A DNA stretch of 64,000 nt from an uncultured Clostridia bacterium (GTDB lineage: Bacteria; Bacillota; Clostridia; Oscillospirales; Ruminococcaceae): contig CANDVA010000004.1 of assembly GCA_947389015.1 (NCBI GenBank), positions 124,001-188,000 on the forward strand, written 5' to 3'. A model generated the notes under the pieces. It had not been told where the DNA came from, did not search any database, and saw nothing but the letters and a program-made list of their open reading frames with translations. Of this stretch, positions 1-64,000 are shown in pieces; position 1 is the stretch's first letter; every line of letters begins with the position of its first letter. The position numbers and the translations under genes were made by a program.

Positions 1-22
1 TTTATTTTGAGGAGGAACTGTT

Positions 23-619
23 ATGTTGACCGAAAAGGAAAAAATGCTGCGCGGCGAGCTTTACGACCCAACCGATAAGGAGCTTGCCGACCGCAGGATA
101 CTCGCGCACAGGCTGTCTATGGACTACAACACGACTTATGAGACCGATGAGGAAAAGCGCAAAAAAATACTTGACGAGCTTATGCCGAACCGCGGTGAGG
201 GATCATTTTTGCAGGGTCCGATACAATTGGATTACGGTTGCTTTATTACTGTCGGAAAGCACTTCTACGCTAACTTTAACCTGACTGTGCTCGATACATG
301 CCCGATAACTATTGGAGACGATGTGTACTGCGGTCCTAACGTTACGTTCGCGACGCCTGTTCATCCTTTTGACCCGAACGAGCGCCGAATGAGATTCAAG
401 GAGGACGGCTCGATATACGATCTCGAATACGGCAAGCCCATTACGATCGGGAACGACTGCTGGATTGCGAGCAACGTTACAATATGCGGCGGCGTAACTA
501 TCAGCGACGGCTGCGTTATCGGCGCGGGGAGCGTGGTCACGCGCGATATTCCGCCGTACAGCCTTGCCGCGGGAAATCCTTGCCGCGTTATCAGACAGCT
601 TGACGTGAAGGAGAGCTGA
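23..619 (+). CDS. Sugar O-acetyltransferase (maltose/galactoside acetyltransferase-like, left-handed beta-helix)
   Basis: 198 aa ORF with an RBS (gaggagg). Hexapeptide repeats (CPITIGDDVYCGPNVTFATPVHPFDPNERR...GGVTISDGCVIGAGSVVTRDIPPYSLAAGNPCRVIR) are typical of Maa/LacA. Confidence 0.93.
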   Translation: MLTEKEKMLRGELYDPTDKELADRRILAHRLSMDYNTTYETDEEKRKKILDELMPNRGEGSFLQGPIQLDYGCFITVGKHFYANFNLTVLDTCPITIGDDVYCGPNVTFATPVHPFDPNERRMRFKEDGSIYDLEYGKPITIGNDCWIASNVTICGGVTISDGCVIGAGSVVTRDIPPYSLAAGNPCRVIRQLDVKES

Positions 620-620
620 T

Positions 621-1295
621 TTGAAAGATTACGATAAAACAGAAGCATATATGCTGCAATGTATGCGCGATTCGGCACATGACCGCGAGCATATTTACCG
701 CGTTTTGTACACGGCGCTCGATATTGCCGAAAGCGAGCCGTCCGCCGATCCTGAGATACTGACGGCGGCTTGCCTGCTTCACGATATCGGCAGACCGGAA
801 CAGTTTGCGAACCCTGAGCTATGTCACGCGGAGATAGGCAGCAAAAAGGCTTACGAGTTCCTTATCGGGATCGGTTGGACCGAGGAACGCGCGGCGCACG
901 TCCGCGACTGCGTGTATACTCATCGTTTCAGAAGCGATAACCCTCCGCGGAGCATTGAAGCTAAGATACTCTTTGACGCGGACAAGATCGACGTTTCGGG
1001 AGCTGTGGGAACAGCGCGTTCGCTGATGTACCGAGGTGCGGTAGGAGAGCCGCTCTATACGATTAACGCCGACGGAACTATCAGCGACGGCAGCAATACC
1101 GACGAACCGTCGTTTTTCAGAGAATATCACTTCAAGCTGAAAAACATCTACGGGAAATTCTTTACGGAGCGCGGCAAAGAGATCGCTTTGGGCAGACAGC
1201 GTGCCGCCGAGGATTTTTACAACGCACTGCTGTCGGAGATCAAGGGCGCAGAGGAACACGGTAGAGAGCTGCTGCGCCGCATAACCATGAGGTGA
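621..1295 (+). CDS. HD domain-containing phosphohydrolase
   Basis: TTG start after SD. HD signature HDREHIYRVLYTALDIA..LTAACLLHDIGRPEQ...DADKIDVSGA. Confidence 0.88.
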   Translation: MKDYDKTEAYMLQCMRDSAHDREHIYRVLYTALDIAESEPSADPEILTAACLLHDIGRPEQFANPELCHAEIGSKKAYEFLIGIGWTEERAAHVRDCVYTHRFRSDNPPRSIEAKILFDADKIDVSGAVGTARSLMYRGAVGEPLYTINADGTISDGSNTDEPSFFREYHFKLKNIYGKFFTERGKEIALGRQRAAEDFYNALLSEIKGAEEHGRELLRRITMR

Positions 1296-1297
1296 CT

Positions 1298-1915
1298 ATG
1301 TACACGATAATTAACGAAAACAAATGGGAACGCGCTATGCACTGTATGATCTTCAGAAAATGCGCCGATCCTATGTTCTGCATAACTTTTGAAGTCGATA
1401 TCACTCGTTTTCTGGAGAAAATTCGAGAGAAAGGGCTGTCGTTTACGCTTGCTATGGTTTACGCGGTCTGCAAGTGCGGAAACGAAATTGAAAATTTCCG
1501 ATACCGCTTTCTGGATAGTAAGGTGGTTCTGTATGACAGGATAGACACATCGTTTACGTATCTTAACAAGGAAACCGAGCTGTTTAAGGTAGTCAATGTG
1601 CCTATGGTCGACGAAATGGAAGAATATGTCAGGCTCGCCGAAAAGACCGCCCGAGAGCAACGCGAATACTTCACCGCGCCGCCTGCAACCAATATCTTCC
1701 AATGCTCGGCTATACCGTGGGTAACGTACACTCACATCTCACACACTGTTTCGAGCAATAAGGATAACTCCTCTCCCCTATTCGACTGGGGAAAATATTA
1801 CGAAAAAGACGGTCGTTTTTTAATGCCGATATCGGTTCAGGTTCACCACTCGTTTGTTGACGGACTGCATATAGGAAAGTTCGAGGAGAGACTGCAGAAA
1901 TTTCTGAACGATTGA
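1298..1915 (+). CDS. Chloramphenicol acetyltransferase-like (CatA family) protein
   Basis: SD gaggtgactATG. Type-A CAT active-site motif HHSFVDGLHIGKFEE plus SFTLAMVYAVCKCGNEIENFRYR. Confidence 0.85.
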   Translation: MYTIINENKWERAMHCMIFRKCADPMFCITFEVDITRFLEKIREKGLSFTLAMVYAVCKCGNEIENFRYRFLDSKVVLYDRIDTSFTYLNKETELFKVVNVPMVDEMEEYVRLAEKTAREQREYFTAPPATNIFQCSAIPWVTYTHISHTVSSNKDNSSPLFDWGKYYEKDGRFLMPISVQVHHSFVDGLHIGKFEERLQKFLND

Positions 1916-1983
1916 CAATTCACCGCCGTTATGGTATAATCCGAACAAAAAGACAGATCAGGATAGAATTACAGGAGGTTTTT

Positions 1984-2526
1984 ATGCAATACAAATGTAA
2001 GGTCACGGTCATTGACAAAAAGTGTTTTACCGACTTACAGGAACGATATCTCGCCGACCCGAAATCGGGCGCGTGTCCGTTCTACAATATCGGCGATGAA
2101 TTCATATTCGAGCGCTACGGCGATGAGGACACGTTCTGGCGTGAGGGCAACGGCACGCAATGCGCCGAGGCGTGGGACTGCATAAGCCGCTACATATACA
2201 CGGCGCTGCAAGGCGGCAGCATTATGCGGAACTGGACTAACGACGAGCGTATGATGATCGCCTGCTGCAACGACGGAACGCGCCCCGTCATTTTCAGGAT
2301 AGAGCGGCAGGACTATCTTGTTGTAAAGATCGAGGGGATGAAATGCGAAAAGTGCGCGTCTAAAGTCAAAGCGGCTCTGGAAACACTCGCCGGCGCGGAG
2401 CGCGTTGACGTGCGGCTCAATAAGGGCTGGGCAGAGATTTTCGTAAAGCGCGGAGAGTGCCCCGACTTTGACGGGATAATCAGCGCTGTTAATAACGCAG
2501 GATTCAAGGTCACGGTGATAGAATGA
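1984..2526 (+). CDS. TIGR04076-like domain fused to a C-terminal heavy-metal-associated (HMA) domain
   Basis: SD aggagg. The N-terminal ~100 aa (CKVTVIDKKCFTDLQERYL...GACPFYNIGDEFIFERYG...CAEAWDCISRYIYTALQGG) resembles TIGR04076. The C-terminus is HMA: IEGMKCEKCASKVKAALETLAGAERVDV. Confidence 0.75.
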   Translation: MQYKCKVTVIDKKCFTDLQERYLADPKSGACPFYNIGDEFIFERYGDEDTFWREGNGTQCAEAWDCISRYIYTALQGGSIMRNWTNDERMMIACCNDGTRPVIFRIERQDYLVVKIEGMKCEKCASKVKAALETLAGAERVDVRLNKGWAEIFVKRGECPDFDGIISAVNNAGFKVTVIE

Positions 2527-2939
2527 TACGGTTTGCATCAACGGAGGATTTGAACGCGCTCTCAAAACTTGACGTGCATATCTCCGAAAAGGAGCTTTTG
2601 AACGTTATCGAGCGGCGGCGCGTTATCGTTTCCACGGAGAATGGAAAGATAAACGGCTGGCTTCGCTACGGGCTTTTCTGGGATAACCTGCCGTTTATGA
2701 ATATGCTGTATATCATCGACGGCGAGCGCGGAAAAGGGATCGGCACGGCGCTTTGCAATTTCTGGGAAAGGGAGCTTAAAGAGCTTGGCTATTCGCTCGC
2801 GCTTACCTCTACCCTGTCGGACGAGCGCGGACAGTTCTTTTACCGCGAGCTCGGATACCGCGACTGCGGCTCGCTGATACTGCCCGATGAGGTCACGGAG
2901 ATAATTATGTACAAGAAATTGGAGGACAGTAATGGATAA
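2523..2939 (+). CDS. GNAT family N-acetyltransferase
   Basis: ATGA overlap with upstream gene; GERGKGIGTALCNFWERELKELG acetyl-CoA binding motif. Confidence 0.85.
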   Translation: MIRFASTEDLNALSKLDVHISEKELLNVIERRRVIVSTENGKINGWLRYGLFWDNLPFMNMLYIIDGERGKGIGTALCNFWERELKELGYSLALTSTLSDERGQFFYRELGYRDCGSLILPDEVTEIIMYKKLEDSNG

Positions 2940-3324
2940 AATATGGAACGAAATGTATGAGGCGGCGAAATCCGTGCATAACGAGCGCAGAATATCGGAA
3001 TATGTGGACGCGGGAGGGGTCTCGGCGGCTGTTCTGTCGAAGTCCGGTAAGATATACACGGGCGTGTGTATCGACACTTGCTCGACGCTCGGTATATGCG
3101 CCGAGAGAAACGCGATATTCAATATGATAACCAACGGCGAAAACGAGATATCGCGTGTGCTGGCGATAATGCCCGACGGCAGAAGCGGCGCGCCCTGCGG
3201 AGCATGCCGTGAGCTTATGGTTCAGCTTATGCCCGATAATTACAAGGATGTCGAGATACTTCTCGACTATGAGAACGAACGGACGGTCACGCTCGGGGAG
3301 ATAACTCCCGAATGGTGGATATGA
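2932..3324 (+). CDS. Cytidine/blasticidin-type deaminase
   Basis: Zn motifs CAERNAIFNMI...PCGACRELMVQL. Confidence 0.9.
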   Translation: MDKIWNEMYEAAKSVHNERRISEYVDAGGVSAAVLSKSGKIYTGVCIDTCSTLGICAERNAIFNMITNGENEISRVLAIMPDGRSGAPCGACRELMVQLMPDNYKDVEILLDYENERTVTLGEITPEWWI

Positions 3325-3334
3325 GGTGAACGGT

Positions 3335-3859
3335 ATGATCTATTACGACGACGGAGAAGTGCTGATCCGCGATTTGATGCGCGGCGACGTTGATATCTTT
3401 GTCTATGGCGAAAAAGCACAGGGCTGGGACAGCACTCCCGAAAAGCTGCTTACGCGGTTAAAGGATGTTGAGGAGGGTCGCGCGATAGCTATTGCCGCCG
3501 AGTTCAACGGGCAGCTTGCGGGATATGTCAGCGTTTATCCCGCCAATACATGGGGCGCGTTCGGCGGAATGGGATATCCCGAGATCGTCGATTTCGCTGT
3601 GCTGGAGAAGTTCAGGCGGCACGGGATCGGCTCGCGGTTAATGGACGCGGCGGAGACTATCGCGGGGAGCTACTCCGATACCGTGTATCTAGGGGTTGGT
3701 CTGCACAGCGGCTACGGCGCGGCACAGCGAATGTATGTAAAGCGCGGGTATATACCAGACGGGTCGGGTGTGTGGTACAAAGATCGCGTCTGCGAGCCTC
3801 ATGCGGTATGCGCGAACGACGACGATCTGGTGCTGTACCTCTCCAAAAATCTGCGGTGA
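3335..3859 (+). CDS. GNAT family N-acetyltransferase
   Basis: SD gaggtgaacggtATG; VLEKFRRHGIGSRLMDAAETIAG motif. A GTG start at 3326 is the alternative. Confidence 0.85.
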   Translation: MIYYDDGEVLIRDLMRGDVDIFVYGEKAQGWDSTPEKLLTRLKDVEEGRAIAIAAEFNGQLAGYVSVYPANTWGAFGGMGYPEIVDFAVLEKFRRHGIGSRLMDAAETIAGSYSDTVYLGVGLHSGYGAAQRMYVKRGYIPDGSGVWYKDRVCEPHAVCANDDDLVLYLSKNLR

Positions 3860-3872
3860 AAGGAAATATAAA

Positions 3873-4826
3873 ATGAATATTATACAGGCAAAAAGAGATG
3901 ACTTGCGCGATATTCTCGATCTGCAATACCTCGCCTACCAAAGCGAAGCCGAAATATACAACGACTACAATATCCCGCCGCTGAAACAGACGTTGGACGA
4001 GGTTGAGCGCGAATTCGACAAGGGCATTATTCTGAAAGCGACGGACGAAAGCGGAAATATCATCGGTTCGGTGAGGGCGTTTTGCGAAAACGGCAGCGTT
4101 TATATAGGCAAGCTGATAGTTCACCCGAAGCGGCAGAGGCAAGGTATCGGAACCGCGCTGCTTTCGGCGATAGAGGCACATTATCCCAACCAAAGATACG
4201 AGTTGTTTACGGGGAGCAAAAGCGTTAAGAATATCGCCTTGTACAAACGGTCGGGCTATAAAATCTTTACGGTCAAGAAAATTGACGACGGCTTGGAATT
4301 TGTTTATCTGGAGAAACGGCGTATTCTGAGATTGAGACCGTACAAGCCCTCTGACGCTGTGCATATCGTGAAGTGGTGTAAGGACGAGTACGCGTTCAGG
4401 CAATGGAGCGCCGACCGCTACCGAAGCTTTCCGATCACCGCCGCAGATATGAACGCGTATTACGGCAGCGATAAGAAAAACGGCGGTCTGTGGGCGCTGA
4501 CGGCATTTGACGAAACGGGAGTTGTCGGACATCTGACAATGCGCTTTCCGTGCGACGGCTTTGACGAGGTTCGTTTCGGGTTTGTTATCGTCGACAGCTC
4601 AAAGCGCGGCATGGGTTACGGAAAGGATATGCTTTCTCTTGCCGTTAAGTACGCGTTTGAATTCATTAAGGTCAAGAAGATATCGCTGGGCGTTTTTGAA
4701 AACAATACCACCGCGCTGCAATGCTATAAAGCGGTCGGGTTTAAGGTCGTTGAAAGAGATACCGCCGAGAGCTATAATTGTCTTGGCGAAACGTGGAACT
4801 GCGTTGAAATGGAGATCACAGAATGA
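3873..4826 (+). CDS. Tandem-domain GNAT acetyltransferase (two GNAT domains in one polypeptide)
   Basis: N-terminal motif VHPKRQRQGIGTALLSAIE and C-terminal VDSSKRGMGYGKDMLSLAVKYAFEFIKVKKISLGVFENNTTALQCYKAVGF (RimJ/RimL-like) in one frame. Confidence 0.85.
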   Translation: MNIIQAKRDDLRDILDLQYLAYQSEAEIYNDYNIPPLKQTLDEVEREFDKGIILKATDESGNIIGSVRAFCENGSVYIGKLIVHPKRQRQGIGTALLSAIEAHYPNQRYELFTGSKSVKNIALYKRSGYKIFTVKKIDDGLEFVYLEKRRILRLRPYKPSDAVHIVKWCKDEYAFRQWSADRYRSFPITAADMNAYYGSDKKNGGLWALTAFDETGVVGHLTMRFPCDGFDEVRFGFVIVDSSKRGMGYGKDMLSLAVKYAFEFIKVKKISLGVFENNTTALQCYKAVGFKVVERDTAESYNCLGETWNCVEMEITE

Positions 4827-5107
4827 AAACGATTTATCTTGCGGCGCTGCCGATGCATGAAACGTATCACTATGAATTCACCTGTCCACGCTGCAGCGCC
4901 GAGATTCTGCTTGCGACGGGCAGCGGCAGATACGGCAATCTCGGGCGGTTCGACTGCTCCGTCTGCGGCACGGAATACTACGCGACTATCGACGATCACG
5001 CGCGACCAAAGCTCTATGTATACCTGAACGGACAGCATCCCTCGGGCTATCCCGAAGGAAACCGTCACCCTATGATAACGCTTGACGAACGCGACGGAAA
5101 GGACTGA
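4823..5107 (+). CDS. Small protein with four-Cys zinc-ribbon motif
   Basis: ATGA overlap with upstream gene; FTCPRCSAEILL...FDCSVCGTEYYA. Confidence 0.6.
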   Translation: MKTIYLAALPMHETYHYEFTCPRCSAEILLATGSGRYGNLGRFDCSVCGTEYYATIDDHARPKLYVYLNGQHPSGYPEGNRHPMITLDERDGKD

Positions 5108-5109
5108 CA

Positions 5110-5637
5110 ATGAAGATCACGATTTTAGGTTACTCTGGCGCGGGTAAATCAACACTCGCGGCTCGGCTCGGGGAACTGTACGATCTGCCCGTGCTGCATC
5201 TGGACACGGTTGAGTTTCTGCCCGGCTGGAAGAAGCGTGAGCTGCCCGAAAAGCAGCGGATAGTTTCGGATTTTATGCGGGATAACGACGGCTGGGTCAT
5301 CGACGGGAACTACTCGAAGCTGTTCCGCGCCGAGCGGCTGGAGCAGACGGATATGATCGTTATGCTGCTGTTTGACCGCTTTAGCTGTTTGCGGCGCGTG
5401 ATAAAGCGCTATCGCGGATTCAAGGGCAAAACGCGTCCCGATATGGGGGACGGGTGTATTGAGAAGCTGGACTTTGAATTCGTCCGCTGGGTTCTGCGCG
5501 ACGGACGGACTAAAGCCAAAAAGTCGGACTACAAAGCCATTCGCGGCAAGTACCCCGATAAGGTCACAGTGCTGAAAAACCAGCGGCAACTTGACCAGTT
5601 TCTTGAACGGCAAAAGCGATCACGAAAGGAGAAATAA
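5110..5637 (+). CDS. P-loop kinase (adenylate kinase/FlaR topology-modulation-like)
   Basis: Walker A GYSGAGKSTLA; LPVLHLDTVEFLPGW...DGWVIDGNYSK family signature. Confidence 0.8.
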   Translation: MKITILGYSGAGKSTLAARLGELYDLPVLHLDTVEFLPGWKKRELPEKQRIVSDFMRDNDGWVIDGNYSKLFRAERLEQTDMIVMLLFDRFSCLRRVIKRYRGFKGKTRPDMGDGCIEKLDFEFVRWVLRDGRTKAKKSDYKAIRGKYPDKVTVLKNQRQLDQFLERQKRSRKEK

Positions 5638-5638
5638 T

Positions 5639-6400
5639 ATGATAACGGACAGCTTTGACAGCAAATCAAAAGCGATAATAAACCCGTATGTAAACGAAAA
5701 CGCGCCTACGGTCGACGCATGTATACTTACATTCTCTAACAAGATAGAGAATGCGGTGTTACGTAATTACGAGTGCAAGGAGATCGGGCGCTTTAACTGC
5801 GCAACGCGTGAAACTCCCGTTTATCTGCTCGAACGGAACGGAAAAAGATTTGCGTTTTTCCTAACGATGATCGGCGCTCCCGCCTGCGTGGGAACGATCG
5901 AGGACTCGTTCGCCGTGATAAAAACGAAAAGATATGTCGTATTCGGCGGCGCGGGGTGTCTTGATAAGGAGATAGCTCACGGAAAGGTGATGATACCGAC
6001 CGAAGCGTACCGCGACGAGGGCACTTCCTACCACTATGCTCCCCCGTCCGACTATATCGAGGTGAAGAATTCCGCGACTGTCGCACGGTTTATGGAGGAT
6101 AACGGAATACCATACATTATGGGAAAAACGTGGACTACCGACGCTTTTTACAGGGAAACGGAGGATAATTTCCGTAAGCGCAAGGCGGACGGATGTATTT
6201 CCGTGGAAATGGAGTGCGCAGCGCTTCAGGCAATGTGCAACTTTCGAGGAATAGAATTGTACACGTTCTTTACGAGCGGCGACCTCCTTGACGCTCCGAA
6301 ATGGGATCCGCGGCATAAAAAGGGCGAGATAGAGAACACTCAACACGATTCGGGACATTTTGATATCGCACTGGCACTGGCGGAGTATATCAGCGGGTGA
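5639..6400 (+). CDS. Nucleoside phosphorylase (PNP/UdP family)
   Basis: RBS aaaggag; VVFGGAGCLDKEIAHGKVMIPTEAYRDEGTSYHY...SVEMECAALQAMCNFRG. Confidence 0.88.
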   Translation: MITDSFDSKSKAIINPYVNENAPTVDACILTFSNKIENAVLRNYECKEIGRFNCATRETPVYLLERNGKRFAFFLTMIGAPACVGTIEDSFAVIKTKRYVVFGGAGCLDKEIAHGKVMIPTEAYRDEGTSYHYAPPSDYIEVKNSATVARFMEDNGIPYIMGKTWTTDAFYRETEDNFRKRKADGCISVEMECAALQAMCNFRGIELYTFFTSGDLLDAPKWDPRHKKGEIENTQHDSGHFDIALALAEYISG

Positions 6401-6767
6401 GCGTCTGTTCCCTGCCCTCCGCCCTCCTAGCGAACAGCTCGCGCAGTCCGAACGCAAGCAGAAAAAGTGCGAACAGCTTTCGGAGCAGTTCGTTGGCAAT
6501 GACTTGCGAAACAAGCGTTCCGACTGCCGCGCCGAGCAGTCCGCCGACCGCGAGTTTTTTCACCAACCGCTTGTTTACCAAGCCGTTTTTAAGGTGCATT
6601 ATCAGCGATACAAACGCTATCGGCAGGAAAAACAGCACGTTTATCCCCTGCGCCGTGCGCTGCTGAACATCGGCGAACAAGGTAAGCCACACCACGAGAA
6701 CAAATCCGCCGCCAAGTCCCATCGACGCCATAACGCCCGTCAAAAATCCGATCAACGCTTCCATCAT
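6390..6767 (-). CDS. TSUP (TauE/SafE) family transporter, half-size
   Basis: Hydrophobic; MEALIGFLTGVMASMGLGGGFVLVVWL; ATGA overlap with the following half-size TSUP gene. Confidence 0.8.
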   Translation of the reverse strand: MMEALIGFLTGVMASMGLGGGFVLVVWLTLFADVQQRTAQGINVLFFLPIAFVSLIMHLKNGLVNKRLVKKLAVGGLLGAAVGTLVSQVIANELLRKLFALFLLAFGLRELFARRAEGREQTLTR

Positions 6768-7105
6768 GAAAACAACATCCTCACCGCCGCGGCTGTTACA
6801 ACTCCTCCGAACAGCCGTTTCAGCCACTGTGCCTTTATTTTTTTCAGAAATATCGAGCCTGTAACCGCACCGATAACTCCCCACGGGATATACTTCCATG
6901 CGCCCGCAAAGTCAAGTCCTCCCGAAAAGCCGTAGAACGCCGCTGTCAACAGGCTGAGCAGGAATATCAGCGCAACCGACGTCGCGTGAGCTTCATTCGG
7001 CGGGCAGCCCTCTTTTTCTAAAATCGGCACGGCGACCACTCCCCCGCCCGAGCCGAAAAAACCGTTTAAAAATCCGCATAGCGTTCCCTTGAAAAATCGC
7101 CCCAT
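6764..7105 (-). CDS. TSUP (TauE/SafE) family transporter, half-size
   Basis: FKGTLCGFLNGFFGSGGGVVAVPILEK...ATSVALIFLLSLLTA. Confidence 0.8.
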   Translation of the reverse strand: MGRFFKGTLCGFLNGFFGSGGGVVAVPILEKEGCPPNEAHATSVALIFLLSLLTAAFYGFSGGLDFAGAWKYIPWGVIGAVTGSIFLKKIKAQWLKRLFGGVVTAAAVRMLFS

Positions 7106-7181
7106 AATTTCACCTCGAAGGTATTTTGTGCCGTACGAGGTTTTTTATTGCCGATTTTGCATAGGTAAATTGCACAAAAAC

Positions 7182-7240
7182 TTTTGACATCTTATGCCAA
7201 AACGACGAAAAAAGATTTTTCGTCAGTTTTCATGTCAAAA
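7182..7240. repeat. Long nested inverted repeat upstream of the ilvB promoter
   Basis: Outer arms TTTTGACAT (7182-7190) / ATGTCAAAA (7232-7240) and inner arms GACGAAAAA/TTTTTCGTC (7204-7224), both exact. Confidence 0.75.
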
Positions 7241-7257
7241 TTTAAGTCATTATATCG

Positions 7258-7286
7258 TTGACAACATAGCAGATATGTGGTAAAAT
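7258..7286 (+). promoter_or_regulatory. sigmaA-type promoter for ilvBN
   Basis: TTGACA (7258-7263), 17 bp spacer, TAAAAT (7281-7286). Confidence 0.7.
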
Positions 7287-7338
7287 ATAATAAGGTGTTG
7301 ATAAAAATAAATCACAATGCAAAGGAAAGGGATATGAA

Positions 7339-9024
7339 ATGATATTATCGGGTTCTGACATAATTGTCGAATGTCTGCTGGAGCAGGGCGCGGATACCGT
7401 TTTCGGCTATCCGGGCGGCGCTGTTCTGAACATTTACGACAGCCTGTACAAGTACAGTGACAAAATTCGCCATATAATCACCTCTCACGAGCAGGGCGCG
7501 TGTCATGCCGCCGACGGCTTCGCGCGCGCTACGGGCAAAACGGGCGTCGTTATCGCCACCTCGGGTCCCGGAGCCACCAACCTCACGACGGGTCTGGCGA
7601 CCGCTTACATGGACTCAATTCCGCTTGTGGCTATAACGGGCAACGTTTCCTGCAATTTACTCGGTCTGGACAGCTTCCAGGAGGTCGATATCACGGGAGT
7701 AACCATTCCCATTACAAAGCATAATTTTATTGTCAAGGATATCGCCGACTTAGCCGATACCCTGCGTTTGGCGTTTGAAATAGCGGGCAGCGGCAGAAAA
7801 GGTCCCGTTCTCGTGGATATTCCCAAGGATATCACCGCGGCAAAGTGTGAATACAAGCGTGACGACATTTCCAAAGCCGGCGAGCAGCCTGCTCTCAACG
7901 GGGAGTTGCTGGACAAAGTGGCGGAGCTTATCGCGCGATCAGAAAAGCCGTACATATATGCGGGCGGCGGAGTTATCTCCTCAAACGCGGAGGATGAGCT
8001 TAAAAGGTTCGCGGAGCTGTGCGACGCTCCCGTTTCCTGCTCGCTTATGGGTCAGGGTGCTTACGATCAGACCGACCGCCGCTATATCGGTATGCTCGGT
8101 ATGCACGGCACCGTCAAGGCGGCTGCCGCGCTGAACGACTGCGATCTGTTCATCGGTATCGGTACGCGCTTCTCCGACAGAGTTATCGGAGATCCTACCG
8201 TATTCGGCAAAAATGCCAAAATTATCCATATCGATATTGACCCCGCCGAATTCAACAAGAATGTCGAGGCGTACACTGCTGTGCAAGGCGACGTTAAGTC
8301 GGTTCTCGGCGAGTTATGCAAACGCATTGCCCAAAAACTGAACGTCTGGACGGACAAGATGATCTTAATGAATTTCGGCGAGCCTGTTCAGCGCGGAACG
8401 GAAGAGTTCCCCGTAACCCCGCAGGCGGTCATTGAAAAGCTGGACGAGCTGACGGACGGACGGGCGGTCATCTCAACCGAGGTCGGTCAGAATCAGATGT
8501 GGGCGGCTCAGTACTACAAGTACAGGCAGCCGCGCTCGTTCATCTCATCGGGCGGCTTGGGAACTATGGGCTTCGGACTGGGTGCGTCGCTCGGCGCTAA
8601 GGTCGGCTGTCCCGACAAGACCGTTGTCAACATAGCGGGCGACGGCAGCTTTGCTATGAACCTCAACGAGCTTATAACCGCGTCGGCGCATAATATCCCG
8701 ATAATCGAAATAGTTATTAACAATAATGTTCTCGGAATGGTTCGTCAGTGGCAGCGGCTGTTCTATGAAAAGCATTTCTCACAGACTACGCTCGACAATC
8801 GTCATATAGATTATGTAAAGCTCGGCGAGAGCTTCGGTATACAAACGTTTGTTATAGCGAAAACGGAGGATATTGAGCCTGTACTGAAAAAAGCATTGGA
8901 TATCTCGAAAACGGCTCCGTGTATGATTGAGGTCAAAATAGACCGCGACATTAACGTGCTGCCTATGATCCCCGCGGGAAAGCCCGTTGTTGACCCGATC
9001 ACCGAGATAGATTTGGAGGCGTAA
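7339..9024 (+). CDS. ilvB: Acetolactate synthase, large subunit
   Basis: 561 aa; VFGYPGGAVLNIYDSLY, SHEQGACHAADGFARATGKTGVVIATSGPGATNLTTGLATAYMDS, ThDP motif GDGSFAMNLNELITA...NNNVLGMVRQWQ. Confidence 0.97.
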   Translation: MILSGSDIIVECLLEQGADTVFGYPGGAVLNIYDSLYKYSDKIRHIITSHEQGACHAADGFARATGKTGVVIATSGPGATNLTTGLATAYMDSIPLVAITGNVSCNLLGLDSFQEVDITGVTIPITKHNFIVKDIADLADTLRLAFEIAGSGRKGPVLVDIPKDITAAKCEYKRDDISKAGEQPALNGELLDKVAELIARSEKPYIYAGGGVISSNAEDELKRFAELCDAPVSCSLMGQGAYDQTDRRYIGMLGMHGTVKAAAALNDCDLFIGIGTRFSDRVIGDPTVFGKNAKIIHIDIDPAEFNKNVEAYTAVQGDVKSVLGELCKRIAQKLNVWTDKMILMNFGEPVQRGTEEFPVTPQAVIEKLDELTDGRAVISTEVGQNQMWAAQYYKYRQPRSFISSGGLGTMGFGLGASLGAKVGCPDKTVVNIAGDGSFAMNLNELITASAHNIPIIEIVINNNVLGMVRQWQRLFYEKHFSQTTLDNRHIDYVKLGESFGIQTFVIAKTEDIEPVLKKALDISKTAPCMIEVKIDRDINVLPMIPAGKPVVDPITEIDLEA

Positions 9025-9025
9025 C

Positions 9026-9496
9026 ATGAGAGAATACGTACTTTCCGTTAAGGTAAACAACAATATCGGAGTTCTCGCGCGTATCGGCGGACTTTTCAGC
9101 CGCCGCTGCTTCAGTATAAAGAGCCTTAACTCCGCAGAAACAGAAGAGGAAAACATCTCGCGGCTGACTATCGTAGTCGCGGCGGATATCAGAAGCCTCG
9201 AGCAGATAAAAAATCAGCTCATGAAGCTGTACGACGTTCACGAGGTGAGGATACTCGACGACGCGGTAACGCGAGAGCATATCCTTATCCGCGCGGGCAA
9301 GACCTCCGAGGATCGCCACAAGATCATCGAGATCGCGAACCTCTACCGCGCAAAGCCCGTCGACGTGGGCGCGGATTCCATTATGCTCGAACTTACCGGT
9401 GAACCCGTCAAGATCGACAGCTTTATCGACCTTTTGAAGCCGTTCGGCATAATCAAAATGGTGCGTTCGGGAATAACCGCTTTGGAGCGCGATTGA
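9026..9496 (+). CDS. ilvN: Acetolactate synthase, small (regulatory) subunit
   Basis: ACT domain VNNNIGVLARIGGLFSRRCFSIKSL; immediately follows ilvB. Confidence 0.95.
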   Translation: MREYVLSVKVNNNIGVLARIGGLFSRRCFSIKSLNSAETEEENISRLTIVVAADIRSLEQIKNQLMKLYDVHEVRILDDAVTREHILIRAGKTSEDRHKIIEIANLYRAKPVDVGADSIMLELTGEPVKIDSFIDLLKPFGIIKMVRSGITALERD

Positions 9497-9520
9497 CGTA
9501 ATTTACGAAAGGAATTGAAA

Positions 9521-10014
9521 TGCACAAAAAAGTCTTATGATGCAAGCAGGTCATTATCTGCTCCGAAGGCCGGTCGGGTAACGACAGCAAATCAAGTATA
9601 TGGGGCGTTCAAAATGGAAATGCCGTTAAGCTGTACGGCGGACGGCTCAGTTTCTCGAAAACGGATTGTTTTCTGTACTCCGTAGGTCAGATTTTGCAGT
9701 GTATGACATCAACAAGGGCGAGTATCTGGCAATACAGGGAAAAGAGCTTTCCGCCGAGGATATCCTCGCTATGGATGCCGATAATGTTATTGGCGGCGAA
9801 TACGACCGTATTGATCGGCGGGAAATATTTTGTATTCAACCAAAACGGCGTATATACTTACGAAAACGGCAGGTTTGAACTCTCTGACAAACTTGTTCGC
9901 AGTTCCGCAACGCACGGACTTACGGGCGACGCGCTGAATACCTTGGACGACGTTGATTACGACGCGGCTCTGGCTTCCATGATAACGCCCGAAGAAGCGA
10001 AAAATTTGACATAA
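9521..10014 (+). pseudogene. Decayed gene of unknown function (in-frame TGA plus frameshifts)
   Basis: ATG CAC AAA AAA GTC TTA TGA, then coding-like segments that switch frames: ...DFAVYDINKGEYLAIQGKELSAEDILAMDADNVIGGEYD, then (other frame) IGGKYFVFNQNGVYTYENGRFELSDKLVRSSATHGLTGDALNTLDDVDYDAALASMITPEEAKNLT. Confidence 0.65.
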
Positions 10015-10037
10015 ATAACAATGAAGGGACGGTTGAT

Positions 10038-10964
10038 ATGAACATTCTGCACCTTAAATACGCGGTCGAGGTCGCAAAGACGCAATCGATCAGCAAGGCG
10101 GCGGAGAACCTGTACATGGGTCAGCCGAACCTTTCGCGAGCAATAAAGGAGCTTGAGGAATCGCTCGGGATCACCATTTTCAGGCGCACCTCAAAGGGCA
10201 TTACCACCACTCCCGACGGCGACGAGTTCCTGCGCAGAGCGCGGCGTATCGTCTCGCAGGTCGACGAGGTGGAGGAGATATACCGCAACGGCAAGACCCA
10301 CAAACAGGCGTTTTCGATATGCGTGCCGCGGGCAAGCTACTTCTCGGTAGCTATGGCGGAGTTTTCAAAGCATATATCGCTTGACGAGCCCGCGGAGATA
10401 TTCTACAAGGAGACCAACTCCATGCGGACGATAACCAACGTAACACGGGGAGATTTTAACCTCGGAATAGTCCGCTATCAGGCGGCGTTCGAGAAATATT
10501 TTGTGGAGATGTTCGGGGAGAAAAAGCTTGAATACGATACCGTCGCAGAGTTTACTTACCGTATGGCGGTCAAAAAGGACAGTCCGCTTGCGACAAAGGA
10601 AAATATTTCCATTGAGGACTTGAAGGATTATATCGAGATCACTCATGGCGATCCGTATGTCCCTTCCCTGCCGCTGATCGACGTAAAAAAGGCGGAGCTT
10701 TCGGAGCATGTCGACAAGCGAATTTATGTTTTCGAACGCGCTACGCAGTTTATGCTGCTCGGCAACGTGCCGAATACCTTTATGTGGATGTCGCCCGTGC
10801 CGAAGTCGCTGCTGGATAATTACGGGCTGGTAATGCGCAACTGTCCAGAGCATACAAAACCGTATAAGGACGTGCTGATCTACCGCAAGGACTACAAGCT
10901 TACGGCGCTCGACAAGCAGTTCATTACCGACGTGTGTGATGCCAAGCACAAGTGTTTTCCGTAA
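10038..10964 (+). CDS. LysR-family transcriptional regulator
   Basis: N-terminal HTH MNILHLKYAVEVAKTQSISKAAENLYMGQPNLSRAIKELEESLGITIFRRTSKGITTTPDGDEFL. Confidence 0.93.
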   Translation: MNILHLKYAVEVAKTQSISKAAENLYMGQPNLSRAIKELEESLGITIFRRTSKGITTTPDGDEFLRRARRIVSQVDEVEEIYRNGKTHKQAFSICVPRASYFSVAMAEFSKHISLDEPAEIFYKETNSMRTITNVTRGDFNLGIVRYQAAFEKYFVEMFGEKKLEYDTVAEFTYRMAVKKDSPLATKENISIEDLKDYIEITHGDPYVPSLPLIDVKKAELSEHVDKRIYVFERATQFMLLGNVPNTFMWMSPVPKSLLDNYGLVMRNCPEHTKPYKDVLIYRKDYKLTALDKQFITDVCDAKHKCFP

Positions 10965-11068
10965 TTTGCCGTAAATTTTGGAAAATTTTTTTAATTTCAG
11001 CATTATTCCCCTATGTGATAGGCTGATAACGTGTATGCAGAATTTACATTTCACTTATCGCGGGGAAT

Positions 11069-11086
11069 ATGTTAAAATATTAACAA
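11069..11086. promoter_or_regulatory. Candidate Rex (NADH/NAD+ redox repressor) operator upstream of adhE
   Basis: ATGTTAAAATATTAACAA; matches the clostridial Rex consensus TTGTTAANNNNTTAACAA at all but the first position. Confidence 0.75.
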
Positions 11087-11292
11087 GGGAGAAATTCGGG
11101 ATTTTAATCGCAAAAACTCGAATTTCCGCCAAGTATTAAAAGGTAAAAAAGCATACCGTTTTTTTACAGCTCTGCTTGACATTTCAGACGAGGTTTCCGC
11201 GTTAGGGAAACGGAGGCTATTTTAGAGTATCCGCGTAAAAATGACGACGTATGCAGAAGACCAAATATATATCATTAAAGGAGAAGATGACT

Positions 11293-13926
11293 ATGAATCA
11301 CGAAATCGTTGACAGCGCAAAATCCTTTGACGCTGCGCTCGAGAGAGTAAGAGCGGCACAGGCGAAGTTCGCCGAGTACACTCAGGAGCAGGTCGACAAG
11401 ATCTTTCTCGCCGCCGCTTCCGCTGCCAATAAGCAGAGAATTCCTCTTGCGAAAATGGCTGTTCAAGAAACGGGAATGGGTATCGTGGAGGATAAGGTTA
11501 TCAAGAATAACTACGCCTCCGAGCACATCTATAACGCGTACAAGGACGTTAAGACCTGCGGCGTTATCGAGGAGGATCCGAGCTACGGCATCACCAAGAT
11601 CGCGGAGCCTGTCGGCGTTATCGGCGCGGTTATCCCGACGACCAACCCTACATCTACCGCTATCTTCAAGTGCCTTGTCTGCCTGAAAACCAGAAACGGT
11701 ATTATTATCAGCCCGCACCCCCGCGCAAAGAACTGCACAATTGAGGCGGCTAAGATCGTTTACGAGGCAGCCGTTAAGGCGGGCGCTCCCGAGGGAATTA
11801 TCTCGTGGATCGACGTTCCCTCGCTCGACCTAACGAACCAGCTTATGAAAGAGGTCGACCTTATCCTCGCGACGGGCGGTCCCGGTATGGTCAAGTCCGC
11901 TTACTCTTCGGGCACTCCTGCGCTCGGCGTAGGCGCGGGCAACGCTTCCGCTATCATCGATCCCTCCGCGGATATCATCAACGCCGTAAATTCCATCATC
12001 CACTCCAAGACGTTCGATAACGGTATGATCTGCGCTACCGAGCAGACCGTTATCGCCGACAAGAAGATATACAACGACGTAAAGAAAGAATTTATCAAGA
12101 GAGGCTGCTACTTCCTCAATCCCGACGAGGCGCAGAAAATTCGCAAAACTTTGCTTATTAACGGCGCTCTGAACGCTAAGGTGGTAGGTCAGCGCCCCGT
12201 TACTATCGCGAAAATGGCAGGCTTTGAGGTTCCCGAGGAAACAAAGGTACTCATCGGCGAGGCTACCTCCACCGACCGCGAGGAAGCTTTCGGTCACGAG
12301 AAGCTAACCACTATCCTCGGTATGTACAAGTCCGAGAACTTTGACAACGCGCTCGATATCGCCGATACTCTGCTGCACAACAACGGTGGTCTCGGTCACA
12401 CCTCAGTGCTGTGGATCAATCCCGCGGAGAGAGAGAAGCTGCTCAAGTTCTCCCACAGAATGAAGACCTGCCGTCTTATCATCAACACTCCGTCGTCTCT
12501 CGGCGGCATCGGCGATCTGTACAACTTCAAGTTCGCTCCTTCGCTTACACTGGGCTGCGGCTCGTGGGGCGGCAACTCCGTTTCCGAAAACGTTGGAGTA
12601 AAACATCTTTTAAATATCAAGACCGTAGCCGAGAGGAGAGAGAATATGCTGTGGTTCCGTGCGCCCGAAAAGGTTTATATCAAGAAAGGCTGTCTGCCCG
12701 TCGCTCTTAAAGAGCTTAAGGACGTTATGGGCAAGAAGAGAGCGTTTGTCGTTACCGACAGCTTTATGTTCAAGAGCGGCTTTACAAAGCACATCACCGA
12801 CAGACTTGAGGAAATGGGTATTACATACACTATCTTCTCCGACGTAGAGCCCGATCCTTCGCTCAAGTCCGCTCAGATGGGCGCGGAGGCTATGCGCAAG
12901 TTTGAGCCCGACTGCATCATTGCAATGGGCGGCGGCTCGGCAATGGACGCGGGCAAGATCATGTGGGTACTGTACGAACACCCCGACGCTGACTTCCAGG
13001 ATATGGCTATGCGCTTTATCGATATCCGCAAGAGAGTTTACACATTCCCGAAAATGGGCGAAAAGGCTTACTTTATCGCCGTTCCGACCTCCGCGGGTAC
13101 GGGCTCCGAGGTAACTCCGTTCGCGGTAATCACCGATCAGGAAACGGGCGTTAAGTATCCTCTTGCCGATTACCAGCTTATGCCGAATATGGCTATCGTC
13201 GATCCCGACCTTATGGAAACAGGTCCTAAGGGGCTGACCTCCGCTTCGGGTATAGACGCGGTTACTCACGATCTGGAGGCCATCGCTTCCGTTATGGCTA
13301 CCGACTACACCGACGGTCTGGCTAAGCAGTCGCTCAAGGTGATATTCGATTATCTGCCGAGAGCTTACGATTCCGCTCCCTCGAGAGACGACGCGGGCAA
13401 GCCCGATCCCGTTGCACGTGAGAAAATGGCTAACGCCGCTACTATGGCGGGTATGGCGTTCGCTAATGCGTTCCTCGGCGTATGCCACTCCATGGCGCAT
13501 AAACTCGGCGCGTTCCACCACATTCCCCACGGCGTCGCAAACGCTCTGCTTATCGACGAGGTCATTCGTTTCAACTCCTCCGAAAAGCCTACCAAAATGG
13601 GCACTTTCTCGCAGTACGATCACCCGCACACCCTCGAGCGCTACGCCGAGGTAGCGGAATACCTCGGCTGCAAGGGCAAGACAAACGAGGAGAAGGTAGA
13701 GGCTCTTATTGCGAAGATCGACGAGCTGAAAGACTATATCGGCATCAAGAAGACTATCAAAGACTATGTTCCCGACGAAAAGGACTTCCTCGACAGACTG
13801 GACGCTATGGTTGAGCAGGCATTTGACGATCAGTGCACGGGCGCTAACCCGAGATTCCCGCTTATGTCCGAGATCAAACAGATGTATCTGAACGCTTACT
13901 ACGGCAAGACAACAAAGCTTGTTTAA
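11293..13926 (+). CDS. adhE: Bifunctional acetaldehyde/alcohol dehydrogenase
   Basis: N-terminal aldehyde dehydrogenase (VGVIGAVIPTTNPTSTAIFKCLVCLKTRNGIIISPHPRAK) and C-terminal iron-ADH (AMGGGSAMDAGKIMWVLYEHP, ...AFLGVCHSMAHKLGAFHHIPHGVANALL); SD aaaggag. Confidence 0.97.
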   Translation: MNHEIVDSAKSFDAALERVRAAQAKFAEYTQEQVDKIFLAAASAANKQRIPLAKMAVQETGMGIVEDKVIKNNYASEHIYNAYKDVKTCGVIEEDPSYGITKIAEPVGVIGAVIPTTNPTSTAIFKCLVCLKTRNGIIISPHPRAKNCTIEAAKIVYEAAVKAGAPEGIISWIDVPSLDLTNQLMKEVDLILATGGPGMVKSAYSSGTPALGVGAGNASAIIDPSADIINAVNSIIHSKTFDNGMICATEQTVIADKKIYNDVKKEFIKRGCYFLNPDEAQKIRKTLLINGALNAKVVGQRPVTIAKMAGFEVPEETKVLIGEATSTDREEAFGHEKLTTILGMYKSENFDNALDIADTLLHNNGGLGHTSVLWINPAEREKLLKFSHRMKTCRLIINTPSSLGGIGDLYNFKFAPSLTLGCGSWGGNSVSENVGVKHLLNIKTVAERRENMLWFRAPEKVYIKKGCLPVALKELKDVMGKKRAFVVTDSFMFKSGFTKHITDRLEEMGITYTIFSDVEPDPSLKSAQMGAEAMRKFEPDCIIAMGGGSAMDAGKIMWVLYEHPDADFQDMAMRFIDIRKRVYTFPKMGEKAYFIAVPTSAGTGSEVTPFAVITDQETGVKYPLADYQLMPNMAIVDPDLMETGPKGLTSASGIDAVTHDLEAIASVMATDYTDGLAKQSLKVIFDYLPRAYDSAPSRDDAGKPDPVAREKMANAATMAGMAFANAFLGVCHSMAHKLGAFHHIPHGVANALLIDEVIRFNSSEKPTKMGTFSQYDHPHTLERYAEVAEYLGCKGKTNEEKVEALIAKIDELKDYIGIKKTIKDYVPDEKDFLDRLDAMVEQAFDDQCTGANPRFPLMSEIKQMYLNAYYGKTTKLV

Positions 13927-14004
13927 TACAGGATTAACGCGCTTAGGGAAGTTATCCTCCCGTCGGCGCACACGATAAATAAATTACTTTAGGAGGAAAA
14001 GGCT

Positions 14005-14754
14005 ATGTCCGATAGAATTATTGCCGTTCGTACACGTAAAACGGTCTACCGCGAGGGTGAGACCGCAGTCAAGGTTTTTGACAGTGATTTCGCAAAGTAC
14101 GACGTTCTCAATGAAGCGCTCAATCAGGCGCGTGTTGAGGACATCGGCATCAACGTACCCAAAATCATTGAGGTAAAGACCGTCGAGGACGGAAAGTGGG
14201 CGATCGTTTCCGAGTTTATCCAGGGCAAGACGCTCGCGCAGTTAATGAAGGAAAATCCCGCAAAAAAAGACGAATATCTCGAGATGTTCGTCGATCTCCA
14301 GATGAAGATGCATTCCACCGTATGTCCCGGTCTTACCAAGCTCAAGGACAAGATGAATCGCAAGATCAGCGAGGCGGATCTTGACGCCACCACTCGCTAC
14401 GAGCTGCATACGCGTCTGGAGTCCATGCCCAAGCACAATAAGGTATGCCACGGCGATTTCAATCCCGAAAATATCATCGTAAAGGACGACGGCACGCCGT
14501 ACATTCTCGACTGGAGCCACGCTACACAGGGCAACGCTTCCGCGGACGTTGCGAGAACATATCTGCTGTTCTGGCTTAGCGGCGATATTGACCTCGCGGA
14601 GAAGTATATGGATATGTTCTGCAAAAAGAGCGATACCGCTAAGCAATATATTCAGAAGTGGCTGCCGATCGTCGCCGCTTCGCAGTCCGTGAAGGGCAAG
14701 CAGGAGGAACGCGAGTTCCTACTCGGCTGGGTAAACGTAGTTGAATATGATTGA
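14005..14754 (+). CDS. Aminoglycoside-phosphotransferase-fold kinase within the adhE/hydrogenase gene group
   Basis: HGDFNPENIIVKDDGTPYILDWSHATQGNASADVARTYLLF catalytic and Mg motifs; SD aggagg. Confidence 0.85.
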   Translation: MSDRIIAVRTRKTVYREGETAVKVFDSDFAKYDVLNEALNQARVEDIGINVPKIIEVKTVEDGKWAIVSEFIQGKTLAQLMKENPAKKDEYLEMFVDLQMKMHSTVCPGLTKLKDKMNRKISEADLDATTRYELHTRLESMPKHNKVCHGDFNPENIIVKDDGTPYILDWSHATQGNASADVARTYLLFWLSGDIDLAEKYMDMFCKKSDTAKQYIQKWLPIVAASQSVKGKQEEREFLLGWVNVVEYD

Positions 14755-14772
14755 TATTTTGGGAGGTTTATT

Positions 14773-15012
14773 ATGAAAGTTACAGTATGTATCGGCAGTT
14801 CCTGCCACCTCAAGGGCTCGAGACGCGTTGTGGAGGGTCTTCAGTACCTTATCGGTGAAAACAATCTTAAAGATAAGGTTGAGCTTGGCGGAACGTTCTG
14901 CATGAACAACTGCCAGAACGGCGTTTGCGTGACTATCGACGACAAGAGCTTCTCCGTATCTCCCGATACCGTAGACGATTTCTTCAAGACCGAAATTCTC
15001 GGAAAGGTCTGA
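14773..15012 (+). CDS. Thioredoxin-like [2Fe-2S] ferredoxin (NuoE-like) small protein
   Basis: 79 aa; VCIGSSCHLKGSRRVVEGLQYLI...GTFCMNNCQNGVCVTIDD four-Cys pattern. Confidence 0.85.
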   Translation: MKVTVCIGSSCHLKGSRRVVEGLQYLIGENNLKDKVELGGTFCMNNCQNGVCVTIDDKSFSVSPDTVDDFFKTEILGKV

Positions 15013-15036
15013 TTTTTGACGTAATATCCGACGTAT

Positions 15037-15061
15037 TCCCGCTGTATTTTTTGCAGCGGGA
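15037..15061 (+). other. RNA hairpin between the [2Fe-2S] gene and hydS
   Basis: tcccgctg-tattttttg-cagcggga, exact 8 bp stem; no T-run directly after it. Confidence 0.55.
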
Positions 15062-15144
15062 TATTCGGGAATATACGGGTATTTGCTATCCCCTGCCCTT
15101 TTTGAAAGGGTCTACTTAAAAAATCTGTTTTAAGGAGTTTTACT

Positions 15145-16821
15145 ATGGCAGAATTTTTGAAGCTGAAAAAGTCCAATTGCAAAAACTGTTACAAATGTAT
15201 CAGACACTGCCCCGTAAAGTCGATCAGATTTTCGGGAAATCAGGCTAATATCGTTGGCGACGAATGTATTCTCTGCGGACAATGCTTTGTTGTCTGCCCG
15301 CAGAACGCTAAGGAGATCGCCGACAGCACCGAGCGCGTAAAGTACTTTATCAGCTCGGGCGAAAAGGTATACGCGTCCGTCGCGCCATCGTTCGTCGCAA
15401 ACTATGACGGCGCGGGTATCGAAGCGCTCACAAAGGCTCTCAAGGAGCTTGGCTTCGCCGACGCGGAGGAAACGGCGATCGGCGCGACGATAGTTAAGAC
15501 CGAATACGAGCGCCTTATCCGCGAGGACAAGCGCGACGTGCTTATCTCCTCGTGCTGCAACTCCGTTAATCTGCTTATTCAGAAGTATTATCCCGAGGCG
15601 CTGGAATATCTCGCGGATGTGCTCTCGCCTATGCAGGCGCACTGCCGGGATCTGAAAAAGCGTTATCCAGGCTGCAAGACCGTATTTATCGGTCCATGCG
15701 TTTCCAAAAAGGAGGAAGCTGCGCGATATGCCGACTACACCGACGACGTGCTGACTTTCGAGGAGCTGACAAATTGGCTCAACGACGCGGGAGTAAAGAT
15801 CGACAAGAATATGGATTCCAACAATCAGAGCCGCGCCAGACTGTTCCCGACTACGGGCGGTATTCTCCGCACAATGGCGGAGCGCGACCCGAATTATACA
15901 TATCTCGCATTTGACGGAATGGATAACGTCAAGGAGGCGCTTGAGGAGATACTCGACGGCAAGCTCCATAACTGCTTTATCGAGATGTCGGCGTGCGCGG
16001 GAAGCTGCGCGAACGGTCCCGTTATGGAGAAGTACAAGAAGTCCCCCGTTGCGTCCGCTATGGCGATAAACAAGTACGCGGGCAAGGAAGATTTCGTTGT
16101 AAGCCAGCCCCACAAGGCGGAGCTGCACAAGAAGATGACCATGCTCGATACCAAGGCGGCTGTGCCTACCGAGACCGAAATCTCGGCTATCCTCCGCAGA
16201 ATGGGCAAGACGCGTCCCGAGCATGAGCTGAACTGCGGCTCGTGCGGCTATAATACCTGCCGCGAAAAGGCTATCGCTATATACCGCGGCAAGGCGGATA
16301 TCTCAATGTGCCTGCCGTTCCTCAAGGACAAGGCGGAGAGCTTCTCGGACAATATAATCTCCAATACACCAAACGCTATTATCGCCCTGAACGAAAATCT
16401 GGAAATTCAACAGATCAACAAAGCTGCGCTCAAGCTTATGAATATCGGTCACGCTTCCGACGTTATGGGCGAGCAGGTCATCCGTATACTCGATCCCACC
16501 GTATTCATGGAGGTAATGGACAGCAACAGACCGGTCCGCGACGAGCGCAAATACCTCACCGAATACGACAAATACGTTGAGCAGACAGTCATCTACGATT
16601 CGGAATACCGTATCATAATCTGCCTTATGCGCGACGTTACCGAAGAAGAAAAGGCAAAGGTACGCAAGGAGAACGTCGGCAGAACTACCGCGGATATTGC
16701 CGACAAGGTCGTTGAAAACCAGATGAGAATAGTACAGGAGATAGCTTCGCTTCTGGGCGAGACAGCCGCTGAAACGAAGGTTGCGCTGATGAAACTGAAG
16801 GAGTCGATCAACGATGAATAA
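15145..16821 (+). CDS. hydS: Putative sensory [FeFe]-hydrogenase: 2x[4Fe-4S], H-cluster domain, additional Fe-S domain and C-terminal PAS (HydS-like)
   Basis: Ferredoxin CxxCxxCxxxC motifs; H-cluster regions SSCCNSV, IGPCVSKKEE, EMSACAGSCANGP; NCGSCGYNTCREKAIAIYRGKADISMC; PAS region SNTPNAIIALNENLEIQQINKAALKLMNIG. Confidence 0.88.
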   Translation: MAEFLKLKKSNCKNCYKCIRHCPVKSIRFSGNQANIVGDECILCGQCFVVCPQNAKEIADSTERVKYFISSGEKVYASVAPSFVANYDGAGIEALTKALKELGFADAEETAIGATIVKTEYERLIREDKRDVLISSCCNSVNLLIQKYYPEALEYLADVLSPMQAHCRDLKKRYPGCKTVFIGPCVSKKEEAARYADYTDDVLTFEELTNWLNDAGVKIDKNMDSNNQSRARLFPTTGGILRTMAERDPNYTYLAFDGMDNVKEALEEILDGKLHNCFIEMSACAGSCANGPVMEKYKKSPVASAMAINKYAGKEDFVVSQPHKAELHKKMTMLDTKAAVPTETEISAILRRMGKTRPEHELNCGSCGYNTCREKAIAIYRGKADISMCLPFLKDKAESFSDNIISNTPNAIIALNENLEIQQINKAALKLMNIGHASDVMGEQVIRILDPTVFMEVMDSNRPVRDERKYLTEYDKYVEQTVIYDSEYRIIICLMRDVTEEEKAKVRKENVGRTTADIADKVVENQMRIVQEIASLLGETAAETKVALMKLKESINDE

Positions 16822-17986
16822 TCTATGCGCCGATATAGGCTGGAAAAGCCTTAACCATGTGGGAGAACAGCTCTGCGGCGACCATATCGAGATAATCGAA
16901 ATGGACGACGATTCGATGGTTCTGGTGCTGGCGGACGGATTGGGGAGCGGCGTTAAGGCGTCTATCCTCTCAACGCTCACTTCGAAGATCATCGCTACAA
17001 TGACCTCGCAGGGCATTTCTCTGGAGGAATGCGTAAAGACTATCGCCGCTACCCTGCCGATATGCAAGGTGCGGGAGGTCGCATATTCCACCTTTACGAT
17101 AATCCGCCTCATCAACAACGAGGAAGCGGAGATTATTTGCTATGATAACCCAGACGTTATTATGTACCGCAACGGCAAGCAATACGATTATCCGCTCCGG
17201 GAGCTGAATATCGAGGGCAAGACCATTCACAAGGCGCGCGTTAAATTGCAGGAGAACGATACGTTCATCGCGATGAGCGACGGCTGTATTCACGCGGGCG
17301 TGGGAATGTCGCTGAATTTCGGCTGGGAGCGCAAGGATATCGCGGAGTTTATGGAGTCGCTGACCGACGTAGGATTTACCGCGAAAACACTGTCAACGGT
17401 GCTGACTGACGAATGCCTCAAGCTATACGGCGGCAATCCTGGCGACGATACGACGGCAATGACCGTGCGTATCCGCGCACGTCAGCAGATAAACCTTATG
17501 ATAGGTCCTCCCTCCGACAGAAACGACTGCGACAAAATGGTATCGCTGTTCCTTTCAAAGGGCGGCAAGCGTATCGTCTGCGGGGGTACTACCTCGACGA
17601 TCGTGTCTCAACACCTCGGCAAGCCGATAATCCCGAACATAAACTACTTCGACCCTGAGATACCGCCTACGGCGACTATCGAAGGCATTGACCTCGTTAC
17701 CGAGGGCGTTATTACGATTAACCGCGTAAATGAATACGCGAAGGATTACCTCGAGAATAACGAAAGCTACAAGCAGTGGAACTACAAGCAGGACGGCGCG
17801 GCGCTTATCTCGCGTATGCTTTTCGAGGAAGCGACTGACATCAACTTCTACGTCGGCAGAGCGGTAAACCCCGCACACCAGAATCCCAATCTGCCGATCA
17901 ACTTCAACATAAAAATGCAGCTCGTAAACGAGCTGTCAGAAAGCCTTAAGAAAATGGGCAAAAAGATCAAGGTAAACTATTTCTAA
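16814..17986 (+). CDS. SpoIIE-type PP2C serine/threonine phosphatase
   Basis: MVLVLADGLGSGVKASILSTLTSKII; Asp residues in TFIAMSDGCIHAG and GGNPGDDTTAMTVRI; overlaps the hydS end. Confidence 0.88.
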   Translation: MNNLCADIGWKSLNHVGEQLCGDHIEIIEMDDDSMVLVLADGLGSGVKASILSTLTSKIIATMTSQGISLEECVKTIAATLPICKVREVAYSTFTIIRLINNEEAEIICYDNPDVIMYRNGKQYDYPLRELNIEGKTIHKARVKLQENDTFIAMSDGCIHAGVGMSLNFGWERKDIAEFMESLTDVGFTAKTLSTVLTDECLKLYGGNPGDDTTAMTVRIRARQQINLMIGPPSDRNDCDKMVSLFLSKGGKRIVCGGTTSTIVSQHLGKPIIPNINYFDPEIPPTATIEGIDLVTEGVITINRVNEYAKDYLENNESYKQWNYKQDGAALISRMLFEEATDINFYVGRAVNPAHQNPNLPINFNIKMQLVNELSESLKKMGKKIKVNYF

Positions 17987-17998
17987 GGAGAAACCGAT

Positions 17999-19492
17999 AT
18001 GGAGCACAAAACCGACTATATTTACGATAAGAACGGAAAGCTCATCTACAAGTTCGACACCAAGGTGCAGTACATCAAATATAAGGTGCTGCGCGAGGTG
18101 GCGCGCGAGGCATGGGCGGGAACGCTCTTTGAGAACGTTCTCGATATCCCGAAGATGATCGTTCCCGGCAAGGAGCCGACCATGCGCTGCTGCGTATACA
18201 AGGAGCGGGCTATCCTCGGCGAGCGCGTTAAGATCGCAATGGGCGGCGACAAGAACAACCCCAACGTTATCGAGGTCATCGAGACCGCCTGCGACGAATG
18301 TCCTATGGGCGGCTACGAGGTAACAAATGCCTGCCGCGGCTGTCTTGCACACCGCTGTATGGACGCGTGCCGCAAGGGCGCTATCTCGTTCGACCATAAT
18401 CAGAAAGCGCATATCGACAAAAGCAAGTGCGTTGAGTGCGGACTTTGCGCGAAGAGCTGCCCATACACCGCGATAATGAACTTCAAGCGCCCGTGCGTAA
18501 GCGCGTGCAAGGTAAACGCTATCTCGATGAACGAGGACAAGGCGGCGAAGATCGACAACGACAAGTGCATTTCCTGCGGAGCGTGCGTTTATCAATGCCC
18601 GTTCGGAGCTATCACCGACAAGTCGTTCATCATAAACGTTATCGATATGATCCAGAAAAGCGAGCAGAACAAGAAATACAAGGTCTACGCGCTGGTCGCT
18701 CCGGCTATCGGCTCGCAGTACGCTTACGCTAAGCTGGGTCAGGTCATCTCGGGTATCAAGGAGCTTGGCTTCTATACCGTTATCGAAGCGGCTCTGGGCG
18801 CTGATATGGTAGCATGGATGGAGTCCAAGGAATTGACGGAATGCGGTGATTTCCTCACGTCAAGCTGCTGTCCCGCATTTGTGGACTACATTCATAAGAG
18901 TTTCCCCGATATGGTGGAGCATATTTCGCACAACCTCTCCCCTGCCGGCACGATCGCAAGGTATATCAAATCTACGGATCCCGACGCTAAGATCGTGTTT
19001 ATCGGTCCATGTACGGCTAAGAAAATGGAGTTCCAGAAAGAAGAGGTTCGTCCGTATATTGACAGCGTTATTACGTTTGAGGAGCTTCAGGCGCTGTTCG
19101 ACAGCAAGGACATCGACATTCGCGATCTGGAGGAGGATCTTCTTGAAAACGCGTCCTACTTCGGACGTATCTTCGCAAGAAGCGGAGGCTTGGCTGACGC
19201 GGTTCAGCAGGCTCTCAAGGAGCAGAAGCTCGACGACTTTGAGCTTAAGGCTGTTTCCTGCGACGGTATCGAAGCGTGCAAAATGGCGCTGCTCAAAAAG
19301 AGCAAGGGCGCTCTCGACGCGAACTTCATCGAAGGTATGGCGTGCGTCGGCGGCTGCATAGGCGGCGCGGGCTGTCTTACCCACGGAGAGAAGAACAAGG
19401 CGGAGGTCGACAAGTACGGCAAGGAGGCTATCGAGAAAACCATTGCCGAGGCTATCAGCCTTGTAAAGCTGCCCGAGGAGCAGCATAGCTAA
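17999..19492 (+). CDS. hydA2: [FeFe]-hydrogenase catalytic subunit, ferredoxin-dependent/group B-like (HydA2-like)
   Basis: Multiple [4Fe-4S] motifs, H-cluster motifs TSSCCPAFVDYI, FIGPCTAKKMEF, GMACVGGCIGGAGCLTHG. Confidence 0.9.
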   Translation: MEHKTDYIYDKNGKLIYKFDTKVQYIKYKVLREVAREAWAGTLFENVLDIPKMIVPGKEPTMRCCVYKERAILGERVKIAMGGDKNNPNVIEVIETACDECPMGGYEVTNACRGCLAHRCMDACRKGAISFDHNQKAHIDKSKCVECGLCAKSCPYTAIMNFKRPCVSACKVNAISMNEDKAAKIDNDKCISCGACVYQCPFGAITDKSFIINVIDMIQKSEQNKKYKVYALVAPAIGSQYAYAKLGQVISGIKELGFYTVIEAALGADMVAWMESKELTECGDFLTSSCCPAFVDYIHKSFPDMVEHISHNLSPAGTIARYIKSTDPDAKIVFIGPCTAKKMEFQKEEVRPYIDSVITFEELQALFDSKDIDIRDLEEDLLENASYFGRIFARSGGLADAVQQALKEQKLDDFELKAVSCDGIEACKMALLKKSKGALDANFIEGMACVGGCIGGAGCLTHGEKNKAEVDKYGKEAIEKTIAEAISLVKLPEEQHS

Positions 19493-19506
19493 AAGCACAA
19501 AAAATT

Positions 19507-19536
19507 ATCGGGGATAGCGATATCCCCGATTTTTTA
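19507..19536 (+). terminator. Intrinsic terminator after hydA2
   Basis: atcggggata-gcga-tatccccgat followed by TTTTT. Confidence 0.85.
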
Positions 19537-19712
19537 TAACTTACCCGCCGTTCAGCATCATGGAATTCCATAGGATATATAGAACTCGAAAAAGATTATT
19601 GATGAAATGCACACACTGCCAACAATCACTATCGGAATATCCGCCATAATTAGGATAGACATCAGAATCATTACAAAAACGTTACTTTGCTTTACCACGG
19701 ATATTCGCCCCC

Positions 19713-20306
19713 TTAATATGACCTCCATTCGACTGTTTCGCTTATCGGCTTTCTCGGGCGCGGCGAGGGTCTCTCGGCGGCATAGCCTACCGCAAGCGCC
19801 GCGAAAAGCTCTCCGTCCGTATTCAGCCACTCGTTAAGCTCGGGTTGCGTGAAAAACGTATTGCACACCCACAAGCTGCCCAGCCCGAGCTCGACCGCCG
19901 CAAGCGACATATTCTGCACAGCCGCGCCAATCGACTGCGCGTTGCATATCTCGTAAACGCGCTCGTCGACCGTTAATGTACGCGACAACTCTACGCCCAG
20001 AGTATTCATAACGAATATTACCGCCGCTGACTGCCCCATAACCTCTAAGGTGTGCTCCGCGTCTGCGATACTCGCCGTGCTTTCGGGAAGAAGAGGTTCG
20101 CGCTTTTCGCGTTCAAGACCGCGCTCCATTTCCAAAAGCACGTCACGCTTTGCGTTATTGGTCACGACAATGAATTTCCACGGCTGACGGTTTTTTGCCG
20201 ACGGCGCGCACAGCCCCGCAGCGATTATCTGCTTCAACATTTCGCGCGGCACTTCCCTGCCGTCATATTTACGGATACTGCGACGATCTTTGATCTCCTT
20301 TATCAC
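19713..20306 (-). CDS. Nitroreductase family protein
   Basis: IKDRRSIRKYDGREVPREMLKQIIAAGLCAPSAKNRQPWKFIVV. Confidence 0.92.
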   Translation of the reverse strand: MIKEIKDRRSIRKYDGREVPREMLKQIIAAGLCAPSAKNRQPWKFIVVTNNAKRDVLLEMERGLEREKREPLLPESTASIADAEHTLEVMGQSAAVIFVMNTLGVELSRTLTVDERVYEICNAQSIGAAVQNMSLAAVELGLGSLWVCNTFFTQPELNEWLNTDGELFAALAVGYAAERPSPRPRKPISETVEWRSY

Positions 20307-20893
20307 TTCAGCTCATCCTCTGGCATATCTACTTCCTTTGCAACAAGCAGCTGCTTTTCAACATTCGACGCTCCCGCCATCGCAATAATATCGAACGCAC
20401 AGCCCAATATCAGCGAAACGCCAAGCAATATCGACGTGACCTTATCCGAATAATTGCCGTAATTTATGCCGATAAATATACCGATAGCCACTATCGCCAG
20501 CATGGGAATAAGCATTATATACCACTTCTTAAAGCCCGCCTTTTTTACCGCGAACATACTCGGTATCTTGACAACGCCGAAAATTCCCGCAAAAATTCCC
20601 GCTATTATCGTGAAAAAAACTTTAATGTGCTCGGTCAGGAAGATCAGCAGCGCGCCCGCGACAACGCCAAGCACCGCTGTGATTATCACCGCTGCTCCCC
20701 CGCTCTTATCCCTTTTGACCGCCCACACCAGAAACGTAATTATTCCGTAAGCTGCCGCTATAATACCGAGTATTTTTATAAGCATTACCACAAGATTTGA
20801 ACTGAAAATTATCATAAACAGTCCGCCCGCCAGCTCAAGCATAGCAAGCAGAACAAGATTTCTTCTGATTCCCTTCAATATGTCAAGATCCAT
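20303..20893 (-). CDS. DUF308/HdeD-like membrane protein
   Basis: Repeated hydrophobic segments (LVLLAMLELAGGLFMIIFSSNLVVMLIKILGIIAAAYGIITFL...). Confidence 0.7.
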   Translation of the reverse strand: MDLDILKGIRRNLVLLAMLELAGGLFMIIFSSNLVVMLIKILGIIAAAYGIITFLVWAVKRDKSGGAAVIITAVLGVVAGALLIFLTEHIKVFFTIIAGIFAGIFGVVKIPSMFAVKKAGFKKWYIMLIPMLAIVAIGIFIGINYGNYSDKVTSILLGVSLILGCAFDIIAMAGASNVEKQLLVAKEVDMPEDELK

Positions 20894-21001
20894 TTTTTCT
20901 CCTCCCAAGCTTTGGTACTGTTTTAATTATAACCCTTTTTTTGGCTGTTGTCAAGCGTTATGGGCAATTTTGAGAAATTTACAAGTTTTTTCATAAACCT
21001 C

Positions 21002-21030
21002 TTGACAAACCTATGAAAAAAGTGTATAAT
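21002..21030 (+). promoter_or_regulatory. sigmaA promoter of tRNA-Ser
   Basis: TTGACA (21002-21007), 17 bp, TATAAT (21025-21030). Confidence 0.8.
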
Positions 21031-21041
21031 ATTATAGTCAT

Positions 21042-21130
21042 GGAAGCGTATCGAAGTGGTCATAACGGGACTGACTCGAAATCAGTTGTACCTCACGGTA
21101 CCGTGGGTTCGAATCCCACCGCTTCCGCCA
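21042..21130 (+). tRNA. tRNA-Ser, anticodon CGA, CCA encoded
   Basis: Acceptor GGAAGCG/CGCTTCC-G-CCA, anticodon loop CTCGAAA, long class II variable arm (TACCTCACGGTA), GGTTCGAATCC T-loop. Confidence 0.95.
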
Positions 21131-21141
21131 CATAGCCAACA

Positions 21142-21169
21142 AACCGCATTGTTATGCGGTTTTTTTTTG
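21142..21169 (+). terminator. Intrinsic terminator after tRNA-Ser
   Basis: aaccgcat-tgtt-atgcggtt followed by a T-run. Confidence 0.85.
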
Positions 21170-21505
21170 CATCCCCGAATTATAAGCAAGAATATCTTAC
21201 TCAATATCAATACGCTCAAGTATTTCTAACGCCCTATTTTTTAATTAGTGAAAAAATGATTGTAAACCTTCCAAGTCAGCCCAACGTTGCTGTTCAGAAT
21301 CGTAACAATACGCTGCTGAAAATAAATCTCGGCAAAGTGGACGAGATCGTATCTGTTATGGTTGATGTGGTGTGCAGCAAGCAGAAAACAATTCGCGTAA
21401 ACGGCGGGGAGTTACCGCAAGAAATGGTTTCTCGGTTCAACTAGCATATTACCGTAAAGACTGTCATATAATTTACAAAAACAATACCGTTGCTGGAGGT
21501 AAAAA

Positions 21506-22432
21506 ATGACAGAGTATCTGCCTGAGGGCTTTTTATTCGGAACAGCTGAAAACGACAGCTGTCTGAGCTCGTTCGCGGCGCTTTCGGAATGCAGGGAAAG
21601 CCGCAAGATAATTGAAGCGCCCTGCATCGTATGCGACAGCCGTCACAACCTTGTGATCGATCTGGGCTGTATGCACGGGATAATTCCGAGGGAGGAGGGC
21701 GCGATCGGTATTGCCGAAGGCACAACAAAGGATATCGCGCTTATTTCGCGCGTGAACAAGCCCGTATGCTTTGTGGTGAAGGACTTCACCCAAGACGAAA
21801 ACGGCGTCGTAAGCGCCGTTTTGTCGCGCCGTGAGGCTCAGATAATGTGCAATGAACATTACATTAACGCCCTTTCGGCAGGCGATATCATACCCGCGAG
21901 GGTAACACATCTGGAACAATTCGGCTGCTTTGTGGATATCGGGTGTGGGATACCCTCACTGATACCGATAGACCTGATCTCCGTTTCAAGAATATCGCAT
22001 CCGTCTGATAGATTTTGCGTAGGTCAGGATATACGCGCTGTCGTCAAGTCGTTTGACTGCGGACGAGTATGCCTGTCGCATAAGGAGCTTCTCGGTACAT
22101 GGGAGCAGAACGCGGCGATGTTCGAGCAGGGTGAGACAGTTACGGGAATAGTCCGCTCGGTCGAGGATTACGGCGTGTTCATCGAGCTTGCGCCAAATCT
22201 CGCGGGACTTGCCGAGCCGCGCGGAGATATCGCCGTAAATCAGCACGCGAGCGTTTACATAAAGGCTATAATACCCGAAAAAATGAAGATAAAGCTGATA
22301 ATCGTCAATGCGTTTGATAACACTTATCACGGAAATGAGTTGAACTATTTCATGACCTCGGGGCATATCGACAAATGGGTATACTCCTGCCCGTCATCGG
22401 CAAAACTGATACAGACCGTTTTCTCCGATTGA
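21506..22432 (+). CDS. S1 RNA-binding domain protein (ribosomal protein S1-like)
   Basis: GDIIPARVTHLEQFGCFVDIGCGIPSLIPIDLIS and GETVTGIVRSVEDYGVFIELAPNLAGLAEP S1 motifs. Confidence 0.82.
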   Translation: MTEYLPEGFLFGTAENDSCLSSFAALSECRESRKIIEAPCIVCDSRHNLVIDLGCMHGIIPREEGAIGIAEGTTKDIALISRVNKPVCFVVKDFTQDENGVVSAVLSRREAQIMCNEHYINALSAGDIIPARVTHLEQFGCFVDIGCGIPSLIPIDLISVSRISHPSDRFCVGQDIRAVVKSFDCGRVCLSHKELLGTWEQNAAMFEQGETVTGIVRSVEDYGVFIELAPNLAGLAEPRGDIAVNQHASVYIKAIIPEKMKIKLIIVNAFDNTYHGNELNYFMTSGHIDKWVYSCPSSAKLIQTVFSD

Positions 22433-22447
22433 TACTTTCAGATCACG

Positions 22448-22482
22448 ACCACAGAAGGCTATCCGCCTTCTGTGGTTTTTTA
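22448..22482 (+). terminator. Intrinsic terminator after S1-domain gene
   Basis: ccacagaaggc-tatcc-gccttctgtgg followed by TTTTTT. Confidence 0.85.
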
Positions 22483-22541
22483 TGTCCGGAATTGCTCCGT
22501 AAGATTTAAATGTGAAAATTATGTGAAAACGCAAAAAAGTA

Positions 22542-22570
22542 TTGACAAATCAAAAAAATTCTATTATAAT
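22542..22570 (+). promoter_or_regulatory. sigmaA promoter of the TetR/CAAX operon
   Basis: TTGACA (22542-22547), 17 bp spacer, TATAAT (22565-22570). Confidence 0.8.
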
Positions 22571-22571
22571 T

Positions 22572-22595
22572 CAAGTTATATAACGCAAGTTATAA
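22572..22595. promoter_or_regulatory. Candidate TetR autoregulatory operator
   Basis: Two CAAGTTATA direct repeats (22572, 22586), palindrome GTTATATAAC (22575-22584) and inverted repeat TATAAC-GCAA-GTTATA (22579-22594), directly after the -10 box. Confidence 0.6.
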
Positions 22596-22610
22596 TAGAG
22601 GAGGTACTAA

Positions 22611-23180
22611 ATGCCAAAAGCAAAAATATCACGTGAAATGGTGATAAACGCCGCGTTTGAAACCGCAAAGAGCATGGGTATCGAAAACGTTAACGCGCGC
22701 ACCGTTTCGGAAAAGCTGAACTGTTCGACGCAGCCCGTGATGTATCACTTCGCGCGTATCGAAGAAATGAAACGCGCCGTATACGAAAAAGCCGACCGTT
22801 TTCATTCGGAATACCTGATGAATATCACAAACCCCGAGGAAGGCATAATGCTCGGAATCGGACTGAACTATATCCGTTTTGCGATACGCGAGCCGAATTT
22901 GTTTCGTTTCCTTTTTCAGTCGGGCTATGCAGTGGAAAACAGCCTGCTTGATATGGTTGACAGCGAGGATCTAAAGCCCCTGCTCGCCATGATGAGCGCA
23001 ACAATGGAAATGACCGTTGAACAGACCAAGGAGGTGTTCGTGACAATAGCGATGTTCGCTCACGGTTACGCGAGCATTATCGCGAACAACTCGCTCGAAT
23101 ACGACGAAAAGACAGTCGCGGCACACTTAGAGCGCGCTTACAGAGGTGCTGTATTAGCGGTACGGGAGGAAATAAAATGA
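22611..23180 (+). CDS. TetR/AcrR family transcriptional regulator
   Basis: MPKAKISREMVINAAFETAKSMGIENVNARTVSEKLNCSTQPVMYHFARIEEMKRAVYEKA. Confidence 0.9.
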   Translation: MPKAKISREMVINAAFETAKSMGIENVNARTVSEKLNCSTQPVMYHFARIEEMKRAVYEKADRFHSEYLMNITNPEEGIMLGIGLNYIRFAIREPNLFRFLFQSGYAVENSLLDMVDSEDLKPLLAMMSATMEMTVEQTKEVFVTIAMFAHGYASIIANNSLEYDEKTVAAHLERAYRGAVLAVREEIK

Positions 23181-23896
23181 AAAAGCTGTACGAAAAAAAT
23201 GAACTGCTGTTCGCAATTTTGTGGATAGTCGCATATGTCGTTATCGCGGGCACGGTAAGAGGAAATTTCGGCGACGAAAGCGTTATAATGACCGCGGTGC
23301 TCGCCGTGTTTGCGGTCGTGATATTTGTTTTCGTTAAAACAAGTCACCTTGAGGAAAGGTACGGGCTTTGCAAGTGGAAAGGCAAGGCGGGAGATTATTG
23401 GTTTTTTATCCCGCCGCTCATTCTGATGACGGGAAATCTTTGGCGCGGTATCGGTATGGAATACAGCGGCGCCGCGCAGATATTCGCCGTCGTTTCAATG
23501 CTTTTGACGGGCTTTATCGAGGAGATGATATTCCGCGGATTTCTGTTCCGTATTCTCCTGAAAAAAGACCCCGCGCCCGTCGCTATAACCATTTCGGCGG
23601 TAACGTTCGGTATAGGGCATATTGTCAACCTTTTCACGGGACAGTCGAGCTTTGAAACAGTAATACAGGTGTTCTTTGCCATTGCATGGGGATTTATTTT
23701 CACGGTCGTATTCTACAAATCGGGAAGCCTGCTGATGTGTATAATTGCTCACAGCCTGAACAACGCGTTCGCGAAATTCAACGCCGAAAGCGAGGATATG
23801 ACGTTAGCCTACATATACATAGGTGCGTCCATAGTCACAGCGATCATATACTGCGCTTATCTGAGCAGAAAGCCCGCCGCATTGAAGAATGAATAA
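23177..23896 (+). CDS. CPBP family intramembrane (CAAX-type) metalloprotease
   Basis: GFIEEMIFRGFLFRILL (EExxxR) and HIVNLFTG / IIAHSLNNAF motifs. Confidence 0.9.
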   Translation: MKKLYEKNELLFAILWIVAYVVIAGTVRGNFGDESVIMTAVLAVFAVVIFVFVKTSHLEERYGLCKWKGKAGDYWFFIPPLILMTGNLWRGIGMEYSGAAQIFAVVSMLLTGFIEEMIFRGFLFRILLKKDPAPVAITISAVTFGIGHIVNLFTGQSSFETVIQVFFAIAWGFIFTVVFYKSGSLLMCIIAHSLNNAFAKFNAESEDMTLAYIYIGASIVTAIIYCAYLSRKPAALKNE

Positions 23897-23914
23897 ATAA
23901 AGGTAATATCACAA

Positions 23915-23945
23915 AAACCGTGCGGATATCCGCACGGTTCTTAAT
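23915..23945. terminator. Terminator hairpin between convergent CAAX protease and cls
   Basis: aaccgtgcgg-atat-ccgcacggtt palindrome. Confidence 0.75.
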
Positions 23946-23947
23946 TA

Positions 23948-25495
23948 TTACATCATAGGCGAGAATAAGCGCAGCAGCGCCCTGCCGACGCGTACGAAAA
24001 AATTCACGTTAAGGCAATCCTCGTAAGTGACCTCCCGACACTCCTCAAGAGTTTTCAGATAGTCCGCCTTCACGTCGAGTACGCAGTCGGTCTTGTACAT
24101 CCATGTCGCGCACTCAAAGTGCAGATACAAACTGCGGAAGTCAAGATTTATTGTTCCGACTACGGCAACGCTGTCGTCCGATACGAAATTTTTCGCGTGA
24201 ATAAACCCGGGGGTGTACTCATATATCTTCACACCGAGCTTAGTCAGCTTTTTATAATACGCCCTCGTGACCGCGTGGACGAACCACTTATCGGCGATAT
24301 GCGGCGTGATTATACGCACGTCGACGCCGCTCTTAGCCGCCAGAGTGAGCGCGGTCACCATTTCGTTGTCAATAATAAGATACGGCGTGGTAATGTATAC
24401 ATAATCCTTAGCGTCGTTGATAATGTTCATATAGACGTTTTCGCCGACCGGCTCATCGTCAAGCGGACTGTCGGTGTACGGGATAACGTAGCCGCCGCTC
24501 TTATAAGGCGCAATATCGTTCGCACGCGGCATATAATAGTCGTAGGACGCGGGCTTGGAATTGTTGAGGTAGTTCCACATAGTGAGGAACATCATTGTAA
24601 AGCTCCACACCGCCTCCCCCTTCAGCATAACCGCCGTATCCTTCCAGTGACCGTGCTTTTCGTAAGCATTGATGTATTCGTCCGCGAGGTTAATGCCTCC
24701 GTTGAACGCCGTATGCCCGTCGATAACGAGTATCTTGCGGTGATCGCGGTTGTTCATCTTTGCCGACCATATGGGCTTGAACTCGTTAAACACCTTGCAG
24801 CGTATACCCTTTTTCTCCAGCTGATCGTAGTATCTGTACGGCAAAGTCAGCAGACAGCCTATATCGTCATACACAACTCTGACGTCGACACCCTCCTTGA
24901 CCTTGCGCTCAAGAATTTCAAGGACGGTATTCCACATCTTGCCCTCTTGGATTATGAAATACTCAAGAAAAATAAAGCGCTCCGCCTTTTCAAGCTCACC
25001 TATAAGAGCCTCGAATTTTGCTTCTCCGCTCGGGAAATAGGTGGTCGAGGTGTTTGTATACACGGGATAGCCGCCGAAACGGTACAGATACCGCGCCTGT
25101 TTTTCAACGGTACGCACGTCGTCGCATAGATTTTGAACGAGCTCTTCATTCTGCGGCAGGAGAAGATGCTCCTCCTCGTTGAAACGGTTCATTCGCTTTC
25201 TCAATCGGTCGCCCGAGTGACTGTTCCCGAAAAAGATAAAAAACATCACGCCGAATATCGGGAACGACAATATCGGTATTATCCACGCGATCTTGTAGCT
25301 CGGGTTCATATCTGAATTAACGATCAGCAGCGCGATAATGACCGCAATGATCTCAAAAACAAGGTACGAGTACGTATACATCGTTCCAAGCGTCCAGAAA
25401 AGCGAAATCAGATAACCCACCTGAAACACTATGCCGATAATACAGACTGTGGTTCTGTTGAATATTCTCTTTAAAATCTTTGTCCAAAAGTTCAT
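23948..25495 (-). CDS. cls: Cardiolipin synthase
   Basis: Two HxK PLD motifs: NRDHRKILVIDGHTAFNGGINLADEY and FIHAKNFVSDDSVAVVGTINLDFRS. Confidence 0.94.
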   Translation of the reverse strand: MNFWTKILKRIFNRTTVCIIGIVFQVGYLISLFWTLGTMYTYSYLVFEIIAVIIALLIVNSDMNPSYKIAWIIPILSFPIFGVMFFIFFGNSHSGDRLRKRMNRFNEEEHLLLPQNEELVQNLCDDVRTVEKQARYLYRFGGYPVYTNTSTTYFPSGEAKFEALIGELEKAERFIFLEYFIIQEGKMWNTVLEILERKVKEGVDVRVVYDDIGCLLTLPYRYYDQLEKKGIRCKVFNEFKPIWSAKMNNRDHRKILVIDGHTAFNGGINLADEYINAYEKHGHWKDTAVMLKGEAVWSFTMMFLTMWNYLNNSKPASYDYYMPRANDIAPYKSGGYVIPYTDSPLDDEPVGENVYMNIINDAKDYVYITTPYLIIDNEMVTALTLAAKSGVDVRIITPHIADKWFVHAVTRAYYKKLTKLGVKIYEYTPGFIHAKNFVSDDSVAVVGTINLDFRSLYLHFECATWMYKTDCVLDVKADYLKTLEECREVTYEDCLNVNFFVRVGRALLRLFSPMM

Positions 25496-25627
25496 TTTAC
25501 GTCACCTTACTTTATAAAAACACCGTTTTATATATATTTCTACAAAGTATTATATCACAAGCGTGAAAAAAATTCAAGAAAAAATTATGTGAAAATTAAA
25601 AGGGCGATCCGCAGACCGCCCACCGTA

Positions 25628-25981
25628 TTATTGTTCGGTACCGCCTGCCGAAGGAACCACATAGATTATCCTCTCGTCGGCGTTCGCGAAATCAAGCTTG
25701 TCGCGCGCGATATCCTCAATGTACTCGTCTAAGCTCTCATTGCTTTTAAGATACCCGTCGATCTGCTCGTTCCTCGCCTTGACGGCGTTCGTCTCGGCAA
25801 CAAGCTGCTCGTAACGCTCCATATTATTATTTATCGCGATATTGTCCGAAATTATGGAATACGCAACGTATACGGCGGCTACAAGCACCGCCGCGCCCGC
25901 AAGAAAGCGAACAAGTCCGTGCCGCTTCTTATTTTCACGAGCTTCTTTTGACCGTAGCCTTAATGACATGAACTTCTTCAC
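25628..25981 (-). CDS. FtsB/DivIC-like septum formation initiator
   Basis: Single TM followed by a coiled coil (IAINNNMERYEQLVAETNAVKARNEQIDGYL); downstream of yabQ as in Bacillus/Clostridia. Confidence 0.8.
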   Translation of the reverse strand: MKKFMSLRLRSKEARENKKRHGLVRFLAGAAVLVAAVYVAYSIISDNIAINNNMERYEQLVAETNAVKARNEQIDGYLKSNESLDEYIEDIARDKLDFANADERIIYVVPSAGGTEQ

Positions 25982-26477
25982 TCTCCCCCATTTTATCTAG
26001 TCTGTTTTTATTATACAACCTTTTGTGCCTTGATTGCAAGCGTTTGGAATGATTTTCCTGAACATTGTCCAAATGTTTGGATATTTCACCAAATAGCACC
26101 CTTGATTTCTGTGCAATAATTCCAAACATTTTATGCGCACAATCACCGATTTTGTGTATCAGTCTCCCGATCGTCTTACGCCACGCTATCGACGCCGCGC
26201 TCTCGGCAAGGTTCAATATTCTGCCGATAGTCACGATATAGGTAAAAACACCCGCGCCAAAGCCCAGTACCGTATAAACTCGCACGTAATTTCCCAGCGA
26301 CTCCGAGAGCTTGAAAACAGCCGCCGCCGCCAGCATAAAGAACGCGATATCGCATACGAATACCGCCGCACCGAACCGCAGAATAAGCCGCACGATACGC
26401 AGCGCCTCATATACCAGACCGAAAACCAGTCCGACCGCGAACGCGATCATAAAGCAATCGGGAATTGAATAGCTCAT
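25935..26477 (-). CDS. yabQ: Spore cortex biosynthesis protein YabQ
   Basis: Hydrophobic YabQ-like N-terminus FMIAFAVGLVFGLVYEALRIVRLIL; synteny yabP-yabQ-divIC. Confidence 0.85.
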   Translation of the reverse strand: MSYSIPDCFMIAFAVGLVFGLVYEALRIVRLILRFGAAVFVCDIAFFMLAAAAVFKLSESLGNYVRVYTVLGFGAGVFTYIVTIGRILNLAESAASIAWRKTIGRLIHKIGDCAHKMFGIIAQKSRVLFGEISKHLDNVQENHSKRLQSRHKRLYNKNRLDKMGESEEVHVIKATVKRSS

Positions 26478-26492
26478 TTTTCCTCCAAATCA

Positions 26493-26765
26493 TTATCTGA
26501 ACAGCTTTTTTACGGGTCCGTCGAGCACGCTGTGGCGGTTGTACGAGATCGAATTCACGCAGCCCGTCATCGAAAAGTCTCCGCTCTCCGCTTCAAGCAT
26601 TATAACGTGGAGATCGTCGCCCTTGATTATAAGCTCGCCCATTACCGTGCTGAGGACTATGCGGCTTTCCGTAAAGCTGTCAATGTCCTTTACGCCCGAT
26701 ATCCGCAGGTTTTTTCGATTCTCCATAATGATATTGTGAGGAACAGCCGTTGTTACCTTCTGCAT
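26493..26765 (-). CDS. yabP: Sporulation protein YabP
   Basis: PHNIIMENRKNLRISGVKDIDSFTESRIVLSTVMGELIIKGDDLHV. Confidence 0.9.
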   Translation of the reverse strand: MQKVTTAVPHNIIMENRKNLRISGVKDIDSFTESRIVLSTVMGELIIKGDDLHVIMLEAESGDFSMTGCVNSISYNRHSVLDGPVKKLFR

Positions 26766-26841
26766 AAAAATACCTCCTGCCTGTCTTTTTAACTAATATA
26801 TTCGACAAGCGGGAAAAATATGTCAATAGTAAGCGCAGCGC

Positions 26842-27078
26842 CTATACAACCTCATAAAGTGCCGCAGCTTCCTCCTTTTTGGTGTAATCCTTAACGTCAA
26901 GCACACGCACCTTAAGCGGCTTTCCGATAATTATCTCGATTATGTCGCCTGTTTTGACCTCGTAAGACGCGCGGGCAGCCTTACCGTTAACAAGCACCTT
27001 TTCCGCGTCGCAAGCCTCGTTCGCGACTGTCCTGCGCTTTATCAGACGCGAGACCTTCAGATATTTATCCAATCTCAT
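26842..27078 (-). CDS. S4-domain RNA-binding protein (RqcP/YabO-like)
   Basis: MRLDKYLKVSRLIKRRTVANEACDAEKVLVNGKAARASYEVKTGDII. Confidence 0.9.
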   Translation of the reverse strand: MRLDKYLKVSRLIKRRTVANEACDAEKVLVNGKAARASYEVKTGDIIEIIIGKPLKVRVLDVKDYTKKEEAAALYEVV

Positions 27079-27096
27079 ATATACCTCCAATAACAA

Positions 27097-27122
27097 AAAG
27101 CGGCGGGGCAAACCCGCCGCTG
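27097..27122 (-). terminator. Terminator after hup
   Basis: agcggcggg-gcaaa-cccgccgct, T-run on the minus strand. Confidence 0.75.
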
Positions 27123-27201
27123 ATCGTGTACCGAAGCGTATTCACACCGATCCGAATGTTTCGGGCAACGTGAACACGCTCCGACAGTAATTCAAACAAA
27201 A

Positions 27202-27480
27202 TTACTTGCCGGTAACAGCGTCCTTGAGACCTCTGCCTGCCTTGAAAGCGGGAACCTTTGTAGCCGCGATCTTGATCTTCTTCTTGGTGCGGGGGTTAAT
27301 GCCGTCTCTTGCCGCACGCTCACGAACCTCAAAGGTACCAAAGCCAACGAGCTGAATGGACTCACCCTTTGCGAGAGTTTCGGATATTGTAGAGATAACA
27401 GCTGCGATAGCCTTCTCTGTATCCTTCTTGCTGAGTTCAGCCTTTGCTGCTACTGCCGCTACTAATTCTGCCTTTGTCAT
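27202..27480 (-). CDS. hup: HU family DNA-binding protein
   Basis: [29 protein letters not shown]...[26 protein letters not shown]. Confidence 0.96.
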
Positions 27481-27532
27481 GTTGTTAAAACCTCCAAAAA
27501 ATTCTATATATCTAACGGTCAGGGATAGACCG

Positions 27533-28330
27533 CTAAAGACCCGCGGAAAACAAGCTGTCGGCAATACGGCTCAACTCCTCACCTGAGAGCTTGTCCAAAG
27601 AGCCGCCGTTTTGCAGCGCTTGATTTTCGATAGTTCTAAATCCCATTATAAACCCATTTGTTGAATATGTCAAGGCTTTTTCGCCATCGATCTTTAAAAT
27701 TCTGTCTAAATTACAAAAACTTAACAAGATATTACCGAGTATCTGTTGATTATGCGCAATATTTTCGTCAGCATCGGCGACTTTAAGCTCATCGAGCGCG
27801 CTTTTTATCCTGTCGATAAAAACGTCCGCGCCGTTAATTGGAAGCCCCGCTCTTGCCGCGCGCTTGCACACCTTTTCACTCCTCAGCAGCGCAGGAAAGG
27901 TTTTCGGTACGCTTTCGAGCGTTTCCGCCGACGTTTCCTGATGCTTGCTCTTTTTCTTGAGCGCGTCCCAATTCTTCAGAACTTCTTCCTCGGTGTCGGC
28001 TTTCACCGTACCGAATACGTGAGGATGTCTGTAAACAAGCTTTTGACAGATGTCGTTGCACACGTCGTCGAAATTGAAATTACCCTGCTCGGTCTCGATC
28101 TGCGAATGGAACACCACCTGCATAAGCAGGTCGCCCAACTCCTCGCGGAGCATTTCGGGACTGTTGGCGTCAATCCCCTCGCACACCTCGTAAGCCTCCT
28201 CGATAAGATCCGTGCGTATGCTTTCGTGCGTCTGTACCTTATCCCAAGGGCAGCCGTTCTCCGAGCGCAGTATCTTCATGATATGCAGGAGGTCGTCGAT
28301 AGTATATCGGTTTTTGAACTCAAATTCCAA
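27533..28330 (-). CDS. mazG: MazG nucleotide pyrophosphohydrolase
   Basis: [33 protein letters not shown]...[13 protein letters not shown]. Confidence 0.95.
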
Positions 28331-28386
28331 AACCCTTCAACCCCTCTCCAAAAACAGTCTGCCCTACTATATTACCCTATTTTACG

Positions 28387-30090
28387 CTATTTTGCAAGAG
28401 GTTTTTTGAATTTTTTTACATTTTTCCGCTTTATTATGCCACTTGTACGAAAAACGCCGCTTAAAATCAGTAATATTGCATAAACAAAAGCTCCCGTGAT
28501 TGTTGAAAAAATGACGTTTGCGGTTGAACCTACCGTTCCGCTAAGCATTTCGTGGGCGATAAAAGCGGCAAATCCGCAGCATATACCGCAGACCAGCGGA
28601 GGAGCTACAGCTTTAAAAATGCCGATTTTTTGCGGCAGGTGCTTTCGGAGCGCTATCGTTCCGCCGACGGTCATAAAAACGTAGCCGATAACGCTCGACA
28701 GCGCCGCTCCCGCGATGTTCAGACGAGGTATCGAGATAAGCAGCGGATTGAGCAGCAGCTTGATCAGCACCGAACCTATCATCAGTACGAGCGGGATATG
28801 CGCTTTGTTGATCGATTGGAATATACCGAACATCGCCGAGGACATCACCATAAACAGCCCTCCCATGCAAAGGATTATGAACGAATTAAGGCAGACGGAT
28901 ATCTCGGCCGCACGGGTCTTATAAAGCATAGACAATATCGGCTTTGCGAGCGCCGCCGCGCCGAAGCACGCGGGACAGGCTATCACCGCGCCCGCGCGGA
29001 GCTGTAACGCTATCTTATCAGACAGCGCGTCGCTGTCGCCGCGCTCCCACGCGGCGGCTATCTCGGGGGCTGCGGTCTTTTCGGTCATACCCGCGAACGA
29101 CGGTATCAGCATAAACAGCGACATCGCTATACCCGTATAGCTCCCGTACATAAAGTTGGGCAAGCCCGCAAGCCCTCCGCAGTCGGCGTAGATACCGCCG
29201 AACGCCGCGTTAAAGAATTCAGGGTTCTCGGCTGCCGAAACGGACAGTGTGCGCGTCACCGTGAGCAGATCAACGAACGATACGCAGTTCATCACCAGCG
29301 CGGATGCGGCTATCGGAGCGGTCTCCTTCAATAACTGAACGCATATGCTGCGACAGCGATAGGTGCAGCGCGGCGGCAGGGTCTCCCTGTTGCGGTCTCT
29401 GCGCTCGTTGAGCACAAGCGTTATCAAGCCGAAAAGCTCGCTTATGCTCACCGCGAGTATCGCGCCCGCTGCGGCATAAGGGAGCGCGGCGTTGTACGCC
29501 TGCTCGACGGTAGCCGCGTTTGTCCCGAATACGCTCCTGCCGCTGTAAAACGCGCTCTTCGCGTAGAAAATGACCGCGTAGGAGATACCCAGACCGAAAA
29601 CCGCCCTCGACACCGCCTCGGCTATTGAAGCCGCCGCCGAGGGCATTACGTCCGATAATCCCTCGCGGTATCCGCGCAGCACCGACGCCGTACAGCACAG
29701 CATTACCGCGGGAGAAATGCAGATAACCGCGAGAGTGCTCTGCGGCGAACAGGCGATATGCTTGGAAAACGGCACGGCGAACACCGCCACGGCGGCAGTA
29801 CCGAGCAGACCTATCACCGAGAAAATTATCAGCGCGTAACGGCGCACGGCGGCGGCATACTGTCTGTTTCCGGTCGCGGCGCTGCGGGCAGTGGTACGCA
29901 TTATCACGGTCGGAACGCCCGCGGCGGTCAGCGCGAATATCGGCGAATACAGCCCGTAGGCGGTGGAAAAATATCCCATTCCCGTACCGCCAAGCAGATT
30001 AGCCAATGGTATCTTGAACAGTGCGCCGACTATTTTTGTAATTGCCATTGCCGCGAAGAGTATCGCGGTGTTTTTGATGTATCGGGTCAT
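28387..30090 (-). CDS. MOP-superfamily polysaccharide/lipid flippase (SpoVB/MurJ-like)
   Basis: TRYIKNTAILFAAMAITKIVGALFKIPLANLLGGTGMGYFSTAYGLY; many TM segments. Confidence 0.9.
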   Translation of the reverse strand: MTRYIKNTAILFAAMAITKIVGALFKIPLANLLGGTGMGYFSTAYGLYSPIFALTAAGVPTVIMRTTARSAATGNRQYAAAVRRYALIIFSVIGLLGTAAVAVFAVPFSKHIACSPQSTLAVICISPAVMLCCTASVLRGYREGLSDVMPSAAASIAEAVSRAVFGLGISYAVIFYAKSAFYSGRSVFGTNAATVEQAYNAALPYAAAGAILAVSISELFGLITLVLNERRDRNRETLPPRCTYRCRSICVQLLKETAPIAASALVMNCVSFVDLLTVTRTLSVSAAENPEFFNAAFGGIYADCGGLAGLPNFMYGSYTGIAMSLFMLIPSFAGMTEKTAAPEIAAAWERGDSDALSDKIALQLRAGAVIACPACFGAAALAKPILSMLYKTRAAEISVCLNSFIILCMGGLFMVMSSAMFGIFQSINKAHIPLVLMIGSVLIKLLLNPLLISIPRLNIAGAALSSVIGYVFMTVGGTIALRKHLPQKIGIFKAVAPPLVCGICCGFAAFIAHEMLSGTVGSTANVIFSTITGAFVYAILLILSGVFRTSGIIKRKNVKKFKKPLAK

Positions 30091-30165
30091 AATTTTCGTC
30101 CTTTCGGCAATTTGTACATATGCTTGTACCAATTATATTGCCCAAAGTATGAAAATATGATAGCA

Positions 30166-30372
30166 TCAGAAATAGAACAGCTCCTCAAACTTCTTGTCAA
30201 GCGCTATGCACAGTATAAGCGCGAGCTTTGCGGTCGGGTTGAACTGACCCGTCTCAATGGAGCTTATCGTGTTGCGCGAAACGCCCACCGCCTCGGCAAG
30301 CCCGGTCTGCGACATCCCCTTTTCGGCTCGGGCTTGCTTGAGATTGTTTTTCAGTATCAACTTATCTTCCAT
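30166..30372 (-). CDS. XRE-family HTH regulator
   Basis: NLKQARAEKGMSQTGLAEAVGVSRNTISSIETGQFNPTAKLALILCIALDKKFEELFYF. Confidence 0.93.
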   Translation of the reverse strand: MEDKLILKNNLKQARAEKGMSQTGLAEAVGVSRNTISSIETGQFNPTAKLALILCIALDKKFEELFYF

Positions 30373-30688
30373 TCCACACCCCGAAAAATTCGGCGAAATA
30401 GAGCAGAGTAAACATCACTCCCGCAATGCCGAAGGCTATGCCTTGGAAAAAGTAAAGATAGCTCTTGACTTTCGAGCATCGATAAAAGCTGCCTACGGAG
30501 ATCGCGAGATTTATCGTTGCAATATGATCCCAGACGGACTGACCTTGCACAAAGCGGGTAAACGAAAATACGATACAGCACACGATAAGCACAACGATTA
30601 TCCACAGCATAGATTTATCGTTGAAATGCTGCTCCATTTCGTCAGACTGCTCCGCTCTCGCCTTTTCGAGTATTTCTTCCTTTTTCAT
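30362..30688 (-). CDS. Small 2-4 TM protein, paralog 3 (DUF6442-like)
   Basis: MKKEEILEKARAEQSDEMEQHFNDKSMLW...; shares its N-terminus with the next two genes; overlaps the XRE gene start. Confidence 0.75.
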   Translation of the reverse strand: MKKEEILEKARAEQSDEMEQHFNDKSMLWIIVVLIVCCIVFSFTRFVQGQSVWDHIATINLAISVGSFYRCSKVKSYLYFFQGIAFGIAGVMFTLLYFAEFFGVWNGR

Positions 30689-30698
30689 ATTGCCCTCC

Positions 30699-31004
30699 TT
30701 AACAGTCCATAAAGAACATTACCGCGGCAATAATACCCGACGCGAGCAGTACGATACCCGCGACAAGACACCATTTTTCCTTTGTCTTGACAAATCGGTA
30801 AATATTCCCCGCCGCCGCGGAAAGACATACGACCGAGCTCAAGTCCGCCGCATACATATCGCGGATACTTCTCACTATCATAAATATTCCCGCCGTCAGC
30901 GCCATTACAAAATAAGTCCATCTTGTCGATCTGTCGCTAATAAATACCTCGCGCTCGTCCACCTTTTCAGCTTGCGCCTTTGCCAGAATTTCTTCCTTTT
31001 TCAT
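30699..31004 (-). CDS. Small membrane protein, paralog 2 (DUF6442-like)
   Basis: MKKEEILAKAQAEKVDEREVFISDRSTRWTYFVMAL... Confidence 0.75.
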   Translation of the reverse strand: MKKEEILAKAQAEKVDEREVFISDRSTRWTYFVMALTAGIFMIVRSIRDMYAADLSSVVCLSAAAGNIYRFVKTKEKWCLVAGIVLLASGIIAAVMFFMDC

Positions 31005-31014
31005 ATTGCCCTCC

Positions 31015-31317
31015 TTAATACCCCATAAAAAATCTTACCGTCGCAAATACTGTCATTGCCGAAAGCACTATACCCAATATCAGCCAGCTGAGTTCTTTCA
31101 GCCTTATAAAGCGGTATATGCAGCACACCGCCGTGGAAAAGCAGACCGTCGCCGTGAGATCCATTATCGGCTCGCCCTCTCCGCGCATACACACGAAAAA
31201 GCCCGCTGCGACCGTCATCGCGATTGTCATCCAGATCGCCGATCTGTCGCGCACGGCGTTCTTCATCTCGTCCTTTTTCTCCGACCTTGCCTTTTCAAGA
31301 ATTTCTTCCTTTTTCAT
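31015..31317 (-). CDS. Small membrane protein, paralog 1 (DUF6442-like)
   Basis: MKKEEILEKARSEKKDEMKNAVRDRSAIWMTIAMTV...; SD taggaggtgccggtATG. Confidence 0.75.
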   Translation of the reverse strand: MKKEEILEKARSEKKDEMKNAVRDRSAIWMTIAMTVAAGFFVCMRGEGEPIMDLTATVCFSTAVCCIYRFIRLKELSWLILGIVLSAMTVFATVRFFMGY

Positions 31318-31340
31318 ACCGGCACCTCCTAAGGATTTTG

Positions 31341-31412
31341 CCAAGTTTACTTGGTAATCTCATTATAGCACTGCCAAGTTTACTTGTCAAGAGCTTTGCC
31401 AAGTTTTCTTGG
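31341..31412. promoter_or_regulatory. Triple operator array overlapping a sigmaA promoter (minus strand)
   Basis: CCAAGTTTACTTGG (31341-31354), CCAAGTTTACTTGT (31374-31387), CCAAGTTTTCTTGG (31399-31412). Minus-strand promoter TTGACA (31390-31385), 17 bp, TATAAT (31367-31362). Confidence 0.85.
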
Positions 31413-31469
31413 AATTTTGTGAATTATATATAATTTCAGATTAATAAAATTATAAATAGTGCACAACAA

Positions 31470-31498
31470 AAGCGCCGTATCGTTGAAATACGGCGCTA
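31470..31498 (-). terminator. Terminator downstream of CE2-like esterase
   Basis: agcgccgtat-cgttga-aatacggcgct, T-rich on the minus strand. Confidence 0.75.
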
Positions 31499-31506
31499 TG
31501 GCGTTT

Positions 31507-32715
31507 TTAAAGCAAAGTTTTAAGATATTCCGCGAGCTTTGCGGCGGCTTTGTCGTGAGTGGTTATCGAGGGGTGCCAGTCGGCGGAGTAGCCGTCGGCA
31601 GCCTGCTGGACGTCGAATTTAAACGTCGAAACGTTGCTGTCGCCAGTCTCGGCGGTGTAATTCTCAACCGCCCGTTCAATATACGGGAACAGTCTGTCGC
31701 CCATTACGCCTAAAGCGCAGACTATCTTGGCGTCAGGATTTTTCGCACGTACTTTTTTCAGGAACTCGGTGTATGCCGCGCCGTACTCCTCCTGACGATC
31801 CTTATGGTTCTGCGTGTAGCTGTCGTCGTTGGTGCCGAGATTGATAACGATAACGTCGGGCTGACGCTTGGAGAAATCCCACTCAATATCGGACGGGGCG
31901 AAGAGACCGTTAGGCGACCATGAATAACCGAGCTTTGTGTAATATTTAGGAAGCGCCTGTTGAGTAACCTTCTTCTCACCGTCGGAATAACCCGAAATAA
32001 TACCGTAGCCGCTAAACGATACCATACTGTAATCAGCATCAAGAGCCTGCGCGGTCTTATACGCGAACGCCTTGGTAACGTCCTCTGTCTTGGTTGAAAA
32101 AGTGTGACTTTTGTCGGGATCGTCCGCGCCATAGCCGCAGGTTATCGAGTCGCCGATAAATTCTATCAGCTTATCCTTGTCGGAAGTGGGTTTTATGGGC
32201 GTGCCCGTTACGTTTATATCCGTGACCGCGATAGTCGAGTGCGGCGACTCGGAAAGCTTTACAAACGTCACTGTGACCTCCCGAGGCTCGTCGCTTTCAA
32301 ATACGGTGTAAAGCTCCTCGTTATGATCCACCATATCGTCGACAACTCGCTCGCCGTTTACGTAAATACCTACTCTCGCGTGACTGTCCGCCATAGCCTC
32401 GCTCGCGCTGTTGCTGTCGCCGACGACCGCTATCGTACACTTCGTACCCGTAAACGTAAACTCGAAGCCCGTGCCCGAAAGTGCGCAGTAAAGCCTGTCA
32501 ATGTCAAAATAGGTTCTGCCGAGCAGCTTTACGTTTTCCTCGGTCGCCTTGTAAACTGTTTCGGTATCCATATCGTTTGCCTCCTCCGTTGTCGAACTGC
32601 CGTAGGACGAAATCGTGCTGTCAGAGTTCTGACGATCTGTGCTGCCGCATCCCGTCAGCATAACAGCGGAGAGCGCCGCGGCGCACAGCGTTAGTATTAA
32701 ATGTCTTGACTTCAC
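31507..32715 (-). CDS. SGNH/GDSL hydrolase lipoprotein (CE2 acetyl-esterase-like)
   Basis: Lipobox LTGCGS; beta-sandwich N-terminus, then LIEFIGDSITCGYGADD, INLGTNDDSYTQ, and DWHPSITTHDKAAAKLAEYL. Confidence 0.88.
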   Translation of the reverse strand: MKSRHLILTLCAAALSAVMLTGCGSTDRQNSDSTISSYGSSTTEEANDMDTETVYKATEENVKLLGRTYFDIDRLYCALSGTGFEFTFTGTKCTIAVVGDSNSASEAMADSHARVGIYVNGERVVDDMVDHNEELYTVFESDEPREVTVTFVKLSESPHSTIAVTDINVTGTPIKPTSDKDKLIEFIGDSITCGYGADDPDKSHTFSTKTEDVTKAFAYKTAQALDADYSMVSFSGYGIISGYSDGEKKVTQQALPKYYTKLGYSWSPNGLFAPSDIEWDFSKRQPDVIVINLGTNDDSYTQNHKDRQEEYGAAYTEFLKKVRAKNPDAKIVCALGVMGDRLFPYIERAVENYTAETGDSNVSTFKFDVQQAADGYSADWHPSITTHDKAAAKLAEYLKTLL

Positions 32716-32797
32716 TTTAAACCTCCTTAATATAATACTTTTATTATTTTATAACTTTTTGGAGAAAAAGTCAAGAGGCATTTAGTATATATAACAA

Positions 32798-33475
32798 TTA
32801 AACAGTAACGTTGGCGCGTATTTTTTCGAGAGTTTTCTCTCCGATGCCCTTTACGTTTATAAGCTCGTCAACGCTTGAAAAGCCGCCGTTTTGATTTCGG
32901 TAGTCGATTATCGCCTGCGCCTTGACCTCGCCTATCCCGTTCAGCCTTTGCAGCTCACGGCTTGAGGCGGTGTTGATATTGATAATGCCGACGGGAACGT
33001 TCACCGCGGGAGCTGTTGTGCTTATCTGCGTCTGCCAAGTGCTCTGCGGTAAGCTGCTTTGAGGAGACGAAACGGTACTTTGCGGCGGAACATCAACGGA
33101 CAATATCGGCGGCTCGGCAGACGACACTGTCGGTTCGGTCGCCGATATAATCGGTTCGGACGTAACGACTGAGCTTGACGGCTCGTCAACGGACGAAATA
33201 ACGGGCGGTTCAACTACGGGCTCGGATATCGTGCTTGCCGATGACTGTGTATGCTGAACGGGAGCGTTTTGCTCCGCAAAATAAGAGCCGGTCTCGGACG
33301 AAACTCCTCTGTAGGGAATATCGGAAACGACCTCCGAATACTCGGAAACGCTCTCAAGCACGAACGCCTCCCCTGTCGACGGGAAAATACTCCTTAACGA
33401 CATTCCCGCCACCGCTACGCCTATGAAAAGAAACACCGCGGCCATAAAACCGCTTCTGAATTGATTATCATTCAT
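32798..33475 (-). CDS. comEA: ComEA-like helix-hairpin-helix DNA-binding protein
   Basis: N-terminal TM, Ser/Pro-rich linker, C-terminal [57 protein letters not shown]. Confidence 0.9.
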
Positions 33476-33576
33476 TTTTCTCCCTCCTCAACCGAAAGTA
33501 TACTTTTTACTAATTATACCATAATTTTCTAAAAATTGCAAATTTTTTTAAAATCATTTTTTGTGGAAATTTCCCT

Positions 33577-33605
33577 TTGAAATAAAACTTTAAATCTATT
33601 ATAAT
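33577..33605 (+). promoter_or_regulatory. sigmaA-like promoter of an orphan structured RNA
   Basis: TTGAAA (33577-33582), 17 bp, TATAAT (33600-33605). Confidence 0.65.
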
Positions 33606-33611
33606 TTTTTA

Positions 33612-33697
33612 TGAAAATGACGAAACACGTTGTAACGAGGGTATGTAAATCCGATCACTATCGGTTTGATATACCCTTATCATCGTGTTTTTTTTAA
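33612..33697 (+). ncRNA. Candidate structured small RNA (or leader) with three nested stems and terminal U-tract
   Basis: Nested exact stems AAACACG/CGTGTTT (33623-33629/33684-33690), AGGGTAT/ATACCCT (33638-33644/33671-33677), CCGAT/ATCGG (33651-33655/33660-33664), followed by a run of T. Confidence 0.55.
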
Positions 33698-33768
33698 GGA
33701 AGGTTTTTTCCGCCACAGAAAAAAAGTAATGCGGACAGTAGAGGAAATGCCGAGACCGAATAAACCAG

Positions 33769-33795
33769 AAGCGCCCACATGAACGGGCGCTTTTC
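33769..33795 (+). terminator. Second intergenic terminator hairpin
   Basis: aagcgccc-acatgaac-gggcgctt followed by TT. Confidence 0.6.
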
Positions 33796-33963
33796 CACAC
33801 ATATCATAGTTTTATATCCGAACGTCAACCGAGATTATTATATTCCTAGTCGGTGACTTCACCACACCATTCCGTATGACCGTTCTCGAATAATAGGCTA
33901 CTATAATTTTTGATATTATCCGTTCAACTCCTTTCCTATATTGGAATATTATCACAAATTCGC

Positions 33964-33992
33964 TTGACAAGGAAGTCCAAATATGTTATGAT
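33964..33992 (+). promoter_or_regulatory. sigmaA-like promoter of LysR/methylase-like pair
   Basis: TTGACA (33964-33969), 17 bp, TATGAT (33987-33992). Confidence 0.65.
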
Positions 33993-34030
33993 TGTATTAA
34001 CCAAAAGTTAAAAGAAAGGACGACCCGCCA

Positions 34031-34921
34031 ATGTACAACTATATGCTTGAGACCTTTGTCGCCGTGGCTGAAAGCGGCAGCTTTTCAAAGGCGGCTGAGC
34101 GGATGTTTATGTCGCCTACCGCCGTTATGAAGCAGATAAACTCGCTGGAAAAGCATTTTGACCTGAGGCTGTTTGAGCGAAGACCGTCCGGTATAAGGCT
34201 CACAAGCTCGGGCGCGGTCATTCTGCGCGACGCGAGACTTATCATCAACTTTTCGCAGAAATCCGTCGCCGAGGCAAAGCGAGCAGAACGCTCCGCCGAC
34301 AATATATTCTGCGTGGGGTCGTCGCTTCTTAACCCCGCAAAGCCGTTCTTTGATCTGTGGTACAAGCTTAACAGCAGCTTCTCCGACTTTAAGCTGAACG
34401 TCGTTCCGTTTAACGATAACTGCGACGGGATATTGTCCGAGATATCGGCTCTGGGTGAGAAATTCGATTTTCTTGTGGGCGTATGCGACTCTAAAACATG
34501 GCTTAACCGCTGCAATATGCTGGAATTGGGACATTACAGAAAAATGGTCGCCGTGCCGAGAGAGCACAGGCTCGCCCAAAAAGACATTATCGAGATCGAA
34601 GACCTGTACGGAGAAACTCTTATGATGGTCAAGCGCGGCGACTCGGGACTGAACGATTTCCTGCGAAACGATCTGGAACGCTTTCACCCCGAGATAAAAA
34701 TAGAAAGCACACAGCAGTTCTACGACCTTTCGGTATTCAACCGCTGCATTAAAACAGGCTGCGTTCTACTGACCATAGAGTGCTGGCGCGACGTTCACCC
34801 CGGAATAGTCACGATACCCGTAAACTGGGATTACACCATCCCCTACGGACTGCTGTACAGTCTTAAGCCCTCGGAAAACGTGCAAAGATTTCTTGACGCC
34901 GCAAAAAATCTTCGGCAATAA
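34031..34921 (+). CDS. LysR-family transcriptional regulator
   Basis: MLETFVAVAESGSFSKAAERMFMSPTAVMKQINSLEKHFDLRLFERRPSGIRLTSSGAVIL. Confidence 0.92.
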   Translation: MYNYMLETFVAVAESGSFSKAAERMFMSPTAVMKQINSLEKHFDLRLFERRPSGIRLTSSGAVILRDARLIINFSQKSVAEAKRAERSADNIFCVGSSLLNPAKPFFDLWYKLNSSFSDFKLNVVPFNDNCDGILSEISALGEKFDFLVGVCDSKTWLNRCNMLELGHYRKMVAVPREHRLAQKDIIEIEDLYGETLMMVKRGDSGLNDFLRNDLERFHPEIKIESTQQFYDLSVFNRCIKTGCVLLTIECWRDVHPGIVTIPVNWDYTIPYGLLYSLKPSENVQRFLDAAKNLRQ

Positions 34922-34938
34922 CGCGAAAGGATACACCT

Positions 34939-37683
34939 ATGAAAGATCACACACGAAACTACATACGAAACTATATCATCACCGCTGCCGACGAATGTCT
35001 GAACAGCGTTTTTCTGCGCGGACAATACGGTAAGGTGATACTGCCGATGACGTTTATAGCAAGGCTGGACGCCGTTCTTGAGAATACAAAGCACGAGGTT
35101 CTTGCCGCCGCCAAAGTCACGGACGACTGGACAAAGCTTTGCGCGGCTGCCTGTCAGCCGTTCTGCAACAGGTCTCCTCTCGACCTTAAGGCTGTCGTGC
35201 AAAGCGGCGACAGCAAGATATTAAAATTACGTTTTACGGAGTACCTCAACGGATTTTCACCGAATGTCACGGAAATTCTGGAGTTATTCGGCTTTGGCGC
35301 GGTCATTGATAAAATGTCGGAAACAGGAGCACTGCACGGACTTATTGATAAATTCACATCTAAATGGATAGGACTCACGCCTAACCCCACCTACAAAAAC
35401 TCAGCGCGCACGGAGGAGCTTTTCCCGGGTCTTGGCAGCCGCGAGATGAGCGAGCTTTTTACGGAGCTTGCCGGATTGCTGGACGAAAATGTCATAGAGG
35501 GGCAAACTCCGAACGACGTGTCAAAGCTTATGGCGGATCTGGTTTTCGCGCCCGTTGCCGACAGGATAGAGGACGGAGAATATTCCGTTTATGACGGGGC
35601 ATGCGCGCTCGGAGAGCTTCTCGCCGCCTCGGACGAGCGTCTGCGCGGTCTTTCCGAAGACAGGAACATTTCAACGCATATTTACGGGCAAGAGGCTAAT
35701 CCCGAATTTTACGCGGTCTGCAAGGCGGCGTTCCTGCTGAACGCCGAAAACACCGCCGCTGATATTACGTTCGGCTCGGCGCTTTCCGCGGACGGCAACA
35801 CCGAGAGCAAGTTCGATTTTATGATCTCATGTCCGCCGCACGGTAAAAGCTGGAAAGCGGATTTCGACAAGATGAGCGTCGACGGACGGGTCAACGACGA
35901 TAGATTTGTCGACCGCGGCAAGCAGCCCGTAAATCTGATCCCGGGCACACGTGACGGTCAGCTGATGTATCTGCTCAACAACGTATCGAAAATGAAAGAA
36001 ACTCCGCTCGGCAGCAGGATAGTCGAGGTACACGGCGGCTCGCTGCTGTCCACGGGCATCGCGGGGAGCGCGGAGAGCAACGCGCGGAGATATCTTATCG
36101 AGCGCGACCTTATCGAAGCTGTGATCGCGCTGCCGAAAAACATCTTTTACGGCTCGGGGAACTCGGCATTTATCCTCGTGCTCTCCAACCGCAAGGAGGA
36201 GCGCCGCAGAGGGAAAATTCAGCTCATAAACGCGTCGGCTATGAAATCTCAGCTGTACAAGACCATCGGCAGGAAAAACTGCGAGCTCAACGAAAATATC
36301 CGCAGTGAGATACTGCGGATATATACGGATATGGAGGAAAGCGAGGTCAGCCATATTATCGGCGGAGACGAATTCTGCTATTGGGCTGTCGCGGTCGAAA
36401 GCCCCCTTAGGCAAAGAGTGACCGTAAACACCGCCACTATCAAGGAAACGCTGTCGATGTTCAAGACCATGTACGGAGTGGATATCGGTCACGAAAACGA
36501 CAGACTGCCAGAGGTCGCAGCCGCCGATATTTTTAAGTTCACGAGCGCAAATCCCGCAGTGCGCGAGATAAAAACGCCAAAAACGTGGGACGAGGTACAG
36601 TTTGAGCAGGTGTATCACGTGTATATGCGGATATTGCTTGATATGATGCGCGAGGAGCCGTATACGGACTATGATCGCTTTCTGGAGCTGTTCCGCGCTC
36701 ACCCGCTGTACGCGAAAAATTCCGAGCGGTTCAGCGACTACGAAGACTTTATGTATCCTCTACTCGAAAAAGACCCGAACGCCGAAATCGTCACACGCGG
36801 CGGCAAGCCCGTGTCCGATCCCGAGCTCAGGGTCGTGAAGAATATCCCGTTTACATACGCGGGCGGTCCCGACGCGTTTCTGAAAAACGAGATACTGCCG
36901 CACGACCCGTACGCGTGGATAAATCTCGCCGCGACGAGAACAGGCTGCGAGATCAATTTCTCAAAGTTCTTCTTTAAACCGAAAAAGCTGCGTAAGGCAG
37001 ATGTGATCATCAAGGAGATCGGACAGATTGAAAGAGATATCGTTCAGCTGAGGAACGAGCATAACGCCGAGGACATTTGCCGAAGGGTCGAGGAAAGACG
37101 CATCAATGCCGCGAAACGCGAGTTTATCACTCTCGACAACGCGGCATCGGAACAATTTATAAAAAACACGGGATTGGCGGAACGAAACGTTCTCTCGCTT
37201 AGCGACGGAAAGATCGTAAGAAAAGATATAAAGCTCTCCGACGGCGATCTTGCCTCTGCTTACGAGAATTATCAGATCGTATTCCCCGGAAACATTATAC
37301 TGCGGCTTACCGAATTCCGCGGCGGTCAGACGGGAAACCGCATTGGACTTGTGACCGAGCGGGGCATAATCTCCTCGTCGTATGTGTGCTTAAAGGTAAC
37401 GGAAAATATTCTGCCCGAATATCTGTATTTACAACTTCACATCGCCGATATTTCGCACGCTTTTTTCGAGCTTGGAGGAGGACTGCGCAGAAATCTCAGC
37501 TTTAAGGATATTGCGAAAATGACGATAAGCGTTATCCCGCTCGCGGATCAGGAGGCTGTCGTTGAGACCGTCCGCGGAATAACCGAGCCCGTATCGTCCG
37601 CGATCGAAAAGCTGAACGCGGCTGCGGCGGCGTTAAAGGAGCTTGAAAACTCGCTTATTGCCGAGACTATCGGGGATCTCTGA
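34939..37683 (+). CDS. Solitary HsdM-like (type I N6-adenine methylase) protein with degenerate catalytic motifs and S-subunit-like C-terminus
   Basis: HsdM_N-like VFLRGQYGKVILPMTFIARLDAVLENTK; altered motif I VYDGACALGELLA; altered motif IV DFMISCPPHGKSWKAD; LPHDPYAWINLAATRTGCEINFSKFFFKP; TRD-like C-terminus GGGLRRNLSFKDIAKMTISVIPLADQEAVVETV. Confidence 0.82.
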   Translation: MKDHTRNYIRNYIITAADECLNSVFLRGQYGKVILPMTFIARLDAVLENTKHEVLAAAKVTDDWTKLCAAACQPFCNRSPLDLKAVVQSGDSKILKLRFTEYLNGFSPNVTEILELFGFGAVIDKMSETGALHGLIDKFTSKWIGLTPNPTYKNSARTEELFPGLGSREMSELFTELAGLLDENVIEGQTPNDVSKLMADLVFAPVADRIEDGEYSVYDGACALGELLAASDERLRGLSEDRNISTHIYGQEANPEFYAVCKAAFLLNAENTAADITFGSALSADGNTESKFDFMISCPPHGKSWKADFDKMSVDGRVNDDRFVDRGKQPVNLIPGTRDGQLMYLLNNVSKMKETPLGSRIVEVHGGSLLSTGIAGSAESNARRYLIERDLIEAVIALPKNIFYGSGNSAFILVLSNRKEERRRGKIQLINASAMKSQLYKTIGRKNCELNENIRSEILRIYTDMEESEVSHIIGGDEFCYWAVAVESPLRQRVTVNTATIKETLSMFKTMYGVDIGHENDRLPEVAAADIFKFTSANPAVREIKTPKTWDEVQFEQVYHVYMRILLDMMREEPYTDYDRFLELFRAHPLYAKNSERFSDYEDFMYPLLEKDPNAEIVTRGGKPVSDPELRVVKNIPFTYAGGPDAFLKNEILPHDPYAWINLAATRTGCEINFSKFFFKPKKLRKADVIIKEIGQIERDIVQLRNEHNAEDICRRVEERRINAAKREFITLDNAASEQFIKNTGLAERNVLSLSDGKIVRKDIKLSDGDLASAYENYQIVFPGNIILRLTEFRGGQTGNRIGLVTERGIISSSYVCLKVTENILPEYLYLQLHIADISHAFFELGGGLRRNLSFKDIAKMTISVIPLADQEAVVETVRGITEPVSSAIEKLNAAAAALKELENSLIAETIGDL

Positions 37684-38776
37684 TCCATGCGTAGTCTTCC
37701 GCAAAATATCCGAGACCCGAAACGCCGCTGAAGCTGCTGTCCGAAACGTGACCTATCACATCGCCCGCCGAAACGACATCTCCTCTTTCCGCGTGCGGGA
37801 GAGTGCTGTCAAGATGATAATATGTGGTCTCTATACCGGGCTCATGGCTTATCTCAATGAGCAACCCGAAACCGTTTCCATAATCACAGACATCAACGAC
37901 CTCTCCCGGCGATACCGCATATACCTCCGCTCCGTAAGGCGCGGGGGTTATTTTTTCGTTTCTGGAAAACACTTTTGAGAAATTATCGAACTCAAAATCG
38001 TCTCCCGCGTTGTCAAGCGGCTTTACAAGACCACTGTTTAACCACGCTTCAAAATATTCGGTTTTCTCTTTTAGATACTCCATCGGATCGTAGCGATAGA
38101 CGCCGTAACCGATTGCGGTCTCCGGTTTCGAGTAGTGTACGAAACCGAGACGAATTCCCGCGTAGCCTATTACCTGCCCCGACTTTACCGTGTCTCCGAC
38201 CTTAACGGGTATGCCGCAGTCCTCGTCAAGCGTGGAATAGGCGGTATACAGATCATCTTTATGCTTTATCACCACAGTAAGATCGTCGCTTACGGGAGAA
38301 CTTCCCACACCGACAAATGTTACCTCTCCGTCGGCAACGGCATATACAGCCTCTCCCCTCTTAGCGTCCAGACCCGTTACCGAAGAAGCCCACGGTTCAT
38401 CCAATCCAACCGAAAATTTCTTTCCGGTCATTTGAAGGTAATCGTTGGTACTTATTCTTAACGGCAATACGGGCAGATCGCCCTCCCAGAATGTCGCGGG
38501 ATCGGTCTCGGGGAGCGCAAGCGGGTCACCGATAACTATACCCGCGCTGTCGGATATCTTCGCGGAATTCGGAGTAAATTCATCCATATGCCCGCCGATC
38601 GCCGCAACTCCCGCGAACAGCACCGCAGCGCAAGCAGCACAGGGCAGCGCGTATTTAAGCACCCCGATAAAACCGCGCTTTTTTTCAACGCCAAGCTCGG
38701 GATAGTCCCCGACCGCCTCTATGATATACTTATCATCTGCGTCGTTTAACGAATCAAATAATTGTTTGTTGTTCAT
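37667..38776 (-). CDS. Membrane-anchored protein with anti-sigma-like N-terminus and two LytM/M23-like domains
   Basis: N-terminal cytosolic segment plus TM (LKYALPCAACAAVLFAGVAAI), then two biotin-lipoyl/M23-like repeats (AVADGEVTFVG...GDTVKSGQVIGYAG and AVSPGEVVDVCDYGNGFGLLIEISHEPGIETTYYHLD...GDVVSAGDVIGHV). Confidence 0.75.
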   Translation of the reverse strand: MNNKQLFDSLNDADDKYIIEAVGDYPELGVEKKRGFIGVLKYALPCAACAAVLFAGVAAIGGHMDEFTPNSAKISDSAGIVIGDPLALPETDPATFWEGDLPVLPLRISTNDYLQMTGKKFSVGLDEPWASSVTGLDAKRGEAVYAVADGEVTFVGVGSSPVSDDLTVVIKHKDDLYTAYSTLDEDCGIPVKVGDTVKSGQVIGYAGIRLGFVHYSKPETAIGYGVYRYDPMEYLKEKTEYFEAWLNSGLVKPLDNAGDDFEFDNFSKVFSRNEKITPAPYGAEVYAVSPGEVVDVCDYGNGFGLLIEISHEPGIETTYYHLDSTLPHAERGDVVSAGDVIGHVSDSSFSGVSGLGYFAEDYAWIRDPR

Positions 38777-39330
38777 ACGTTATAACCTCTTTTCTTCAAT
38801 AGTTCTTTGAGCTTTTTACGAGTTCGGCAAAGGGTCGCCGAAACCGTGTTCTCCGACGTTCCGAGACGCAGCGCGATCTCGCGTACGCTGTAGCAATACC
38901 AATATCTCAGCATAAACATCTTGCGGTTGGTTTTCGTGAGTTTCCCCAGAAATTGGTTTATCAGCTCCTCGAGCTCGCGGCGGTCAAGCTGCTCCTCAAC
39001 GCTGTCCCGAGCCGCGCAGTCGACGAGCTCCTCGAGCACAAGCTCCGACTCTCCGCCGCCGCGCTTTTGCGCAAGCCGCATTTTCAGCAGGTTTACCGCG
39101 CTGTTTTTCGTGAGCCGTCCCAGAAACGTCGCCAGGGAATAGGGAGTGCTCGGCGGGATAAGCTGCCACGCGGTATGAAACGCTTCGTTCACGCAGTCCT
39201 CAGCCTCCTCGCGGTCGCCGAGAATGTTCATGGCTATCGCCATGCAATATCTATAATATTTATCCTGCACCTCGGCGAGCGCGCGTTCACTGCGCTCCGT
39301 AAAGAGACGTATAATCTCGCTGTCGTCCAA
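38773..39330 (-). CDS. ECF-type RNA polymerase sigma factor
   Basis: MDDSEIIRLFTERSERALAEVQDKYYRYCMAIAMNILGDREEAEDCVNEAFHTAW...SVREIALRLGTSENTVSATLCRTRKKLKELL. Confidence 0.92.
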   Translation of the reverse strand: MDDSEIIRLFTERSERALAEVQDKYYRYCMAIAMNILGDREEAEDCVNEAFHTAWQLIPPSTPYSLATFLGRLTKNSAVNLLKMRLAQKRGGGESELVLEELVDCAARDSVEEQLDRRELEELINQFLGKLTKTNRKMFMLRYWYCYSVREIALRLGTSENTVSATLCRTRKKLKELLKKRGYNV

Positions 39331-39521
39331 TCGATCACCCCCTCTGTAATGCTACACATTTTTTTTGCCGACATCTTAACACTTTTTTCATTATAAATTT
39401 TTTATTTTCAATAACTTTTTAAACTCTTAAAACAACCACATCTGTCACCAAATCTTCTCGAATAACATAAAATTTATCAGCGCTGAAATGCTGCGCAAAA
39501 TAATACAGAAAGGAAGATTTT

Positions 39522-39686
39522 ATGGATATAATCAGATCTCCGAAGCGCGTGGGCTACGCGTTCGTGCCCATGCAGCGCATGGAAAAGGTCTATTCGCCCA
39601 ACAAGGCTATGCGGGCGGGAACTATTTTTCCCGAACTGAACATTACCATTGACGAATACGAAAGGGGGCTGTACAATGGGAAATAA
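39522..39686 (+). CDS. cotJA: Spore coat-associated protein CotJA (54 aa, below ORF-track size cutoff)
   Basis: MDIIRSPKRVGYAFVPMQRMEKVYSPNKAMRAGTIFPELNITIDEYERGLYNGK; SD aggaag; overlaps cotJB. Confidence 0.8.
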   Translation: MDIIRSPKRVGYAFVPMQRMEKVYSPNKAMRAGTIFPELNITIDEYERGLYNGK

Positions 39687-40017
39687 TATGAACCGCCGCC
39701 CTATGAACAGCCAGATGCATAACCACAATATGCAGAACGTTCAGAACACATCACGCAACAGCAATAACACCGACGCGAGCTGTGAGGAGCTTATGCGCGC
39801 GATCATGGAGGCGGACTTCTTCGCGCAGGATCTGAAGCTATACCTCGACACCCACCCCGACGACACCAGAGCCGTTGAGATGTTCCGCGAGGCGGTAAAT
39901 CAGGCTAAGGCATGCAAAGCGGCGTTCGAGGATTCGTTCTATCCGCTAACCGCGTCAAGCGCGGGAATGAACGGAACATGGGACTGGCCCGAGGGCGTAT
40001 GGCCTCCGTTTAACTAA
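39676..40017 (+). CDS. cotJB: Spore coat protein CotJB
   Basis: LMRAIMEADFFAQDLKLYLDTHPDDTRAVEMFREAV...FYPLTASSAGMNGTWDWPEGVWPP. Confidence 0.88.
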   Translation: MGNNMNRRPMNSQMHNHNMQNVQNTSRNSNNTDASCEELMRAIMEADFFAQDLKLYLDTHPDDTRAVEMFREAVNQAKACKAAFEDSFYPLTASSAGMNGTWDWPEGVWPPFN

Positions 40018-40033
40018 GGAAAGAGGTGAAGTT

Positions 40034-40660
40034 ATGTTTATATTTGAGAAAAGAACTCAGATCCCCGTCTGCATCAAGAACAAAAATCCCCATCTCGCGG
40101 GCATTATCCTCTCTCAGTACGGCGGACCGGACGGCGAGCTTTCCGCCTCGCTGCGCTATCTGTCTCAACGCTTTACCATGCCCGACAATAAAGGCAAGGC
40201 TTTATTGACAGATATCGGTACGGAGGAGCTTGCGCATTTGGAGATCATCGGCAGTATCGTAGGACAGCTCACCGACTGTGAGGGCGCCAAGAGCTTTGAT
40301 AAATACGGAAATGGCGATTACTATGTAGATCACGGCAATGCGGTCTACCCTGCAAACGCCGCAGGCGTTCCTTTTACTGCCGCATACCTTCAGTCGAAGG
40401 CGGATCCGATTGCCGATCTTGTTGAGGATCTTGCCGCCGAACAGAAAGCCCGCGCTACGTACGACAATATTCTCCGCTTAAGCGACGACCCCGACGTAAA
40501 CGAGGTCATCAAATTCCTGCGCGAACGCGAGATAGTACACTTCCAACGGTTCGGCGATACGACCATTACGAAGTTAAACATTTTTTATAAAACCTTAACT
40601 CCATATACATATAAAAAACGCCGTGAATTCAATCACAGCGTTTTTTTGTTAATTGCTTAA
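40034..40660 (+). CDS. cotJC: CotJC manganese-catalase-like spore coat protein (unusual C-terminus)
   Basis: LAGIILSQYGGPDGELSASLRYLSQRFTMPDNKGKALLTDIGTEELAHLEIIGSIV...DLAAEQKARATYDNILRLSDDPDVNEVIKFLREREIVHFQRFG. Confidence 0.88.
   Translation: MFIFEKRTQIPVCIKNKNPHLAGIILSQYGGPDGELSASLRYLSQRFTMPDNKGKALLTDIGTEELAHLEIIGSIVGQLTDCEGAKSFDKYGNGDYYVDHGNAVYPANAAGVPFTAAYLQSKADPIADLVEDLAAEQKARATYDNILRLSDDPDVNEVIKFLREREIVHFQRFGDTTITKLNIFYKTLTPYTYKKRREFNHSVFLLIA
40613..40647 (+). terminator. Intrinsic terminator lying inside the 3' end of the cotJC ORF
   Basis: aacgccgtga-attcaa-tcacagcgtt followed by T7. Confidence 0.8.
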
Positions 40661-40676
40661 CACGTTCTTGATGCCG

Positions 40677-42746
40677 TTACTGTTTTTTCAGCTTGAAAAT
40701 GGATACTCTCTCATGGAGCATTTGAGCCTGACTGCTCATTTCCTCGCTCGCAGCGGCACTCTGCTCCGCCGTTGCGCTGTTATTCTGTACCGCATTGCCG
40801 ATCTGCTCGATCCCGACGTTGATCTGTTCAACCGATTCCGCCTGTGTTTCACTGGATGCGGCGATATCCTTAAGCGCTTTTTCTATACCGTCCGATACTC
40901 CCGAAACGCGGTTAAGCGATTCGTTCGTTTTTTCGGTGATACCGGAACCGTTCTCCACAGTTTTCATCACCTTTTGAACAAGCTCGGATATATTCTTTGT
41001 AGCGCCCGCCGTCTTTGAGGCAAGCGTTTGTATCTCGCCCGAGACTACCGAAAAGCCCTTGCCCGATTCCCCCGCTCTTGCCGCTTCAATTGCGGCATTG
41101 ACAGCAAGAATATTGGTCTGCGTCGCGATGTCGTCAACGGTCTTTACAATGGAGCTTATCTCCTTGGATGCGGCGGAAATGGCATTCATCGCGTCTCTCA
41201 TTTCTTCCATATCCTTCGCGCTTTCGCGTATTCCCGATACCGCGGATTCAACGGATTCAAGCGCTGCGTGAATGCTGCTGTTATTTTCGGCGATGTCGCG
41301 CGTCAGCTTTTCAATAGAAACGGAAAGCTCGTTTACGGAATCGTTCTGCTCGGTACTGGTCTGCGCAAGCGACTGCGCGCCGGACGCAAGCTCGCTCGAC
41401 TTGAGCGCCACCTGTTTTGACGCGTCGTTAATATCGATCATAACCCCGTTTAGCGTTTGGGAAATATTCAAAAGCGATTCCTTGACCTCCGCAAAGCTGC
41501 CCTCGTAGCTTCTTGTAAGCTTGAAATCAAGGTCGCCCTCCGCGATCTTGTTGAGAATAAGCGATATCTCATCAATATAGTCTATATATTCATGCAGCCT
41601 TGCGACGGTTACGGAGAAACTGTTCGCCAACGTTCCGACCTCGTCTTTGGTATGTATGTCAACAGTAACATCGAGATTTCCGTCGGCTATCTCACGAACC
41701 TTGCCGTTAAGGCGGCGCAGCGGCTTTACTATACCCGTTGCTACAAGGATCGCCACTCCCGCGCCTACTACTATTATTGCCACGGACGAAATGGCGCTCA
41801 GCAAAGAAAGATCGTTCACGCTTTTATTGATATCTTTTTCGGACGCCGCGGCTATCAGTTTCATTCCGTTGCGCAGACCTCGGAACGAAGCCTGCATCTT
41901 CTTTCCTTTAAACGTCATTCCGTAAAGCTTGTCCTCGGAGCTTTCCTGAGATGCTATCGCACCGCAAAGCTCCTTGTTCGCGCTGCCTGTATCAAGAGCG
42001 CCCAGTTTATCTCCGTACTCGACTCCGTCTCCGAAAAGGATAGTATCGTTATCGGTGCTCACCAATATCGCGGTAGAATCGTCGTAGATGTTCTCACAGT
42101 CTGTCAGCGATTCGAGCAGCGAAAAGTCGATGTCCATACCAACGATACCGACGCTTTCCCCGTTTTTGAACAAGGGAATGACATATGATACGAGATTCAT
42201 ATTGATATTCGCGTTATAATAAGGATCCATCCAAGTAGGTCCGCCGTTGTTTACGGGTATGTAATACCAACCAACATGCTCGAGGTCGGACGGATCGTAC
42301 ATACTGAAATCTGTCGGAACCAATTCCTCAAAAGGCGCGTTGAGGTTGCTTCTTGACAGGAACGCACCGGACTCGGGATCGGTAAATTCGGGATTATAGC
42401 GCACATAGGCGCATACTATACTGTCGGTGTTGCGCGCCGCAGCACGCAAAAGCGGCTGAAGGCTGTCGGTAAACTCGTCGACATATTCGTCCGACGTCTT
42501 AAACCTTTCAAAATCATCAAGATTGTTGTCTATATAGAACGCCATGGTGTTGACCGCCTGCTCTATTCTGGAAAGCGCCGCGTTAAAATCCGCCGTAGCG
42601 TTGTGGCATACATCATTCATAATTTGCGTGGAATCGTTGTTGATAAGATTATTTGCGCTTAAAATGCTTATCGCGCTGACCGTCAAAGAAGCCGCCGCCG
42701 TGCAGCCGATAACAAGTGAACAGATCTTCGCTTTAATAGAACTCAT
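40677..42746 (-). CDS. Methyl-accepting chemotaxis protein (Cache-HAMP-MCP signal)
   Basis: Extracytoplasmic Cache-like domain, HAMP ([28 protein letters not shown]), hairpin [33 protein letters not shown]. Confidence 0.95.
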
Positions 42747-43049
42747 AAATAAACCTCCGAGGTATATAATATTTTGTTTTTGAACGCTCTCCCCACATAT
42801 CCGAATAAAAGAAAAGCTTTATTACTTACGGGAAGAAACGATAACATAATATATATTATAACACTTTTTGCACGTATGTGTGAAACTTTTCTCAAAATTT
42901 ATAAAAAAATCCACCGATCCACGCCTAAATGACCATAATAAAAAAACGCGAAGCCCAAAAGCTCGCCGCCGACGGAATAAACATGCATTGTGACTTCAGC
43001 AATGTATCGTGAAACGCGGCAATTTTTTCGTCGATTTTAACAAAAAGTG

Positions 43050-43078
43050 TTGACATTTTTAGGCTTTTGTGTTAAAAT
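43050..43078 (+). promoter_or_regulatory. sigmaA-like promoter, ~230 nt upstream of the GGDEF gene
   Basis: TTGACA (43050-43055), 17 bp, TAAAAT (43073-43078). Confidence 0.55.
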
Positions 43079-43307
43079 TAAATTGAGTATAAAAACAACG
43101 GCAACAATAATTAAGGCGGTTTCCGAGATACGTCTTGAATAAAGCGTCTGAGCCCGTCCGAAACATAAGTTCCGGAACGGAAAACAATATCTCACCGATG
43201 ATAATCGGCGCAGCCTGTTCATAGGCACGCATATCCGAGTTGAAAAAGGACCCGAATCGCTATGGAAGGAGAACGGAGGACTTGCTTCCCCGTTAAAATA
43301 AAATGCT

Positions 43308-45020
43308 ATGGAAAAGCAGTATGGATACAGCTATGAAATAAGGTTCAACACCTCGGACTATTCTTATGTCACCGGAAACGCGGCGTTCTATGATTTCCGG
43401 GGTGGAGTACAGTACACTAACTTCAACTCCCTGTTCGCGAAAAATTCCCTTGAAATATTTGAGCAAAAGCTCAAATCCAAATTCTTTGACAAACCGTTTA
43501 TATTGGATATCTTTACGAGGGAAAATATCCCTTGCCCTATGGTATGCGTTTTGGAGGACATACATATTCCGGAGCAGGTGATGCTGCATATGATAGAGCT
43601 TGAAAAGATGTCGCACAGATTCCTGACTCTCGAAACGGAGCAGCGCGAGTCCGAGGCGCTGCTGTCGCAGTTTGACAGCGTTTATTTTACATACGACCAC
43701 GCCGCAAACGTCATTACAACCTACCGTTACAGCGGGAAGAAGAAAATATTGGGGTCCGACACGCTTGAAAACTGGCGCGAAAAAACCTTGCAGCATCTTT
43801 CGGATGATTCGCACGAAAAACTCCTTAAGTTTGAGGACAATCTTAGGAACGGCACAAGGAATTTCGCCGTAAACATTACTCATAAGGGTGATAACAAGAG
43901 TATCCGCTTAACGGGAACGGCGATCTATGACGATGACGTTTTTATCAAAACGGTCGGAACCATAGGCAGCACAGATACAAAGCCCATTCAGGAAATGGTC
44001 CACCGCGACCAGCTCACAGGACTTATCCTCAAGGAAGACATAACCAACTACGGACAAAAGCTTATCAACGACCTGAAAAAGGCGGCGGCGATAGCGATAG
44101 TTGACATCGACAATTTCAAGAGCGTAAACGATCATTACGGGCATTCGATGGGAGACGCCGTATTAAAGAAGTGCGCCGCGATAATAAGCGCTCAGGTAGC
44201 CGATTCGGGAAAAGTCGGCCGTATAGGCGGAGACGAGTTCTTCGTGGTGTTTGATAATTACAACGGCAGAGAGGAATTGAAAAACGCCCTTCGAGGCATA
44301 AAGAACAATATTTTGCATGCGTACAGCGACGAGCAGGAGGGCTTTCATATCAGCACCTCAATAGGTGTTTCCGAGTATCCGTGCGGCGCCGATGACTTTG
44401 ATACGCTGTTCGATCTTGCGGATCATATGCTTTACCGCGCAAAGTACAAAGGGAAAAATCGGTATATTATATACGAGAGAGAAAAGCACGGCACCGTCAA
44501 AGAGGTTCTGCAAAGCGGTCTTAAGGAGATAGGGATATCGGGAAGACGAGGCTTGAGCAAGAGCGAGACGGTCTGCCGCATAGCCGATCTGGATAGGTGC
44601 GGCAAGGAATACACCATGGAAAACATCTTAAACGATGTTATCGAGTACTTTACGATAGAAAGGATAATCATTTATAACAAGACCGACCGAAAGATCGAGT
44701 ACCAGTGCGGAGCAAATCCTCTCAGCTCCGATATCGTGTGTCAAACTATAGATTATATCTATGATAAGGATCTTCATTCCTTTTACGGTGACAATGTTAT
44801 GGTGATAAACAATGTCAATATGTTCAAAACAAAGAGCGTTCCGCTCTATGATAAGCTTGCCGCCCAGGACATATGCTCCGTTATGCACCACGAGATAATA
44901 GGAAAAAGCGGTAAGGTTTTTGTGATAAGCTATGAGATCACCTCATGCTACATAACCTGGAACATGGAGGATATGTACCTTTACAGACTTCTGGACTCGA
45001 TCATCGAGAAACGGTTATGA
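43308..45020 (+). CDS. Diguanylate cyclase (GGDEF) with N-terminal sensory region and C-terminal extension
   Basis: KAAAIAIVDIDNFKSVNDHYGHSMGDAVLKKCAAII...GRIGGDEFFVVFDNY...HISTSIGVSEYP. Confidence 0.93.
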   Translation: MEKQYGYSYEIRFNTSDYSYVTGNAAFYDFRGGVQYTNFNSLFAKNSLEIFEQKLKSKFFDKPFILDIFTRENIPCPMVCVLEDIHIPEQVMLHMIELEKMSHRFLTLETEQRESEALLSQFDSVYFTYDHAANVITTYRYSGKKKILGSDTLENWREKTLQHLSDDSHEKLLKFEDNLRNGTRNFAVNITHKGDNKSIRLTGTAIYDDDVFIKTVGTIGSTDTKPIQEMVHRDQLTGLILKEDITNYGQKLINDLKKAAAIAIVDIDNFKSVNDHYGHSMGDAVLKKCAAIISAQVADSGKVGRIGGDEFFVVFDNYNGREELKNALRGIKNNILHAYSDEQEGFHISTSIGVSEYPCGADDFDTLFDLADHMLYRAKYKGKNRYIIYEREKHGTVKEVLQSGLKEIGISGRRGLSKSETVCRIADLDRCGKEYTMENILNDVIEYFTIERIIIYNKTDRKIEYQCGANPLSSDIVCQTIDYIYDKDLHSFYGDNVMVINNVNMFKTKSVPLYDKLAAQDICSVMHHEIIGKSGKVFVISYEITSCYITWNMEDMYLYRLLDSIIEKRL

Positions 45021-45189
45021 TCCTATCTGTGTTTGCATAAAATGTATATCCGCCGGGAATTTGTTCCCGGCGGTTTGTTCAGAACCCGTGTCAATAACGG
45101 AGATGTTCGGATTTTCGAGCATAATATTTGACGCAGAAATCGGCAACATTTACCGAAAATACGTGCGCCGTAGCTATTGGTACAGGTTC

Positions 45190-46716
45190 TTATATATTCC
45201 AGATTATTTTCGTGCTGCCGTCCTCGGAAATATTTATTTTATCTATGAGAATCGCGGCAACCTCCTTTTTGCAGCTGTAATCCGCGTTTTTCCATGATTT
45301 GCTAAGGTTTATTACGATATCCGTTCCGCCGTCTTTGACTTTGAGATAGTCTATGCGTTCATACAGCGCCAGCTTGTCGTTCTTGAAGCGGACAGCCTTT
45401 TGATTGGCAATGGCTATCATATCGCTGTTAAATCCTCCCGACAGCATTGCGTCCATAAGCAGCGCTTCCGACTTCTCTATCTCCTTTATTTTAAGCTTTA
45501 ACTCATTTATCTCCGCCGTGTTGGTACTGTTGGTAGAACGCGTGACCTCTTTGAAATCAGCCAACTTTTCGGAAATGCAGTCGTAAAGCATATCCTCAAG
45601 ATCTTCCGCATAGACAGTGACCTTTGTTCCCGTACATACGCGCTTGTGAGATTTTCCCGTGCAGTTAAAGTATCGCCGCATTTCTCCGCTCTTGTTGACC
45701 TTGCCTTTGATAGTTGTCATGGAATGACCGCACTTTTCACATACCACCTTGCCCGCAAGCCAGCTTGTGGGATTGCTGTAGCTGTTGGTGATCTGCCTGT
45801 TCTTTTCGAGCTTGCGCTGGCATTTCAGCCAAATATCGGAATTTACTGCTCCTCTGTGCGACATCAGGACAAGCTTCATATCCGACCAATCGGGGTTGTC
45901 GGGCTTGTGCTTGGTTCGTCCGTAAAGCTGTGCGCCGTATGTTCCCGTGAACTGCGCGGGTTCTGTCACTATTCGTACTCCGTGGCGTTCAAAGTAATCG
46001 TACACGTCTGAATCCGCTTTGACGTAGATAGGATTTTTCAGCAAAGCGGAAATCTTAGCGGTCGTCCACCGGCTGCCGTTCAGCGGCTTCTTGTTCTCGA
46101 CTGCAAGAATATCCAGCAGCCGTCTTAACGAAACGCTCTCCCCGGCATAGACCTCGTATATGTAACAAATCTGTTCGATCTCCGAGGATATGGGTTGCAG
46201 CTTCTTGGTGTCAATGCCGTGAATGACCGCGGGTACGAGTTCAAAGCCGTAGGGTCGTCTGCCGCCCATATAAAATCCCATTTCGCTGCGGTGAGCGTAT
46301 GCCTGGGTAACGCGGTTGATTATAGACGTTCGCTCGAACTCGGCGAATACCATAAGTATTTTGACTATCATCTCACCGTAAGGCGACGAGGTATCAAAGG
46401 ATTCCTGAGAGGATACGAACTCGACATTGTGCTCCTTGAACTCCTGTAAGATATTCACGAAATCAGCCAGAGAACGGCTTATACGGTCGAGCTTATAGAC
46501 AATCACCTTACTGATCCTGCCTTGACGAACCATCTTCATCATCTTCTGAAAGCCGTCGCGGTTGGTATTGCCGCCCGAAAAGCCGTTATCCACAAAGGTC
46601 TGTATCTTTTGACTGCGCTCGTCGGGTCTGACAGCCGATCTGCCGTATTCGATCTGCGTTTCGCAGCTAATGCTGTTTTCTCGCTCTACTGATTGTCGAG
46701 CGTATATCGCAATCAA
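45190..46716 (-). CDS. Large serine recombinase (resolvase/invertase N-term, recombinase, zinc ribbon)
   Basis: IAIYARQSVERENSISCETQIEYGRSAV, KVIVYKLDRISRSLADFVNILQEF, zinc ribbon CEKCGHSMTTIKGK...YFNCTGKSHKRVC. Confidence 0.95.
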   Translation of the reverse strand: MIAIYARQSVERENSISCETQIEYGRSAVRPDERSQKIQTFVDNGFSGGNTNRDGFQKMMKMVRQGRISKVIVYKLDRISRSLADFVNILQEFKEHNVEFVSSQESFDTSSPYGEMIVKILMVFAEFERTSIINRVTQAYAHRSEMGFYMGGRRPYGFELVPAVIHGIDTKKLQPISSEIEQICYIYEVYAGESVSLRRLLDILAVENKKPLNGSRWTTAKISALLKNPIYVKADSDVYDYFERHGVRIVTEPAQFTGTYGAQLYGRTKHKPDNPDWSDMKLVLMSHRGAVNSDIWLKCQRKLEKNRQITNSYSNPTSWLAGKVVCEKCGHSMTTIKGKVNKSGEMRRYFNCTGKSHKRVCTGTKVTVYAEDLEDMLYDCISEKLADFKEVTRSTNSTNTAEINELKLKIKEIEKSEALLMDAMLSGGFNSDMIAIANQKAVRFKNDKLALYERIDYLKVKDGGTDIVINLSKSWKNADYSCKKEVAAILIDKINISEDGSTKIIWNI

Positions 46717-46791
46717 ATCGCATCATCCTTTCACATTTAACAAGGTCATGAAAACGCAGGTGTACTCCGCAATCCGCCTTTGACCGTACCG

Positions 46792-46941
46792 TCAAGTCGA
46801 AAATCGCTTCTGCTTTACAAGGACATCGCAAAGCGCTTTGGCGATCTGCTCTTTATTATCCTTAACGTTCTTGGATATGACGTGCTCCACCTTATGCTTG
46901 ACATTCTTAACGTCGGTGTATTCCTCTTTCAACTCAGCCAT
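46792..46941 (-). CDS. 49-aa small protein upstream of serine recombinase
   Basis: SD aggaggttcgttATG; MAELKEEYTDVKNVKHKVEHVISKNVKDNKEQIAKALCDVLVKQKRFST. Confidence 0.5.
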   Translation of the reverse strand: MAELKEEYTDVKNVKHKVEHVISKNVKDNKEQIAKALCDVLVKQKRFST

Positions 46942-47182
46942 AACGAACCTCCTGCACAAAGCCGCGAAGCGTTGTAATGTTGAATATATCAATCTCTCCG
47001 AAATAATTATATGCGTAAAATTACAACATATTTCGCGGTTTTATGGATCGAGTATTCCCTCGGCTCAAGCTCCGCAAAAGAGCCGGGAGTCACTTGCTTA
47101 AATTGATAATTTCGGCGAGCTGCTCAATATCTATCAGGAGCAGATCGAGAACTGCGCAAAATAAATCGGTCACTCTGCTGTA

Positions 47183-47221
47183 AAAAAAGCGGTGTCAAGA
47201 AAAACCTGACACCGCTTTTTA
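47183..47221. terminator. Bidirectional terminator downstream of rarA
   Basis: aaaaagcggtgtca-agaaaaacc-tgacaccgcttttt. Confidence 0.85.
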
Positions 47222-47233
47222 TATGCGAATGAC

Positions 47234-48481
47234 CTATTCACCCTTTATTTTGTCGCGGTACTCCTTTGCGGCGTGTTCGAGCTTATTGTCGCCGAAATGA
47301 TAGTATACCTTATCCTTGAGATTATCGGGGAGATACTGCTGTTTAACGTAATGATTTGGGTAATCGTGCGGATAGAGGTAGTGCTGACCGCGTATCTCCG
47401 CGTCCGCGCCGTCGCAGTGGACGTTCTGGAGATGTCTCGGAAAATCGCCCGTCGCGCCGTTGCGGACGTCGGCGAGTGCCTCGTCCATCGCAAGATACGC
47501 GCTGTTTGACTTAGGCGAGGTCGCGAGCAGAACGATCGCGTCAGCCAAAGGAATACGCGCCTCGGGAAGTCCAAGCTGCATCGCGCTGTCAATGCACGCC
47601 TTGACTATCGGGATAGCCTGCGGATAAGCAAGCCCTATGTCCTCGCAGGCAGTGACGAGCAGCCGTCGAGACAGCGAGATGATATCGCCCGCGTCGATAA
47701 GCCGTGCCGCGTAATGGAGCGCCGCGTTCTCGTCCGAGCCGCGTATCGACTTCTGAAGCGCGGACAGCAGATCGTAATGCTGGTCGCCGTCGCGGTCGTA
47801 ACGCATATTGCTGCGCTGGGTAAGCTCACGCGCAATGTCAAGGTCTACCCTGCCGTCCTTTGCCGAGAGAGCGCACAGCTCTACCGTATTAAGGCACTTG
47901 CGGACGTCGCCGCCTACGCCGTGGCAGATATACTTTACCGCCTCGTCGGAGATATCGTACTCTACGCCGTTCTCCCTGCCTATCTCGGCAAAGCCGCGGC
48001 GAACCGCTTTTTCCATTTCGTCGGGCATTACGGGCTTGAACTCAAACACCGTACTGCGCGAAAGAATGGCGTTATAAACATAAAAATACGGGTTCTCGGT
48101 AGTGGAGGCGATAAGCGTTATGCTTCCGTCCTCAATGTACTCGAGCAGACTCTGCTGCTGCTTTTTGTTGAGGTACTGTATCTCGTCGAGATATAGCAGA
48201 ATACCGTTACAGCCGAGAAACGTGTCGATCTCGGAGACTATCCCCTTTATGTCAGCGGTAGAGGCGGACGTGCCGTTAAGCTTATGCAGCCGCATATTCG
48301 CCGAGTCCGCGATAATACGCGCGACGGTGGTCTTGCCGACCCCCGACGGACCATAAAATATCATATTCGGTATTTTTCCCGACTCGATAACCCGGCGCAA
48401 AGGCTTACCCTCGCCGATAAGGTGGGTCTGCCCTACCACGTCGGCGAGCGCGGCAGGGCGTATCTTATCCGCTAACGGCAT
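47234..48481 (-). CDS. rarA: Replication-associated recombination protein A (AAA+)
   Basis: MPLADKIRPAALADVVGQTHLIGEGKPLRRVIESGKIPNMIFYGPSGVGKTTVARIIA. Confidence 0.96.
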   Translation of the reverse strand: MPLADKIRPAALADVVGQTHLIGEGKPLRRVIESGKIPNMIFYGPSGVGKTTVARIIADSANMRLHKLNGTSASTADIKGIVSEIDTFLGCNGILLYLDEIQYLNKKQQQSLLEYIEDGSITLIASTTENPYFYVYNAILSRSTVFEFKPVMPDEMEKAVRRGFAEIGRENGVEYDISDEAVKYICHGVGGDVRKCLNTVELCALSAKDGRVDLDIARELTQRSNMRYDRDGDQHYDLLSALQKSIRGSDENAALHYAARLIDAGDIISLSRRLLVTACEDIGLAYPQAIPIVKACIDSAMQLGLPEARIPLADAIVLLATSPKSNSAYLAMDEALADVRNGATGDFPRHLQNVHCDGADAEIRGQHYLYPHDYPNHYVKQQYLPDNLKDKVYYHFGDNKLEHAAKEYRDKIKGE

Positions 48482-48482
48482 A

Positions 48483-49634
48483 TTACAGTCCTCTGTGCTC
48501 GCGCAAAAGAGCCTTTATCTTCTCATGCGGGTCGATAACGTTGCTGATGGAGGTGTCGTGATTTATGCAGGCGATAAAGTACGCTATGTACTTAGATACG
48601 TCTACCTCTTTGTACCACGGGCGCTTGAGCAGCTCGGGAGTACGGTAAGTGAGGTTGGTGCTGAAGACCGCGTCGATCATACCCTCCTCGTAAGCCTTAT
48701 CGAACGCCGCAAGACCGTTTGTAAAGATACCGTATGTGGCATACGCAAAGAAACGCTTTGCGCTGCGCTTTTTAAGCTCGGTGGCGATGTCGAGCATAGA
48801 CTCGCCCGAGGAAATTATATCATCGGCTACGAACACGGTCTTACCCTCTACGTCCGTACCGAGGTACTCGTGAGCGACTATCGGATTGCGACCGTTTACG
48901 ATAGTAGCGTAATCGCGGCGCTTGTAGAACATTCCCATCTCGACCTCGAGCACGGACGCGTAGAACATATTTCTGGAGAGCGCGCCCTCGTCGGGACTGA
49001 TGACCATAAAGTGATCCTTGTCGATAACAAGGTCGGGGAACGCTCCGAACATGGATTTCAGCACCTGATAGGACGGGATAACATTGTCGAAGCCCATAAG
49101 CGGGATAGCGTTGCAAACGCGCGGGTCGTGAGCGTCGACGGTTATGACGTTCTCAACGCCCATATCGCGCAGCTCCTGAAGCATAAACGCGCAGTCAAGC
49201 GACTCGCGGTAGGAACGTCTGTGCTGACGTCCGCCGTAAAGCAGCGGCATAATTACGTTGATACGGTGCGGCTTGCCGCTCGCAGCCTGTATAATGCGCT
49301 TAAGGTCGGCGTAGTGGTCGTCGGGCGACATATGGTTCTCCTTGTCGAAGAACTTGTAGGAGCAGCTGTAATTGCCCACGTCGATAAGGATAAACAAGTC
49401 CTTGCCGCGAACGGTGCTCTTGATAAGTCCCTTTGCGTCGCCCGAGGAAAAACGCGGGCACTCGTTCTCAATCAGGAAGTCCTGATGCGGTCGGCCGTTT
49501 CTGTCCGCCCAGCGTATAAGGTAGTTGTTTATTCGCGCGGCAAGCTCCTCCGTGCCGCGCATCGCGATAAGCCCGATAGGAGCCACCTCGTTGTACTCTC
49601 TGTACAGAACTTCCGTATTTTTCACATTCGCCAT
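48483..49634 (-). CDS. prs: Ribose-phosphate pyrophosphokinase
   Basis: VITVDAHDPRVCNAIPLMGFDNVIPSY; PRPP motif KTVFVADDIISSGESMLDIATELKKRSAKRFF. Confidence 0.92.
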   Translation of the reverse strand: MANVKNTEVLYREYNEVAPIGLIAMRGTEELAARINNYLIRWADRNGRPHQDFLIENECPRFSSGDAKGLIKSTVRGKDLFILIDVGNYSCSYKFFDKENHMSPDDHYADLKRIIQAASGKPHRINVIMPLLYGGRQHRRSYRESLDCAFMLQELRDMGVENVITVDAHDPRVCNAIPLMGFDNVIPSYQVLKSMFGAFPDLVIDKDHFMVISPDEGALSRNMFYASVLEVEMGMFYKRRDYATIVNGRNPIVAHEYLGTDVEGKTVFVADDIISSGESMLDIATELKKRSAKRFFAYATYGIFTNGLAAFDKAYEEGMIDAVFSTNLTYRTPELLKRPWYKEVDVSKYIAYFIACINHDTSISNVIDPHEKIKALLREHRGL

Positions 49635-49636
49635 TT

Positions 49637-50422
49637 TTATGTCCTCTCATTTAACTGCATTTTTTCAAGCTCCGCGATCGCCGCGTAATGCTTTACTTCA
49701 AATTTTTCGGGAGCGAGCCTTTTCAGCATTTCCGTATGCTCGCGCTCCCACTGCTCTATCTCGCTCTCCGAGAGCGACGCGCCCACTCCCCTGCACGCTT
49801 TCATTCTGCCGTTCCAGCTCTCGCGCGTGAAAGGCACGAGCAGCGGATATTCCTCGTGGTAGACCTGCTTAAAGCTGTCGGAATAACAATCGGGGATATG
49901 TATCGGGTGGACGGTCTCGCCGGCGCCGCTCCATTCGGGACTGTATTTCAGCACAATGCGCTCGCTCTCCCCCGCTATCCCGTCCTCATACGGCAGCCAT
50001 GCCATATACAGCACCAGCAGCCTGCCGTGCGGTTTCAACATCCGGCAAAGGCTGGGGAGTATTCGCTCGTGGTCGAAGTACCAGAAGCACTGACACGCGG
50101 TTATCACGTCGAACGTATTGTCGGGGAAAACGGTCTCCTCGGCGGATACCGCGTAATAGTCGATGTCCATGCCCTCGGACAGGCGCTTTGCCTGAGCGAT
50201 CTGATTTTCGGAAACGTCGATACCCGTCCATTTCGCGCCGTATTCGTACATATTCCGCGGGAGAACGCCCGTTCCCGTGCCGAGGTCGAGCACTCGCTGA
50301 CCGCTCACGCAAAGTCCGCGCGAAACTATCTTCTCGTAGAACTCACGCGGATAGACGTCGCGGTATTTCGCGTAATCCTCGGATGTTCTGCCCCAGTCAA
50401 AGGGCTTGCCTCCGTCGAGCAT
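49637..50422 (-). CDS. Class I SAM-dependent methyltransferase
   Basis: RVLDLGTGTGVLPRNMYEYGAKWTGIDVSENQIAQAKRLS; SD gggagg. Confidence 0.9.
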   Translation of the reverse strand: MLDGGKPFDWGRTSEDYAKYRDVYPREFYEKIVSRGLCVSGQRVLDLGTGTGVLPRNMYEYGAKWTGIDVSENQIAQAKRLSEGMDIDYYAVSAEETVFPDNTFDVITACQCFWYFDHERILPSLCRMLKPHGRLLVLYMAWLPYEDGIAGESERIVLKYSPEWSGAGETVHPIHIPDCYSDSFKQVYHEEYPLLVPFTRESWNGRMKACRGVGASLSESEIEQWEREHTEMLKRLAPEKFEVKHYAAIAELEKMQLNERT

Positions 50423-50439
50423 AGCTGTGCCTCCCGTTA

Positions 50440-51693
50440 TTATTCGTAAAGCGGATACTTCTTTGTAAGCTCGGTGACCATTCCGCGAACCTTGTCGGCG
50501 CTGTTCTCGAAGTCCTTGGCAGTGAGGTAAATGCACTCGCCGATGATCTTCATATCGTCCTCTTTAAGACCGCGCGTCGTTACCGCGGGGGTGCCTATGC
50601 GCACGCCGCTCGTGAACGCGGGCTTCTGCGGGTCGTTGGGGATAGCGTTTTTGTTGACCGTGATATAAACCTCGTCGAGATGAGTTTCAAGCTCCTTGCC
50701 CGTGATACCGAAAGGACGGAGGTCTACGAGCATAAGATGATTGTCCGTGCCGCCCGAAACGAGATCGAAGCCCTTTTCGAGCAGAGTGTCCGCGAGGACC
50801 TTCGCGTTCTTGACTATCTGCTCTCCGTACGCCTTGAACTCGGGCTTTAAAGCCTCGCCGAAGCATACGGCCTTAGCCGCGATAACGTGCATAAGCGGAC
50901 CGCCCTGCGTACCGGGGAAAATAGCGGAATTTATCTTCTTCGCGAGATACTCGTTGTTGGTAAGGATAAGACCGCCGCGCGGACCGCGAAGCGTCTTGTG
51001 AGTAGTCGTCGTAACGATATCGGCGTAAGGAACGGGACTGGCGTGCTGACCAGACGCGACAAGTCCCGCGATATGCGCCATATCCACCATAAGATACGCG
51101 CCGACCGCTCTGGCGATAGAGGAGAGCTTTGCAAAATCGATCGCTCTCGGGTACGCGGAAGCGCCCGCAACGATAAGCTTGGGCTTGCACTTGTTCGCCT
51201 GCTTGTACAGCTCCTCGTAGTCTATAAAGCCGTCGTCGTTCGTGCCGTAGGGAACGAAGTTATATATCTTGCCGGAAATGTTTACGGGAGAACCGTGCGT
51301 AAGGTGTCCGCCGTGCGCGAGGCTCATGCCCATAACGGTGTCGCCGGGCTGAAGCAGAGCCACGTAAACGGCGGTGTTCGCCTGTGCGCCCGAGTGCGCC
51401 TGAACGTTCGCGAACTGCGCGCCGAACAGCTTTTTAGCGCGCTCTATCGCGATATTCTCCACGATATCAACGTCCTCGCAGCCGCCGTAGTAGCGCTTTC
51501 CGGGGTAGCCCTCCGCGTACTTGTTCGTGAGCACGCTGCCCATAGCCGCCATTACTGCGGGAGAAACGATGTTCTCGCTCGCGATAAGCTCGAGATTGCG
51601 CTTCTGACGCGCAAGCTCCAGACCCATTGCGTCGGCGACCTCCTTGTCGAAATTGCCCAAATAGCCGATAGTATCCACCAGATCGTTATACAT
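50440..51693 (-). CDS. glyA: Serine hydroxymethyltransferase
   Basis: [43 protein letters not shown]...[19 protein letters not shown]. Confidence 0.98.
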
Positions 51694-51733
51694 AGTTATC
51701 TCCTTTCAAGATACAGTGCCGTATTCAGACCGA

Positions 51734-51823
51734 CGAAAAACCCTCATCTGCTTCGTCAACCGCCCGAGCGGCAGCCACAAAGGCTTGCCGCGAAACGGTT
51801 TCCTCGCATATGAGGGTTTCTCG
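51734..51823 (-). ncRNA. Structured 5' leader of glyA (cis-regulatory RNA candidate)
   Basis: Minus strand: closing stem CGAGAAACCCTCAT / ATGAGGGTTTTTCG (14 bp with one G-U), internal hairpin GCGGC-A-AGCC-TTTGT-GGCT-GCCGC, additional AACCG/CGGTT pairing. Confidence 0.6.
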
Positions 51824-51865
51824 AAAGTTTGAAAGCAAGCTTATTTCACATACCTATATAGTATA

Positions 51866-51894
51866 AGTATAACGCAAAATACGCGTTTTTTCAA
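51866..51894 (-). promoter_or_regulatory. sigmaA promoter for glyA
   Basis: Minus strand TTGAAA (51894-51889), 17 bp, TATACT (51871-51866). Confidence 0.65.
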
Positions 51895-51967
51895 GCGCTT
51901 TTTTAAATTTATCATTTCGTACATTATCTTTCCAGAAAACTTGCAATTTTTGTACAAAATAACAAGC

Positions 51968-52321
51968 CTACGATTTTTTGAATATCGTATGAACGACAAA
52001 ATCCTTTTTTATGGACAAACACTCCCTTATAACCGCTTCTGTTTTACGGGATCTGCCGTCCCAGAATATGAGCACCTTGTCCGCTTCTCCGATAATGCTG
52101 CGGATAAACTCGGCAACCGCGCGATAATCTTTCAGTTTTTTATTTTCGGGTATGATCCTCCTATAATCCAGCCGGTGCGCGATCGCGTACTTGCATACAA
52201 AGAAATCGGCGCTGTTTAAATATCCCGTGATCAGCTCGGTCGTATTATCGGGGAGAAACCTTTTCAGATTGCCTATCGGGCACCCGCGTGTTCCTATTAC
52301 CGCTACTTTCATAATGATCAT
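51968..52321 (-). CDS. SLOG-like (DprA/LOG superfamily) small protein, degenerate ligand loop
   Basis: MKVAVIGTRGCPIGNLKRFLPDNTTELITGYLNSADFFVCKYAIAHRL...ADKVLIFWDGRSRKTEAVI; paralog of the next gene. Confidence 0.7.
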   Translation of the reverse strand: MIIMKVAVIGTRGCPIGNLKRFLPDNTTELITGYLNSADFFVCKYAIAHRLDYRRIIPENKKLKDYRAVAEFIRSIIGEADKVLIFWDGRSRKTEAVIRECLSIKKDFVVHTIFKKS

Positions 52322-52330
52322 CCTTTTCTT

Positions 52331-52666
52331 TCAGCAGCCGGGCCTGATTATTTCAACGCTCACGCCCATTTTTTCACAGCTGTCTATTACAAACTTTGTT
52401 CCTCGGGAAGTACCGTCCCAGAACGCCAGCACAATATCCGCGTTTTCAATAATGGTGATATTGCGCTTCAGCGGCGCGGAGCGTCCGTATTTGTCATAAT
52501 CCGGAAGGAACTCCGTCAGCTTGATACCGTGCGCGAGAGCGTATTCGCGGGCACATCTGTCAATGCCCCTCGCGCCGCCCGAGACTATCTCGGTCGTGTT
52601 GTCGGGGAGGTATTTCCCCAAGTCGTTTACCTTAAGACCTCTTGAACCTATTACTGCTACTTTCAT
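52331..52666 (-). CDS. SLOG-like (DprA/LOG superfamily) small protein
   Basis: MKVAVIGSRGLKVNDLGKYLPDNTTEIVSGGARGIDRCAREYALAHGIKLTEFLPDYDKYGRSAPLKRNITIIENADIVLAFWDGTSRGTKFVI. Confidence 0.82.
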   Translation of the reverse strand: MKVAVIGSRGLKVNDLGKYLPDNTTEIVSGGARGIDRCAREYALAHGIKLTEFLPDYDKYGRSAPLKRNITIIENADIVLAFWDGTSRGTKFVIDSCEKMGVSVEIIRPGC

Positions 52667-52779
52667 TTTTTGTCCTCCTATATTAGATTTCTACCACCAT
52701 TATACCACCTTTTTAGATAAATTGCAATATATTTGTTATAATAAAATTGGCATCAAAATAGTGGAATAAAGGTGAAATT

Positions 52780-52962
52780 ATGGATGATAAAATAGTAAGA
52801 TGTACACTTCGTATGGATAGAAAGTTATTTGCTAAATTCCGTTATGTAGCAGAATATGAAGGTCGTTCAGCAAATAAAGCCATAGTACAAATGATTAAAA
52901 AACGTGTTGAAAAGTTTGAAAAAGAACACGGGGAAATAATTCTTAATGATGACGACAAATAA
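52780..52962 (+). CDS. Arc/RHH-like small DNA-binding protein
   Basis: MDDKIVRCTLRMDRKLFAKFRYVAEYEGRSANKAIVQMIKKRVEKFEKEHGEI. Confidence 0.75.
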   Translation: MDDKIVRCTLRMDRKLFAKFRYVAEYEGRSANKAIVQMIKKRVEKFEKEHGEIILNDDDK

Positions 52963-52999
52963 AAAACGGTGTTGAGCGAAAAACTCAACACCGTTTTTT
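52963..52999. terminator. Terminator between Arc-like and RelB-like genes
   Basis: aaaacggtgttgag-cgaaaaa-ctcaacaccgtttt. Confidence 0.85.
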
Positions 53000-53032
53000 A
53001 TATTTTCGCCGCCGCATACTCGGGTTTATGCA

Positions 53033-53245
53033 TTATATTCCCAGTTCCTTAAACATATCATCTACGGACTCATATCCATGCGATTTTCCGCTTTTTATCA
53101 TTTCCTCGATTTCTTCCATAGCCGCAATGGTTTCGGCATTGGGAACCTCAACATCTAAGGCAGACGGTATGTGCTGCTCTTTTACACTCGGAGCCTGTTT
53201 CTTCAAGGTGCCGTCCTTGCTGAGACATAATGATAAATCTTCCAT
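53033..53245 (-). CDS. RelB/DinJ-type antitoxin-like small protein, no toxin partner
   Basis: C-terminus NAETIAAMEEIEEMIKSGKSHGYESVDDMFKELGI resembles RelB/DinJ C-termini. Confidence 0.5.
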   Translation of the reverse strand: MEDLSLCLSKDGTLKKQAPSVKEQHIPSALDVEVPNAETIAAMEEIEEMIKSGKSHGYESVDDMFKELGI

Positions 53246-53304
53246 ATTAACACCACCTCTGCGTTGTATCACAATGTTTATACCTTGTCAATACATTGCA
53301 ATAA

Positions 53305-54387
53305 TCAAATAAACTCCGCGATCTTCGTGCCCATTTCCGAGCAGGACACGAGCGTCATTCCCTCGCTCATGATATCGCCCGTGCGGAAGCCCGCCTCGAG
53401 AACGCCGTTGACCGCGCTCTCCACCGCGTCCGCCTCCTTGTCGAGCTTGAACGAATAGCGCAGCATCATAGCCGCCGAAAGTATCGTCGCTATGGGGTTC
53501 GCCTTGTTCTGCCCCGCGATATCGGGCGCGGAGCCGCCGCTCGGCTCGTACAGTCCAAAGCTCGTTTCGTTCATGCTCGCGCTCGCCAGCATTCCGATAG
53601 AACCCGTTATCATCGACGCCTCGTCGGAGAGGATATCGCCGAACATATTCTCGGTCACCATAACGTCAAACTGCGCGGGGTCTTTTACAAGCTGCATTGC
53701 GCTGTTGTCGACGAGCATATGCTCCAGCTTTACCTCGGGATAGTCGCGGGCTACCTCTTCGACCACCTTGCGCCATAGCCGCGAGCTGTCGAGAACGTTC
53801 GCCTTGTCGACGCTCGTCACCTTTTTACGGCGCTGCATAGCCACCTCGAACGCCTTTTTCGCGATACGGCGTATCTCCGGCTCGCTGTATTCGAGAGTGT
53901 CCACCGCCGTCATTACGCCGTTTTTCTCCTCGGTATAGCGCTTTCCGAAGTACAGACCGCCCGTAAGCTCGCGCATAATGAGCATATCAAAGCCCTTGGA
54001 GCTTATCTCCTTTTTCAGCGGGCAAGCGTCGGACAACTGCCTGAACAGCAGGCACGGACGCAGGTTCGCGAACAGCCCCAGCGCCTTGCGAAGCCCCAGA
54101 AGCCCCGCCTCGGGACGCAGGTTCGCGGGGAGCTTATACCACGGAGACGTGGTGGTGTCGCCGCCTATGCTGCCCATAAGCACCGCGTCCGCCGCCTTGC
54201 AACGCTCGATAGTCTCATCGGTGAGCGGCACGCCGTTCGCGTCGATAGAGCAGCCGCCCATAAGGAGCTGCTCGTAGTTGAATTTGTGACCGTATTTCTC
54301 CGCGACCTTATCAAGCACCTTCATTGCCTCGGCGACAATTTCCGGTCCGATACCGTCGCCCTTTATGACTGCGATATTCTTTTCCAT
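53305..54387 (-). CDS. leuB: 3-isopropylmalate dehydrogenase
   Basis: [22 protein letters not shown]...[14 protein letters not shown]...[26 protein letters not shown]. Confidence 0.97.
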
Positions 54388-54403
54388 ATCCGTTTCCTTT
54401 CGA

Positions 54404-54901
54404 TTAAAAGTCGATAGTGTAAATTACTCTCGTTACGTCGTCAAACTTTCGGCTAACGGCGGTTTTCCGCTCCCTGAAGCCGAATTTCTCATAAAATCTC
54501 CGCGCGCTTGCGTTCTTTTCCGCAGTGTCGAGCACCGCGCTTTTGTAGCCCTTTCCGCGCATTTTCCTTAAGGTATGCGAGAGCAGCTTCCTGCCAAGCC
54601 CCTTGTGCTGCCACTCGGGGAGAACATACAACAGCATTATCTCCGCGTACCCCTCGAACGCCTTTTCCTCGCAGGTCTGCGCCGCGCACACCGCCGTTAT
54701 TTCACCGTCGCAGAGCAGCACGAACACGTCCTTGCCGCCGTTAAGTAAATTTGTAAAGCTCTCGCGGCGGTAATCGCCCGTAAACGCGGCTATCTGCCCG
54801 GGCGAGAATATGTCCTTGTAGTTTTCGCGCCACGCTTTATCGAGCACTTGGGACATTCCCTCAACGTCGGGGAGCGCGGCGGGTCTGATGTCGATCCTCA
54901 T
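54404..54901 (-). CDS. GNAT family N-acetyltransferase embedded in leu operon
   Basis: [52 protein letters not shown]. Confidence 0.9.
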
Positions 54902-54902
54902 A

Positions 54903-55382
54903 TCATTTAAGCGAGTTCAGCAGTCCGCCCTTGTTTATTATCTCCTTGATAAAATCGGGGAACGGCTGAGCTTGGTAGGTCTTGTTTTTGGTGATATTCG
55001 TGATCATTCCCGTGTCGAAGTCGATCTCGACCTCGTTGCCCGCGTCGATATCCTTTGCCGCCTCGTCACATTCGAGTATCGGCAGCCCGATATTTATCGC
55101 GTTGCGGTAGAAAATACGCGCGAACGTCGACGCGATAACGCACCCCACGCCGCTCGCCTTTATCGCGATAGGCGCGTGCTCGCGGGAGCTGCCGCAGCCG
55201 AAATTCATATTTGCGACGATGATGTCTCCGTCCTTGACGTTCTTGACGAAATCCTTGTCGATATCCTCCATGCAGTGAGAAGCAAGCTCCTTATGGTCGG
55301 AGGTGTTGAGATAACGCGCGGGAATAATTACGTCCGTATCCACGTTATCGCCGAATTTATGTACTGTTCCGTGTGCTTTCAT
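54903..55382 (-). CDS. leuD: 3-isopropylmalate dehydratase, small subunit
   Basis: [17 protein letters not shown]...[42 protein letters not shown]. Confidence 0.96.
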
Positions 55383-55388
55383 TATAGT

Positions 55389-56663
55389 TTAGCCCTCCTG
55401 TACGTTAGAAATGTAACCCGTCAAAGCGCTTGCCGCCGCGATCGCGGGGCTTGCAAGATATACCTCCGAGGTCGTGTCGCCCATTCTTCCCACAAAGTTG
55501 CGGTTTGTCGTGGAAACAGCGCGTTCATGAGGCGCGAGTATTCCCATATGACCGCCGAGACACGGTCCGCACGTCGGCGCGGAAACTACCATGCCCGCCT
55601 CGACGAATATCTCAAGCAAGCCGTTTCTGAGCGCGTCAAGATATATCTGCTGTGTCGCGGGGATAACGATAGCGCGCACTCCCTTAGCCACCTTCTTGCC
55701 CTTAACGACAGCCGCCGCGGCCTCGAGATCGCTGTAACGGCCGTTGGTGCAGGAGCCGATAACTACCTGATCGATCTTTATACCGAGCTTTTCAGCCTCG
55801 TCGATCGTCTTTGTGTTCTCGGGGAGATGCGGGAAAGCTACGGTCGGCTTTATCGTTGACAGGTCGATATCGATAACGCGGTTGTAATGCGCGTCGGGGT
55901 CAGCCTTGAACGTCTCAAAGGTTCTGTCCGTTCTTCCCTTTACATAGTCGAGAGTTACCTCGTCGACCTCGAAAATGCCGTTCTTCGCGCCCGCCTCGAT
56001 AGCCATATTCGCCATACAGAGCCTGTCGTCCATGGAGAGGTTCTTCAACCCCTCGCCCGTGAACTCCATCGACTGATACAGAGCGCCGTCAACGCCTATC
56101 ATTCCGATAATGTGGAGAATTACGTCCTTGCCGCTCACCCACTTGTTGAGCTTGCCCGTAAGGTTGAATTTGATCGCGCCAGGTACCTTGAACCACGCCT
56201 CGCCCGTAGCCATGCCCGCCGCCATATCGGTCGAGCCTACGCCCGTCGAGAACGCTCCCAGAGCGCCGTATGTACAGGTGTGCGAGTCCGCGCCGATAAC
56301 GCAGTCGCTTGGTACGACCAAGCCTTTTTCGGGCAGAAGAGCATGCTCTATGCCGACGTTGCCCACGTCGTAGAAATTCACGATATCGTACTTATCCGCG
56401 AAGCTTCTGCACTGCTGACACTGAATAGCCGCCTTGATGTCCTTATTCGGCGTAAAGTGATCCATTACGAGCGATATCTTACTCTTGTCGAATACGCCCG
56501 TAAAGCCGTTTTTGTTAAACTCGTTGATCGCGACGGGACTTGTGATATCGTTGCCGAGAACCATATCCAGCTTAGCCTTTATAAGCTGCCCCTCGGTAAC
56601 GCTCTCAAGACCTGCATGCTTCGCGAGTATTTTTTGCGTCATTGTCATTCCCGATTTGCCCAT
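55389..56663 (-). CDS. leuC: 3-isopropylmalate dehydratase, large subunit
   Basis: [17 protein letters not shown]...[27 protein letters not shown]...[15 protein letters not shown]. Confidence 0.97.
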
Positions 56664-56794
56664 TGTTGTTCCCTCCTGAAATATTTTAAATATACATTTT
56701 TATTATAACACTTTTTTTCCGTTCTGTAAAGGTCTTTTCCGAAAATTTGCGGTCTTTTGAGCTATTGCACTGCAAAAGACCGCGCGTTATTATA

Positions 56795-58228
56795 TCAGCC
56801 GTTCAGGTATTTCAATACCAATTCCTTGCACTTCGCGGGGTTTGCCTGACCCTTCGATGCTTTCATACACTGCCCGACAAGGAATCCGAGCGCGTTGGTC
56901 TTGCCGCCGCGGTAGTCGTCGACCGACTTTTGATTTGCCGCCATGACCTCGTTTACGAGCTTTTCGATCGCGCTGTCGTCGGATATCTGCACCAAGCCCT
57001 TTTCCTCGATAACCTTGTCGATATCGGCGTTGTTTTGGATTATCTCCTCGAAGATGATCTTGCCCGAATTATTTGATATCTTGCCGCTTTCGATAAGCGT
57101 GATTATCTTCACAAGCTTTTCCGCGGTAAGGTTGCTGTCGGCAATGTCCTTGCCCGTTTCGTTCATATATTTGGAAACGTCAGCGAGCACCCAGTTGGAC
57201 ACATTCTTCGCGGTGCAGCCGCCCAGTTTTATGCACTCGTCGAACAGACGGCAGCGCGGCAGATTCTCCGCGATAAGCTCCGCGTCTACCTGAGACAGCC
57301 CCAATTCCTTGACATAGCGCTTTATCTTCGCGTTGGGCAGCTCGGGCAGCGAATTTTTAAGCTCCTCTACCCTCTCGAGCGGCATATAGATCGTGGTAAG
57401 GTCGGGCTCGGGGAAGTAGCGGTAATCCTGCGCGTCCTCCTTGGAGCGGAGCAGGATATTCATTCCCTTTTGGTCGTCCCAGCGCCGCGTTTCCTGATAG
57501 ATCTCTTCCCCGCGCTCCAACGCTTCTATCTGGCGGTTTGCTTCATAATCGATAGCCCGCATTGCACCCGAGAACGAGTTGACGTTCTTCATCTCGACGC
57601 GCTTGCCGAATTCGGTCGAACCCTTGGGACGAACGGAAACGTTCACGTCGCAGCGGATAGAGCCCTCCTGCATTTTACAGTCGGAGATGTCGATGTACTG
57701 CAATATCGACTTCAAGGTATCAAGGTACGCCTTCGCCTCGGCGCTGGAGCGCATATCGGGCTCGGAAACTATCTCGATAAGCGGGACGCCGCAGCGGTTG
57801 AAGTCGACGAGCGAGCCTTGGAAAGCGTCGTTATGCAGCATTTTGCCCGCGTCCTCCTCGATATGGATACGCGTGATGCCTATGCGCTTTTCCTCGCCGT
57901 TCATCATTATCTCGACATATCCGTTTTCGCAGAGCGGGATATCTGCCTGCGATATCTGGTACGCCTTGGGCAGGTCGGGATAGAAGTAATTCTTTCTGTC
58001 CTGCTTGCAGACGTTGTTTATCGAGCAATTGGTCGCGTGACCCATTTTCACCGCGTATTCGACAACCTTTTCGTTAAGCGTCGGGAGCGTTCCCGGCATA
58101 CCCGTGCATATCGGGCATATCTGGGTGTTTACCTCAAGTCCGAACGCATTTTTGCAATTACAGTATATCTTGGTCTTGGTGTTCAGCTCGGCATGGACCT
58201 CAAGACCCACTATCGTTTCATATTCCAT
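56795..58228 (-). CDS. gatB: Asp/Glu-tRNA amidotransferase subunit B
   Basis: YETIVGLEVHAELNTKTKIYCNCKNAFG...CPICTGMPGTLPTLN. Confidence 0.98.
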   Translation of the reverse strand: MEYETIVGLEVHAELNTKTKIYCNCKNAFGLEVNTQICPICTGMPGTLPTLNEKVVEYAVKMGHATNCSINNVCKQDRKNYFYPDLPKAYQISQADIPLCENGYVEIMMNGEEKRIGITRIHIEEDAGKMLHNDAFQGSLVDFNRCGVPLIEIVSEPDMRSSAEAKAYLDTLKSILQYIDISDCKMQEGSIRCDVNVSVRPKGSTEFGKRVEMKNVNSFSGAMRAIDYEANRQIEALERGEEIYQETRRWDDQKGMNILLRSKEDAQDYRYFPEPDLTTIYMPLERVEELKNSLPELPNAKIKRYVKELGLSQVDAELIAENLPRCRLFDECIKLGGCTAKNVSNWVLADVSKYMNETGKDIADSNLTAEKLVKIITLIESGKISNNSGKIIFEEIIQNNADIDKVIEEKGLVQISDDSAIEKLVNEVMAANQKSVDDYRGGKTNALGFLVGQCMKASKGQANPAKCKELVLKYLNG

Positions 58229-58241
58229 CGTGTCGTCCCCC

Positions 58242-59693
58242 TTATACGTTTACGGGCTTTGCTTCGCCGTAATTGTTCTCGACTGCGAGCGCCGCGTTCA
58301 AAAGCGTCTGTTCGCTGAACTTTCGACCGATAAACTGCAAGCCCACAGGCATATTATTCACCCTGCCGCACGGTACGCTTATCGCGGGCAGACCCGCGAT
58401 ATTGACCGTTACGGTGCAGATGTCGGCGGCGTACATCTTGGTCGGGTCGCCGATGTTCTCGCCGAGCTTGAACGCCGTAGCGGGAGTTGCGGGAGTAGCT
58501 ATCACGTCGCACTTCTCAAACGCCGCGTTGAATTCCTTGACTATCTCTATCGCCACGAGCTTTGCTTTTTTGTAGTACGCGTCGAAGAAGCCGCTCGACA
58601 ACACGAACGTGCCGAGCATTATGCGGCGCTTTACCTCGTCGCCAAAGCCCTCGCTGCGCGTTTTCTCGTACATATCTATAAGGCTGTCGTAATTCTCGGT
58701 GCGGTAGCCGTACTTTACGCCGTCAAAGCGCGCAAGGTTCGAGCTTGCCTCCGCCGAGGAGATGATGTAGTATGCGTTAAGAGCGTATCCGGTGCTGGGC
58801 AGCGAGATATTCACGATCTGCGCGCCCTGCTTTTCAAGCTCCTTGACCGCGTTCATAACGGTCTCCTTGACCGAATTATCAACGCCGTCGCCGTAATATT
58901 CCTCCGGAATACCGATCTTCAAGCCCTTTACATCGCTGTTGAGCAGCGCGGTGAAATCGGGATATTCGCGGTCTGCGGAGGTCGCGTCCATATTGTCGTG
59001 ACCGCAGATAACGCCGTACAGCATTGCCGTGTCGGTGACGTTTCTGCCGAACGGACCTATCTGGTCGAGCGAGCTTGCGAACGCTACAAGACCGTAGCGC
59101 GAAACGCTGCCGTAAGTAGGCTTCAAGCCGACTACTCCGCAGTATGAGGCGGGCATTCTGATAGAGCCGCCCGTGTCGGAGCCGAGCGAGATGACCGCCG
59201 AGCCAGCCGCGACAGCCGCCGCCGAACCTCCCGAGGAGCCGCCCGGAACACAGTCAAGGTTATGCGGATTGTGCGTTTTCTTGAAGTAGGAATTCTCGGT
59301 GGACGAGCCCATGGCGAATTCGTCCATATTCAGCTTGCCCGTTACCACCATATCCGCGGCGTTGACCTTTTTCATAACAAACGCGTCAAACGGCGGAACA
59401 TAATTATACAGCATTTTAGACGCACAGGTCGTCAGCAGCCCCTTTGTACTGATGTTGTCCTTGATACCGATGGGAATTCCCGCGAGCGGGTGAAGCGTTT
59501 CCTTTGCGCGTTTTTCGTCGACCTCGCGCGCCTTTTTCAGCGCCTCCTCGGCGCATACCGTCAGATATGCGCCGACCTTTTCATCTGTTGCCGCCGCCCT
59601 GTCGAGCACGGACTTGGTAAGCTCCTCGCTGCTGCATTTCTTCTCGGAAAGCATTTTTGACAGCTCGTGAGCCGAATATTCGTAAAGTTCCAT
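58242..59693 (-). CDS. gatA: Asp/Glu-tRNA amidotransferase subunit A
   Basis: Amidase signature VPGGSSGGSAAAVAAGSAVISLGSDTGGSIRMPASYCGVVGLKPTYG. Confidence 0.98.
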   Translation of the reverse strand: MELYEYSAHELSKMLSEKKCSSEELTKSVLDRAAATDEKVGAYLTVCAEEALKKAREVDEKRAKETLHPLAGIPIGIKDNISTKGLLTTCASKMLYNYVPPFDAFVMKKVNAADMVVTGKLNMDEFAMGSSTENSYFKKTHNPHNLDCVPGGSSGGSAAAVAAGSAVISLGSDTGGSIRMPASYCGVVGLKPTYGSVSRYGLVAFASSLDQIGPFGRNVTDTAMLYGVICGHDNMDATSADREYPDFTALLNSDVKGLKIGIPEEYYGDGVDNSVKETVMNAVKELEKQGAQIVNISLPSTGYALNAYYIISSAEASSNLARFDGVKYGYRTENYDSLIDMYEKTRSEGFGDEVKRRIMLGTFVLSSGFFDAYYKKAKLVAIEIVKEFNAAFEKCDVIATPATPATAFKLGENIGDPTKMYAADICTVTVNIAGLPAISVPCGRVNNMPVGLQFIGRKFSEQTLLNAALAVENNYGEAKPVNV

Positions 59694-59710
59694 TGTTCAG
59701 TATTCCTTTC

Positions 59711-60001
59711 TCATTCTACCGTCTTGGGGACTACCACGCAGCCCGCCTGCATTTTCGGCGCGTTCGCCAGAAGCTCGCTGCGCGTGAGCTTGTCCGTTCC
59801 GAGAGCCTCGGTGGTGCCCTCAACGTCCTCGCGGAGCTTCATGGGGTGCTCGGGGTCGAGACCCGATGCGTCGCCCGATACCTCTGGGAGCTGCTCCACC
59901 ATTGCAACTATGCTCTCCATATCTTTCTCAAATTTCGCCAGCTTGTCGTCCTCAATACGCAGACGAGCAAGCTTTGCGAGATGTTTTACATCAATGCTCA
60001 T
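59711..60001 (-). CDS. gatC: Asp/Glu-tRNA amidotransferase subunit C
   Basis: MSIDVKHLAKLARLRIEDDKLAKFEKDMESIVAMVEQL; upstream of gatA. Confidence 0.93.
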   Translation of the reverse strand: MSIDVKHLAKLARLRIEDDKLAKFEKDMESIVAMVEQLPEVSGDASGLDPEHPMKLREDVEGTTEALGTDKLTRSELLANAPKMQAGCVVVPKTVE

Positions 60002-60018
60002 TTCTATTCCTCCCGATC

Positions 60019-63199
<3,181 letters not shown>

Positions 63200-63330
63200 A
63201 ACTCACCCCTTCCCCTATTTTATGTTTATTAGGGAAAAGTGTGAATTATGGCTTTGCCCTAAACATCGCTTCGCGATGTTTTAGCGTTTTTTTCGCCAAA
63301 CTTCGTTTGTCGAAAAAATCCGCGGGTTTT

Positions 63331-64000
63331 CTAACTGTTAATAAAGGCCTCGAACGCCTTGAACGCCGCGTACACGTCCGTTTTCGCGGTTATCTCGAAC
63401 GGCGCGTGCATACTCATTACCGGTACGCCCACGTCGATGGTGTCAACGTTGAGATTGGCGATATACGCCGCGACCGTTCCGCCGCCGCCGATATCGACCT
63501 TGCCGAGCTCGCCCGTCTGCCAGATAACGCCTTTGCTGTCGAGCAAGCGCCTTACCTCGCCGACAAACTCCGCGGACGCGTCCGAGGTGCCGCTCTTTCC
63601 GCGCGAGCCAGTATATTTGGTAACGCACACGCCGCCGTTCAGCACGCAGGCGTTGTTCTTCTCGAAAACGTCGGGGAAAGTCGGGTCGTATGCCGCGTTG
63701 ACGTCGGCGGAAAGACATCTCGAATTGGACAGCACCTCCCTGCCGCGAACGCCGAACGTCGCCGCAAGGTCGGCGATAAAGTACTTCAGATACGCCGAAC
63801 GCAGACCGGTGTTGCCGTCCGAGCCCGTTTCCTCCTTATCGGTGAGGATAGCGACCGCCGTTCTTCTGACCGATTTCGCGTTTAGAACAGCCATAAGCTC
63901 GGTGTACGCGCACACCCTGTCGTCCTGACCGTAGCCGCCGACAAGACTTCTGTCAAAGCCGATATCGCGCGCCTTGAAAGCGGGAACGGCTTCAAGCTCC
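63331..64000 (-). CDS. M18 family aminopeptidase (partial; N-terminus beyond window)
   Basis: Frame stays open through the window end (GFDRSLVGGYGQDDRVCAYTELMAV); LTDKEETGSDGNTGLRSAYLKYFIADL; GTVAAYIANLNVDTIDVGVPVMSMHAPFEITAKTDVYAAFKAFEAF. Confidence 0.9.
   Translation of the reverse strand, partial: ELEAVPAFKARDIGFDRSLVGGYGQDDRVCAYTELMAVLNAKSVRRTAVAILTDKEETGSDGNTGLRSAYLKYFIADLAATFGVRGREVLSNSRCLSADVNAAYDPTFPDVFEKNNACVLNGGVCVTKYTGSRGKSGTSDASAEFVGEVRRLLDSKGVIWQTGELGKVDIGGGGTVAAYIANLNVDTIDVGVPVMSMHAPFEITAKTDVYAAFKAFEAFINS

What the first reader, a model, noticed from the sequence alone, without database searches (positions are those of the whole stretch)
34031..37683. LysR followed by a solitary HsdM-S-like fusion with broken methylase motifs
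Seen: the 914-aa product has HsdM architecture plus an S-like C-terminal TRD, but motif IV reads DFMISCPPHGKSW instead of NPP[YF] and motif I reads DGACALGELL instead of a D-P-x-x-G-x-G-like loop. No hsdR or separate hsdS is present. A LysR gene ends 17 nt upstream in the same direction. Established: Asn and the aromatic residue of NPPY position the target adenine amine, so methylation is probably lost. Inference: a methylase-derived sequence-specific DNA-binding or regulatory/defence protein, possibly controlled by the LysR ligand.
Basis: partly seen in the sequence, partly recalled or inferred. Interest (0 to 1): 0.75.

Follow-up and report, generated by a model that had tools for sequence, protein, structure and literature searches.

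The report
Domesticated dead DNA methylase–specificity fusion
A Clostridia bacterium keeps a DNA-modifying enzyme whose catalytic pocket was lost long ago but whose DNA-reading part was fused on and preserved by selection, which suggests it now works as a DNA-binding protein rather than as an enzyme.

Summary
The 914-aa product is HsdM_N + N6-MTase + one HsdS half (one TRD and one CR helix), with motif IV CPPH and motif I DGACALGE, 17 nt after a LysR gene. One correction: D-G-A-C is normal in this subfamily (relatives read DGACGTGG); the real motif I change is GTGG to ALGE. A third pocket motif, AGEH, is also lost (VIEG).

This is not recent decay. A congener (G323, L003; 65% identical) has the same fusion at the same locus and shares the losses (xIEG, GLGE, CPP). 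The pair has omega 0.19 (95% CI 0.15-0.23) and no stops; neutral drift would leave about 32 per lineage. The intact relatives (43-51% identical) sit in hsdM-hsdS-hsdR operons with omega 0.02-0.06, so constraint is relaxed but real.

LysR is not a conserved partner. G323 has deleted LysR but kept its promoter, now directly upstream of the fusion. G302 and G326 have the LysR without the fusion.

Most likely: a domesticated pseudo-methyltransferase (M-half-S) that pairs through its CR helix and binds a fixed DNA site without methylating it. Loss of methylation about 0.9; retained function about 0.85; DNA-binding mechanism inferred. Only two members were found.

The parts
33964..33992 (+). sigma-70-type promoter TTGACA-17-TATGAT of the LysR / M.S unit
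   Evidence: Single match in the window to the pattern shared with the orthologues, 0 in 100 shuffles. Same element upstream of LysR in G302 and G326, and directly upstream of the M.S gene in L003 at 5908-5936.
34031..34921 (+). LysR-family regulator, 296 aa; shares the promoter but is not a conserved partner
   Evidence: Pfam HTH_1 and LysR_substrate. Orthologues in G302 (83%) and G326 (81%) lack the fusion.
34939..37683 (+). pseudo-methyltransferase fusion gene M.S, 914 aa
   Evidence: full-length orthologue L003 6001-8757, 65% identical
34975..35355 (+). HsdM_N domain (residues 13-139)
   Evidence: Pfam PF12161, E 6e-11
35506..36345 (+). N6-MTase core (residues 190-469)
   Evidence: Pfam PF02384, 118 bits; AlphaFold core mostly pLDDT above 80, best Foldseek hits type I M subunits, E 1e-20
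35491..35502 (+). degenerate pocket loop VIEG in place of AGEH (residues 185-188)
   Evidence: 12 intact relatives read AGEH or AGRH; L003 reads FIEG
35593..35616 (+). degenerate motif I DGACALGE (residues 219-226); relatives DGACGTGG
   Evidence: L003 reads DGTCGLGE
35830..35841 (+). degenerate motif IV CPPH (residues 298-301); relatives NPPY/F
   Evidence: L003 reads CPPY
36424..36768 (+). insert (residues 496-610) within the HsdM C-terminal part, shared with sister HsdM L029 and mostly absent from the close ~670-aa relatives
   Evidence: alignment; tree 82/87
37159..37533 (+). single HsdS target-recognition domain (residues 741-865)
   Evidence: BLAST to HsdS of related operons, up to 52%; AlphaFold half-S model pLDDT 84, Foldseek hits HsdS structures
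37534..37680 (+). HsdS conserved-region helix (dimerisation helix; residues 866-914)
   Evidence: long C-terminal helix in model m89cc756b985b; typical HsdS CR sequence
37667..38776 (-). convergent M23 peptidase gene; its 3' end is the shared right border of the M.S gene
   Evidence: Pfam Peptidase_M23; remnant of the same 3' end follows M.S in L003; directly follows LysR in G302

Best explanation
The gene descends from an ordinary type I hsdM-hsdS-hsdR operon of the same family of bacteria. The hsdM C-terminus became joined to one HsdS half (one TRD plus its CR helix); the route, probably a deletion of the hsdM stop and TRD1, is inferred. hsdR is absent, and the catalytic pocket was lost before two present-day species split (shown: AGEH, GTGG and NPP replaced in both). 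The protein has since been kept under purifying selection at one locus, and probably is transcribed from the promoter of the LysR gene (inferred from its conservation). Inferred mechanism: two chains pair through the CR helices, as half-HsdS and engineered M-half-S proteins do, forming a clamp that recognises a bipartite palindromic site by its two identical TRDs. Without a working SAM or base pocket it binds and does not methylate, so it acts as a sequence-specific DNA-binding protein (regulator or roadblock).
For: Shared losses in window and L003, with intact motifs in 12 relatives. Pair omega 0.19 overall (0.16 in the MTase core, 0.18 in the TRD), 95% CI 0.15-0.23, and no stops, against about 32 stops expected under neutral drift. 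The two fused proteins form one clade (100/100) nested inside intact HsdMs, with a stem of 1.16 changes per site next to the active-type G327 HsdM. Same locus in both species: promoter match score 75 against a shuffle maximum of 43, M23 3' border score 97 against 30. GC3 64%, like the host, against 48-50% in two intact relatives. Half-S fold confident and HsdS-like; TRD 70% identical between the two species. An engineered M-half-S fusion modifies, and restricts with HsdR, in vivo (PMC6158711). The NPP-aromatic and A(G/A)EF residues form the base pocket in a solved type I enzyme (PMC9613975).
Against: No DNA-binding, expression or phenotype data. Constraint is relaxed about 3-8 fold relative to active-type HsdM (0.18 against 0.02-0.06). 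The TRD recognition loop differs from all relatives (TDLQND -> TEFRGG), so DNA binding might itself be altered or lost. TRD pLDDT is poor in the full-length model. Only two members are known, so omega rests on one pair.
Confidence: 0.5

Rival explanations
1. It is still a methyltransferase, with an unusual pocket (Cys in motif IV) or a new substrate or cofactor.
For: The fold and motifs II and III (GQExNPE, GS.LS.D) are kept, L003 keeps the motif IV Tyr, and the MTase core is among the slowest-evolving parts (omega 0.16).
Against: Three separate pocket and SAM motifs are changed in the same lineage, including G to E in the SAM loop and loss of the AGE loop. The Asn side chain directly bonds the target amine in the PacII structure.
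Confidence: 0.1
2. It is a slowly decaying remnant of a restriction-modification system with no function.
For: Constraint is weaker than in active-type relatives, the stem is long (1.16), and the aromatic of motif IV and a motif I glycine were lost additionally in the window copy.
Against: Open for over 900 codons in two species at dS 1.35; omega well below 1 in all parts; LysR and most of M23 were deleted around it in G323 while it and a promoter stayed. Real decay in the same family looks different: G159 C225 carries an apparently frameshifted hsdM.
Confidence: 0.1
3. It is a non-catalytic partner or decoy: it heterodimerises with an active HsdM/HsdS, or soaks up DNA-mimic antirestriction proteins (Ocr, ArdA) that would otherwise block the genome's real type I system.
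For: The genome keeps one intact type I system (C24: hsdM, hsdS, hsdR), and G323 keeps another type I-like methylase with intact motifs. Type I M subunits are the targets of Ocr and ArdA (complexes 2y7c and 7bto are among the Foldseek hits). A non-catalytic MTase subunit, MTA9, stabilises an active complex (PMC9174199).
Against: The C24 HsdM is only 26% identical over about 250 residues, a different family, so mixed dimers are unlikely. G302 lacks the fusion but has an HsdM. Nothing links it to a particular partner.
Confidence: 0.12
4. LysR and the fusion form a ligand-controlled regulatory pair.
For: 17 nt apart on one strand; probable single promoter upstream of LysR.
Against: G323 has no LysR orthologue at the set cut-off and carries the LysR promoter directly before the fusion. 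G302 and G326 keep the LysR without the fusion.
Confidence: 0.08

Closest known systems
HsdM of type I restriction-modification systems (PADLOC MTase_I PDLC03029 subfamily; G327 HsdM in L049 is the nearest intact one)
   Same: HsdM_N plus N6-MTase plus C-terminal architecture, 49% identical over about 700 residues to L029/L049, shared internal insert
   Different: Pocket motifs AGEH, GTGG and NPPY lost; no hsdR; fused to a half HsdS
M-half-S single-chain type I methyltransferase (engineered CC398-1 M-half-S fusion, PMC6158711; EcoKI M-S fusion, PMC3510504; natural case found here: G1156, L090 8088-10616 beside hsdR)
   Same: HsdM followed in one chain by one TRD and one CR (EcoKI fusion: full S)
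   Different: Those keep the catalytic motifs and have HsdR; this one has neither
Type IIG R-M enzymes (BpuSI-like)
   Same: MTase and TRD in one chain (Foldseek hit 3s1s)
   Different: No N-terminal nuclease domain was found by Pfam; the N-terminus is HsdM_N
Non-catalytic MTase subunits MTA9 and METTL14 (eukaryotic 6mA/m6A complexes)
   Same: Conserved MTase fold whose catalytic and SAM residues are lost but which is kept for a structural or binding role (PMC9174199, for MTA9; METTL14 from general knowledge)
   Different: Unrelated subfamily; those act beside an active partner, and none was found here
Half-HsdS-like protein Esub1 (PDB 8vsr, 8vsq)
   Same: Half-S fold similar to the C-terminal part
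   Different: No methyltransferase part; similarity 19-20% by structure alignment only

Membership tests
Type I restriction-modification system | HsdM with HsdM_N and N6-MTase domains | tested here: met
Type I restriction-modification system | intact SAM motif and (N/D)PP(Y/F/W) catalytic motif | tested here: not met
   DGACALGE and CPPH; AGEH loop also lost
Type I restriction-modification system | HsdS with two TRDs | tested here: not met
   Only one TRD plus one CR fused to HsdM
Type I restriction-modification system | hsdR in the operon | tested here: not met
   hsdR of the relatives has no tblastn hit in the window or in L003
M-half-S single-chain methyltransferase | HsdM, TRD and CR in one chain | tested here: met
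M-half-S single-chain methyltransferase | catalytic motifs present | tested here: not met
   Motifs lost; activity itself needs an assay
M-half-S single-chain methyltransferase | homodimer recognising a bipartite palindrome | not testable with these tools
   CR helix is predicted but no complex was modelled
Orphan (solitary) DNA methyltransferase | methylates DNA without a cognate nuclease | tested here: inconclusive
   No nuclease gene alongside, but the catalytic motifs argue against methylation; no methylome data
Pseudogene / decaying remnant | disrupted frame or omega near 1 | tested here: not met
   Open frame in both species, omega 0.19, CI 0.15-0.23
LysR-controlled module | conserved LysR neighbour | tested here: not met

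The most novel reading that the evidence does not exclude
A type I restriction enzyme has been turned into a bacterial host protein that reads DNA sequence but no longer methylates: a new class of M-half-S DNA-binding regulator, or a decoy that draws off phage DNA-mimic antirestriction proteins.
Probability: 0.35. Interest if true: 0.75.

Novelty: new variant of a known kind. Interest (0 to 1): 0.52.

Why it matters
Bower et al. (PMC6158711) note that dimers of half-HsdS resemble homodimeric transcription factors, with split targets like BmrR's, and they show that M-half-S fusions work. This gene is a natural, selection-kept case where the fusion has lost its catalytic motifs and the nuclease, with an intact sister operon in the same genus for comparison. 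It offers a test of whether restriction enzymes become plain DNA-binding host proteins. It also warns annotators not to predict a methylation motif from an HsdM/HsdS hit alone.

Tried and rejected
Mobile single-gene cassette inserted at different sites in two genomes: my first reading, from the empty LysR-M23 site in G302 and the different neighbours in L003; rejected when the LysR promoter and an M23 3' remnant were found bracketing the gene in L003. Phage or plasmid origin: viral contigs gave nothing, and plasmid and phage records hold only relatives under 60% identical. More members of the dead clade: none besides L003 in one scan of genome contigs, all 43 genomes of the genus, and samples of 299 and 398 (family), 394 (order) and 391 (class) genomes. 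Partner HsdM in the own genome: only a distant one (26%). Literature: no description of a conserved catalytically dead HsdM or M-half-S was found in the open-access library. Discarded: LysR omega values (wrong ORF picked; redone). The full-length AlphaFold model was not used for the TRD (pLDDT under 50).

Full report
Observation. The window (G000:C4:124001-188000) holds a LysR gene at 34031-34921 and, 17 nt on, a 914-codon ORF at 34939-37683. Pfam gives HsdM_N (13-139) and N6_Mtase (190-469). PADLOC gives MTase_I PDLC03029 over residues 4-704 at 517 bits, and HsdS models over about 745-911. NCBIfam hsdM is matched far below its cut-off (78 against 243 bits). PDB sequence hits are type I M subunits.

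What is broken. Twelve intact relatives were aligned. They read EEAGEHWTPRDV, YDGACGTGGM and NPPY/F at the three sites that form the SAM and target-base pocket (L054 has AGRH; L085 deviates at motif I, DGAAGTLG). The window reads ENVIEGQTPNDV, YDGACALGEL and CPPH; its 65% relative L003 reads ERFIEGQTPKDV, YDGTCGLGEL and CPPY. So the loss of the AGE loop, the T-to-L and G-to-E changes in motif I, and Asn-to-Cys in motif IV are shared, while G-to-A and Tyr-to-His are later changes in the window copy. In PacII, the Asn side chain and the first Pro backbone of NPPY hydrogen-bond the target amine and the AAEF Phe belongs to the aromatic cage (PMC9613975). Loss of methylation is therefore very likely, though not assayed.

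Of the columns in residues 1-495 that are invariant in the intact set, a third are changed in each dead copy, against 0-19% when each intact protein is left out in turn.

Origin. The intact relatives lie in hsdM-hsdS-hsdR operons. hsdR was confirmed beside eight of them: L051 (the query) and L049, L050, L052, L054, L085, L086 and L090 by tblastn; the window and L003 have no hit. In the tree the two fused proteins form one clade (100/100) inside the intact group, next to the HsdM of G327 (same genus; 82/87), which shares an insert at 496-610. The stem is 1.16 changes per site, against 0.03 for that sister. The long stem could affect placement. The C-terminal 175 residues are one TRD with one CR, nearest to a TRD of a related HsdS (52% over 111 residues). 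An independent M-half-S fusion with intact motifs and an adjacent hsdR exists in the same family (G1156, L089/L090), so fusion alone does not imply inactivity.

Is it kept? Window against L003: dS 1.35, dN 0.25, omega 0.19 (95% CI 0.15-0.23). By part: MTase core 0.16, N-terminus 0.18, TRD 0.18, CR 0.30. A neutral simulation at half that dS gives about 32 stops per lineage; none is present in either copy. Intact pairs of moderate divergence that are not saturated give 0.02-0.06 (one distant pair near saturation gives 0.14), so constraint is relaxed but real. An apparently frameshifted hsdM in G159 (L020) shows what actual decay looks like nearby.

Locus. G302 has LysR directly beside M23 and sigma with no fusion; G326 has the LysR and no fusion. 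L003 first looked like another site. But the 29-bp promoter TTGACA-N11-ATATGTTA(T/C)NAT-type element upstream of LysR in G000, G302 and G326 lies directly upstream of the fusion in L003 (alignment score 75, shuffle maximum 43), and a truncated M23 3' end follows the fusion there (97 against 30). So the site is orthologous: G323 deleted LysR and most of M23 and kept the fusion with the promoter. By the GH3 gene, G000, G302 and G323 are about equally distant (dS 0.72-0.91), so whether G302 lost the fusion or never had it is open. GC3 of the fusion (64%) matches the host, unlike two intact relatives (48-50%).

Structure. AlphaFold with 24 window and locus sequences models the MTase part well, and Foldseek ranks type I M subunits first (E about 1e-20). 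The TRD in that model is unreliable. A separate model of the half-S part (pLDDT 84) matches HsdS structures including PacII S and EcoKI S, with a long C-terminal helix.

Mechanism. Shown: shared loss of catalytic motifs, retention under purifying selection, one locus, one conserved promoter. Inferred: transcription from that promoter, dimerisation by the CR helix, as half-S proteins and M-half-S fusions are held to do (PMC6158711), and binding of a bipartite palindrome. The TRD loop is changed from the relatives' TDLQND..SLR to TEFR.GQT..R in both copies, which suggests a different target that is the same in both species; it could also mean altered binding. Regulator, roadblock or antirestriction decoy cannot be told apart here.

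Known or new. It descends from type I HsdM/HsdS but fails three defining features (intact motifs, two-TRD S, hsdR). It is laid out like an M-half-S single-chain enzyme but without the motifs for its activity. No description of a conserved dead version was found in the open library, which is not exhaustive.

Noticed in passing
L090 8088-10616 (-) and 5026-8100 (-) (G1156:C28): Natural single-chain HsdM-half-HsdS fusion (843 aa ORF) with intact DGACGTGG and NPPY, directly beside an hsdR 80% identical to that of three-subunit relatives: a natural counterpart of the engineered M-half-S enzymes.
   Followed up: partly
L053 3210-9813 (G000:C24): The genome's only other N6_Mtase hit: a complete type I system (hsdM with DPACGSG and NPPY, hsdS, hsdR) with a 670-nt gap between hsdM and hsdS.
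   Followed up: no
window 30362-31344 (-): Three tandem paralogous ~105-aa genes (MKKEEILEKAR...); two homologues lie just upstream of the fusion in L003 (one 75% identical), suggesting wider collinearity of the locus.
   Followed up: partly
window 33993-34024: Palindrome-like TTAACCAAAAGTTAA between the -10 element and LysR, kept or nearly so in G302 and G326 but eroded in L003 where LysR is gone: a candidate LysR autoregulatory site.
   Followed up: partly
L020 1405-3188 (G159:C225): hsdM split into two overlapping frames, an apparent frameshift: a real decaying type I methylase in the same family.
   Followed up: no
model m89cc756b985b (window residues 696-914) against PDB 8vsr/8vsq: The half-S part resembles Esub1, a half-HsdS-like protein crystallised with Prx; no open paper on Esub1 was found.
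   Followed up: partly
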